This document shows positions 1 to 37,821 of a stretch of 37,821 nt of DNA, one piece after another. The stretch spans positions 1-37,821 of the forward strand of contig NZ_JALUKE010000065.1 in assembly GCF_027056685.1 (NCBI RefSeq). The letters run 5' to 3'. Within the stretch, counting starts at the first letter, position 1; each line of letters starts with the position of its first letter. This stretch comes from Sulfurimonas sp. (GTDB taxonomy: Bacteria > Campylobacterota > Campylobacteria > Campylobacterales > Sulfurimonadaceae). The position numbers were made by a program, and so were the translations under genes. The notes under the pieces are model-generated. The model worked only from the letters and a program-made list of their open reading frames with translations. It made no database searches and had not been told where the DNA came from.

Positions 1-2
1 CC

Positions 3-644
3 TCTAAACATAGGGGATATATTCAGTTTACCAAACGCAGTCCCATCAATAGAAAAAAAATCATTACACAAATTAGAAAACTTTACAAAACAAAATATAA
101 TTCTATTACAATTAAAAATATATCTGTACAACCAAATGTATATATGGAAAAACTTCCTTCATCCTATACAGTTCATTTTGAAGAAAAATCTTATCTCTCT
201 AGTAAAGGCGTACTTTATATTAAAACACAAGAGAGAAGAAAAATATTTTTTCATTATCTTGTAAGTGCAAAAGTTACTATTTACCAAGCAAAAAGAGATA
301 TAAGAAAAGGTACTCATTTAGAAAATAGAAATTGTCAAAAAAAGAGTATAATGTTAGATAAATTTTGGGCTATGCCCGTGCAAGATATAAACAAACATCA
401 ATACCAAAGTAAATATAACATTAGAGCTGGGCGTACAATTACGATGCGTAATGTAACAGGTCTTGATTTGGTGAGGCGAGGCTCGCGAATCAATGTTTTT
501 ATGGGTGATGAAAATATGCAAATTTCTTTTTCGGCAAAAGCTCTACAAAATGGAGAGTTAGAAGACACTATAAATGTCCTTAGCAGAGAGGGAAGAAAAA
601 TAAAAGTTATTGTAACTGGTAAAAACAGAGCAGAGGTAAGATGA
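3..644 (+). CDS. flgA: FlgA-like flagellar P-ring assembly chaperone, 5' end outside window
   Basis: FlgA is a periplasmic chaperone that helps FlgI polymerise into the P-ring of the flagellar basal body. The ORF track starts at an internal Met (144), but the frame is open back to base 3 (SKHRGYIQFTKRS...), so the gene enters from the left edge and about 213 residues are visible. The C-terminal half shows the SAF/FlgA pattern: a segment setting up AGRTITMRNV, then VRRGSRINVFMGDENMQISFSAKALQNG, then VLSREGRKIKVIVTGKNRAEV. The signal peptide must lie upstream of the window. The TGA stop overlaps the ubiX start (ATGA), so the two are probably translationally coupled. Family assignment is firm; the N-terminal extent is unknown. 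Confidence 0.85.
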   Translation, partial: SKHRGYIQFTKRSPINRKKIITQIRKLYKTKYNSITIKNISVQPNVYMEKLPSSYTVHFEEKSYLSSKGVLYIKTQERRKIFFHYLVSAKVTIYQAKRDIRKGTHLENRNCQKKSIMLDKFWAMPVQDINKHQYQSKYNIRAGRTITMRNVTGLDLVRRGSRINVFMGDENMQISFSAKALQNGELEDTINVLSREGRKIKVIVTGKNRAEVR

Positions 645-1183
645 AAAAAAGAAAAATTGTAGTGGCTGTTAGCGGCGCAAGTGGTGTCAATATGGGCATA
701 AAAGTTTTAGAACTACTTCCCTCCTCTGTTGAAAAGCATTTTGTGATGTCACAAAATGCAAAAACAGTACTTGCTAAAGAGATGAAAGATGTTTATATTC
801 ATGATAACGAAGATATTTCAGCCTCTATAGCTTCAGGCTCTTTTGGAGTTGATGCGATGATAATCGTACCTTGTTCTATGAATACTTTAGCAAAAATTTC
901 CTGTGGCATTGCAGATAATCTTACAACTCGTTGTGCAGCGGTAATAATAAAAGAGCAAAAAAAGCTCATTCTTGCACCTCGTGAGATGCCTTTTTCTCCA
1001 ATAGCGCTTGAAAATATGCATAAACTCTCTTCTCTTGGAATTATCATTGCACCCCCTGTCATGGCATACTACTCCGAGCAACAGACGCTCAATGAAATGG
1101 AGAACTTTGTTATAGGTAAGTGGTTTGATTTGCTTGGAATTGAAAATAGTTTATATAAAAGGTGGCAGAGTGAAGAGTCGTAA
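641..1183 (+). CDS. ubiX: Flavin prenyltransferase UbiX
   Basis: UbiX joins a dimethylallyl group to FMN, making the prenylated flavin used by UbiD-type decarboxylases in quinone biosynthesis. The 180 residues carry the flavoprotein fingerprint: GASG at 12-15, VPCSMNTLAKIS around 76-87, and APREMP at 112-117. Length matches the family (about 185-200). The start overlaps the flgA stop by 4 bases, and its last 14 bases overlap the GTG start of coaD, so it sits inside one transcript. No ubiD is visible here. The same neighbours, flgA and coaD, flank ubiX in Campylobacter (from memory). Confidence 0.93.
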   Translation: MKKRKIVVAVSGASGVNMGIKVLELLPSSVEKHFVMSQNAKTVLAKEMKDVYIHDNEDISASIASGSFGVDAMIIVPCSMNTLAKISCGIADNLTTRCAAVIIKEQKKLILAPREMPFSPIALENMHKLSSLGIIIAPPVMAYYSEQQTLNEMENFVIGKWFDLLGIENSLYKRWQSEES

Positions 1184-1667
1184 AATTGCACTATATCCGG
1201 GGACATTTGATCCTATTACAAATGGACATTTTGACATTATTGAGCGTGCAGGAAAACTTTTTGATGAGGTCATAGTTGCAATAGCTGAATCAAAAGATAA
1301 AAATCCTATGTTTGATCTTGATGATAGAATCCAGATGGCACGCTTAGCAACTATGAAACTTGATAATGTTCGTGTAGTTGGTTTTAATAACCTTACAATA
1401 GAACTCGCACATGAGCATGATGCTGGTGTCCTTATTCGTGGACTTCGTGCGGTAAGTGATTTTGAGTATGAACTCCAACTAGGCTACCTTAATAACTCAC
1501 TTGATGATACAATTGAGACTGTTTATCTTATGCCAACACTCAAACATGCTTTTGTAAGTTCTTCCATCGTGAGAAACCTACTAAAATTCAATGGAAAAAT
1601 AGAGCATCTTCTTCCTGCAGAGATTCAAGATATGGTTATTCGGACAAGTCAATGTACATTGCTATAG
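1170..1667 (+). CDS. coaD: Phosphopantetheine adenylyltransferase CoaD
   Basis: CoaD adenylates 4'-phosphopantetheine to dephospho-CoA, the penultimate step of coenzyme A synthesis. Motifs are the nucleotidyltransferase signature YPGTFDPITNGH near residues 9-20 (with the (T/H)xGH core), LIRGLRAVSDFEYE near 90, and the SSSIVR segment near 130. The track starts at ATG 1125, which adds 15 residues (MICLELKIVYIKGGR) not seen in the family and overlaps ubiX by 59 bases. I choose GTG 1170, which has an AAAGG-type ribosome site just upstream and gives 165 residues, the usual size. Its stop overlaps the tmk start by 16 bases. Confidence 0.93.
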   Translation: MKSRKIALYPGTFDPITNGHFDIIERAGKLFDEVIVAIAESKDKNPMFDLDDRIQMARLATMKLDNVRVVGFNNLTIELAHEHDAGVLIRGLRAVSDFEYELQLGYLNNSLDDTIETVYLMPTLKHAFVSSSIVRNLLKFNGKIEHLLPAEIQDMVIRTSQCTLL

Positions 1668-2227
1668 AAGGCATAGATACTGCGGGTAAAAGCACACAAA
1701 TAGCAGCACTTTCAAAACACTTTATAAACGCAGTCATCACAAAAGAACCAGGTGGCACGACCATAGGCAAAGAGATTCGAGAGATGGTACTCAGTGCCAA
1801 AACAAAAAGTAAAAGAGCAGAATTTTTACTCTTTTTAGCAGATCGTGCAGAGCATGTAGCAGAAGTAATCGAGCCAAATCTTGATAAGATGATAATCTCA
1901 GACAGAAGTGCCGTAAGTGGTGTTGCTTATGCACTCATACAAGGTGACATTGACAAAAAAAGTCTTATAGAGCTTAATAATTTTGCTACAAAAGGGGTCT
2001 ACCCTCAAAAAGTCTTCTTACTGCGTTTGACAAAAGAGGAACTTGAATTTAGACTCTCACAGAAAGAGCTTGACGGCATTGAGCTTCGTGGAACTGAGTA
2101 TCTTTTAGCTATTCAAGAGGCAATTATTGAGGCAACAAAACTTCTTGGACTTGAACTTGTAGAGATCGATGCAACTAAGAGCATAGAGGCTATAACACAA
2201 AACATACTAAACAATATTAATCAATAA
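1652..2227 (+). CDS. tmk: Thymidylate kinase
   Basis: Thymidylate kinase phosphorylates dTMP to dTDP for DNA synthesis. The N-terminal P-loop is GIDTAGKST (residues 7-15), followed by the TKEPGGT loop near residue 30 and the DRS motif (SDRSAVSGVAYA) near 83. The usual DRYxxSxxAYQ is here DRSAVSGVAYA, so Tyr is replaced by Ser. I believe related Campylobacterota enzymes differ similarly, but cannot check. Length, 191 residues, is slightly short for the family (about 200-215). It lies inside the coaD-hisS operon and overlaps the coaD stop. Two AAACGCAG repeats (one per strand) fall within it. Confidence 0.92.
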   Translation: MYIAIEGIDTAGKSTQIAALSKHFINAVITKEPGGTTIGKEIREMVLSAKTKSKRAEFLLFLADRAEHVAEVIEPNLDKMIISDRSAVSGVAYALIQGDIDKKSLIELNNFATKGVYPQKVFLLRLTKEELEFRLSQKELDGIELRGTEYLLAIQEAIIEATKLLGLELVEIDATKSIEAITQNILNNINQ

Positions 2228-2243
2228 AAGGGGAAAAATAGGC

Positions 2244-3458
2244 ATGATAAAATCACTTCGTGGAATGAATGATATATTAGAAGAAGATGAGTATAAAAGA
2301 TTTACATACTTTTTAAAAGTGGCTAGTAGCGTAGCAGAAAAATATGGTTTTCACTACATTGAAACACCGCTTTTAGAAGAGACTTCACTCTTTAAACGCA
2401 GTGTTGGAGAGAGTAGTGACATTGTTGGAAAAGAGATGTATCAGTTTATAGATAAAGGGGAGAATGATGTTTGTCTTCGCCCTGAGGGAACGGCTGGTGT
2501 GGTTCGTGCTTTTATACAAAAAAAGCTTGACCGTGCAGGAGGAACACATCGTTTTTTCTACTATGGACCTATGTTTCGCTATGAGAGGCCACAAAAAGGA
2601 CGACTTAGAGAGTTTCACCAATTTGGAGTGGAGAGTTTTGGGCTTGAGAGTGTCTATGAAGATGCTGCGATGATTATGATGGTTGCTGATATTTTAAATG
2701 AGTTAGGAATTGGTTATAGACTCCAACTCAACTCGTTAGGTGATCAAAATTGTATGCCACAATACCGTGATAACCTCGTCTCATTCATTGAGAGTGTTGA
2801 AGATAAAATCTGTGAAGATTGTAAACGCAGAAAAGAGACGAATCCTATTCGTGTGCTTGATTGTAAAAATGAGCATTGTCAAGCACTCTATGAAAATGCA
2901 CCAAAACTTCTAAATGCACTTTGTGAAAATTGTGAAAGTGACTTTAACAAACTCAAAAATATACTTGATGCAAATAATATTGCTTATGAAATAGATACAA
3001 ACCTTGTGCGTGGACTTGATTACTACTCAAAGACTGCGTTTGAATTTGTAAGTGACAACATCGGCTCTCAAAGTGCCATAGCAGGTGGTGGAAGATATGA
3101 TAGACTTGTAGAATTTCTTGATGGTCGTCCTACTCCTGCTGTTGGTTTTGCAATGGGAATTGAGAGACTTATGGAGCTTATAGAGATGCCACAAGAGAAA
3201 CGCAGCGGTTACTACCTTGGTGCTATGGATGATGAAGCGGTTGATCTTATTATCACGACAACACAGAAAAAACGCAAATCGGATAAAGCAACTTGTGAAT
3301 ACCGTGCAAGAAATCTTAAAGCACACCTTAAAAACGCAGACAAAGCAAATGCGAGATACTGTTGTATTGTCGGTTCAAACGAACTAGAAAATGGTACTAT
3401 TTGGGTAAAAGATTTGGAAGAAAAAAGAGAAGAAACAGTAAAACTCGAAGATTTCTAA
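2244..3458 (+). CDS. hisS: Histidyl-tRNA synthetase
   Basis: A class II aminoacyl-tRNA synthetase that charges tRNA-His in the cytoplasm. Visible landmarks: RGMNDILEED near the N-terminus, RPEGTAGVVRAF (79-90), motif 2 FRYERPQKGRLREFHQFG (111-128), the histidine signature LVRGLDYYSKTAFEF, GGGRYDRLVE and motif 3 AVGFAMGIERL, followed by an anticodon-binding C-terminal domain. Its 404 residues are normal. A strong AAGGGGAA ribosome site precedes ATG 2244. It lies 16 bases after tmk and 12 bases before speA. It holds five AAACGCAG octamers (four sense, one antisense), the densest gene in the window. Confidence 0.96.
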   Translation: MIKSLRGMNDILEEDEYKRFTYFLKVASSVAEKYGFHYIETPLLEETSLFKRSVGESSDIVGKEMYQFIDKGENDVCLRPEGTAGVVRAFIQKKLDRAGGTHRFFYYGPMFRYERPQKGRLREFHQFGVESFGLESVYEDAAMIMMVADILNELGIGYRLQLNSLGDQNCMPQYRDNLVSFIESVEDKICEDCKRRKETNPIRVLDCKNEHCQALYENAPKLLNALCENCESDFNKLKNILDANNIAYEIDTNLVRGLDYYSKTAFEFVSDNIGSQSAIAGGGRYDRLVEFLDGRPTPAVGFAMGIERLMELIEMPQEKRSGYYLGAMDDEAVDLIITTTQKKRKSDKATCEYRARNLKAHLKNADKANARYCCIVGSNELENGTIWVKDLEEKREETVKLEDF

Positions 3459-3470
3459 AGGGTAAAGTAA

Positions 3471-5300
3471 GTGAAAAATTTTGGTTTAAATCTTTGGGCA
3501 AATAAAAACTTTATTATAGAAGATGGTGAGATAAAACTTAACTATAAATCTATGCCTTCTCTTTTAAACATCACAAAAAAGATACGAGAAAATGATGTAA
3601 AAGGCCCTATTCTTTTGCGTTTTCCACATCTCATAAACAAGCAGATACAAACGCTTTACAACTACTTTGAAAAAGCAATCCAAGAGAACGCTTATCAGGG
3701 AAAATTTAACGCTGTTTTTCCTCTTAAAGTAAACCAATTTCCAGCTGTTGTAGATGCCATAAGCAGACAAGGTCAAAAGTATAACTATGGACTTGAAGCT
3801 GGAAGTAAAGCAGAACTCATTATTGCTATGAGCAAAACTCCCCATAACGCAAATATTACGGTAAATGGTTTTAAAGACGAAGAGATGCTTACACTCAGTT
3901 TTATTGCAGCACAGAGTGGACACAATATTACTGTTACTATTGAGGGTCTTAATGAGTTAGAGACCATAATAAGTGTTGCGTCAAAACATAATCTAAAAGT
4001 TCCAAATATTGGTATACGAGTAAGACTGCATAGTGCAGGTAGTGGTAATTGGGCGAAAAGTGGCGGGATGGATGCTAAATTTGGACTCACTTCTACAGAG
4101 ATTATAGAGGCTATAAGTCTACTCAAAAATGCGAATCTTTTAGAGAAACTTACTATGATTCACTTTCATATTGGCTCACAGATGGCAGATATTGCGCCCA
4201 TTAAAAAAGCCCTACGAGAAGCGGGAAATATCTATGCAGAGCTTAAAAAAATGGGAGCAGTTTCACTCTCAAGTATAAACATAGGAGGCGGACTTGCAGT
4301 TGAGTATGAGCAACATACAAAATCAGACACAAGAAACTACTCTATAGAGGAGTTTTCAAGTTCTGTTGTCTTTTTACTTGGCGAAATTATGGATGCAAAA
4401 GATGTAACACATCCCGATATTTTTACAGAATCAGGACGTTTTGTGGTAGCTTCACATTCTGTTCTCATTACTCCTGTATTGGAGCTTTTTTCACAAGATT
4501 ATCAAGAACAATTACTCAACTTTAAAGAGAATAATCCTCCACTTATTGAAGAGCTTATTGAACTCAATCGTCTTTTAAACAATGCAAACTGTATAGAGTA
4601 TCTCCACGATGCACTTGACCATATGGAGTCACTTTTTACACTCTTTGATTTAGGTTATATTGACCTGCAAGACCGTTCAAACGCAGAGATACTTGTCCAC
4701 AATATCATTAAGAAAGCACTCTATCTAAAGTCATCAAATCCGACAAATGAGCTTGAAGCACTACAAACAAAACTTCAAGAACGCTACCTTATAAACGCCT
4801 CTATTTTTCAGAGTCTTCCTGATTATTGGGGTCTAGGACAACACTTTCCAGTGATGCCAATTCATCATCTCAACATTACACCACTTCGTGCTGCTTCTTT
4901 GTGGGACATCACTTGTGATAGTGATGGAGAGATTGGCTTTAATCCTGAGAAACCTCTCTATCTTCACGATGTAAACCTTGATGAAGAGGATTATTTTCTT
5001 GGATTTTTTAATGTCGGCGCTTACCAAGAGACCTTAGGTATGAATCACAATCTTTTTACCCATCCAAATGAATATACCATCATCATTAATGATACAGATT
5101 ATGAAATATCAAACGCAGTCGAATCAAAAAATATTTTACAAATCCTAGAATCTATTGGCTATGACGGCAATAATATTGTAACAAAACTTAATTCAGAACT
5201 TGAAAATAGTGAATTTATTGCAGAAAAAGAAAAAAGTGATACACTTGCGATATTAAAAAAACTTTTAAGTCAAAATGGCTATTTAAGAACTACAAACTAA
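3471..5300 (+). CDS. speA: Biosynthetic arginine decarboxylase SpeA
   Basis: A PLP enzyme of the fold-III family that decarboxylates arginine to agmatine, the first step of putrescine and spermidine synthesis. The PLP lysine lies in FPLKVNQF (Lys86). Further marks are HFHIGSQ, the phosphate-binding INIGGGLAVEYE, and the C-terminal WDITCDSDGEIG with the catalytic-type Cys. The 609 residues match the Campylobacterota SpeA size. It starts with GTG 3471 behind AAAGGGTAAAG and ends 9 bases before cysE, so the operon continues. Two sense-oriented AAACGCAG copies (both in the S-N-A frame) lie in the second half. Confidence 0.95.
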   Translation: MKNFGLNLWANKNFIIEDGEIKLNYKSMPSLLNITKKIRENDVKGPILLRFPHLINKQIQTLYNYFEKAIQENAYQGKFNAVFPLKVNQFPAVVDAISRQGQKYNYGLEAGSKAELIIAMSKTPHNANITVNGFKDEEMLTLSFIAAQSGHNITVTIEGLNELETIISVASKHNLKVPNIGIRVRLHSAGSGNWAKSGGMDAKFGLTSTEIIEAISLLKNANLLEKLTMIHFHIGSQMADIAPIKKALREAGNIYAELKKMGAVSLSSINIGGGLAVEYEQHTKSDTRNYSIEEFSSSVVFLLGEIMDAKDVTHPDIFTESGRFVVASHSVLITPVLELFSQDYQEQLLNFKENNPPLIEELIELNRLLNNANCIEYLHDALDHMESLFTLFDLGYIDLQDRSNAEILVHNIIKKALYLKSSNPTNELEALQTKLQERYLINASIFQSLPDYWGLGQHFPVMPIHHLNITPLRAASLWDITCDSDGEIGFNPEKPLYLHDVNLDEEDYFLGFFNVGAYQETLGMNHNLFTHPNEYTIIINDTDYEISNAVESKNILQILESIGYDGNNIVTKLNSELENSEFIAEKEKSDTLAILKKLLSQNGYLRTTN

Positions 5301-5309
5301 AGGACAAAA

Positions 5310-6011
5310 ATGGGTGTTTTTGCAAATATTAGAGAAGACTTTGCCAACGCTTATAAAAATGATCCAGCGCTCAATTCTAGACTTGATTTTGTCTTTAACT
5401 ATCCTGGTGTTTGGGCTGTCGCTTGGTATAGAGTAGCACATAAACTTTATACTTCTAACTTTAAAAGAACAGCAAGAATTATTATGGGCATAAACCAAAT
5501 TCTTACAAATATTGACATCCATCCTGCTGCAGTTATTGGTAGTCGTGTTTTTATTGACCATGGTGTCGGTGTTGTCATTGGAGAAACAGCTATTGTAGAA
5601 GATGATGTACTCATTTACCAGGGAGTTACTCTTGGTGGTGTTTCACTTATACACGGCAAACGCCATCCTACAATAAAAAAAGGCGCAGTTATTGGTGCTG
5701 GAGCAAAAATACTTGGCAATATTGAAATTGGAGAGTATGCAAAAGTTGGCGCAAACTCTGTTGTTGTTAAAGCCGTTCCAGATTGTTCTACTGCTATTGG
5801 TATTCCTGCGCATATCATCGAAAAAGGAAGATGTAAAGACCCCTTTATGCACAATATGCTTCCTGACATAAACAAAGAGATGTTTGAATATATGCTAAAA
5901 AGGGTTGCTGTACTTGAACATATTCTTATCAAAGATCACCATGAGTTACTCGATCAAGATTTAGAACTTGAAAATATTTACGAATCTTTCATAAAATCTA
6001 TGAAAAATTAA
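5310..6011 (+). CDS. cysE: Serine O-acetyltransferase
   Basis: CysE acetylates L-serine with acetyl-CoA to give O-acetylserine, the carbon acceptor for sulfide in cysteine synthesis. The N-terminus (VWAVAWYRVAHKLY) is the helical entry domain. From residue about 70 the left-handed beta-helix repeats begin (IHPAAVIGSRVFIDHGVGVVIGE, then GVTLGG, KRHPTIKKGAVIGAGAKILGNIEIG). Length, 233 residues, is on the short side and typical of these bacteria. The ATG follows AAAGGACAAAA, 9 bases after speA. It is the last gene of the left operon; no clear terminator follows. Confidence 0.94.
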   Translation: MGVFANIREDFANAYKNDPALNSRLDFVFNYPGVWAVAWYRVAHKLYTSNFKRTARIIMGINQILTNIDIHPAAVIGSRVFIDHGVGVVIGETAIVEDDVLIYQGVTLGGVSLIHGKRHPTIKKGAVIGAGAKILGNIEIGEYAKVGANSVVVKAVPDCSTAIGIPAHIIEKGRCKDPFMHNMLPDINKEMFEYMLKRVAVLEHILIKDHHELLDQDLELENIYESFIKSMKN

Positions 6012-6043
6012 TCTCTCTAAACTTATCTATACAATAGTTTTAG

Positions 6044-6049
6044 TATAAT
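6044..6049 (+). promoter_or_regulatory. Probable sigma-70 -10 box of aspC
   Basis: A perfect TATAAT preceded by a T-rich stretch (tagttttag) sits in the 67-base gap between cysE and aspC, 29 bases before the ATG. Campylobacterota promoters often rely on the -10 box and an upstream T-rich region rather than a conserved -35, which fits. This suggests aspC has its own start site. Confidence 0.55.
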
Positions 6050-6078
6050 TCCTTTAATATTTCGCTTAAAGGGTTTTT

Positions 6079-7251
6079 ATGCTAACAAAACGCATCAATA
6101 CACTATCTGAATCAATTACAATCGCTGTTTCTGCACTTGCACAAGAGCTAAAAGACGAAGGAAAAGATATATTAAGCTTTTCTGCTGGTGAACCAGACTT
6201 TGATACACCTCGAGTTATTAAAGATGCGGCAATCACTGCCATTAATGATGGTTTTACAAAATATACCGCTGTTGATGGTATCCCTGCTCTTAAATCTGCC
6301 GTTGCAAACAAACTCAAACGAGATAACAATCTTGAGTATTCACCAAAGCAGATTATAGTCAGCAATGGGGCAAAGCACTCTTTATTTAATCTTTTTTCAG
6401 CAAGTATTGAAGATGGTGCAGAGGTTATTATTCCCGCACCTTATTGGGTTACTTATCCTGAACTTGTAAAATATTGTGGTGGAAAAGTTGTAGAGATTCA
6501 AACAAGTGATGCTACTGCGTTTAAAATTACACCACAACAACTCAAAGATGCAATTACACCAAAAACTAAGATGTTAGTGCTAACAACACCATCAAATCCT
6601 ACTGGTGCAATTTACTCAAAAGAAGAGCTTACAGCACTTGGAGAGGTTTTAAAAGGTACAGACATAATTGTTGCAAGTGATGAGATGTATGAAAAACTTA
6701 CTTATGATGGTGAATTTATCTCGGCTGCTGCAATTAGTGAAGATATGTTTAAACGAACTGTTACTATTAATGGTCTTAGTAAATCTGTTGCAATGACTGG
6801 TTGGAGATTTGGGTATATGGCAGCTTATGATACAGAGCTTATTCAAGCAACAAAAAAACTACAGTCTCAAAGTACATCAAACATCTCTTCTATTACACAA
6901 TATGCTGCTATTGCTGGGCTTGATGGTTCTGCTGACGCAGATGTGGCAATGATGAGAAAAGAGTTTATAAAACGCCGTGATGAAGCAGTAGAACTTTTTA
7001 ATGCAGTAGATGGTCTTAGTGTTTTAAAACCAGATGGTGCATTTTATCTCTTTGTAAATATTCAAGAAGTAAGCAATGATTCACTTAACTTTGCAAAAGA
7101 TTTACTTGCAAGTAAAGGTGTTGCAGTTGTTCCTGGCGTTGGTTTTGGAAGTGAAGGTTACTTTAGATTTAGTTTTGCAACAGGTATGACGACTATAAGA
7201 GAAGGAATAAAAAGAATAGCTGAGTTCACTCAAGAACTCAAAAATAAGTAG
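6079..7251 (+). CDS. aspC: Class I PLP aminotransferase (aspartate aminotransferase type)
   Basis: A fold-type I aminotransferase of the I-gamma subgroup, probably interconverting aspartate/oxaloacetate with glutamate/2-oxoglutarate. Seen: SAGEPDFDTP (35-44), YTAVDGIPALK, SNGAKHSLFN, the TPSNPTGAIYS substrate loop (170-180), Asp201 in ASDEMYEKLTY, and the PLP lysine Lys235 in NGLSKSVAMTGWRFGY; FSFATG follows near the C-terminus. The 390 residues are standard. The same gene (named aspB) follows cysE in Campylobacter (from memory). Exact substrate cannot be fixed from sequence: prephenate or aromatic activity is possible. A 9-bp hairpin overlaps the stop codon and probably ends transcription. 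Confidence 0.9.
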   Translation: MLTKRINTLSESITIAVSALAQELKDEGKDILSFSAGEPDFDTPRVIKDAAITAINDGFTKYTAVDGIPALKSAVANKLKRDNNLEYSPKQIIVSNGAKHSLFNLFSASIEDGAEVIIPAPYWVTYPELVKYCGGKVVEIQTSDATAFKITPQQLKDAITPKTKMLVLTTPSNPTGAIYSKEELTALGEVLKGTDIIVASDEMYEKLTYDGEFISAAAISEDMFKRTVTINGLSKSVAMTGWRFGYMAAYDTELIQATKKLQSQSTSNISSITQYAAIAGLDGSADADVAMMRKEFIKRRDEAVELFNAVDGLSVLKPDGAFYLFVNIQEVSNDSLNFAKDLLASKGVAVVPGVGFGSEGYFRFSFATGMTTIREGIKRIAEFTQELKNK

Positions 7252-7267
7252 GTTCTAAAACCTACTT
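7246..7267. terminator. Bidirectional hairpin between aspC and the 67-aa gene
   Basis: AAGTAGGTT, a 4-base loop (CTAA) and AACCTACTT form a perfect 9-bp stem. It spans the aspC stop and the last codons of the convergent small gene. It has A-rich sequence before and T/A-rich sequence after, so it could act as an intrinsic terminator in both directions. The U-tract is weak (ttt only), so efficiency is uncertain. Confidence 0.6.
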
Positions 7268-7465
7268 TAAAGCTGATAAAGCTTCTATAACTGCATCAAC
7301 ATTTTCAAGTGGAATATGTACTTTCCACTCTGGCTCATCAGAATTTCCTGCTAAAGAGATACCTACACTTGCCACAGCACCACTTCCTGCCCCGTAAGGC
7401 TCTTCAATTTTTCTAACAGAAATTACTCCGTTTTTTGTACCGTTTAATGGAATTATTTTTGACAT
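7262..7465 (-). CDS. Conserved-looking 67-aa hypothetical protein
   Basis: I do not recognise this family. The 67-residue product is soluble-looking (MSKIIPLNGTKNGVISVRKIEEPYGAGSGAVASVGISL...), with a glycine-rich middle and an amphipathic C-terminal helix (ENVDAVIEALSALK). It has no Cys, signal peptide or membrane segment. A very good AAAGGAG ribosome site sits before the ATG, it lies 16 bases after lpxD in the same direction, and it ends at a hairpin terminator. These features support a real gene, last in the ilvB-ilvN-lpxD transcript. The pattern of short beta strands and one helix might suit a small binding protein, but that is a guess. Confidence 0.7.
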   Translation of the reverse strand: MSKIIPLNGTKNGVISVRKIEEPYGAGSGAVASVGISLAGNSDEPEWKVHIPLENVDAVIEALSALK

Positions 7466-7481
7466 TTCCGACTCCTTTTAT

Positions 7482-8432
7482 TTATTTGACAAGTTTAGCA
7501 AGTTTTGCCTGAAATTTCAACCACTCTCTATGACCCATCAAAGGAAAACCCGCATAAGTTTTACCTGGTTCTTTTATGGAATTTGTAATACCACTACGAG
7601 CAGCAAAGGTAGAAAACGGTGCAACTTCCAAATGTCCAGCAGTTGCAGATTGACCACCCATGACAACATTGCGTCCAAGTTTTGTAGAACCTGCAAGACC
7701 AGATTGAGAAACCATTACACTATATTCCCCTACTTCACAGTTATGCCCAATTTGGACAAGGTTGTCGATGCGTGTACCTTTTTTAATAAGTGTTGAGCCA
7801 AATACAGCACGGTCAAGACTCGTGTTGCTTCCAATTTCCACATCATCTTCAACAACGACATTTCCATTTTGATAAATCTTTTTATGCTCACCCATATTAT
7901 TTGTAGCAAATCCAAAACCATCAGAACCTATAACGCTGTTTGCATGAATAATACAATCATTTCCAATTTTACAGTCTCTATAGACAGTAACACTGGGATA
8001 AAGAGTAGTATTGTCGCCAATGATAGCCTCAGCACCAACATATACATGTGCCAAAATTATACAATTTTCACCAATGACTGCACCGTTTGCTATTTCGGCT
8101 TTATCAGAAATTTTTGAGCCCTTTCCTATAACTGCTTTAGGTAAAGTATCGTCTTCTATTGGAGGAGCAAAGTATTTTGAGAGAATTGCCATTGACCAGT
8201 AAGGATTTGCAACGACAAGTGCCAAAGAGTTAGTAGGAACTTCATTTTTTACATCTTCGGAGACAATTACTGCCGCTGCGTTTGTCTCTTTTATATCTTT
8301 GACATATTTTGAATTAGAGACAAAAGAGAGTTCATTCTCTTTCGCATTTTTTAAGGTATTCATACCTACAATCTCTACATCAGAACCTTGAAATTCTGCA
8401 CCAATTATAGAAGCTATTTCACTTAATTTCAT
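7482..8432 (-). CDS. lpxD: UDP-3-O-acylglucosamine N-acyltransferase LpxD
   Basis: LpxD adds the N-linked hydroxyacyl chain to UDP-3-O-acyl-glucosamine, the third step of lipid A synthesis. The N-terminal domain ([16 protein letters not shown]..., ending near [14 protein letters not shown]) is followed by the hexapeptide left-handed beta-helix from about residue 100. GSDGFGFA lies near residue 170 and the likely catalytic His (about His230) in [23 protein letters not shown]. The track start (8462) adds [10 protein letters not shown] and overlaps ilvN; ATG 8432 has a GAGAGGTAAG ribosome site and leaves a 4-base gap, giving 316 residues. The order ilvB-ilvN-lpxD is shared with Campylobacter (from memory). 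Confidence 0.94.
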
Positions 8433-8436
8433 CTTC

Positions 8437-8913
8437 TTACCTCTCAAGTGCAACAGCACCACTACGCACTATCTCTTTTGGATTGTAGCGTTTGACTGCA
8501 CAAAGAAAATTATCAATGCGTTTTGGTTCATCTGAGACCATTGCAATAATTACATTTTCACCAACATTCACAATTTTTCCATTATATGCTTCACAAAGAG
8601 CGTTAATATCACTTAAATTTTCGCTGATTGGGAATTTAATAAGTGCCATCTCTTTTTCAACCATATCTTCATGTTCATACACGCGTAAAACAGGAATAAG
8701 TTTGTGCAACTGTTTAGTAATTTGCTCAATTACACGCACACTTCCTGATGTAACAATCGTCAAACGAGAGTATTTACTCTCAGGAATTGGGGCAACAGTA
8801 AGCGATGTAATGTTATAACCACGACCAGAAAACAGATCAGTAATACGAGACAAAACACTTGCTTCATTAACAACGATAACCGAAACTACTCTTCTTGCAT
8901 TGTTGTCATTCAT
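8437..8913 (-). CDS. ilvN: Acetolactate synthase small (regulatory) subunit
   Basis: The regulatory partner of IlvB, carrying the site for feedback inhibition by valine. An N-terminal ACT domain ([34 protein letters not shown], about residues 8-80) is followed by the C-terminal small-subunit domain ([38 protein letters not shown]). Length, 158 residues, matches the short-form IlvH/IlvN. The start ATG overlaps the ilvB stop by one base (TAATG), a sign of translational coupling that would keep subunits balanced. Confidence 0.95.
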
Positions 8914-10610
8914 TATTTACTCTCCTTTTTCTCTAGTAACATCATATTAAATAGACTTCCACCTGATGGAACCATAGGCATTACATTTTCAAGTCGTTCA
9001 ACTTTTACCTCTATAAATGCAACAATATCTTTTTTAATTGCATCTTGAAGTGCTGCATCAAACTCCTCTTTTGTACTCACTCTATAGCCAATTCCACCAA
9101 ATGCCTCTGCAAGTTTTACAAAGTCTGGTTGTATAGATAAATCTGTTTCAGCATACCGTTTATCATAAAAAAGTGTCTGCCATTGACGCACCATTCCAAG
9201 AAAATTATTATTTAAAATAATGTTAACAACAGGTAGTTTTTTCTCAACAGCAGTCATAAGTTCTTGACAATTCATAAGAATTGAACCATCTCCCGTAAAG
9301 TTTATACTTGTTTTTTCAGGAGCTGCTGCTTTTACACCTATTGCTGCTGGAAAACCAAAGCCCATGGTTCCAAGTCCACCAGAACTAATAAACTGACGAG
9401 GTCTGCTAAATGGATAAAACTGCGCACTCCACATCTGATGTTGTCCAACATCTGTAGAGATATTTGCATTATCACCAAGCAATTCACCAACCCGCGCAAT
9501 AACCCATTGAGGCTTTAGTCTCTCACTATCTTCATAGTAAGTAAGTGGATGCAACTCATTAAAATTAACAATAGTTTCTCTCCACTGCTCATAATTTTGT
9601 GCATCAATTACTGAAGATTGTGCAAGCATATCATTTACAACATTTTTAATATCTCCAACAATTGGAAAGTTTGCATTTACAAGTTTAGAGATACTAGCAG
9701 GATCTATATCTACATGAATAACAGTAGCATTTTTTGCAAATTCAGAGAGTTTTCCCGTAACACGGTCATCAAATCTAGCACCAAGAGCAATAACCATATC
9801 GGTCTCACTCATAGCCATATTTGCTGCATAAGAGCCATGCATACCAAGCATCCCAATAAGCAAATCATCATCATGAGTGAGTGTTCCACGAGCCATAAAT
9901 GTTTCAACTGCAGGAATACCTGTTTTATGTACTAATTCGCGCACTTCATTTGATGCATTTGAATTAATAATACCACCACCAAGATAAAAAACAGGACGCT
10001 TCGCATTTGCTACTGCTTGCATCGCTTTTTTAATCTGGCGAGGGTTTCCTTTTGTGTGTGGTTTATATGTCTCAAGATCAAGTGCAACATCATAGTCAAA
10101 CTCTGCGATCTGTGCTGTAACATCTTTTGGAATGTCAACATGCACCGGACCAGGACGACCGCTTCTTGCAATGTAAAATGCCTCTTTTAAGATACGTGGT
10201 AAATCTGCTGCATCAGTGACAAGGTAGTTGTGTTTCGTACACGGACGGCTAATACCAACAGCATCAATCTCTTGAAACGCATCAGTACCGATAAGGCTCA
10301 TAGGAACCTGACCTGAGATAACAACTAAAGGAATGGAGTCCATATATGCATCTGCTAAACCAGTGACTGCGTTTGTAAAGCCAGGACCTGAAGTAATCAT
10401 CGCCACACCGACTTTTGCGCTGGCCTTTGAATAACCCTCAGCAGCATGAACTGCTGCTTGCTCATGACGAGTTAATATATGTTGGAATTTATCTTGTTTG
10501 TAAATTTCATCATATACGTTCATAATTGCTCCGCCGGGGTAGCCAAAAACTGTATCTACACCCTCCGCAATTAACGCTTCAATGACCATCTGTGCACCAC
10601 TAATTTGCAT
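8913..10610 (-). CDS. ilvB: Acetolactate synthase large (catalytic) subunit
   Basis: A ThDP-dependent enzyme that condenses two pyruvates, or pyruvate and 2-oxobutyrate, at the first common step of valine, leucine and isoleucine synthesis. The N-terminal Pyr domain has GYPGGAIMNVYD and the catalytic-type Glu50 in TRHEQAAVHAAEGY. The central domain includes GARFDDRVTGK, and the ThDP motif runs from TGDGS (439-443) to NNNFLGMVRQWQ (467-478). Length 565 is standard. An AGGAG site precedes the ATG, and a promoter-like TATAAT lies upstream. I saw no attenuator or T-box leader in the short upstream gap. Confidence 0.96.
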   Translation of the reverse strand: MQISGAQMVIEALIAEGVDTVFGYPGGAIMNVYDEIYKQDKFQHILTRHEQAAVHAAEGYSKASAKVGVAMITSGPGFTNAVTGLADAYMDSIPLVVISGQVPMSLIGTDAFQEIDAVGISRPCTKHNYLVTDAADLPRILKEAFYIARSGRPGPVHVDIPKDVTAQIAEFDYDVALDLETYKPHTKGNPRQIKKAMQAVANAKRPVFYLGGGIINSNASNEVRELVHKTGIPAVETFMARGTLTHDDDLLIGMLGMHGSYAANMAMSETDMVIALGARFDDRVTGKLSEFAKNATVIHVDIDPASISKLVNANFPIVGDIKNVVNDMLAQSSVIDAQNYEQWRETIVNFNELHPLTYYEDSERLKPQWVIARVGELLGDNANISTDVGQHQMWSAQFYPFSRPRQFISSGGLGTMGFGFPAAIGVKAAAPEKTSINFTGDGSILMNCQELMTAVEKKLPVVNIILNNNFLGMVRQWQTLFYDKRYAETDLSIQPDFVKLAEAFGGIGYRVSTKEEFDAALQDAIKKDIVAFIEVKVERLENVMPMVPSGGSLFNMMLLEKKESK

Positions 10611-10628
10611 GAAAAGTCTCCTAAAAAT

Positions 10629-10634
10629 ATTATA
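10629..10634 (-). promoter_or_regulatory. Probable -10 box of the ilvB-ilvN-lpxD operon
   Basis: Read on the minus strand, a TATAAT lies 19 bases before the ilvB ATG, inside the 77-base gap after the WD40-like gene, with A/T-rich sequence upstream. A -35 box is not obvious. The short distance leaves room only for a brief leader, so classical attenuation seems unlikely. Confidence 0.45.
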
Positions 10635-10687
10635 TTTTAAAAATTGTCAGATTTTACTCAAAAAGAGCTATATTTGAGGTTAAAGTT

Positions 10688-12814
10688 TTAGGCTAAAATA
10701 GATTTTACAATCATGGAGGGACGCCACATTGCCAACGAGCCTTTTGTAAGGAGCTCGAGGTTGAGTTTTGAAGCAGGATGTTTCTCTTTAAACGCAGTGA
10801 AGAAACTCTCAATTTGCTCTTGCAAACCAAAATTCAGAACATAGTTTTTAATGCCGTTTTCAAGCTCAGCTTGGGAGTATCCCTCCTGCAAAGCATTTTC
10901 CAACTGCACTATGTATGTCCATGCAAAGAGAGTTGCCAAAGATCTATATTTAGAACTGATATTTAAATACTCAGATATAGCATCTCTTACCCCTTGGGCA
11001 TCTCCAAGTGCAGCAAAACTATTTGCTTTTTGAAGATCTGCATTCCATTTTTCATGCAGTTTTTTCCCCTCATCACTCAGTAGCAGGTCTTCAGCAACTG
11101 CCATCATATTGTAAGCAGTTGGAATATCTTCCTCTTTAATGGCATTAAAAAACTTCTGTTTTGATTCGAGCTCTTTCATAAGTTTCTGAACTTCTTCTTT
11201 AAAATCTGTAAAGTCTGCTAAAATTCTCAAAATTTTGATGGCAGAGTGTGTATCACCCTCTTGTATATATTTATTTACCTTGATATAGAGCGAATCTGCA
11301 TATTTCATCAACGAATCATACTCAGGAAACTCTTTTAAAAAAGGATTGTGTTTAATAAGCTCAAAACAGACCTTGAAATCTTTTTGTCCTATTGCCGCGC
11401 GAAAACGCTTATATATTTCCCCTTTGCTCATCACCTCTTGTATAAATTTCGTTTTTTCAGTTATCCCTCTATAAGGTGCTAAAAGTTCCTGCGCTTTTGC
11501 CATTCCTTTTTGATCTAGTGCATACTTTTGTGCCACTGTGAGACGCTTTTTCCACTGCGCTTCCATAGATTTGTAGGGTTTCGACTCTTTATAAACAGGG
11601 TAGGTGTTTGCCAAGTTGTACGCTACTATTAGCTTTCCATCTTGCACACTTTGTTTAAATTGATCAAATTTTTCATAATCATGGAGCAGTTTTTGCACAA
11701 TCTTATTTTTTGTAGGAACATTTTGAAAATTTTTCAGCAATGAAGCAGCAGTTTTTTTATCTCCATTTTGGAGTAAAGTTTTTGCTTTTTCTAAAGAGTG
11801 ATTCCAAAAGTTTGTAGCAATGTTACAAACCTTTGTAAATTTCAAAACAGGATTTTTCTCTATTTGAGCATGAATAGCCTCGAAATTCTTCGCTTTTAAA
11901 AAAGCTTTAATCTTCTCATGCCCCTCATAAATGTCATAACGTGAGACGAATCCATCTTGTGTTCCCACTATAAGATGCTTACTTTGCACATCAAATTCTA
12001 AGGCTGTAACCATAGAGGAGACTTTAATGTACTTTTGAGAGAGTTGTTGATGAGTGCTTAACTCATAGAGTAAAATATAGCCTAACTCAGTCCCTAAAAA
12101 GAGTAAATTCTCTTCAGGAACAACGCATATCTGTGTAACGTCATCATGCAGCCCCTCTAAAGTACATAATTTTTTATTTGTATATATATCCCAGACGATT
12201 CCGGTGGATTTCTTATCAATACTCAAAAGGTGATTTGGAGAGAGAAACGCAAGCTTCATAACAGGAGCAGAGTGTCCTGTGAACTTCTCAAGCGGCGTCA
12301 TTGTAACAAGGTTAAAAATGGAAATTTTTCTATCATAGCTCGCTGTAGCCACCCAGTTTGCATTAGCCGAAAATGCTATGTCATTGACAGTGTCAATATG
12401 CATTGGCAGCGTAAAAACAAGCTTGCCACTTTTGGTATCTATAGCGAAACTTTTACCGTCATCCCCACATGAGAACATAAACCTTGAGAGAGGGTCTATG
12501 CCAACACATGACACTTCACCATGATGTCTGTTGACTCGCCCTATGACCTTTTTTGTTTCGGCACTATATAAAAGAGCTTCTCTTGCAGTTGCAGAGAGTG
12601 TTGCAAAGTACTTTGCATCATGGCTGTAGTCCACTACTTTTGTACGGTATCTTTCATGCTTAATGCCAACTTTAAAACCGTTGATAAGCGCTAATGTCTG
12701 GGCATTTAATATCCGCACAATACTCTCAGCATTGACTGCCGCCAAAGTGCCGTCATCAAGAATTTTTAGTAAGATTACAGGTGTCGATATGCTTTGAGTG
12801 TTTACAGCTTTCAT
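10688..12814 (-). CDS. Large WD40-repeat protein with helical C-terminal half, unknown role
   Basis: A 708-residue protein. Residues of about 15-300 show repeated beta-propeller blades with WD40-like strands (ATASYDRKISIFNLVT, STGIVWDIYTNKKLCTLEGLHDDVTQICVVP, IVGTQDGFVSRYDIYEGHEKI). From about 305 onward it is helical with charged repeats resembling TPR-like hairpins. There is no signal peptide or membrane segment, so it is probably cytoplasmic, a scaffold or sensor by fold analogy only. It starts 4 bases after ilvA in the same direction, so they are likely co-transcribed, and it is followed by the ilvB promoter. I know no function for it; a link to amino acid metabolism is suggested only by position. 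Confidence 0.85.
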   Translation of the reverse strand: MKAVNTQSISTPVILLKILDDGTLAAVNAESIVRILNAQTLALINGFKVGIKHERYRTKVVDYSHDAKYFATLSATAREALLYSAETKKVIGRVNRHHGEVSCVGIDPLSRFMFSCGDDGKSFAIDTKSGKLVFTLPMHIDTVNDIAFSANANWVATASYDRKISIFNLVTMTPLEKFTGHSAPVMKLAFLSPNHLLSIDKKSTGIVWDIYTNKKLCTLEGLHDDVTQICVVPEENLLFLGTELGYILLYELSTHQQLSQKYIKVSSMVTALEFDVQSKHLIVGTQDGFVSRYDIYEGHEKIKAFLKAKNFEAIHAQIEKNPVLKFTKVCNIATNFWNHSLEKAKTLLQNGDKKTAASLLKNFQNVPTKNKIVQKLLHDYEKFDQFKQSVQDGKLIVAYNLANTYPVYKESKPYKSMEAQWKKRLTVAQKYALDQKGMAKAQELLAPYRGITEKTKFIQEVMSKGEIYKRFRAAIGQKDFKVCFELIKHNPFLKEFPEYDSLMKYADSLYIKVNKYIQEGDTHSAIKILRILADFTDFKEEVQKLMKELESKQKFFNAIKEEDIPTAYNMMAVAEDLLLSDEGKKLHEKWNADLQKANSFAALGDAQGVRDAISEYLNISSKYRSLATLFAWTYIVQLENALQEGYSQAELENGIKNYVLNFGLQEQIESFFTAFKEKHPASKLNLELLTKGSLAMWRPSMIVKSILA

Positions 12815-12818
12815 ATGT

Positions 12819-14024
12819 TTAGTTTTCTCTTACATAACCCTCAGATTTCAACACCCTTTTTATCTCTTCTTGGTGTTCTTTGCCTTTTGTCTCCATATGC
12901 ACAGTCACATTGGCATCTCCATAATCAAGGGAGATGGATGTTCTGTCATACGCAATGTGAACGATATTTGCGTTTAGCTCTTGGAGTATCTCCGTAAAGC
13001 GCATCAAAGAACCAGGCTTGTCAATAAGTGTGACCGTAACTTTCATCTTACGATGTGACTTGAGAAGACCTTTTTCAATGATGACTGAAAGCAGTGTGAC
13101 ATCCATATTTCCACCACTAAGCACCACGGCTACATTTTTTCCTTTTAAATGCTCTAACTTATGATGCAACAATGCGGCTACACCAACGGCACCCGCACCT
13201 TCTACAACAAGCTTTTGCTTCTCTAAAAGATATAAAATGGCACTTGCTATCTCTGCATCATCAACACCTATCATCTCATCAACACATTCAAGCGCTGTTT
13301 CAAGTGTCACAGGGGAAGTGTCACGCACTGCTATACCATCGGCAATAGTACGCACACTCGTAGTATCTACCGCTTTTTTGAGTTCATATGAGTTTCTAAA
13401 CGCAGGAGCACCCTTTGCGCTTACACCAATGACTTTTGTAGAGGGAGAGAGCGCTTTTATGGCACTTGCCATACCGCCTATAAGCCCACCCCCGCCAACT
13501 GGGATTAAAACAGCGTCAAGTGTTTGACATTTGTCTAAAATTTCAAGCGCAACAGTACCCTGCCCCGCCATTACCTCTTCATCTTCAAAAGGGTGCACAA
13601 AAGTGAGATGATTTTTCTCACCGTACTCTCTGGCATAGGCATAAGCTTCATCGTAATTCGTACCGGCTAAAATCACCTCTGCACCGTAGTGTTTTACGCC
13701 GTCTATTTTTGTAAGCGGTGTGGATTCTGGCATAACGATGACAGCTTTTGTGTCAAACGCAGCAGCAGAGTAGGCAACGCCTTGTGCATGATTTCCTGCA
13801 CTTGCAGCAACTACACCGGCTGCTCTTTGTGCTTCACTGAGTGTTGCTATTTTGTTATAAGCACCACGGAGTTTAAATGCACCAGTAATTTGCAGATTCT
13901 CTTTTTTGAGGTAAACATTACACCCTGCCTCTTCGCTCAAGTAAGGAGCATATGAAAAAGGAGTATTTACCGCTACACCTTTTATGCGCTCTTGTGCTGC
14001 TTGTATCTTTGTAAGTGCTACCAA
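12819..14024 (-). CDS. ilvA: Threonine dehydratase (ammonia-lyase)
   Basis: A PLP enzyme that deaminates threonine to 2-oxobutyrate, the entry to isoleucine synthesis, feeding IlvBN encoded just downstream. The PLP lysine is Lys51 in ITGAFKLRGAYNK; ASAGNHAQGVAYSA and the phosphate loop VGGGGLIGGMASA follow, then LSGGNMD. A single C-terminal ACT-like domain (about 330-401, KVTVTLIDKPGSLMRFTEILQELNANIVHIAYDR) makes this the 400-residue form rather than the long E. coli IlvA. It starts 9 bases after the CoA-binding protein gene. Position by ilv genes favours the biosynthetic role. Confidence 0.94.
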   Translation of the reverse strand: MVALTKIQAAQERIKGVAVNTPFSYAPYLSEEAGCNVYLKKENLQITGAFKLRGAYNKIATLSEAQRAAGVVAASAGNHAQGVAYSAAAFDTKAVIVMPESTPLTKIDGVKHYGAEVILAGTNYDEAYAYAREYGEKNHLTFVHPFEDEEVMAGQGTVALEILDKCQTLDAVLIPVGGGGLIGGMASAIKALSPSTKVIGVSAKGAPAFRNSYELKKAVDTTSVRTIADGIAVRDTSPVTLETALECVDEMIGVDDAEIASAILYLLEKQKLVVEGAGAVGVAALLHHKLEHLKGKNVAVVLSGGNMDVTLLSVIIEKGLLKSHRKMKVTVTLIDKPGSLMRFTEILQELNANIVHIAYDRTSISLDYGDANVTVHMETKGKEHQEEIKRVLKSEGYVREN

Positions 14025-14033
14025 TGAGACTCC

Positions 14034-14462
14034 CTAGTAAAGATTTCTATGGTCAACCATAGAGCATTGATTTTGTACAACTTTCATACCGGCATCTTGT
14101 GCTTTTTTTGCCGCTTCATTGTTCACTATGCCTTTTTGTGCCCAAAATACTTTCACATCACCACGAGCGATACACGCATCAGCGATGGCATCAAGCGCAG
14201 CAGGCTTTCTAAAAATATCTACCATATCAACCTGATCAGGAATATCTGCAAGTGATTTATAGACTTTCTCACCTAAAATCGTGTCGCCTTTTGGATATAC
14301 AGGAATGATCTTATACCCATGAGCCTGCAAATATGCAGCAACTCTATGAGAATCTTTTGTCTCATCAGGAGAAAGACCCAAAACCGCAATGGTCTTCACC
14401 GTATCAAAAATCTCTTTTACTTCATCCATATTTGAATTTACTGTAGGGAATTCGCACTCCAT
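14034..14462 (-). CDS. CoA-binding domain protein (YccU-like)
   Basis: A 142-residue stand-alone CoA_binding domain with a Rossmann fold, related to the nucleotide-binding part of succinyl-CoA synthetase alpha. Seen: VKTIAVLGLSPDETKDSHRVAAYLQAHGYKIIPVYPKG, VDMVDIFRKPAAL, and the C-terminal QNQCSMVDHRNL. Such proteins are common and their cellular role is not established. It is first in a gene string with ilvA and the WD40-like gene, and a TATAAT lies upstream, so it probably heads that operon. Confidence 0.85.
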   Translation of the reverse strand: MECEFPTVNSNMDEVKEIFDTVKTIAVLGLSPDETKDSHRVAAYLQAHGYKIIPVYPKGDTILGEKVYKSLADIPDQVDMVDIFRKPAALDAIADACIARGDVKVFWAQKGIVNNEAAKKAQDAGMKVVQNQCSMVDHRNLY

Positions 14463-14500
14463 AATTACATCCTTTTGTCAATGATATTTTAATTTTGGTG

Positions 14501-14506
14501 ATTATA
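14501..14506 (-). promoter_or_regulatory. Probable -10 box for the CoA-binding protein-ilvA-WD40 operon
   Basis: On the minus strand this is TATAAT within agcTATAATcacc, preceded by T-rich sequence (ctttttagc) and lying 38 bases before the ATG at 14462. It falls in the roughly 100-base divergent gap towards the small exported-protein gene. Confidence 0.5.
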
Positions 14507-14565
14507 GCTAAAAAGAGCTTATGTGAAAATCCAAATATATGCTACGATTTGCTGTAGGAGAGAAA

Positions 14566-14757
14566 ATGAAAGCACTGTTTCTTATTTGTCTGTTGTTCGT
14601 TTTTGGTACGTGCTCTAATGAAGTGAAACATAGTTTTACAAATGTTTGGTTTCAACTCGAATCTGATTCTTATAAAAAACTACCACAAACAGAAATTTCT
14701 TACTTTAAGCTCTCTAAAGATGGGCAAAATATCATTTTAGAAAATTTTACTATATAG
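14566..14757 (+). CDS. Small exported protein with N-terminal signal sequence
   Basis: Sixty-three residues from ATG 14566, which has an ideal TAGGAG site; the track start at 14539 lacks one. The N-terminus MKALFLICLLFVFGTCSNEV is a signal peptide. Cys16 suggests a lipoprotein, but the residues before it (FGT) fit the lipobox poorly. The rest (HSFTNVWFQLESDSYKKLPQTEISYFKLSKDGQNIILENFTI) resembles the start of a lipocalin-like or copper-resistance-type beta domain and looks cut short. Its 3' end overlaps the end of the hepT remnant, so it may be a truncated gene whose remainder was lost when that module arrived. I do not recognise a family. Confidence 0.5.
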   Translation: MKALFLICLLFVFGTCSNEVKHSFTNVWFQLESDSYKKLPQTEISYFKLSKDGQNIILENFTI

Positions 14758-15061
14758 CTTGTGCTTATCTATTCTTCCCACTACATCATCAAACACTTCT
14801 ATCAGTCCATAATCTTGAATCATTTTCTCTATCGTAATTTTTACAGTTGGTAACTTTGTATCACAAACATAGTAAATTTCTTGAGCATCTAAATCAAAAT
14901 AATGATGAGAAATAATATCTCTAATTTGCACCTTTCCAGTCTACTTCAGGAGAATCAATAAAAAAGTCGCTATCACCTACTACTTCAAATCTTGTTGGAA
15001 CAACATTCGTTGCGTTTAGAATCTGTTCAAGTAGTTCAACAACAAGTAATTTATCATACAT
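14737..15061 (-). pseudogene. hepT: Degenerate HepT-like HEPN toxin (DUF86)
   Basis: Two frames together spell a HepT/DUF86 HEPN RNase-type toxin. The first starts at ATG 15061 (MYDKLLVVELLEQILNATNVVPTRF...FFIDSPEVDWKGAN) and stops; the second runs QIRDIISHHYFDLDAQEIYYVCDTKLP to 14737. Removing one base in the aaagg run joins them as DWKVQIRDII. The RxxxxH motif (RDIISH) of HEPN RNases is present. From memory of relatives, about 35-40 residues are missing between the FFIDSP and VDWKG segments, the part containing LDAICM and GESL-type helices. Frameshift plus internal deletion argue against a working toxin. The track's 64-aa ORF (GTG 14931) is only the second piece. It overlaps the end of mntA, the standard arrangement. 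Confidence 0.75.
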
Positions 15062-15344
15062 AAATAGCTTCTTTTTCTATCCGTTTTTTCAAATGTGGGT
15101 TCATTTTTTCTCTCAAACGAACTATATCTACACTCTTATGAAAAATATTTTGCAGGTCTTCTTTGATATGCACGAGCATGAACATATCAGGAGTTTTTGT
15201 TTGTATGCAAATATCCACATCACTTGCTTCTGTCGCTTCATTGCGGGCAACCGAACCAAATATGCCAATATTTTCAATGCCATATTTGCTATCATTATTT
15301 TTTTTGTATTGTGCTAACAGATTTAAAGCATAATCACGATTCAT
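15054..15344 (-). CDS. mntA: MntA-like nucleotidyltransferase antitoxin
   Basis: A 96-residue minimal nucleotidyltransferase. The pol-beta signature is IFGSVARNEATEASDVDICI, with Gly30-Ser31 and Asp42/Asp44. In characterised MntA-HepT pairs this protein neutralises the HEPN toxin by adding AMP to it. The stop overlaps the hepT start (ATGTATGA), the typical layout. A GGAGG site and a TATAAT inside an 18-bp palindrome precede it. Since hepT looks broken, this may be an orphan antitoxin kept by chance, or one that protects against relatives of the toxin. Confidence 0.85.
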   Translation of the reverse strand: MNRDYALNLLAQYKKNNDSKYGIENIGIFGSVARNEATEASDVDICIQTKTPDMFMLVHIKEDLQNIFHKSVDIVRLREKMNPHLKKRIEKEAIYV

Positions 15345-15366
15345 ACAAACACCTCCATATTTAATA

Positions 15367-15384
15367 TATGTAAATTATAACATA
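15367..15384 (-). promoter_or_regulatory. Palindromic promoter/operator of mntA
   Basis: TATGT and ACATA arms, extendable by one pair to ATATGT/ACATAT, flank 8 bases that hold the -10 box (TATAAT on the minus strand), 29 bases before the mntA ATG. A repressor bound here would cover the -10, which suits autoregulation by an antitoxin. Sixteen of 18 bases match the element before the parE-antitoxin operon. Confidence 0.55.
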
Positions 15385-15385
15385 T

Positions 15386-15838
15386 CTATTTCATATACTT
15401 CTGCAAAAACATATTCAACTGATTTGCGAAATGTTCTGCATCTTTTTGTCCAAATGGTTTTGGTCCTTTGGTGCTTTCTCCCATCTCTCGTATGCTCTCC
15501 ATCAGGTTTCGCATCGCCAGATATTGTTTGATGTTGTCTTCACTGTAGAGTTCACCTCTGTGGTCTATGGCGTGGGCATTTTTACTTATGATTCTGTCTG
15601 CTAGTGGGATGTCGGCGGTGATTACCAAGTCACCCTCTTCTACCATCTCTACTATTTTATGGTCAGCTTCATCCGCTCCGGCTTCTACGATGATGTAGTG
15701 GATGTTTGGTGATTTACCTATGTTTATTTTTTTGTTTGCAACTGCGTAGGTTTCTATGATATATTTATCTATTTGACGCAGGACTATAGGCTTTAACAGG
15801 TTAGGAAACGCATCTCCGTCTATGTACATTTTTAACAT
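15386..15838 (-). CDS. UPF0178 (YaiI/YqxD, DUF188) family protein
   Basis: A 150-residue protein of the YaiI/YqxD family, thought from its fold to be PIN-like. Landmarks are MYIDGDAFPN at the start, VEAGADEADHKIVEMVEEGDLVITADIPLADRIISKNAHAIDHRGELY in the middle, and KGPKPFGQKDAEHFANQLNMFL at the end. The conserved acidic residues (Asp7, Asp9 and the TADIPLA Asp) match the family. The biochemical function is not established. It overlaps the patatin gene by 7 bases on the same strand; an alternative start at MYIDGDA (15829) would remove the overlap. Confidence 0.9.
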   Translation of the reverse strand: MLKMYIDGDAFPNLLKPIVLRQIDKYIIETYAVANKKINIGKSPNIHYIIVEAGADEADHKIVEMVEEGDLVITADIPLADRIISKNAHAIDHRGELYSEDNIKQYLAMRNLMESIREMGESTKGPKPFGQKDAEHFANQLNMFLQKYMK

Positions 15839-16599
15839 AAAATCTCTCTCATATCTTCCACTCCAAGGGCATAGGCTTTCTCTAAATCTCTAAAAGAGAA
15901 GATTTTAACATCATTTAGCTTTTCATTACTTAGGTAAAGATGACACAATTCACTTTTTGCGTAATATTGACTCTGCCAAGCAGTATGAATGTTCTTTTTC
16001 AGCCATCCAAAAATACTTTTCGGTATATATCTCTGTTTGGGATGGAGGTTTATTCCTATGATGGGCGTGTTATATTTTCGCAGCTCCTCAACCGGAAAGT
16101 TATCTACCAAGCCACCATCAATATATATCTTGCCATGCAAAGAAACAGGCTGAAAAAGTGGAGCAATAGAGCACGATGCCAAAACAAGCTCTTTAAGATC
16201 CCCTCCACTGCTACAATGCAGTGCTGACTCGTCCGTAACATCACACACACAAATACTCAAAGGAATTGACAACTCTTCAAACGCAGCTCTGTCTATGAGC
16301 TTGTCGATGACCTTTGCAGTATGGTCAATCTTAAAAATGTACCCTTTTGCAAGACTCAGTTTAAAGACACGCCGAAACTCTTTGGACTTCAGTACATCAA
16401 ATATCTCATCAGCACTCCTGCCACACGCCAAAGATGCACCTATTAGCGCGCCAATACTCGTACCGCTAATGGCTTTTATGCCTATGTTATGCTCTTGTAA
16501 AACCGATATTACACCCAAATGGTACGCACCGCGCGCCGCTCCACCAGAGAGGCATAGTGCTACTTCTTTTGGAAACTCACTCTTTTTCATCTCTTTCAA
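15832..16599 (-). CDS. Patatin-like phospholipase (RssA type)
   Basis: A 255-residue patatin-family serine hydrolase with a Ser-Asp dyad. The oxyanion loop is GGAARGAYH (19-27), the nucleophile Ser48 lies in GTSIGAL, and the catalytic Asp161 in YIDGGLVDNFPV. It lacks a signal peptide, so it is likely a cytoplasmic lipid acyl hydrolase like bacterial RssA/YchK. The physiological substrate is unknown. It shares a transcript with the UPF0178 gene downstream and diverges from the DUF808 gene. Confidence 0.88.
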   Translation of the reverse strand: MKEMKKSEFPKEVALCLSGGAARGAYHLGVISVLQEHNIGIKAISGTSIGALIGASLACGRSADEIFDVLKSKEFRRVFKLSLAKGYIFKIDHTAKVIDKLIDRAAFEELSIPLSICVCDVTDESALHCSSGGDLKELVLASCSIAPLFQPVSLHGKIYIDGGLVDNFPVEELRKYNTPIIGINLHPKQRYIPKSIFGWLKKNIHTAWQSQYYAKSELCHLYLSNEKLNDVKIFSFRDLEKAYALGVEDMREILC

Positions 16600-16657
16600 A
16601 CCTTTTTCATTGTCCTAAAGTTTAGCACATCATTACGCTTCATAAGTAAACATTTTA

Positions 16658-16663
16658 TATAAT
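16658..16663 (+). promoter_or_regulatory. Probable -10 box for the DUF808 gene
   Basis: A TATAAT in cattttaTATAATgcaaa, 20 bases before ATG 16684 and followed by a GAGGT ribosome site, lies in the divergent gap with the patatin gene. Confidence 0.5.
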
Positions 16664-16683
16664 GCAAAAAAAGTGAGGTAGCA

Positions 16684-17556
16684 ATGGTAGGTGGAATATT
16701 TGCAATTTTAGACGATATAGCAATGCTTATGGATGACACGGCAGCAGTTACGAAAATATCTGTAAAAAATACCGTGCCACTTTTAGGCGATGATCTCGCA
16801 GTAAACGCAGAAGAAGCTTCAGGCTACAACGCTTCAAGAGAGCTACCCGTTCTTTGGGCAATCACCAAAGGCTCATTTCGTAACAAGCTTATCATTCTGC
16901 CCATTGCTTTCATTCTCAGTGCCATAGCACCTTGGCTTATCTCACCCATTTTAGTACTTGGTGGGTTGTACCTTTCTTTTGAGGGTGCAGAGGTCATTTA
17001 TCACTATCTACACTCAAAGTTCAAAAAAGATGCTCATCACGAAGATAGTGCTAAAAAGCTCACAGAAGAGCAAAAAATAAAATCAGCCATTGTCACAGAC
17101 TTCATTCTATCCATAGAGATTGTAGTCGTTGCTCTTGGAAGCGTGATAGAGCAACCCTTTGTGATGCAGCTTGTCGTCGTCTCATTCATTGCTGTTTTAG
17201 CAACAGTTGGGGTCTATGGCATTGTTGCCCTGCTTGTGCGTATGGATGACATCGGGTACTACATCATTGAAAAAGCAGAAAGAGATTCCCTCAAAGAGAA
17301 GTTTGGCAAACTCCTTGTCACATCCCTGCCAAAGGTCATAAAAGTGCTCTCAGTTGTCGGAACCATTGCGATGCTGCTTGTTGCAGGAAGTCTCATCAGC
17401 CATCATTTAGATTTTATACACCATTTTTACAGCGAATACTTCTCCATGGTACCTATGCTTGCCTTTGATTTTGTATTGGCACTTATTACAGGTGCGATTT
17501 TACTTACATTTATCACGCTTTTTACTCCGATTGTTCCTGAGTCGAGCAATAAATAG
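16684..17556 (+). CDS. DUF808 (YedI-like) inner membrane protein
   Basis: A 290-residue member of the DUF808/YedI family. The N-terminus GGIFAILDDIAMLMDDTAAVTKISVKNTVPLLGDDLAVNAEEASGY is the family hallmark, followed by KGSFRNKLIILP and about five hydrophobic membrane segments (near residues 67-95, 140-160, 165-185, 215-235 and 255-280). The function is unknown. ATG 16684 follows GAGGTAGCA. The last 35 bases overlap, in the opposite direction, a remnant of a TIGR02757 gene, so these two genes were probably convergent neighbours before the downstream cassette arrived. The tail TPIVPESSNK may therefore be shaped by that overlap. Confidence 0.88.
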   Translation: MVGGIFAILDDIAMLMDDTAAVTKISVKNTVPLLGDDLAVNAEEASGYNASRELPVLWAITKGSFRNKLIILPIAFILSAIAPWLISPILVLGGLYLSFEGAEVIYHYLHSKFKKDAHHEDSAKKLTEEQKIKSAIVTDFILSIEIVVVALGSVIEQPFVMQLVVVSFIAVLATVGVYGIVALLVRMDDIGYYIIEKAERDSLKEKFGKLLVTSLPKVIKVLSVVGTIAMLLVAGSLISHHLDFIHHFYSEYFSMVPMLAFDFVLALITGAILLTFITLFTPIVPESSNK

Positions 17557-17596
17557 CAAAGTCGTATTTCAAAGGATTCTCTGTATCAGAACTCTT
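17522..17596 (-). pseudogene. Displaced 3' end of a TIGR02757 gene
   Basis: Read on the minus strand, 25 codons give K-S-S-D-T-E-N-P-L-K-Y-D-F-A-I-Y-C-S-T-Q-E-Q-S-E-stop. The intact TIGR02757 gene 1.7 kb away ends K-S-F-D-G-E-D-P-L-K-Y-D-F-A-L-Y-R-L-G-Q-E-G-L-A-stop, the same number of codons to the stop. In the core 15 positions (S to Y) 11 are identical, and most base changes are transitions. Upstream of the Lys the similarity ends and parE sequence begins. I read it as the host gene's original 3' end, displaced by insertion of the cassette. Confidence 0.75.
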
Positions 17597-17891
17597 TCTT
17601 ATGATATCTGTCTTTCCAATAGTTAGGTTTTCGTTGAAGTTGCATAATAGCTAAAACAATAATTTCTTCACCTCTCTGATAATAAATTATTCCAAATGGG
17701 AAACGATTTGTTAAACATCTTCTTATTTCTCCATCAAGTTTTTGCCAAGCGGTTGGAAATTCTAAAATCCTTTGAATTGTTTTTTGCACTTCATAAGCAA
17801 ACTCTACACCAAGATTTACTTTACATTCTTCATAGTAATCAACTGCAATATTTAACTCAAGTTCAGCATCTGGATGAAATAAATAAGTCAT
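17586..17891 (-). CDS. RelE/ParE-superfamily toxin
   Basis: A 101-residue toxin-like protein of the RelE/ParE fold: FHPDAELELNIAVDYYEECKVNLGVEFAYEVQKTIQRILEFPTAWQKL, then RRCLTNRFPFGIIYYQRGEEIIVLAIMQLQRKPNYW. The pattern of helical hairpin, LTNRFPFGIIY strand and final HxxRxP-like QRKPNYW is closest to ParE-type gyrase toxins, but target prediction is weak. Its ATG directly follows the antitoxin stop (TAAATG). Its stop codon lies inside the displaced TIGR02757 fragment, so its last residues are fixed by the insertion junction. Confidence 0.88.
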   Translation of the reverse strand: MTYLFHPDAELELNIAVDYYEECKVNLGVEFAYEVQKTIQRILEFPTAWQKLDGEIRRCLTNRFPFGIIYYQRGEEIIVLAIMQLQRKPNYWKDRYHKKEF

Positions 17892-18125
17892 TTATGAATT
17901 TAATCTTTTTGCTATTTTTTGAAAAACTTCATTTCCATCAATAAGAGTTATCGAGTTAGTTTCGATATCATTTTTTCTTTTGTTTACTTCCTTTATCCAA
18001 AGCGCATCTATTGAACTATTGGTAGGTGTAATACTCGCTAATATTCTATCAACAATTTTAGTTTTTAAATCTATTGGTAAGAGATTGATTTCATCAAATA
18101 ATTCTTCTTGTTTTAACGCTAACAT
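17892..18125 (-). CDS. Addiction-module antitoxin of the TIGR02574 type
   Basis: A 77-residue protein similar to addiction module components paired with ParE-like toxins: LFDEINLLPIDLKTKIVDRILASITPTNSSIDALWIKEVNKRKNDIETNSITLIDGNEVFQKI. The LPxxxKxxIVDxIL helix and the terminal GxEVFxKI motif are typical. It binds and blocks the partner toxin and probably represses its own promoter. A GGAGGG site and a palindromic TATAAT promoter precede it, and its stop abuts the toxin start. Confidence 0.85.
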   Translation of the reverse strand: MLALKQEELFDEINLLPIDLKTKIVDRILASITPTNSSIDALWIKEVNKRKNDIETNSITLIDGNEVFQKIAKRLNS

Positions 18126-18167
18126 TCAAAACCCTCCTTTTTTAAGGCAACTATTTATTTTTAAAGT

Positions 18168-18185
18168 TATGTGTATTATAACATA
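18168..18185 (-). promoter_or_regulatory. Palindromic promoter/operator of the parE-antitoxin operon
   Basis: TATGT and ACATA arms flank 8 bases containing the minus-strand -10 box TATAAT, 49 bases before the antitoxin ATG. The 18-mer differs at only two positions from the mntA promoter element 2.8 kb away. The placement over the -10 suits autorepression. Confidence 0.55.
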
Positions 18186-18268
18186 TACAACTTCATTGAA
18201 AAGTTTTGGTTTCTAAGTTGAGAAATATTTAAGCCATCCTTGAGGCAAATATTGATTCATGCATTTTG

Positions 18269-19141
18269 TTAGCTTTTAATACTTTCCATATCTTTTAAGC
18301 TTATGCCTTTTGTGCTCTTCCATTCAGTTAAACCATTTGCACTTCTTCCCATAACTATTGCAGCCGCTGCTGATGGGCTATTAAATAAATAGTCACTTGT
18401 AAAAACGAATTTTCCATTTTCTTTAATAATACTTTTATTGTTAATCAATTCTTGTCTTAACTTTTTCCAACCATCTGGATATGAATCAACTGTTGAAGAT
18501 GCGATTTCAGAACCTTTGAGCACAACAAATCCACCTGATGTTTGTTGCCCTTTTGCATTTGCACCTCGCGCAGCCTTGATAAAAAAGTTTGAATTTATTT
18601 TTTTATCATCAATTGACTCCTGAATCAATTCTTCAAAAGCTTTAAATCCCAAAACATTAACAAGCATTTTAATATTTTCAATAAACTCTTCCATTTCTGC
18701 TTGATCAGATTCAGAAATTGAAGGTTGCGTTGGTGTATTACTGTTTTTAACCTCGTAACGATTAATTTTAACTGCGATTTGATGCAACCTATTTTCTAAA
18801 TATTTTATATGAGCTTTATTGAGGTTGTCATCTTTACTTATTAAAACAACTGCTTCATTCCAATAGTCTTTTTCATTAAGATGTTGAGAGAGTCTTTTAA
18901 TAATATTTTCTGCCTCTCCAATATATATAACATCTTTTTCAGATGTTATATCTGGTTTACCAAATAAAAAATATACACCTGTATTTGAAAGTTCTTCTCT
19001 CTTAGCACTATCCTTAATCATATTTCTAGGTAACTTATATGCCTTACCTGTCCAGTTTGAAAGTTCACATGTCATTCTTCCATTTGGGATACCATCTAAT
19101 AAAAATAACTTTATTGTTTTAGCAAATACTTTTCCTCTCAT
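18269..19141 (-). CDS. GIY-YIG nuclease domain protein with DUF4357
   Basis: A 290-residue protein from ATG 19141, chosen because GGAGAATT lies just before it; the track adds 20 weak residues. After an N-terminal strand region (TIKLFLLDGIPNGRMTCELSNWTGKAYKLPR), the GIY-YIG domain shows TGVYFLFG (54-61), VIYIGEAENIIKRLSQH (71-87) and the metal-binding Glu in KYLENRLHQ (about Glu116). A linker leads to C-terminal DUF4357 (GGFVVLKGSEIASS...SPSAAAAIVMGRSANGLTEWKS). Such proteins are scattered accessory genes, often near restriction or defence loci; their biological role is not settled. It sits upstream of the toxin-antitoxin pair inside a cassette at the end of the TIGR02757 gene. Confidence 0.87.
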   Translation of the reverse strand: MRGKVFAKTIKLFLLDGIPNGRMTCELSNWTGKAYKLPRNMIKDSAKREELSNTGVYFLFGKPDITSEKDVIYIGEAENIIKRLSQHLNEKDYWNEAVVLISKDDNLNKAHIKYLENRLHQIAVKINRYEVKNSNTPTQPSISESDQAEMEEFIENIKMLVNVLGFKAFEELIQESIDDKKINSNFFIKAARGANAKGQQTSGGFVVLKGSEIASSTVDSYPDGWKKLRQELINNKSIIKENGKFVFTSDYLFNSPSAAAAIVMGRSANGLTEWKSTKGISLKDMESIKS

Positions 19142-19242
19142 AATTCTCCAATTTAAATATAAGCTCTTTATTAACAAACATTTTACACAAATCAACTCCA
19201 AATAGCAACATTAACCAACGAATTATCCCTCAAACAATATTT

Positions 19243-19986
19243 TCAAGCCAATCCTTCCTGCCCCAAACGATAAAGTGCAAAATCATACTTCAAAGGGTCT
19301 TCCCCGTCGAAACTTTTTAGCGTTTTCGTCAGTTCAAACGCAGCTTCGAGGTCGTAAGTCTTTCTTTTGAGCAGTCCTAAACGCAGCCCTACATGAAAAG
19401 TGTGTGTATCGAGTGGAATTATTAAGTCTGCCTTATTTACGCCACTCCACAGACCCATATCTATGTTGTCTTTTCGTACTACCCAGCGTAAAAACATCAT
19501 CCATCTCTTGAGTGCTCCTGCTCCCTTGCGTTTAGTCGTCACATTTCCCAGTAAAAAGGTGTAGCCTCTTGAGTTGTGAGGATAGAGTTCTCTGAGTCTG
19601 CTTATGAGAGCGTTTAGCCCATCTATTACGCTGCGTTTAGGAGCATAACTCTCTACAAAAACACCTTCAAGTGTTGTCACTGCGTTTAACCTTTTGAGTG
19701 CTATAAAAAGAGCGATGATGTCCTCACTCTTTTGAAATCTGTAGTAGTGATTTTGCAGCGCATTTTGTATCTCTTCATCACTTTTTTGCAGTAGCGAGAA
19801 GTCTAAAGAGTCTAAAAACTTCACAATCTGAGTAACATTGCCATAAGAAAAAAGCGCGCAAATAAGTGCGATATTTGCATCATTGTAGCGTTTGGCGACG
19901 ATGATGGGGTCGAGCTTTTCACTGTTTACTTCATCACTTCTGTTGCGTTTGGAAACTTCAGCGTCAAGCCTTGCTTTTATGCTCAT
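19243..19986 (-). CDS. TIGR02757 (DUF2400) family protein
   Basis: A 247-residue protein of the TIGR02757/DUF2400 family, common in Bacteroidetes and Campylobacterota. Helical, with landmarks YNDANIALICALFSYGNVTQIV near residue 34, KGAGALKRWMMFLRWVVRKDNIDMGLW near 150, IIPLDTHTFHVGLRLGLL and the terminal DGEDPLKYDFALYRLGQ. The LDTHTFHVGLRLGL segment recalls the HhH-GPD DNA glycosylase fold, but catalytic function is unproven. It overlaps rpoN by 4 bases (ATGA), so it ends that operon. A displaced copy of its 3' end lies at about 17.55 kb. It carries four exact AAACGCAG copies. Confidence 0.88.
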   Translation of the reverse strand: MSIKARLDAEVSKRNRSDEVNSEKLDPIIVAKRYNDANIALICALFSYGNVTQIVKFLDSLDFSLLQKSDEEIQNALQNHYYRFQKSEDIIALFIALKRLNAVTTLEGVFVESYAPKRSVIDGLNALISRLRELYPHNSRGYTFLLGNVTTKRKGAGALKRWMMFLRWVVRKDNIDMGLWSGVNKADLIIPLDTHTFHVGLRLGLLKRKTYDLEAAFELTKTLKSFDGEDPLKYDFALYRLGQEGLA

Positions 19987-21257
19987 GTGAGTCCGAGTTT
20001 GTAGAGCTTTTTACGCTCACTTGAACCTGCGATGTTGAGCTGTTTTCTGTACTTTGCGATGGTTCTGCGCACCATTTTTACTTTGAACTTCTCTTGAATA
20101 AGGTCAAGCAGCTTCATATCGCTCAACGGCTTCTCTCTGCTCTCCTCTTTTATAAGTCCAACCAGAAACTCTTTTATGGCTGCGTTTGAGACATCTTCAT
20201 CTATGGCGGTGGTGAAGAACTCCTTCATCGCAAGCACACCTCTATCGCAGGCTATGTATTTGTTGGCAATGGCGCGTGAAATGGTTGAGGGGTTATGCCC
20301 AAACTCATCTGCCAAAGTCTTAAGCGTCAGCGGCATTATCTGCCCGCCTGTAAAGAAGTCGTACTGGTACTCAACTATCATCAGCCCTACTTTGTAGAGC
20401 GTTGCTTTTCGCATATCGAGTGCATCTACAAGCGATTTTGCCTCTTTTATCTTCTCTTTTACAAAGTCGTGCTCCACTCCATAATCTGCATCTATGGTGA
20501 TGTTTGGGTAGTAAGCATCATTGAGTTTTACTTCTATCTGGTTTTCATCATTAAAGTAGATCATCAGGTCAGGTACTATCTGCGCTGACTCCTCTTGGTA
20601 CTCAATGTTTGGCGGGTTTTTAAAAGTAGAGAGAGTATGCATCACCTCTGAAAAGTGCTCATGCGAGGAGTAACTGTGAATGTTTTGCATATCGTTAATG
20701 ATTGCAACTGCCAAAGGGTATGCTGTGTCGCTTATCTCAGAGTTGTCAAGCTGAAACAAAAAGGACTCTGCCAAATCTTTTGCCCCGATGCCAAGTGGTT
20801 CAATGTGCGCAAAACGCAGACGAGTCTTCTCAAAAAAATCAACTTCTATTGCATTTTTTTGACAAAACTCCTCTGTATCTCCCTCATAGTAGCCAAGTTC
20901 ATCAAGGTTTGCTACAACATACTGTGCTATCTTTTGCGAAATGGGTGTCGGAAAGAGTGGAGCTTCAAGCTGTTCATCTAAAACATCGTAGAGTGATTTG
21001 TGAGCAATGGTCAGGGCTTCTATCTGCTCTGTTCGTGAGTTACTTACAGCGCGTGAGATAATTTTGCGCGGTATCTTCTTCTCAAAATCCTCTTCATAGC
21101 CGGACTTTACCTCAATGAGAGGATTTGCTTCAACAAAAGGGCTCATCGCCTCACCCAAATCTGAGAGACTTGAGTGCAAAATAGGAAGCCAATTTCTCAG
21201 CGTGCTCGAGAGCTTGTGTTTGTTCTCTACACTCTGCGTCTGTCTTAGTGCTGCCAT
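19983..21257 (-). CDS. rpoN: RNA polymerase sigma-54 factor RpoN
   Basis: The alternative sigma factor that, with a bEBP activator, drives mid-class flagellar genes in Campylobacterota. The 424 residues show region I (LRQTQSVENKHKLSSTLRNWLPILHSSLSDLGEAM), the acidic and core-binding part (DVLDEQLEAPL..., LDELGYYEG, EPLGIGAKDLAESF), the helix-turn-helix (TLKTLADEFGHNPSTISRAIANKYIACDRG) and the RpoN box VRRTIAKYR at 396-404. It is shorter than E. coli RpoN (477) but like the Campylobacter form. It lies 15 bases after lptB; S4-tsaE-lptB-rpoN is conserved in Campylobacter (from memory). Confidence 0.95.
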   Translation of the reverse strand: MAALRQTQSVENKHKLSSTLRNWLPILHSSLSDLGEAMSPFVEANPLIEVKSGYEEDFEKKIPRKIISRAVSNSRTEQIEALTIAHKSLYDVLDEQLEAPLFPTPISQKIAQYVVANLDELGYYEGDTEEFCQKNAIEVDFFEKTRLRFAHIEPLGIGAKDLAESFLFQLDNSEISDTAYPLAVAIINDMQNIHSYSSHEHFSEVMHTLSTFKNPPNIEYQEESAQIVPDLMIYFNDENQIEVKLNDAYYPNITIDADYGVEHDFVKEKIKEAKSLVDALDMRKATLYKVGLMIVEYQYDFFTGGQIMPLTLKTLADEFGHNPSTISRAIANKYIACDRGVLAMKEFFTTAIDEDVSNAAIKEFLVGLIKEESREKPLSDMKLLDLIQEKFKVKMVRRTIAKYRKQLNIAGSSERKKLYKLGLT

Positions 21258-21272
21258 CGCGTTAATATGCCA

Positions 21273-21995
21273 TTAGAGTTTGAAGTTTTCGCCAAGATAG
21301 TGCTTGCGGACATCTTCGTTTTGTCCTATCTCATCACTTGTTCCACTTGCAAGAAGCTCACCCGATTTTATAACATAGGCTCTGTCACACACATCGAGCG
21401 TCTCACGGACATTATGGTCGGTTATAAGTACACCGATGTTATAAGAGACAAGCTGATGGATGACTTTTTGAATATCCATCACGGCGATGGGGTCAACCCC
21501 TGCGAAAGGCTCATCGAGTAGTAAGAACTTCGGCTTATTTACCAAAGCACGGGCAATCTCCACACGACGACGCTCCCCACCACTCAAACTTATACCTTTA
21601 CGGTAACGAATAGGCTCAATGTTAAACATATCAAGCAGTTCAAGTATTCGCTCTTCTTGCTCTTTTTTGCTCATATTGCCCACCTGTGCAGCTATCATCA
21701 GGTTATCTTCCACACTCAGATCTTTAAATATTGACGCCTCTTGCGGCAAGTAGCCTATACCCTTGAGTGCGCGTTGGTGCAGTGGCATCCCAATGAGGTC
21801 TTCACCATCAAAAAAAACCTTGCCGCTTGTTGCTTCTACAAGTCCACAAATCATATAAAAAGTGGTCGTTTTCCCTGCTCCATTTGGTCCAAGCAGCCCT
21901 ACAACCTCGCCGCTTGCCACTTTAAGGCTCACACTCTTTACTATTTCTAAATCTTTTATTTTCTTTTGCAGTTCAACCGCTTCTAGTGTATGCAT
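21273..21995 (-). CDS. lptB: LPS-export ABC transporter ATPase LptB
   Basis: The ATPase that powers LPS extraction from the inner membrane with LptF/LptG. Walker [10 protein letters not shown] (36-44), Q-loop LPQEAS, signature [15 protein letters not shown], Walker [14 protein letters not shown] and the switch His in [12 protein letters not shown] are intact. The [16 protein letters not shown] and [17 protein letters not shown] segments are typical of LptB. Length, 240 residues, is standard. The start overlaps the 3' end of tsaE by 13 bases. Confidence 0.94.
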
Positions 21996-22399
21996 AGCGT
22001 GTACTCTCTTGTATCATTTGAAGTTTTTTCTATGTCTATCGTCATTACATCAATGCCGACGGAAGTTAAAAGGTCGAGGAGTTTTTCATCGCCCCACTCT
22101 ATAAAGTGCAGCCCCTCTTTGTCAAGCTCTTCAAGCATCCCCAAAGAGATGAAATGCTCCACCCCGTGGTTGTAGATGTCGTAGTGAAAAATTCTCTCCC
22201 CATAACACTGCTGCAGTGAAAATGTCGGCGAGGTCACATCATCGTCACAGCCCATCTTCTTGGCTATCACCTTAACAAGCGTTGTCTTTCCCGCTGCCAA
22301 ATCACCGCGTAAAATCACTACACCGTTTTGAAATGAGGCTAAAATATCTTCTGCCAATCCCTCAAGTTCATCTACTTTTAAAGTATATTTTTCTCTCAT
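21983..22399 (-). CDS. tsaE: tRNA t6A synthesis ATPase TsaE
   Basis: TsaE is the small P-loop ATPase of the TsaBDE complex that makes N6-threonylcarbamoyl-adenosine at position 37 of ANN-decoding tRNAs. Seen are the Walker [14 protein letters not shown] (31-43), [15 protein letters not shown] with the switch-like Thr, FHYDIYNHG and LHFIEWGDE. The usual GxxGxGKT is here GDLAAGKT, as in many TsaE. The 138 residues match. It overlaps trpD by 4 bases and lptB by 13. Confidence 0.92.
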
Positions 22400-23382
22400 A
22401 ATTTGTTAGATATCTCTACTATCTGTTTGAGCTTTTTCTTCGGTCTTGCGTTTGCAATAGCTTCTCTTGCCATCTCCAGACCATCTTGAATATCTCGTGC
22501 CAAACCATCGACCATCAGTGATGCCGATGTGTTTATAAGCACAATGTCTCGCTGTGCATCTGTTGCGTTTGCATCAAAAATAGCGCGCATAATATTTGCA
22601 TTCAAGTTTGCATCGCCGCCTACTATTTCCTTAAGTGGCGCTCTTTTTATGCCATAGTTTTGCGGGTCTATCTCAAACTCTGTGACCTTGCCATCTTTTA
22701 AGAGTGAAGCGTGGGTAATATCGCTGATGCCTATCTCATCCATCCCCTCATTTGAGCTTACAACAAGTGCAGAAGTAGCACCGTTTATTTTGAGTGCCTC
22801 TGCCATTTTAGGTACAAACGATTTGTCAAATACGCCAAGCATATACTTTTTGATGTTCGCAGGATTTGTCAGTGGCCCTAAAACATTAAAAACCGTTTTA
22901 TGCTCAATGGACTTACGCACAGGCATAATGAACTTCATCGCAGGGTGATGGTTTTGAGCAAACATAAAACACCAGCCAGCTTCTTCCAAAAGTCGTGCAT
23001 TTTGCTCGACACTTAAAGCCAGATTCACACCCAAAGCCTCAAGCACATCAGCACTTCCACTCTTTGAAGTAATGGAACGGTTACCGTGTTTTGAAACAGT
23101 TGCCCCGCACGATGCAGCCAAGATGGAAGTAGTTGTCGAGATATTAAAAGAGCCTATTTTATCGCCGCCAGTTCCTACTATATCTATAGCTTTTTCACGA
23201 GTTGCTTCTAATATTGGTAAAGGAATTGCAAATGAGCGCATCACATCTGCAGCGGCTGCTATGACCTCCACGGGAGTATCTGCATCAAGTGTAAGTCCTG
23301 ATAAAAACTCACGCATAGCCTCATCACTCATCTCATGCTTAAATAGAGAGGTAAATTTCAGTTTTGCTTCATCATAGTTCAT
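22396..23382 (-). CDS. trpD: Anthranilate phosphoribosyltransferase TrpD
   Basis: TrpD transfers phosphoribose from PRPP to anthranilate, the second step of tryptophan synthesis. The PRPP site GTGGDKIGSFNIST (70-83), KHGNRSITSKSGSADVLEALGV (98-119) and HHPAMKFIMPVRKSI are intact; FNVLGPLTNPA follows. Length 328 is standard. It is not with other trp genes here. It lies between the S4 gene (1 base gap) and tsaE (4-base overlap), whereas in Campylobacter those neighbours are adjacent (from memory), so it was probably inserted into this operon. Confidence 0.94.
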   Translation of the reverse strand: MNYDEAKLKFTSLFKHEMSDEAMREFLSGLTLDADTPVEVIAAAADVMRSFAIPLPILEATREKAIDIVGTGGDKIGSFNISTTTSILAASCGATVSKHGNRSITSKSGSADVLEALGVNLALSVEQNARLLEEAGWCFMFAQNHHPAMKFIMPVRKSIEHKTVFNVLGPLTNPANIKKYMLGVFDKSFVPKMAEALKINGATSALVVSSNEGMDEIGISDITHASLLKDGKVTEFEIDPQNYGIKRAPLKEIVGGDANLNANIMRAIFDANATDAQRDIVLINTSASLMVDGLARDIQDGLEMAREAIANARPKKKLKQIVEISNKL

Positions 23383-23383
23383 A

Positions 23384-23629
23384 TTAAAGTTCCTTAATGT
23401 ACTGGTCTTGAAGAGATTTCGGAGTAGATTTTGTCGTTGGAAGTTGCAACACTTGGTACTTCTTCGCTGCGTTTAGGTAGTTGATGGTAATGACATCACC
23501 CACTGCTACATTTTTACTTGCCTTGACGACAACATCATTTATGAGTACAACGCCGTTACTTATCATATCTTGTGCAACGGAGCGTCTTTTTGTAATATTT
23601 ACAGAGTTTAAAAATTTATCTATTCGCAT
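23384..23629 (-). CDS. Small S4-domain RNA-binding protein
   Basis: An 81-residue protein made almost wholly of one S4 domain: MRIDKFLNSVNITKRRSVAQDMISNGVVLINDVVVKASKNVAVGDVITI. It resembles HslR/RqcP-type proteins that bind ribosomal or stalled-tRNA complexes, but the exact group cannot be told from sequence alone. It heads the S4-trpD-tsaE-lptB-rpoN operon. Its C-terminal tail (PTTKSTPKSLQDQYIKEL) is basic and polar. An antisense-strand AAACGCAG lies in it. Confidence 0.88.
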   Translation of the reverse strand: MRIDKFLNSVNITKRRSVAQDMISNGVVLINDVVVKASKNVAVGDVITINYLNAAKKYQVLQLPTTKSTPKSLQDQYIKEL

Positions 23630-23665
23630 CTTCTACTTTCTCAAACTTTTTATTAATTTTTTATT

Positions 23666-23671
23666 ATTGTA
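23666..23671 (-). promoter_or_regulatory. Possible -10 box for the S4-trpD-rpoN operon
   Basis: On the minus strand TACAAT (one mismatch to the consensus) lies 36 bases before the S4 gene start, in the 81-base A/T-rich divergent gap with the methyltransferase gene. Base composition makes chance matches likely. Confidence 0.35.
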
Positions 23672-23710
23672 GGCAAATATAACTGAAAAGAATGTAAGAG
23701 AAAGTCAATA

Positions 23711-24679
23711 TTGGAACATTTTTTGCGTAAGATGCGTATGAACAGACTATATAAAAAATCTATGATAGAAATTGTGCAAGTGTTACAAGAAAAAATAGCA
23801 GCCTTAAAAGCTAAAGAGAGAGTTGCGTTTAAGGCTCTCAACCCAGATATTGTAACATCAACATACAGTGGTAATGAGCTGCGTTTAGAAGGTGAGACAA
23901 TCATCTACAGAAGTTACAAAAACTGGCTAGATCTCTCACAGCAACTTCACTGTAAAATGCTCACTCCTCAAATCATAGATGATAACTTTGTCTTAATTCG
24001 TTATGAAAAACTAAACGCAGATAGTAGTTTTCACAAAACAATTACTAAAAAAGAAGAAAAGTACGGCGAGAGTTCCATATTTTCTCAAATCCATAAAAAT
24101 GAAGAGGCTGCATTTATCTACTACTACCTCCAAGCGCTTAAAAATGTACAGGTTGAAAAAAGAGTACGCATTTTAAACCTTGGTGTCAACAGCGGCGATG
24201 AGTTTGAAGCTATAAAAAGTATTTGTGAGAACTTCGATGCACTTGAACTTGTTGGCATTGACTATTGTGAGAGTGCTATAAACGCAGCAAAAGAAAAGTT
24301 TAAACGCAGTGCTAATGTTACATTTTATCAACACGACATTAACGAGCTAACTAGCCTAGAGTTAGAAAAATTTGACCTCATCATCTCCATAGGAACACTT
24401 CAAAGCTCAAACTTGGAGTTTAATAAGCTGCTTATGTCCATAGTACAAAACCAACTCAAAAAAGATGGAGCAATGATACTTGGCTTTCCAAACTGTCGTT
24501 GGATAGATGGAGAGATGGTCTATGGGGCAAGAGTAAAAAACTATCCATTTTCAGAGATGGGACTCCTTTACAAAGATGTAATCTTCTCTAAAAAGTATCT
24601 GCAACAGAAGAAGTTTCGTGTCACCATTACAGGAAAAGACTATATATTCTTAACAGCTACCTCTATTCGTAAAGATTAA
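23711..24679 (+). CDS. Class I SAM-dependent methyltransferase, unknown substrate
   Basis: Up to 322 residues. The C-terminal half is a Rossmann methyltransferase: motif I RILNLGVNSGDEF (about 152-164), acidic end of strand 2 ELVGIDYCESAINAAKEKF, motif ANVTFYQHDINEL and LEKFDLIISIGTLQSS. The first 145 residues (KIAALKAKERVAFKALNPDIVTSTYSGNELRLEGETIIYRSYKNWLDLSQQL...) look like a separate substrate region I do not recognise. The track begins at TTG 23711 without a clear ribosome site; ATG 23732 or 23738 is equally possible. It is the only plus-strand gene in this part. It contains four AAACGCAG copies, two of them 22 bases apart, so it looks long-resident rather than recently gained. Confidence 0.8.
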   Translation: MEHFLRKMRMNRLYKKSMIEIVQVLQEKIAALKAKERVAFKALNPDIVTSTYSGNELRLEGETIIYRSYKNWLDLSQQLHCKMLTPQIIDDNFVLIRYEKLNADSSFHKTITKKEEKYGESSIFSQIHKNEEAAFIYYYLQALKNVQVEKRVRILNLGVNSGDEFEAIKSICENFDALELVGIDYCESAINAAKEKFKRSANVTFYQHDINELTSLELEKFDLIISIGTLQSSNLEFNKLLMSIVQNQLKKDGAMILGFPNCRWIDGEMVYGARVKNYPFSEMGLLYKDVIFSKKYLQQKKFRVTITGKDYIFLTATSIRKD

Positions 24680-26454
24680 GAGGCAAACCCCGAACAAAAT
24701 TTATCTTTTTTCACAACTATCTGCTTCTGCTTCTCTTTTCGTTTGGTATCTTTTTCTACAAAGATTTTCTTACGAGTTTTTGGATCCATCTCTGTGTAGT
24801 ACATCACAGCTGAGTAAGTTCCCGGTGTTGGAATGAAGACTTGTGCCTGCTCTGGGTTCATTTTCAACTCATCCGTAGTAAATCGTTTCAACTCTTTCAT
24901 ATCACTCTCTTTACACCCTGGATGTGCAGCAATAAGATAGTAAGTAAGAAATTGATTTTTCCCACTTTCTTTATTGAGTCGGTCATACATATGTTTAAAC
25001 TTTACAAGCTCCCCTTTTCCTGGTTTTCCCATCAACTCCAAAACATGTTGCTGTGTATGTTCTGGAGCAACTTTCATCTGCCCTGAGATGTGATGGTCTA
25101 CCATCTCTTTAAGATAGCTATAGCCATGGTTTTTATCTGCATTTATTAAATCATACCGAATACCACTTGCAACAAATGCATGACGCACACCCTCAACCTC
25201 TCGCACACGACGCAGAAGTTTTATATTGCGGCTATGATCCACATGCATGGTTTTACAAAGTCTATCTGCATCCACACATTTCATATGGTCACAGGTCCCC
25301 TTTTTAAGCTTCTTGCCACACTCATAACCGTACATATTTGCAGTCGGTCCACCAACATCAGAGATAACACCTTTATAGTCTTTGTATTTATTAAACTCTT
25401 TTGCTTCATCAACGATGTTATCTTCTGAACGCGTTCGTATGGTTCTGCCTTGATGCACACCAATAGCACAGAAGTTACACTCACCCCAACATCCATGATG
25501 TGTCATGATGGAAAATTTAATCGTCTCAAGACACTTCACTTTTCCCATCTTTTCATAGTATGGGTGTTGTTCTCTTGTAAAAGGGAGCTTCGAGTTTGCA
25601 TCCATCTCATCTTCATTGAGGTAATCACAAGGAGGATTTTGAATAAGATAACGACTGTCTACTTTTTGGCAGAGTCCATTGGCACTAATAGGGTCATTGT
25701 TATCATAAAAATCATCAAAGAGATCTATATACTTCTCTTTATCGTCTAAACACTCTTGATGGCTTGGAAGCTGAATATACTCATGCACTGGCTCTTTAGA
25801 GATGTAACAAACACCTCGAATGTCACTATAGTCTCGCTTCTCATCTATAGCTCGGGTAAGTTCTTCAAGTGCAATCTCTCCCATGCCATATATCATCACA
25901 TCTGCTTTGGAGTCAAAGAGTATTGGTTTTTTCAGTCTATTTTGCCAATAATCATAATGTGTAACACGACGCAGTGAAGCTTCTATGCCACCAAGTACAA
26001 GCGGTACGGTATTTTTAAAGTAACGACGAATAAGATTACAGTAAACTAGCAACGCTCTATCTGGTCTTTTGGTATTTACTCCCCCTGGTGTATAGTCATC
26101 AGAGTTACGAAACTTTTTTGTAGCAGTGTAGTTACTCACCATACTATCGACACTGCCACCACTTACACCCCAATAAAGCCGTGGCTCACCCAAACGCATA
26201 ATGTCATCAGGAGAGTCGATGTCAGGTTGCCCTATCATCCCCACTTTGTAACCCATTCGCTCAAGCATACGACCAACCATAGCCACACCGATAAAAGGCG
26301 AGTCAATGTAAGAGTCTCCACTTACCAAAATAACATCACAATAGTCCCATCCTCTCTCATACATCTCTTCACGAGTTGTAGGCAAAAAATCTTTTTCAGT
26401 AAACTTTATTGTATCTCGTCTATTTCTATTTTTATCTTTATGTCTTCTACTCAA
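24676..26454 (-). CDS. YgiQ-type radical SAM protein
   Basis: A 592-residue UPF0313/YgiQ protein. The N-terminal cobalamin-binding-like segment (DVILVSGDSYIDSPFIGVAMVGRMLERMGYKVGMIGQPD) precedes the radical SAM core, whose cluster cysteines are Cys322, Cys326 and Cys329 in HHGCWGECNFCAIGVHQGR. The C-terminal YgiQ domain (NPEQAQVFIPTPGTYSAVMYYTEMDP) follows. Its reaction is unknown. Shorter than E. coli YgiQ (about 740). It starts with TTG 26454, overlapping the end of the RCK gene, after an AGGGAT-type ribosome site; no in-frame ATG lies near. Its 3' end overlaps the convergent methyltransferase by 4 bases. Confidence 0.9.
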   Translation of the reverse strand: MSRRHKDKNRNRRDTIKFTEKDFLPTTREEMYERGWDYCDVILVSGDSYIDSPFIGVAMVGRMLERMGYKVGMIGQPDIDSPDDIMRLGEPRLYWGVSGGSVDSMVSNYTATKKFRNSDDYTPGGVNTKRPDRALLVYCNLIRRYFKNTVPLVLGGIEASLRRVTHYDYWQNRLKKPILFDSKADVMIYGMGEIALEELTRAIDEKRDYSDIRGVCYISKEPVHEYIQLPSHQECLDDKEKYIDLFDDFYDNNDPISANGLCQKVDSRYLIQNPPCDYLNEDEMDANSKLPFTREQHPYYEKMGKVKCLETIKFSIMTHHGCWGECNFCAIGVHQGRTIRTRSEDNIVDEAKEFNKYKDYKGVISDVGGPTANMYGYECGKKLKKGTCDHMKCVDADRLCKTMHVDHSRNIKLLRRVREVEGVRHAFVASGIRYDLINADKNHGYSYLKEMVDHHISGQMKVAPEHTQQHVLELMGKPGKGELVKFKHMYDRLNKESGKNQFLTYYLIAAHPGCKESDMKELKRFTTDELKMNPEQAQVFIPTPGTYSAVMYYTEMDPKTRKKIFVEKDTKRKEKQKQIVVKKDKFCSGFAS

Positions 26455-27157
26455 AATTTATCCCTTTTTTTAGCATCTCTTGAAATTTTTTTATATTCTC
26501 CTTTTTAGCAACAATAACTAAAATATCTCCAGCATCAAGTTTATGATTTATTCTATGATCGGTAAAGACAAGCTCATACCCTAACTCTTTGTCAATAATA
26601 GCGATGAGTATAATCCCCATCTGACGAAATTTTATTTCATTGACATATCTTCCTTCCAAAAAAGTGTTCTCTTGCAGTTCAATTTCAAGCATTTGTAAAT
26701 CATTTTGCTTATAGACTATTTCATCAAGTGCCATAGATACAGCAGGTTTTGTAAGGACATTGACTATGCGTCTTGAAGTCGCTTCATAGAGGTCTATAAC
26801 ACTTGTTGCACCTGCATATTTGAGTTTTCTTGTTGTCTCATTGGAGTTGGAGTTCGCTATAACATTAGCTTGTGGATAGAGTGACTTGAGTGTTAAGACC
26901 AAAAAAAGATTATTGGCTGTTTTATTCATCGCACAATAAAAAATTGACTCTGCTGCGTTTACATTCAGTGCTAAAATATCATCGTTGCGTTTGATGTTTA
27001 TACGCGTAATATCCACAGCACTATCACTCTCTACCTCTACATAGTCATCCAAACCTACAACAACTTTCACCTTATGTCCTCGTGAACGCAGATTTTTGTA
27101 GAGTTGTCTTCCAAAAGTGCCATAACCAAAAAGTACAATATTTTTCTGTTTTTGCAT
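26447..27157 (-). CDS. Soluble RCK (TrkA-type) K+ regulatory protein
   Basis: A 236-residue RCK protein with no membrane segment. RCK_N begins NIVLFGYGTFGRQLYKNLRSRGHKVKVVVG, with an intact GxGxxG (GYGTFG). The usual Asp at the end of strand 2 is less clear. RCK_C (TrkA_C) spans about 165-236 (LEIELQENTFLEGRYVNEIKFRQMGIILIAIIDKE...LDAGDILVIVAKKENI). I chose ATG 27157: AAAGGAAG precedes it and it overlaps the channel stop by one base (TAATG); the track adds 16 residues. Likely a partner of the channels encoded just upstream. Confidence 0.85.
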   Translation of the reverse strand: MQKQKNIVLFGYGTFGRQLYKNLRSRGHKVKVVVGLDDYVEVESDSAVDITRINIKRNDDILALNVNAAESIFYCAMNKTANNLFLVLTLKSLYPQANVIANSNSNETTRKLKYAGATSVIDLYEATSRRIVNVLTKPAVSMALDEIVYKQNDLQMLEIELQENTFLEGRYVNEIKFRQMGIILIAIIDKELGYELVFTDHRINHKLDAGDILVIVAKKENIKKFQEMLKKGINFE

Positions 27158-28710
27158 TACATCTTCCTTTTTAGATTTGCCACAGCAGTTGAATAACCTA
27201 TACATACGAGATTATCTCCTGCATTGAGTACAAATTCATCACTTGGATTGAAGATGAACTCTCCAAGTTTTGACTCTTCACTGCGTTTAAAAACACCCAA
27301 TAGTATTAAACGCAGTCTTTCAAAATTAACTTCGCCTATCATTTTGTTGTCTAAAAAACTTCCCTCTGCTATTGCTATCTCATTTATATGTGTTTTATCC
27401 TTCTCTTCTATGATAGAGAGAAGCACTTCAAACGCAACAGGCTCTCCAGCATATACAGCACCCATCATACCTGCTACTTCTTCAGGCATAATAACCTGAT
27501 CAACATGAGCATATTCCATCTTCGTTGCTATCTCTTGATCACTGCATCTTGCAGTAACATATACCTCACTCTTTAAACTCTTCACATTAACGGCAATAAA
27601 AGCATTTTGAATATCATCAGAAGTTAAACATAAGACATGAGAGATACGATCAACAATGCCAAGCTTTTCAAATATGGTACCTTTTGTTGCATCAGCACAT
27701 ATTACATGGTAGCCATCATTGTAGGCAACTGCTGCCATCTCTTCACTTCTATCAATTATGACAAACTCAACACCCTCTTTTTGTAAGCCCTTTACAACTA
27801 AACGACCAAGCAGACCATAACCACAAACAACAGTAAGTTTTTTCTTTTTTCCAACTTCTTGCACAACTCTATCTTCTCGTAAGACACTTAGTCTTTCATT
27901 AAATGAAGAGACAATGATTGAGGTCACAAAAGAGATAAGTCCGATACCTGTAAAGATGATGAGCATAGTAACAACTCTACCTTCAGGGGTAACAGGAGCA
28001 ATATCGCCATAACCAACAGTTGAGATGGTAATAAGAGCCCAGTAAAAGGCATCAAAGAGATTATGGATATTTGGGTTTTCATTATCACCCTCAAAAACAT
28101 AGAGCATAATACCCGCAATGAATATAAAAAATGTTGAGAGTGTTAAAAGTGTCATCAACTCAAATTTTTTATTTTTCAGAACATATAAGAAGCCTGTTAA
28201 GCTTTTCGTATAACGCAGCATCTTAAAAGCACGAAAGAGGACAAAAACACGCAGGACTCGTAAGCCTCTATAGCTTGGCAAAATAGCAATAAGGTCAATG
28301 ATGGCAGAAAATGAGCTTATGTATACCCACTTGTTTTTTGCTATTTTTGTAAAGAGTGAATAAAAACTCATCTCTTTATCAAAATAGCTGCTCTCCTCAT
28401 ACTCATCAATAATAATCTTATGAATATCACTATATACCCACATTCTCAGTAGATACTCTACAACAAATACCGTCGTTACAAAGTAAAGATCAAAATCATC
28501 AAGCCAGTGAGGAATATGTCTTTTAACATCCATCACTAAAAGGGTAACACTACTTAAAATGACAAAAATCATAAATATATCAAAATACCGTTTGTATTTA
28601 TATTCATCATTTTCTATCAAATCATATACAAATTTTTTGATTTTATTATAAAATTTGGAACTCTCTAAAAAATAGGCAAAAGAGAGAAGTTTATGTTTTG
28701 GTTTTTCCAT
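27157..28710 (-). CDS. Voltage-gated-like K+ channel with RCK domain
   Basis: A 517-residue channel. S1-S4 lie in about 40-175, with an S4-like arginine ladder RGLRVLRVFVLFRAFKMLR (148-166). S5 is about 185-205, the pore helix and filter ISTVGYGD end at residue 236, and S6 is about 246-270. A cytoplasmic RCK_N follows (TVVCGYGLLGRLVVKGL, 293-309) with VIIDRSEE, then RCK_C to the end. Filter and gating parts look complete, so a functional K+-selective channel gated by voltage and a ligand of RCK (nucleotide or ion) is expected. It overlaps the upstream channel gene by 20 bases. An inverted pair of AAACGCAG repeats lies in its 3' part. Confidence 0.92.
   Translation of the reverse strand: MEKPKHKLLSFAYFLESSKFYNKIKKFVYDLIENDEYKYKRYFDIFMIFVILSSVTLLVMDVKRHIPHWLDDFDLYFVTTVFVVEYLLRMWVYSDIHKIIIDEYEESSYFDKEMSFYSLFTKIAKNKWVYISSFSAIIDLIAILPSYRGLRVLRVFVLFRAFKMLRYTKSLTGFLYVLKNKKFELMTLLTLSTFFIFIAGIMLYVFEGDNENPNIHNLFDAFYWALITISTVGYGDIAPVTPEGRVVTMLIIFTGIGLISFVTSIIVSSFNERLSVLREDRVVQEVGKKKKLTVVCGYGLLGRLVVKGLQKEGVEFVIIDRSEEMAAVAYNDGYHVICADATKGTIFEKLGIVDRISHVLCLTSDDIQNAFIAVNVKSLKSEVYVTARCSDQEIATKMEYAHVDQVIMPEEVAGMMGAVYAGEPVAFEVLLSIIEEKDKTHINEIAIAEGSFLDNKMIGEVNFERLRLILLGVFKRSEESKLGEFIFNPSDEFVLNAGDNLVCIGYSTAVANLKRKM
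27280..27316. repeat. Inverted pair of AAACGCAG repeats inside the K+ channel gene
   Basis: CTGCGTTTAA at 27281-27290 and TTAAACGCAG at 27306-27315 are perfect 10-bp inverted arms, extendable by one A-T pair, with a 15-base loop. Both arms hold the window-wide octamer. It lies in coding sequence (encoding about TLRLILLGVFKRSEE), so it is not an end-of-gene terminator. Confidence 0.8.
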
Positions 28711-30388
28711 GTTTCCCCCAAAAACCTAAAAGATTATTTGTATCTTCTTTATCCAATACATAATTTAACTCATATATATTATTAATTATATACTCAAAAT
28801 CTTCATAAGTATCTTCATCTGCTACTATCAAAAGTTTATCATTAGCTTGAAGGTGCATCTGTGAATCTGGCATAAGATAGACTTCATCACCTCTTTTTAA
28901 GAGTAAAAATACTATTTGCAACATCTCATTTTTATTTTCACGAGAACGCCTTAAGTTAGCTAGTGTAATATCACCACCATTATTAAACTCTAAATTCAAA
29001 GCATAAGCATTCTCGTCATTAAGCTCTGTCTCAAAGTATTTGGGATTCATTCCTGTTATATTATTTAAAATATTGACAATAACCTCTGCCCATTCTTCAT
29101 CTTGTTTCCTTGCTTCATGAATAAACAGATCAACTAATGGTCTTGATATAAAGTTATATGTTGCATCTGCAAGAATTTTTTCAACAACATAAATTTTATT
29201 AATTTTTGCAGCCTTAAAAATATTTAGATCATCAAGGGAGTTCTCTCTTGCCATTGTAAAAATATTTGGATTAAGCTGTTTTGCACTGTTTAAAATAGTA
29301 AGATTTAAAATATCATTTTTTGTAGCAGCAATAACACATGCACTCTCTTTTACACCTAAATCAATTAATTTTTGCATATCTTCAGCATCACCATAAATGG
29401 TAGATTCTTTCTCTTCAATATACTTTTTAGAATCAAAATCTTTTATAATATACTCAACACCAGCTTTTTTCAAACCATCTGCAATAGCCTGTCCCATTCG
29501 CCCACTACCATAAATAATATATTTTCCATCTGGGAATCTATCTCTTCCTTTCAATTTTAAAATATGCCCATACATCCACATCTCTAAAAGCCATATATGT
29601 GGAGATGTAATACCAAAGTAGATACGCTTAGAAATAATATCAAAAGGATTTTGCACATGTTTGAGACCCATCTTTTTAAAATGCGCTACCTGCTCTGGCA
29701 GAGTTGCTTTAATAATGATGTCTATTTTTTTATTGAGTAACATACATATAGTTGCAATATTTGCATTGACCATATCATTTTCAAAAAGAGATATAACACC
29801 TTTACAATTTTTTTGATGGATTCCTGACATTTTCAACATCTGTTGATTCGTTGCATCTCCAACAGAGGCAGGAACATGAGGATAGAAATTTTCTAGTACA
29901 AGTTCTTCTATTTTTTGAGGACTTTTATCGAGAACAACTGCCCTATAATCCACTCCATTAATTTTATTTATAATAGTTTTAGTAATACTGTTATAGCCTA
30001 AAATAATATAAAATGGTTCATGAAGATTTTCTACCTGTTTTTTAAAAGCATTTAAGCTTAATGCGCGTCTAAGCCCTTCATCTTGAATAAGTGATACAAT
30101 AGCCCCTATTCCGTAAAACCATCCTATAACAGTAAAATATATGGCAAAACTTACCCACATCCTCTGCGGATAATTAAAAGCGTAAGGAGCCTCTCCAAAG
30201 CCAATGGTGCTTGCCATATAACTTACAAAATAAAAAGCATCAAAAAAAGTCATATGATACGGTTTACCTTGATCTGTAACACCAGGAATTAATACCAATC
30301 CAAGTATAGATATAGAAAATGTTATAATAATTACAAAAAAAGGAATTCTTAATCGCTTAAGAACTATCCAAATTATCTGTTCATTCAT
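28691..30388 (-). CDS. Two-TM K+-channel-like protein with two RCK_N domains and an atypical filter
   Basis: A 565-residue protein. TM1 is about 15-35, the pore segment and filter YMASTIGFGEAPY (57-69), and TM2 about 75-100. The filter reads TIGFGE instead of TVGYGD, so selectivity is uncertain. Two tandem RCK_N-like domains follow. The first (YIILGYNSITKTIINKI, from 127) has lost the GxGxxG nucleotide motif; the second (YIIYGSGRMGQAIADGL, from 290) keeps GSGRMG. A TrkA_C-like end follows (about 475-540). It begins 9 bases after the DUF6394 gene and overlaps the next channel by 20 bases, so the two channels are co-expressed and could combine into hetero-complexes. Confidence 0.85.
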   Translation of the reverse strand: MNEQIIWIVLKRLRIPFFVIIITFSISILGLVLIPGVTDQGKPYHMTFFDAFYFVSYMASTIGFGEAPYAFNYPQRMWVSFAIYFTVIGWFYGIGAIVSLIQDEGLRRALSLNAFKKQVENLHEPFYIILGYNSITKTIINKINGVDYRAVVLDKSPQKIEELVLENFYPHVPASVGDATNQQMLKMSGIHQKNCKGVISLFENDMVNANIATICMLLNKKIDIIIKATLPEQVAHFKKMGLKHVQNPFDIISKRIYFGITSPHIWLLEMWMYGHILKLKGRDRFPDGKYIIYGSGRMGQAIADGLKKAGVEYIIKDFDSKKYIEEKESTIYGDAEDMQKLIDLGVKESACVIAATKNDILNLTILNSAKQLNPNIFTMARENSLDDLNIFKAAKINKIYVVEKILADATYNFISRPLVDLFIHEARKQDEEWAEVIVNILNNITGMNPKYFETELNDENAYALNLEFNNGGDITLANLRRSRENKNEMLQIVFLLLKRGDEVYLMPDSQMHLQANDKLLIVADEDTYEDFEYIINNIYELNYVLDKEDTNNLLGFWGKHGKTKT

Positions 30389-30397
30389 ACTTTTTAT

Positions 30398-30778
30398 CTA
30401 TCTTTTTGATTTAATTGTATCGCCGATAAATAAAATAACAGAGACTGAATTTGCTAAAAGTGCGCCACCAGAGAGAGAGACTATAGCTGTTGTAGCTTCC
30501 ACACCAATATTTTTTGCAACATACTCTGCAAATGCCCAAACGGTTGCAGAGGCAATAAGCTGAATATCAGCAACAAGACTTGTTGCAAGTAAAACAGCTC
30601 CAAGCTGTGTTCTATCCCCCAATTTTAATACAGTAGCAATTAAATTGACAATAATTGCAGCAAAAAGCTCATAAGCACTATGCTCTATAAGTTGTGTTGG
30701 ATCTCCGTAGAAAAAACCAAAATTAAGTGTCATTGCCAAGGTAAAAAATAACCCTGAAATAATCTTATACATATTCAT
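30398..30778 (-). CDS. DUF6394 small membrane protein
   Basis: A 126-residue hydrophobic protein that I match from memory to DUF6394, seen next to TrkA-type genes in Campylobacterota. Four membrane segments can be drawn: about 4-24, 38-57, 64-90 and 96-120. ATG 30778 is chosen; the track's TTG start (MEFLI...) overlaps the GGAG that serves as its ribosome site. It heads the ion-channel operon after a TATAAT promoter. Function unknown; position suggests a role with the channels. Confidence 0.75.
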   Translation of the reverse strand: MNMYKIISGLFFTLAMTLNFGFFYGDPTQLIEHSAYELFAAIIVNLIATVLKLGDRTQLGAVLLATSLVADIQLIASATVWAFAEYVAKNIGVEATTAIVSLSGGALLANSVSVILFIGDTIKSKR

Positions 30779-30807
30779 AATTAAAAACTCCAAAAATAAT
30801 ATTTAGA

Positions 30808-30813
30808 ATTATA
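30808..30813 (-). promoter_or_regulatory. Probable -10 box of the K+ channel operon
   Basis: Minus-strand TATAAT in aaagTATAATtct, 29 bases before the DUF6394 ATG, with T-rich sequence upstream, in the 112-base divergent gap with the acyl-CoA synthetase gene. Several other A/T-rich -10-like matches on the plus strand make the opposite promoter hard to place. Confidence 0.5.
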
Positions 30814-30890
30814 CTTTAAATATGCATAAACTAATCAATTATTTAGCTACTTCACTATAAAATAATATAAAATTAAATTAAAGTACAATT

Positions 30891-32555
30891 ATGAAATATC
30901 CTTATGAAAATCTAGACAACTTTACACTGCCTAATCTCTTAGACCGTTCAGTGGAACTCTATCAAGATAAAAAGGTTCTCTCCAAGGTTGATCAAGAACC
31001 TATGACCTATAATGAATTAGCATATAATGTGCATAACATAATTCAAATACTCAAAAACAATGGTGTAAGAAAAGGTGATAAAGTAGCACTACTAAGTGAA
31101 AATATGCCAAATTGGGCAATAGCTTACTTTAGTGTTACCTATTTTGGTGGAGTCATTGTTCCAATTCTTCCCGATTTTCATCCTGCTGATGTACAACACA
31201 TTATACGCCACTCTGAAGCAAAGGCCGTTTTTGTTTCAAAAAAATATTTTCAAACAATAGAAGAGTTAGAAGACTCAAATATGAAATTTGTTATTCAACT
31301 TGATGATTTAACAATCATAGATGAATTGACAAACCACACATATATTTCAAAATTAAAACAGCGAATTTCCTCAAAAGAGCTTCCTAAACCAGATGAAGAT
31401 GATATGGCAGCCCTCCTTTATACTTCTGGTACAACAGGGCATTCAAAAGGTGTTATGCTCTCACATAAAAACCTTGTTACAAATGCAATGAGTGCCTATA
31501 AAAATGTTCATATTGTTCCTGAAGATACCTTTTTATCTATTTTGCCACTTGCACACACTTTAGAGTGTACAGTCGGAATGATAGTGCCGATCCTTCATGG
31601 TGCTGATGTTGTTTACATCGACAAAGTCCCAACACCAAATGTTCTAATCAAAGCTTTTGCAAGTGTCAAACCTACAATGATGCTTAGTGTTCCTCTTATT
31701 ATTGAAAAAATTTACAAAAATAAAATTTTGCCTAAATTTACAGGCTCATTTATTATGCGCACACTCTACTCTATTCCTTTTACAAGAAGACAACTCAATA
31801 AAATTGCAGGAAAAAAACTCATTGAGACTTTTGGTGGGCGTATTAAATTTTTTGGTATAGGGGGAGCAGCACTGCCTAAATATGTCGAAAAATTTCTAAA
31901 AGAAGCAGAGTTTCCATACATAGTAGGGTATGGACTTACTGAGACTTCACCTCTTATTGCAGGAGGAAGACTTGGTATGCCCATCAAAATCGGTTCTACT
32001 GGTCTACCTATGGCTGGAGTTGATGTAAAAATAAAAGATGCAAATCCTATAAATGGAGAAGGTGAAATTGTAGTCAAATCACCTAGTGTAATGTTAGGAT
32101 ATTATAAAGATGATAAACAGACTGAAGAGGTGCTTCAAGATGGCTGGTTTTTCACAGGTGATTTAGGTTATCTTGATGATGACGGTTATTTATTTATTAG
32201 TGGCAGAAGTAAAAATGTCATTATTGGTTCAGGAGGAGAAAATATTTACCCTGAACAGATTGAGGGAATTATTAATCAAAATAAAGCTGTACTAGACTCT
32301 TTGGTTATGGAAAAAGATGCAAAACTTATTGCAAGAATCCATCTGGACTATGAACTTATTGACAAAATGTTTAAAGCAAATAACACAGCAGAAGCAGAGG
32401 TAAAACAAAAAATAGAGGAGTATCTTGAAGAGATGCGTATAGAGGTAAATGGACAAGTGGCATCATTTGCAAAAATACAAAAATTTATAGAGCAAATTGA
32501 ACCATTTGTAAAAACTCCAACGAAAAAAATTAAGCGTTATCTCTATAAAGAGTAG
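30891..32555 (+). CDS. Long-chain acyl-CoA synthetase-like AMP-forming ligase
   Basis: A 554-residue adenylate-forming enzyme that activates a carboxylic acid with ATP and CoA, probably a fatty acid. The P-loop YTSGTTGHSKGVMLSH (177-192), LPLAHTLECTVGMI, VGYGLTETSPLI (A5), GDLGYLDDDGYLFISGRSKN (A7/A8) and the C-terminal lysine region TPTKKIKRYLY (A10) are all present. It most resembles the FadD/AACS group, but substrate cannot be fixed. The ribosome site is weak (taaagtacaattATG). It precedes the DksA-type gene by 9 bases. No AAACGCAG copy lies within it. Confidence 0.9.
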   Translation: MKYPYENLDNFTLPNLLDRSVELYQDKKVLSKVDQEPMTYNELAYNVHNIIQILKNNGVRKGDKVALLSENMPNWAIAYFSVTYFGGVIVPILPDFHPADVQHIIRHSEAKAVFVSKKYFQTIEELEDSNMKFVIQLDDLTIIDELTNHTYISKLKQRISSKELPKPDEDDMAALLYTSGTTGHSKGVMLSHKNLVTNAMSAYKNVHIVPEDTFLSILPLAHTLECTVGMIVPILHGADVVYIDKVPTPNVLIKAFASVKPTMMLSVPLIIEKIYKNKILPKFTGSFIMRTLYSIPFTRRQLNKIAGKKLIETFGGRIKFFGIGGAALPKYVEKFLKEAEFPYIVGYGLTETSPLIAGGRLGMPIKIGSTGLPMAGVDVKIKDANPINGEGEIVVKSPSVMLGYYKDDKQTEEVLQDGWFFTGDLGYLDDDGYLFISGRSKNVIIGSGGENIYPEQIEGIINQNKAVLDSLVMEKDAKLIARIHLDYELIDKMFKANNTAEAEVKQKIEEYLEEMRIEVNGQVASFAKIQKFIEQIEPFVKTPTKKIKRYLYKE

Positions 32556-32564
32556 GAGACAAAA

Positions 32565-32909
32565 ATGACAACCCAAGAAAAAAAGATACTTAAGAGTATT
32601 ATGACTCAAGAGATAGATGCGCTTACTTTAGAGTTACAAAATATAGAAAAATCGCTCAAACCAATCAAAAAAGATTGCTCTTTAGACAGCATAGACCATA
32701 AAATGCTCAAACAAGATCAAAATGTCAATATTCAAAGATTTGAAGAGGCAAAAAAACGATTAAATAGACTAAAATATGCTCTGTTAAGAGTTGATACAGA
32801 GGAGTATGGAGTTTGTAAAGAGTGTGAAGAAGATATAGCGCTAGAACGCCTAAAACTCATCCCAGAATCACAATACTGTGTATCTTGTATGAATGAGTTA
32901 GGTTTATAA
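32565..32909 (+). CDS. DksA/TraR-type C4 zinc-finger protein
   Basis: A 114-residue protein with an N-terminal coiled coil (about 1-75: KKILKSIMTQEIDALTLELQNIEKSLKP...FEEAKKRLNRLKYALLRVDTEEYG) and a C-terminal zinc finger with Cys84, Cys87, Cys105 and Cys108 (VCKECEEDIALERLKLIPESQYCVSC). DksA-family proteins enter the RNA polymerase secondary channel and act with ppGpp. It lacks the DxxDxA coiled-coil tip of true DksA, so the mode of action is uncertain. A GGAG site precedes the ATG, 9 bases after the ligase gene. Its stop is one base from the convergent ppaC end, with no visible terminator. Confidence 0.88.
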   Translation: MTTQEKKILKSIMTQEIDALTLELQNIEKSLKPIKKDCSLDSIDHKMLKQDQNVNIQRFEEAKKRLNRLKYALLRVDTEEYGVCKECEEDIALERLKLIPESQYCVSCMNELGL

Positions 32910-32910
32910 A

Positions 32911-33831
32911 TTAAAACTGAGGTTGCACGAAAGGAATAACCTGTTTTTTACGGCTAAGCACTTTATCTAACCATACTCTATGATTTTCAAGTTTTGTGTT
33001 AAACGCAGCTTCTATTTTACTCTCATCATCTGAGACAACAAGGAGTTTAGAACCCTCTTTCATTATGTCTGTAAGGAGTATGAGTACAGTATGAAGTCCA
33101 TTTTCTTCTTTCATCTTTTTCATATCTTCTAAAAGTTCCTCTTCTCGAGGTTCAAGCACTGTAATATCTACCATTTCAAGCTGACCTACGCCCACTTTAC
33201 TACCATTCATGTTAAACTCTTTGTAGTCTCTCGTGTTAAGGTCTCTTGCACTTGCACCATCTACTGCAGATTTTACAATGAACATCTCCATAGCAAGTTT
33301 TTTATAATCCTCTACACCTGCAATCTCTGCAAGCTCTTTTACTGCTTTTGTATCTACTTTTGTACAAGTCGGTGATTTAAAAATGACAGTATCACTTAAA
33401 ATCGCCATCATCATCATACCTGCAATATTTTTAGGAATTTCCACACCATAAGATCTGTACATCTCATAAACAACAGTGTTTGAACAACCTATAGGTCTTA
33501 CCCACATCTCCAATGGAGCATTTGTTGTTAAGTCTCCCAATTTATGATGATCAACAATTCCTAAAATAGTTGCTTCTTTTATATCATCTTGAAAAAGGAG
33601 ACTATCACTATCATCAACCAAAAATACTTTTTCTCCAGCAACAGAAGTTTTAAGTACAGGAACTTCACCATCAAATTTATCTAAAATAAACTCTGTTTCA
33701 GCAGAGATTTCACCCTGACGCGCAGGAATATACTCTTCATCTTCCACTTGATTTTTTAAATACGCAATAGAAATAGCACCAACAATTGAGTCGCTATCTG
33801 GATTTCTGTGTCCAAAAACATATACTGACAT
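32911..33831 (-). CDS. ppaC: Manganese-dependent inorganic pyrophosphatase (DHH family)
   Basis: A family II pyrophosphatase that hydrolyses PPi released by biosynthesis. The metal ligands are in GHRNPDSDSIVGAI (His8, Asp12, Asp14), VDDSD (about 72-76) and ILGIVDHHKLGD (DHH). The DHHA2 C-terminal domain ends with SRKKQVIPFVQPQF, including the family RK motif that binds phosphate. Length, 306 residues, is standard. A TATAAT sits between it and uvrA. One AAACGCAG copy lies near the 3' end. Confidence 0.95.
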   Translation of the reverse strand: MSVYVFGHRNPDSDSIVGAISIAYLKNQVEDEEYIPARQGEISAETEFILDKFDGEVPVLKTSVAGEKVFLVDDSDSLLFQDDIKEATILGIVDHHKLGDLTTNAPLEMWVRPIGCSNTVVYEMYRSYGVEIPKNIAGMMMMAILSDTVIFKSPTCTKVDTKAVKELAEIAGVEDYKKLAMEMFIVKSAVDGASARDLNTRDYKEFNMNGSKVGVGQLEMVDITVLEPREEELLEDMKKMKEENGLHTVLILLTDIMKEGSKLLVVSDDESKIEAAFNTKLENHRVWLDKVLSRKKQVIPFVQPQF

Positions 33832-33857
33832 AATAAGCCTTTAAATTTTTTTTTGCA

Positions 33858-33863
33858 ATTATA
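33858..33863 (-). promoter_or_regulatory. Probable -10 box of ppaC
   Basis: Minus-strand TATAAT in atagTATAATtgc, 26 bases before the ppaC ATG, in the 39-base gap after the uvrA stop. It suggests ppaC is transcribed on its own even though it follows uvrA on the same strand. Confidence 0.5.
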
Positions 33864-33870
33864 CTATATT

Positions 33871-36693
33871 TTAATGCAGAGCCAACTCTTTTTCCAAATA
33901 CTCACCCGTATAAGAGCCTGTCTTTTTATGTGTAGCCGCCAACTCTTCAGGAGAACCCTCTGCTATGATAAGTCCACCGCCACTTCCACCTTCTGGTCCC
34001 ATGTCGATGATATAGTCCGCATTTTTTATCATATCAAGGTTGTGCTCAATGATAAGCACAGAGTTTCCAAGCTCTACGAACTTGTGCAGTACATTTGTAA
34101 GTCTATCTACATCTGCAAAGTGTAGTCCAGTTGTCGGCTCATCCAAAATATAGAGTGTTTTTCCTGTATCTTTTCGGCTCAGCTCTTTTGAGAGTTTTAT
34201 ACGCTGTGCTTCCCCACCTGAGAGCGTCACTGCGTTTTGACCAAGCGTAATATAGCCAAGTCCTACATCTACAAGAGTTTTCATCTTTTGGTGAATTTTT
34301 GGAATAGGTTTGAAAAATTCAAACGCTTCTTCTACGCTCATGGCAAGAACATCAGCAATAGTTTTACCTTTGTAAAAGACCTCTAAAGTCTGTTGATTAT
34401 ATCGTCTGCCGCCACATGAATCACACTTCACCATAATGTCAGGTAAAAAGTGCATTTCTATCTTATTTTCACCCTCTCCTTGACACTTCTCACAACGCCC
34501 ACCTTTAACATTAAAACTAAAGCGTGAAGCTGTATAGCCACGAATTTGGCTCTCTTTTGTCTGTGCAAAAAGATTTCGTATCTCATCCATTACACCCGTG
34601 TAAGTTGCAGGATTTGAGCGAGGTGTACGCCCTATTGGGCTTTGGTCAAGATAGATAACTTTATCTACATTTTCAAGTCCAGTGATTTCTACACCTGCCA
34701 CCTTATTTACCTTGCGTGCATGATTAAGTAGCTCTCTGGCCGTTGGCAGAAGCGTTTGAAGCATAAGTGAACTTTTTCCACTTCCACTTACTCCTGTAAT
34801 ACAAACAAAGTTATTGAGAGGAATTTTTGCGTTTAGATTGTTAATATTATTTAATGTAACATTTTTAATCTCAATCCACTTCTCTTGAGGACGGCGATAA
34901 AAATACTCTATCTTTTTGCGTCCATAAAGATAGTCAGCAGTGAGTGTTTTTGCTTTTTTCAGTTTATCAAGTGTTCCACTAAAAACTACTTCCCCACCAA
35001 ATTTTCCTGCACCACTTCCTATATCAACAATAAAATCTGCATTTTCAATGGTCTCTTTGTCATGTTCTACTACAATGACAGAGTTACCTTTTTCTTGCAA
35101 AGAACGAAGCGTACGAATAAGCTTCAGCGTATCTCTCTCATGAAGCCCAATACTTGGCTCATCTAATACATATAAAACACCAGTCAAACCACTACCTATC
35201 TGTGAAGCAATGCGAATACGCTGTGCCTCTCCACCACTGATAGTACGAGCATCACGACCAAGTGTAATGTAGCCAAGTCCAACATCATACAAAAAGTAGA
35301 GGCGTTCGCGTATCTCATTGAGTATTGGTTCAGCAATTTGCTTCGATTGTGCATCAAAGTATTCAAAATTTTCTTCATTTGCAAAAAAATCGTATGTTTT
35401 TGCTATTGGCATATCAAGGAGTTCTGCTATGCCTTTTCCTGCTACTTTAACAGCTAAAGATTCTCTCTTTAAACGATGTGCATCACAAATATCACATACC
35501 TTTTCACTCATATAATCAGCAAGCTCTTTTTCATCTTTTATCATGTCATAAGCGATGCGAATAATCCCTGGGAAAATTCTTTTTACGGGATGCTTTTTCC
35601 ACAAAAATTCTACTTCATCAATATTTCCATGCAAGATTGCTTTTTGCTGGTATGTAGGAAGTTCTGAGTATGGAATACTCATATCTATCTCGTTATGTGC
35701 ACAAAAACCTTTTAAAAAGGTAAAGTAATACCCTTTGTTAAAACCATAAACAATCTTTACCGCACCCTTTTCAACACTCAGATCACTATCAATTATCTTA
35801 TCAATATCAAGTGCGTAACGAATACCAAGCCCATCACACTCAGAACATGCTCCCTTTGGAGAGTTAAAAGAGAAACTTAATGGTTCCAAGGGTTCAAAAC
35901 TTATTTTACAATCAAAGCAGGCATTGTGTTCAGAGTAGTGAATATGCTCCTGCGTTTGTAACTCTTCATGATTTAAAATATCTATTTCAAGTTCGCCATA
36001 ACTCTCTTTAAGCGCTTTTTCAACAGATGAAGCAATACGCTCTTTATTTTCAGGCTTTACAATCACCCTGTCCACAACTACTTTGATGGTATGTTTTTTC
36101 GTTTTAGATAGTTCTATCTCTTCATCAAGACGCACCATCACGCCATCTATCATCGCACGAACATAACCTTTATGTACCAAAGATTCTATTAGATCAGCAT
36201 ACGCACCTTTATTTTCACGAACAAGCGGTGCTAAAAGTACAAGCTTTGCACCCTCTGGTAATTTTTCCACTTCATTAATGATGTCTGAAGCAGACATTTG
36301 AGAAATGACCTTGCCACACTTATGACAATGTTGCACGCCTACACGCGCAAACAGAAGTCTAAAGTAGTCGTAAATTTCTGTAATAGTTCCAACAGTTGAG
36401 CGTGGGTTTTTCGAGGTTGTTTTTTGATCTATCGCAATAGCAGGAGTAAGCCCTTCAATTTTATCTACATCAGGTTTACCAACACGGTCAAGAAACTGTC
36501 TAGCATAAGAGGACAAAGACTCCATATAACGACGCTGTCCCTCTGCATAAAGTGTGTCAAACGCAAGGGTAGATTTACCACTTCCACTCAGTCCTGTCAT
36601 AACAACAAGCTCATTTTTAGGAATAGTTAAATTAATATTTTTTAGATTATTTTCTCTTGCACCTGTGATTTTTATAACATCTTTCTTTTTCAT
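33871..36693 (-). CDS. uvrA: Excinuclease ABC subunit UvrA
   Basis: The damage-recognition ATPase of nucleotide excision repair. The 940 residues include two ABC modules: Walker A GLSGSGKST (34-42) and GVSGSGKSSL (about 640), signatures ISGGEAQRIRIA and LSGGEAQRIKLS, and Walker B VLDEPSIGLHERD and ILDEPTTGLHFAD. Zinc-binding cysteines appear in CFDCKISFEP...GACSECDG and RCEKCQGEGENK...VKCDSCGG. Length is standard. The ATG directly follows the stop of the TauE/SafE gene (TAAATG), so it depends on that gene's transcript. Two antisense-strand AAACGCAG copies lie in it. Confidence 0.97.
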   Translation of the reverse strand: MKKKDVIKITGARENNLKNINLTIPKNELVVMTGLSGSGKSTLAFDTLYAEGQRRYMESLSSYARQFLDRVGKPDVDKIEGLTPAIAIDQKTTSKNPRSTVGTITEIYDYFRLLFARVGVQHCHKCGKVISQMSASDIINEVEKLPEGAKLVLLAPLVRENKGAYADLIESLVHKGYVRAMIDGVMVRLDEEIELSKTKKHTIKVVVDRVIVKPENKERIASSVEKALKESYGELEIDILNHEELQTQEHIHYSEHNACFDCKISFEPLEPLSFSFNSPKGACSECDGLGIRYALDIDKIIDSDLSVEKGAVKIVYGFNKGYYFTFLKGFCAHNEIDMSIPYSELPTYQQKAILHGNIDEVEFLWKKHPVKRIFPGIIRIAYDMIKDEKELADYMSEKVCDICDAHRLKRESLAVKVAGKGIAELLDMPIAKTYDFFANEENFEYFDAQSKQIAEPILNEIRERLYFLYDVGLGYITLGRDARTISGGEAQRIRIASQIGSGLTGVLYVLDEPSIGLHERDTLKLIRTLRSLQEKGNSVIVVEHDKETIENADFIVDIGSGAGKFGGEVVFSGTLDKLKKAKTLTADYLYGRKKIEYFYRRPQEKWIEIKNVTLNNINNLNAKIPLNNFVCITGVSGSGKSSLMLQTLLPTARELLNHARKVNKVAGVEITGLENVDKVIYLDQSPIGRTPRSNPATYTGVMDEIRNLFAQTKESQIRGYTASRFSFNVKGGRCEKCQGEGENKIEMHFLPDIMVKCDSCGGRRYNQQTLEVFYKGKTIADVLAMSVEEAFEFFKPIPKIHQKMKTLVDVGLGYITLGQNAVTLSGGEAQRIKLSKELSRKDTGKTLYILDEPTTGLHFADVDRLTNVLHKFVELGNSVLIIEHNLDMIKNADYIIDMGPEGGSGGGLIIAEGSPEELAATHKKTGSYTGEYLEKELALH

Positions 36694-37428
36694 TTACGCC
36701 CCAAAAATTTTATATGTTAAATATAATACTATTATTAGATAAAAAAACATTAACATTTTTTTCTGTAATTTTACATCTAATCTATGTTTTAAATGTATGC
36801 CCGCATAGACACCAAAAAGCGATGCCAAACCAATAATAACACCACTTTCATAATCTACATGTCCATGCAAAGAGTGTGAAATAAGCCCTGATACAGAAGA
36901 AAATACTACAAAAAAGAGACCTGCAGAGGTTGCATTTTTTAATGGAACATGTAAAAATCCAACTAAAATAGGCACAAGAATAAGACTGCCTCCTACTCCA
37001 ATGGTCATACTAATAGCACCAATGACAAAACCTATAATAAAGAGAAGAATCTTATGCACCTCTTTTCTCTCTTGAGAAACATGTGTTGTCATAAAAAGTC
37101 GTAGCAAAGCAAAAACAGCAAAAAGTAAAAATATAATCTGCAGAGTTGTATCACTAAAGTATGAGGTAATAGTTCCACTAAGTAGTGCACCAGAAAAACC
37201 ACCAGCACCAATAGTGAGTACCATTATAACATCTAAGGTACCCTTTTTATTATTCAAATAACTACCATAAATTGAACTAAAAACCATCTGCACAACAGAA
37301 ATACCTATGGCAATTTTAGTACCATAACCGAACATAAGTAGTAATGGCACTAAAATAGTTCCACCACCAATACCAAAAAGCCCAGAGAGCAAACCTACTA
37401 CAAGACCAAGAAAGATAAGTTCAAACAT
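36694..37428 (-). CDS. TauE/SafE-family membrane permease
   Basis: A 244-residue sulfite/organosulfonate exporter-family protein. Two homologous halves each start with a glycine-rich loop: GLFGIGGGTILVPLLLMFG (about 16-34) and TIGVGGSLILVPILVGFL (about 141-158). About seven to eight membrane segments are visible. In a probable sulfur-oxidising bacterium it may move sulfite or sulfonates, but substrate is not shown by sequence. Its TAA stop abuts the uvrA ATG. A TACAAT promoter-like box lies upstream. Confidence 0.88.
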   Translation of the reverse strand: MFELIFLGLVVGLLSGLFGIGGGTILVPLLLMFGYGTKIAIGISVVQMVFSSIYGSYLNNKKGTLDVIMVLTIGAGGFSGALLSGTITSYFSDTTLQIIFLLFAVFALLRLFMTTHVSQERKEVHKILLFIIGFVIGAISMTIGVGGSLILVPILVGFLHVPLKNATSAGLFFVVFSSVSGLISHSLHGHVDYESGVIIGLASLFGVYAGIHLKHRLDVKLQKKMLMFFYLIIVLYLTYKIFGA

Positions 37429-37450
37429 AATTATCCAAAATTTTTTTGAA

Positions 37451-37456
37451 ATTGTA
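37451..37456 (-). promoter_or_regulatory. Possible -10 box for the TauE/SafE-uvrA transcript
   Basis: Minus-strand TACAAT in agggTACAATttc, 23 bases before the permease ATG, in the 109-base divergent gap with the CheX-like gene. One mismatch to the consensus. Confidence 0.4.
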
Positions 37457-37502
37457 CCCTAATATCTATAAGAGTTTAATTTTACTTTGTGTAAGCTTCA
37501 AG

Positions 37503-37508
37503 TATAAT
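37503..37508 (+). promoter_or_regulatory. Probable -10 box of the CheX-like gene
   Basis: TATAAT in caagTATAATcta, 29 bases before ATG 37538, preceded by T-rich sequence (ttttactttgtg). Confidence 0.5.
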
Positions 37509-37537
37509 CTATAACACATAAAGAAGTAGGTATGGTA

Positions 37538-37821
37538 ATGATAAAAAGTATTGAAGTTGCGGCAAAAAATTTTTGTATCCATCAGCTAGGTATGGAGTGC
37601 CAAAATATAGATAAATATGATGGGATGAGAACATTTATTGCTTATATTGATATAGTTGTCAGTAATAGTGATAAATACAGAGTCTTTATAGCTACGAATG
37701 AAGCTTTTATGCAGAGTGTGGCTACACTTTTTTTAGAAGAAGAAAAAAGTGATGAAGAGACTCTCAAAGATATGGCACTAGAAACTGCAAATTTGATTAT
37801 TGGGAGTGCCAAGGTGCTTGC
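37538..37821 (+). CDS. CheX-like chemotaxis phosphatase, 3' end outside window
   Basis: Absent from the ORF track because it runs off the right edge. About 94 residues are visible: MIKSIEVAAKNFCIHQLGMECQ...YDGMRTFIAYIDIVVSN..., then SDEETLKDMALETANLIIGSAKVL. The last helix has the ExxN pattern (E-T-A-N) followed by IIGSAK that marks CheC/CheX/FliY phosphatases, which dephosphorylate CheY-P. ATG 37538 is preferred over ATG 37532, because the AAGTAGG ribosome site lies 7 bases before the former and only 1 before the latter. With FlgA and RpoN it supports a motile organism. Confidence 0.65.
   Translation, partial: MIKSIEVAAKNFCIHQLGMECQNIDKYDGMRTFIAYIDIVVSNSDKYRVFIATNEAFMQSVATLFLEEEKSDEETLKDMALETANLIIGSAKVL

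Follow-up and report, generated by a model that had tools for sequence, protein, structure and literature searches.

The window analyzed here, a stretch of 37,821 nucleotides of Sulfurimonas sp. DNA, is contig C65 of an assembly of 2.0 Mb in 252 contigs, and the nearest relative of this genome in our set is G053, likewise recorded as Sulfurimonas sp. An intact gene of the TIGR02757/DUF2400 family, encoding 247 aa, occupies positions 19243..19986 on the minus strand (PF09674, E 7.5e-63; TIGR02757 above cut-off). It belongs to the gene order DUF2400-RpoN-LptB-TsaE-TrpD, conserved in relatives, rpoN being the ancestral neighbour of DUF2400. The 34 nt directly 3' of the DUF2400 stop (19209..19242, minus strand; the blastn match ends at 19209) are common to the window and G053 and missing in G127, and the unusual terminus GLA-stop is likewise shared by the window and G053. 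Between the DUF2400 stop and a patatin-like gene (15832..16599, minus strand) lie 2,652 nt containing a GIY-YIG/DUF4357 gene, a toxin-antitoxin pair, a remnant of the DUF2400 3' end and a DUF808 gene (16684..17556, plus strand; PF05661, E 4e-90). In those parts of the literature that our search covered, no account of DUF2400 as an insertion site was found.

The remnant (17522..17596, minus strand) repeats, in decayed form, the final 24 codons and the stop of the DUF2400 gene. Read on the minus strand from 17596 to 17522 it gives KSSDTENPLKYDFAIYCSTQEQSE and a stop, the intact counterpart at 19317..19243 being KSFDGEDPLKYDFALYRLGQEGLA and a stop; both ends lie on the same strand and each runs 24 codons to its stop. 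The signal is held by the first 16 codons, which are identical at 33 of 48 nt to the intact end in the window and at 39 of 48 nt to that of the sister species G053; over the eight terminal codons, which lie antisense within the DUF808 reading frame, the match is weak (15/27 nt). The DNA match of the remnant scored 37.4 bits, against 29.7 bits for the best of 130 control regions taken from other genomes on both strands. At the protein level it scored 30.8 bits, the best chance score being 25.8, and the sole score above it (31.6) belonged to a second real case, in the genome G047, described below. The remnant is a genuine insertion scar, above the level of chance; a diverged, co-directional partner of the final 24 codons had already been proposed at this place in a sequence-only reading, and that proposal is borne out by the comparison with the controls. 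The same reading had noted that the displaced end overlaps the DUF808 stop, and indeed the last codons and stop of DUF808 lie antisense on the remnant, so that DUF808 must once have adjoined a DUF2400 end. An Rfam search of positions 16500-20000 found no RNA family.

The cargo enclosed by the two DUF2400 ends consists of the GIY-YIG/DUF4357 gene, the toxin-antitoxin pair and, in addition to these genes named in the sequence-only reading as the sole content, a relic of an integron leader. The GIY-YIG/DUF4357 gene (18269..19141, minus strand; PF14267, E 3.4e-22) encodes 290 aa when translation begins at ATG 19141, a start picked by inspection, the longest ORF beginning at TTG 19201; its match to PF01541 (E 4.8e-4) fell just under the cut-off of that family. 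The protein is a full-length match to the PADLOC family PDC-S14 (E 1.9e-122, residues 17-306), which makes the gene a putative single-gene defence candidate, and unrelated bacteria carry relatives at 36-39% on plasmids, in some listings next to restriction subunits. The pair comprises an antitoxin (17892..18125, minus strand; Unstab_antitox, putative addiction module component, PF09720, E 3.2e-10) and a predicted ParE-family toxin (17586..17891, minus strand; PF05016 at its cut-off), the final codons of which (KKEF-stop) come from the remnant. A second copy of the pair, 82% identical and ending in NYWKKRK-stop instead, is present in contig C88 of the same genome, at a position unoccupied in G053; hence the pair is also mobile. 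No terminal repeats bounding the 2.6-kb insert were seen, a 30-nt direct repeat (16638/19166) being at chance level.

Directly upstream of the GIY-YIG gene, a segment of 61 nt (19158..19218, minus strand) represents a decayed integron leader, composed of a cassette promoter and an attI-like site (GTT-AATAAAGAG|CTTATA). It aligns to the beginning of another contig of this genome, C133, with a score of 40 (null, 15.0 ± 2.4; next-best place in the window, 19), and the C133 leader in turn aligns to the intI leaders of the window genome (G000), G053 and G127. The leader beside intI in this clade (contig C56 of the window genome, and also G053 and G127) shows the promoter ahead of GTTGAATAAATAG|TT, with cassettes after the latter; the copy in the window has lost one base and has undergone further changes in the attI core. 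The integrase gene itself resides on a separate contig of the window genome (G000:C56:383-1393; 79% identical to intI of G046); intI is present in G053 and G127 as well, and G047 has a decayed one some 26 kb away from DUF2400. At the left joint, where the shared 34 nt meet the leader, G053 and the C133 leader both read TTTGTTA and the window reads TTGGTTA, giving about 7 nt of shared sequence by inspection alone; the right joint is decayed. With the attC sequences of G000, G053 and G127 as queries, neither the window insert, nor the G053 gap, nor the G047 insert gave a local match above background. As the decayed leader, with its promoter and attI, stands at the head of the cargo, the integron of this clade is its probable source, to judge from the sequence, though not through a standard cassette insertion that is still visible; since the leader is 61 nt long and decayed and no attC is left, it is the leader that carries the case for this origin.

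The gap between the DUF2400 stop and the patatin-like gene amounts to 23 nt in G127 (locus L141), 845 nt in G053 and 2652 nt in the window. Thus, an empty site exists for the window lineage in G127, with patatin directly 3' of DUF2400 as its original downstream neighbour in this lineage; the 845 nt of G053 harbour an unrelated toxin-antitoxin-like gene. This gap in this lineage is best explained as a spot where small foreign genes gather. In most relatives other genes follow DUF2400, a CoA-binding gene being the commonest. DUF808 is absent from this place in both G053 and G127, and because G127 has patatin beside DUF2400, DUF808 was not the ancestral neighbour. The nearest relative of the DUF808 gene (77%) is located elsewhere in G059 with a different end, and in G139 DUF808 stands behind DUF2400, yet on the same strand. 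No convergent DUF808/DUF2400 pair, and no empty allele of that arrangement, was found in the loci of relatives, and in none of them does DUF808 lie antisense next to a DUF2400 end as it does in the window. The suggestion that DUF808 and TIGR02757 were convergent ancestral neighbours is therefore abandoned in view of the 23-nt DUF2400-patatin junction of G127, and the cassette-free allele, expected to have the two genes side by side, turned out to be DUF2400 followed by patatin.

The search for other cargo behind DUF2400 in relatives was productive, yielding the toxin-antitoxin-like gene of G053 and, in G047, a foreign ORF of 1.9 kb (552 aa), which separates the intact DUF2400 gene from a 48-nt sliver of its 3' end. 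This ORF has no Pfam match, and its closest relatives in the genus reach at most 36%. The insert, sliver included, is bordered by the native stop (GTTTAAA) on one side and by the native flank (AAGGGAAATATTT) on the other, and no chromosomal deletion of the kind usual in homology-facilitated events was seen. Empty sites are provided by the sister species G030 and G174, in which DUF2400 is directly followed by a membrane-protein gene, putatively CopD-like by inspection. G030 and G047 are about 92-93% identical along the locus and both flanks of the insert are G030-like; the intact DUF2400 end of G047 differs from that of G030 at 5 of 75 nt (93% identity), which equals the locus average. A donor tract from G174 was considered and rejected, the flanks in G047 being no closer to G174 than expected. 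By inspection, the sliver matches G174 at two informative sites where G030 equals the intact end of G047; it is for this reason unlike a recent copy of its own end, and the comparison suggests that it came in together with the cargo. The insertion in G047 is independent of that in the window and is the same kind of event. As G047 repeats the pattern of the window, foreign DNA has entered behind DUF2400 and left a stray 3' end there at least twice, with unrelated cargo, and the cargo varies accordingly: the GIY-YIG gene and toxin-antitoxin pair in the window, a different toxin-antitoxin-like gene in G053 and a single ORF in G047. The two slivers start within a few codons of each other, in the K-x-F-D codons.

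A scan of 135 genomes of the genus with a probe of the DUF2400 C-terminus, which matched in 82 of them, revealed, among the second hits that were opened, a second DUF2400 end adjoining the gene in the window and in G047 only. Candidate remnants in G155, G051, G016, G171, G001, G018 and G130 lay inside or antisense to ordinary genes or were otherwise spurious. A tail-like relic in G247 (C12:25897-25956) is real-looking; it lies far from the intact gene of that genome and was excluded from the count. The evidence thus comprises two cases, read from short, decayed sequences in draft assemblies.

Several routes to this arrangement may be weighed. The DUF2400 end could have undergone partial tandem duplication before cargo was inserted between the copies, as would be allowed by the remnant in the window being most similar to the DUF2400 end found in its own clade (G053, 39/48 nt); given that at both informative sites the G047 sliver sides with G174 against the intact end of G047, and that no genome has the duplication without cargo, we regard this as unlikely, if the least so among the alternatives. 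Next in rank, as a distinctly unlikely route, comes the action of IntI from elsewhere in the genome: it would have recombined a cassette site with a fortuitous one (attG) in the DUF2400 3' end, and a circle bearing the DUF2400 end together with the cargo would then have gone back in at that very site, displacing the resident end. The intI genes of G000, G053 and G127 (and the decayed one of G047), the leader relic at the head of the cargo and attI-like G|TT contexts at the sliver starts (ATAAGAAAGAG|TTCTG in the window, CTAATTAAAGAG|TTTGAC in G047) speak for it; the G|TT triplet, however, is common in AT-rich DNA, decay blurs the exact start of the window remnant, the G047 cargo has no integron leader that we could find, and clade-like attC are lacking from all three inserts. 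A host gene end carried over with the cargo is, to our knowledge, no feature of attG insertions. More doubtful still is an IntI end-swap as the full mechanism, in which circles bearing the 3' end of the gene plus cargo would insert and make the gene whole again, its former end being shifted downstream. Insertion by IntI at genomic attG sites has been described (PMC12901181), and the window resembles such integron insertion outside the array in its cargo of toxin-antitoxin or single defence genes, in the presence of IntI in the genome and in the leader relic at the cargo head, and differs from it in having no attC.

The sequence-only reading favoured an element that enters at the 3' end of a gene and supplies a replacement end, and it offered two drivers, a lost integrase and the GIY-YIG nuclease. 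What stands of this is the foreign insertion with a stray end, now paralleled in G047. A site-specific element with its attachment site in the DUF2400 3' end and a tyrosine recombinase since lost would fit the topology (intact gene, cargo and old 3' end in one orientation) and the start of both slivers at the same stretch of the gene. Genomic islands in gene 3' ends have a tyrosine recombinase and a replaced 3' end; the present loci share with them the succession of intact gene, cargo and displaced end, and are unlike them in showing no recombinase, no replaced end and no boundary sequence or core common to both cases. A phmmer search with eleven integrases of the genus against 1,325 ORFs downstream of DUF2400, drawn from about 155 loci (a figure that counts many contigs twice, once per collection), gave no hit, and no tyrosine-recombinase-like ORF, hence no lost integrase of the element's own, was recognized there. 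The cargoes have nothing in common, and the intact DUF2400 ends look native in both genomes (5 differences from G030 in 75 nt in G047; the end and following 34 nt shared with G053 in the window), with no foreign replacement end evident, which on the sequence is evidence against replacement. We rate this element as improbable, below the duplication and the attG route and above the full end-swap. Cutting of the site by the GIY-YIG nuclease, driving insertion in a homing-like manner, has in its favour the position of the GIY-YIG domain next to the junction. The insert of G047 contains no GIY-YIG gene and the protein of the window is a full-length member of the PDC-S14 defence candidate family with relatives on plasmids of unrelated bacteria; for these reasons the gene is more plausibly cargo than driver, and the homing-like route is very improbable.

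Our preferred reading, to which we assign a probability of about 0.5, is that ordinary recombination put integron-derived cargo behind DUF2400 and left a scar of its 3' end, with no new kind of mobile element involved. The PDC-S14 candidate and the ParE-type toxin-antitoxin pair would have left the integron of the clade, presumably their immediate source, as cargo, and would then have joined the chromosome behind DUF2400 by recombination of the RecA or microhomology type, possibly as homology-facilitated illegitimate recombination during DNA uptake or as a single crossover of a small circle; in the simplest account, one joint would show microhomology and the other a piece of DUF2400. In this joining, or in an earlier event, a copy of the DUF2400 3' end would have been deposited beyond the cargo and would then have decayed there, and the same kind of event may have taken place independently in G047 with another gene. 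The near-identical start of the two slivers within DUF2400 is not demanded by chance and counts against this route. In homology-facilitated illegitimate recombination, short foreign DNA (about 1 kb inserted) is joined beside homologous sequence through 3-10 bp of microhomology (PMC3240628), which may resemble the situation here; that process normally deletes a similar length of chromosome, whereas G047 gained its insert without deletion, and any homologous anchor at these loci would be hypothetical. The same process has been invoked for orphaned 3' regions (PMC5361080), namely the displaced effector ends and orphan immunity genes of T6SS/Rhs systems, in which a new module also stands behind a conserved part and the old 3' end is kept downstream; there the end is variable and selected, whereas here a conserved housekeeping gene, DUF2400, stands before cargo with which it has no relationship.

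The locus provides a dated and polarised example, with empty site, occupied site and scar, of defence and toxin-antitoxin genes settling behind a core gene in a manner harmless to it, in a group with integrons whose cassettes are also met beyond the array. Should the integron route be borne out, cassettes could enter gene ends while bringing along a repair copy of the end.

Copies of the integron leader (cassette promoter and attI) were present at three sites in the window's own genome, of which one adjoins the integrase gene intI (L281, contig C56), another precedes a BrnT/BrnA pair next to the 3' end of fba (L112, contig C133, 10-71), and the third, decayed, lies behind DUF2400 in the window (19158-19218). 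In G047, the second genome with a stray DUF2400 3' end beside the intact gene, a decayed intI with several stop codons (L273 and L274; G047:C1:671209-672125) was located about 26 kb from DUF2400, and its sister G030 yielded no intI match.

The window's toxin-antitoxin pair recurs on contig C88 of the same genome (82%; L103, about 1436-1994) as a 559-bp insert separating two convergent genes, the toxin of this copy carrying a 34-nt deletion. In the sister species G053 the corresponding site is empty, with a possible duplication of 6 bp. The DUF2400-patatin gap of G053 (L032, 12626-13436) contains truncated ORFs together with an 81-aa ORF that resembles a small antitoxin, matches nothing in Pfam and differs from the window cargo, as if cargo had turned over.

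In G139 (L181), a same-strand DUF808 gene, 57% identical to that of the window, lies directly downstream of DUF2400, an independent instance of these two genes as neighbours. A DUF2400 tail-like relic with a damaged frame was also observed in G247, a member of another genus of the same order (L244; C12:25897-25956 and upstream), on a different contig from the intact DUF2400 gene of that genome.

Follow-up and report, generated by a model that had tools for sequence, protein, structure and literature searches.

The locus examined here raises the question of what a gene for a GIY-YIG/DUF4357 protein does beside a toxin-antitoxin (TA) module at the end of a TIGR02757 gene, and of how these genes came to be neighbors. 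It lies in a 37,821-nt stretch of DNA from Sulfurimonas sp. (contig NZ_JALUKE010000065.1 of assembly GCF_027056685.1), referred to below as the window. The minus strand carries the nuclease gene (positions 18269 to 19141) and, adjacent to each other, an antitoxin gene (Unstab_antitox, PF09720; 17892 to 18125) and a ParE-type toxin gene (PF05016; 17586 to 17891). This pair has the composition of a type II ParDE-like TA module, in agreement with an earlier note on this DNA that had placed such a module beside the nuclease. The nuclease and TA stretch sits between TIGR02757 and DUF808 genes and is AT-rich (28-32% GC vs ~42% outside). On its far side (17549 to 17575, minus strand; NPLKYDFAIY), 27 nt partially duplicate the end of the TIGR02757 gene, with 81% identity to the 3' terminus of the intact copy (19270 to 19296, minus strand; E=0.007 over the window). 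Synteny in relatives delimits a larger insert (from 14.5 to 19.2 kb of the window), located between TIGR02757 and a CoA-binding gene. Also within this larger insert (14737 to 15344), a gene for an MntA-like nucleotidyltransferase antitoxin is accompanied by a truncated HepT-like fragment, possibly a decayed type VII TA.

The nuclease gene encodes 290 amino acids from an ATG at 19141. Its DUF4357 domain is complete (PF14267 positions 1-54 of 54; 78.7 bits), and its GIY-YIG domain scores slightly below the Pfam cut-off (PF01541; 21 vs 22.6 bits). The catalytic set (G55, Y57, Y73, G75, R83, E116, and N133) is conserved in an alignment of 85 family members, with Y73, G75, R83, E116, and N133 present in all 85 and Y57 in 84; the earlier descriptions of the nuclease core as competent in appearance and of DUF4357 as complete thus stand. 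The AlphaFold model has a mean pLDDT of 87. A Foldseek search of the PDB gave only a weak match, to a chain with the GIY-YIG fold (2lwf; probability 0.97 but E 0.095), and a PDB sequence search returned no significant relative. The PADLOC profile PDC-S14, a phage defense candidate, matches the protein over its full length (residues 6-286; E=1e-121).

The domain content suggests a restriction-like role. DUF4357 also occurs in GmrSD homologs (PMC4619093) and is among the domains commonly linked to McrB (PMC11090510). As there is no partner methylase, modification-dependent cleavage would be the most economical mechanism. The N-terminal and DUF4357 domains would probably recognize modified or otherwise foreign DNA, sparing host DNA, and the GIY-YIG domain would cut the recognized DNA, amounting to a type-IV-like restriction. 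In one survey of Pseudomonas, PDC-S14 was at least as frequent in susceptible as in resistant strains (57% of 14 susceptible strains; PMC10855318), and the parts of the literature on this family available to us contain no phage assay. Alternatively, the gene may be an integron cassette, as argued below, whose product serves DNA repair, recombination, or other housekeeping rather than defense. GIY-YIG domains occur in repair enzymes too (the protein gave a weak UvrC-like hit), and the immediate neighbors of the nuclease family are diverse, mostly metabolic genes. Against this, the distribution is very patchy (DUF4357 in 8 of 298 genomes of the phylum), the protein falls into a PADLOC candidate class, and the other links of DUF4357 are to type IV restriction. 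We regard the housekeeping role as unlikely, while giving it some weight.

The anti-phage reading of the protein leaves the mobility of its gene to be explained. The family survey covered 80 genome loci plus the Campylobacterota hits of PF14267 (~85 loci). Four close copies (the window, L032, L039, and L040) share 85-91% DNA identity at four unrelated loci; the copy in the window is 85-88% identical in DNA, and 89-90% in protein, to the other three. Their homology (900 nt) comprises the ORF with ~20-29 nt on its 5' side and 3-5 nt on its 3' side, beyond which the flanks are unrelated; the same ORF-bounded pattern was seen in other close pairs, L108 and L118 (90%) among them. A single ORF with a minimal 5' leader and boundaries common to unrelated loci is what characterizes an integron cassette.

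Further cassette traits lie at the gene ends. The nuclease gene of L039 is bordered by a terminal inverted repeat (GTTAGCTT...AAGCTAAC). GTT/AAC-type inverted repeats of at least 8 bp were found in 6 of 83 family members and 9 of 624 other ORFs (p=0.005), and attC-type repeats of this length were absent from 77 of the 83 loci across all taxa, including most Bacteroidota copies. Directly 3' of the L039 gene, a repeat of 61-70 bp recurs at IntI loci of its own and other genomes (L154, L155, and L145), and this repeat is an attC site. After an Rfam search for attC gave nothing, a covariance model of the repeat (R1) was built, in which attC members score 70-95 bits. R1 scores the intact L039 site at 82.7 bits and also detects an attC beside a distant DUF4357 gene (genome G237). 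In the window, a decayed attC follows the nuclease stop codon (18213 to 18271, minus strand); R1 did not detect it at E<5, and it was recognized by its pairwise match to an intact attC from the IntI locus of G270 (score 56, against at most 34 after shuffling; z 9.6). It retains R' (CTAACAA) and the AATATTTGCC...GGCTTAAATATT hairpin and has lost R''. An attC thus marks the 3' end of the nuclease cassette, intact in L039 and decayed in the window. The attC sites downstream of the four close copies are not common to them, whereas cassettes as a rule bring their own attC along; these units may therefore have been re-captured or have decayed.

Cassette-like terminal inverted repeats (GTTGGCGTG, GTTATGCGG, GTTGTGCCCC, and GTTGTGGCCA) were also observed at loci L112, L115, L085, L089, and L108, from Bacteroidota and Neomarinimicrobiota. 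The L112 copy lies amid many repeats of ~130-150 bp, and no IntI was found in its genome. In three Chryseobacterium species (L048, L050, and L051, around 4792-7586), a PDC-S14 gene lies between trpB and trpA on the same strand.

A Pc promoter and attI copy lies directly upstream of the nuclease gene (19164 to 19215, minus strand), 22 nt before the ATG. It was recognized with R2, a sequence model of seven intI-proximal Pc-attI regions (E=4.3e-9), and scores 89 against the attI of G088 (shuffled maximum 51; z 10.3). R2 gave no match on eight TIGR02757 control loci. Possible Pc elements are a -35 box (TTGCTA) and a -10 box (TAAAAT) separated by 17 nt. The attI core (AATAAA.GAG) is slightly decayed; on direct reading, the expected junction between AATAAATAG and TTAGCTTACAT appears as AATAAA----GAGCTTATAT. 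The first cassette is therefore preceded by attI and Pc, as in an integron. The position next to attI that intI occupies in a complete integron is taken in the window by TIGR02757, and the IntI of this genome (378.6 bits; cut-off 265) is encoded on another contig (G000:C56). IntI is present in each of the four genomes with a close nuclease copy vs 6 of 101 genomes in the phylum sample, a co-occurrence (Fisher p=3e-4 without the window's own genome) that is confounded by genus and carries little weight. Since IntI is common in Sulfurimonas (10 of 16 chosen genomes with attI), it is partly a genus effect. No large cassette arrays were found beside IntI in five relatives. Upstream of the antitoxin gene, a 14-mer (18146 to 18159, minus strand; AATAAATAGTTGCC) is identical to the attI core and junction of G270 and may tentatively be taken as a second attI remnant; R2 scores this position at only E=0.7.

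These attI and attC hallmarks on the Campylobacterota copies also bear on whether the protein is a free-standing homing endonuclease that moves its own gene. The GIY-YIG fold is that of homing nucleases, and a lone gene with near-exact boundaries between housekeeping genes, as in trpB-GIY-trpA of Chryseobacterium, would fit such an element. Homing implies a conserved insertion site, whereas the copies of the 85-91% group occupy four unrelated sites with no common target, and relatives of the nuclease occur in only 2 of 50,697 phage records. The site diversity of the close copies led us to discard this candidate, which we consider highly improbable.

The TA pair has a cassette history of its own. 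Among 19 relatives of the TA region in Sulfurimonas (75-85% DNA identity), 10 have an R1 attC located -16 to +13 nt from the end of the toxin homology. Because an attC directly follows the toxin in these relatives, the TA pair is also a cassette. In the window, the last toxin codons are replaced relative to the relatives, and the attC of the pair is truncated, most of it being lost at the boundary with the 27-nt TIGR02757 duplicate. The window thus holds one decayed and one truncated attC; a CALIN is defined by two or more attC sites without intI.

The recurrent linkage of DUF4357 and TA genes that the earlier note's proposal called for was found in a limited form: two Sulfurimonas arrays combine the two kinds of gene, and the pair itself is not recurrent in the loci surveyed. 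In G175, attI is followed by DUF4357 and a BrnT/CopG-type antitoxin, with DUF808 adjoining here too. In G374, DUF4357 is followed by one intervening cassette, the TA family of the window, a BrnT/antitoxin pair, and a C5 methylase with a PDDEXK endonuclease. The window, G175, and G374 have different DUF4357 subfamilies and partly different TA families, which is the outcome expected from cassette shuffling. In two genomes (L119, 5157-7698; window, 16684-19215), DUF808 is next to a DUF4357-TA unit led by attI, in differing orientation.

The idea of one undescribed unit, in which selection keeps nuclease and TA together as a mobile system of two parts at the 3' end of TIGR02757, with the nuclease spreading or defending it and the TA preventing its loss, draws on their adjacency on one strand, the common AT-rich insert, the 27-nt flanking repeat, and the co-occurrence of DUF4357 and TA cassettes in G175 and G374, but it is largely refuted and retains scarcely any probability, given that the closest nuclease relatives (L032, L039, and L040) lack the TA, that TA relatives are separate cassettes traveling without the nuclease, that a related TA lies within 2 kb in only one of ~85 loci (L101), and that, among 29 further TIGR02757 loci that were retrieved, not one has a DUF4357 gene within ~1.5 kb of the supposedly fixed gene end. 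A toxin relative near the nuclease was seen at two loci only, within 0.5 kb at L101 and 2.5 kb away at L053, and TA families do not recur among 158 immediate neighbors of the nuclease family. A recurrent nuclease-TA operon was rejected on these grounds, and, among the TIGR02757 loci retrieved, the 3' end of the gene is an insertion site in the window genome only. The nuclease and TA are neighbors through integron shuffling and do not form one new two-part machine.

We therefore consider it probable that the nuclease gene is an integron cassette behind Pc-attI, that the TA pair is a second cassette of the same intI-less mini-array, and that the nuclease is a candidate type-IV-like anti-phage enzyme. 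The cassette-like boundaries, the Pc-attI on the 5' side, the attC remnant on the 3' side, the attC sites at relatives of both genes, and the genomic IntI were observed. The IntI integrase would have recombined the nuclease cassette into the attI site behind Pc, on an attI-led platform without its own intI, the intI of the genome being located elsewhere. As the first-position cassette, the nuclease would be expressed from Pc as a single-gene anti-phage (PDC-S14) enzyme. The TA pair would be an independent two-ORF cassette that probably stabilizes the array, by analogy with TA cassettes in other integrons. In this form, the broader claim of the earlier note is upheld: the cassette is compact and mobile, and its addiction module adjoins what is probably a defense nuclease.

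Pc-attI copies similar to that of the window are widespread in the genus. R2 finds them in 97 of 135 Sulfurimonas genomes, with up to nine per genome. Inspection of 32 loci showed intI upstream in 8 and, in ~20 others, no intI within an upstream sequence of at least 0.7 kb. Two near-complete genomes (G358 and G425) contain three and five copies, respectively, and no IntI. At L164 and L171, intI has seemingly been deleted at the recN locus, and the homology of L177, L179, L184, and L166 ends near the intI start. Nine of 18 first ORFs behind intI-less copies (ORFs of at least 90 aa) match PADLOC profiles at E<=1e-5, in a small sample taken from the best-scoring attI copies. The matches are AbiTii, type II methylase, type IIG-like, PDC-S11, PDC-S32, TIR-TM, DUF4238, HamC, and PDC-S14. 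Tentatively, and with somewhat less than even confidence, we propose that Pc-attI platforms without intI are dispersed through Sulfurimonas genomes, that each expresses a single captured cassette or a small number of them, with many defense or TA genes among these, and that IntI encoded elsewhere in the genome feeds the platforms in trans; the window would hold one such platform. If this is true, scattered single-cassette expression sites represent a layout outside the complete/In0/CALIN scheme.

Several further features of these copies were noted. They are dispersed and mostly without intI, and the window genome has them at G000:C56, G000:C133, and 19164-19215. The genes first behind them are often defense or TA genes. 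In a second intI-less platform, on G000:C133 (L226, 15-816; the contig starts just before it), attI precedes a small ORF that seems to be broken, then a CopG-type antitoxin and, adjoining an aldolase-like gene, an attC. In G270, two near-identical 1.6-kb repeats with an IS110-family transposase (L120, 1302-2897 and 4933-6522) start at attI-like sequences, and this insertion sequence may target attI.

The cassette reading places a hitherto unplaced GIY-YIG/DUF4357 candidate within a defined mobility system, accounts for the scattering of lone genes and for chance TA neighbors, and extends to Campylobacterota the view that integrons store defense genes. Copies of Pc-attI that lack intI suggest how a first-position cassette could remain behind a strong promoter with no costly integrase to maintain, and the R1 and R2 models make the platform idea testable across genomes. 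That this is not a described system, as had been suggested, does not hold for its components: both TA cassettes (PMC8618304) and defense cassettes (PMC12409362) in integrons are established, and Sulfurimonas autotrophica has been listed with In0 and CALIN (PMC10295459).

Among known systems, the sedentary chromosomal integrons and CALINs of Vibrio cholerae and V. parahaemolyticus (PMC12409362) share with the window attC-bounded single-ORF cassettes, candidate defense genes, TA cassettes, and a genomic IntI. Unlike them, the window holds a mini-array of one or two cassettes led by its own Pc-attI without intI, and several intI-less platforms per genome occur across Sulfurimonas. Integron TA cassettes, such as those of the Vibrio superintegron, resemble the TA pair in their two ORFs and in the attC after the toxin seen in Sulfurimonas relatives, whereas the window copy lacks most of its attC. 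PDC-S14, which the nuclease matches in full, is a candidate for which the accessible portions of the literature contain no validation and do not mention an integron context. A GIY-YIG protein is likewise an integron cassette in Aeromonas sp. 3925 (orf6; PMC10609294), which belongs to a different phylum and for which the GIY-YIG subfamily is not stated. The type IV restriction systems GmrSD and McrBC are related through DUF4357, which is fused to or associated with them in other genomes (PMC4619093 and PMC11090510), whereas the window nuclease is without GmrSD or McrBC domains and has GIY-YIG as its nuclease domain.
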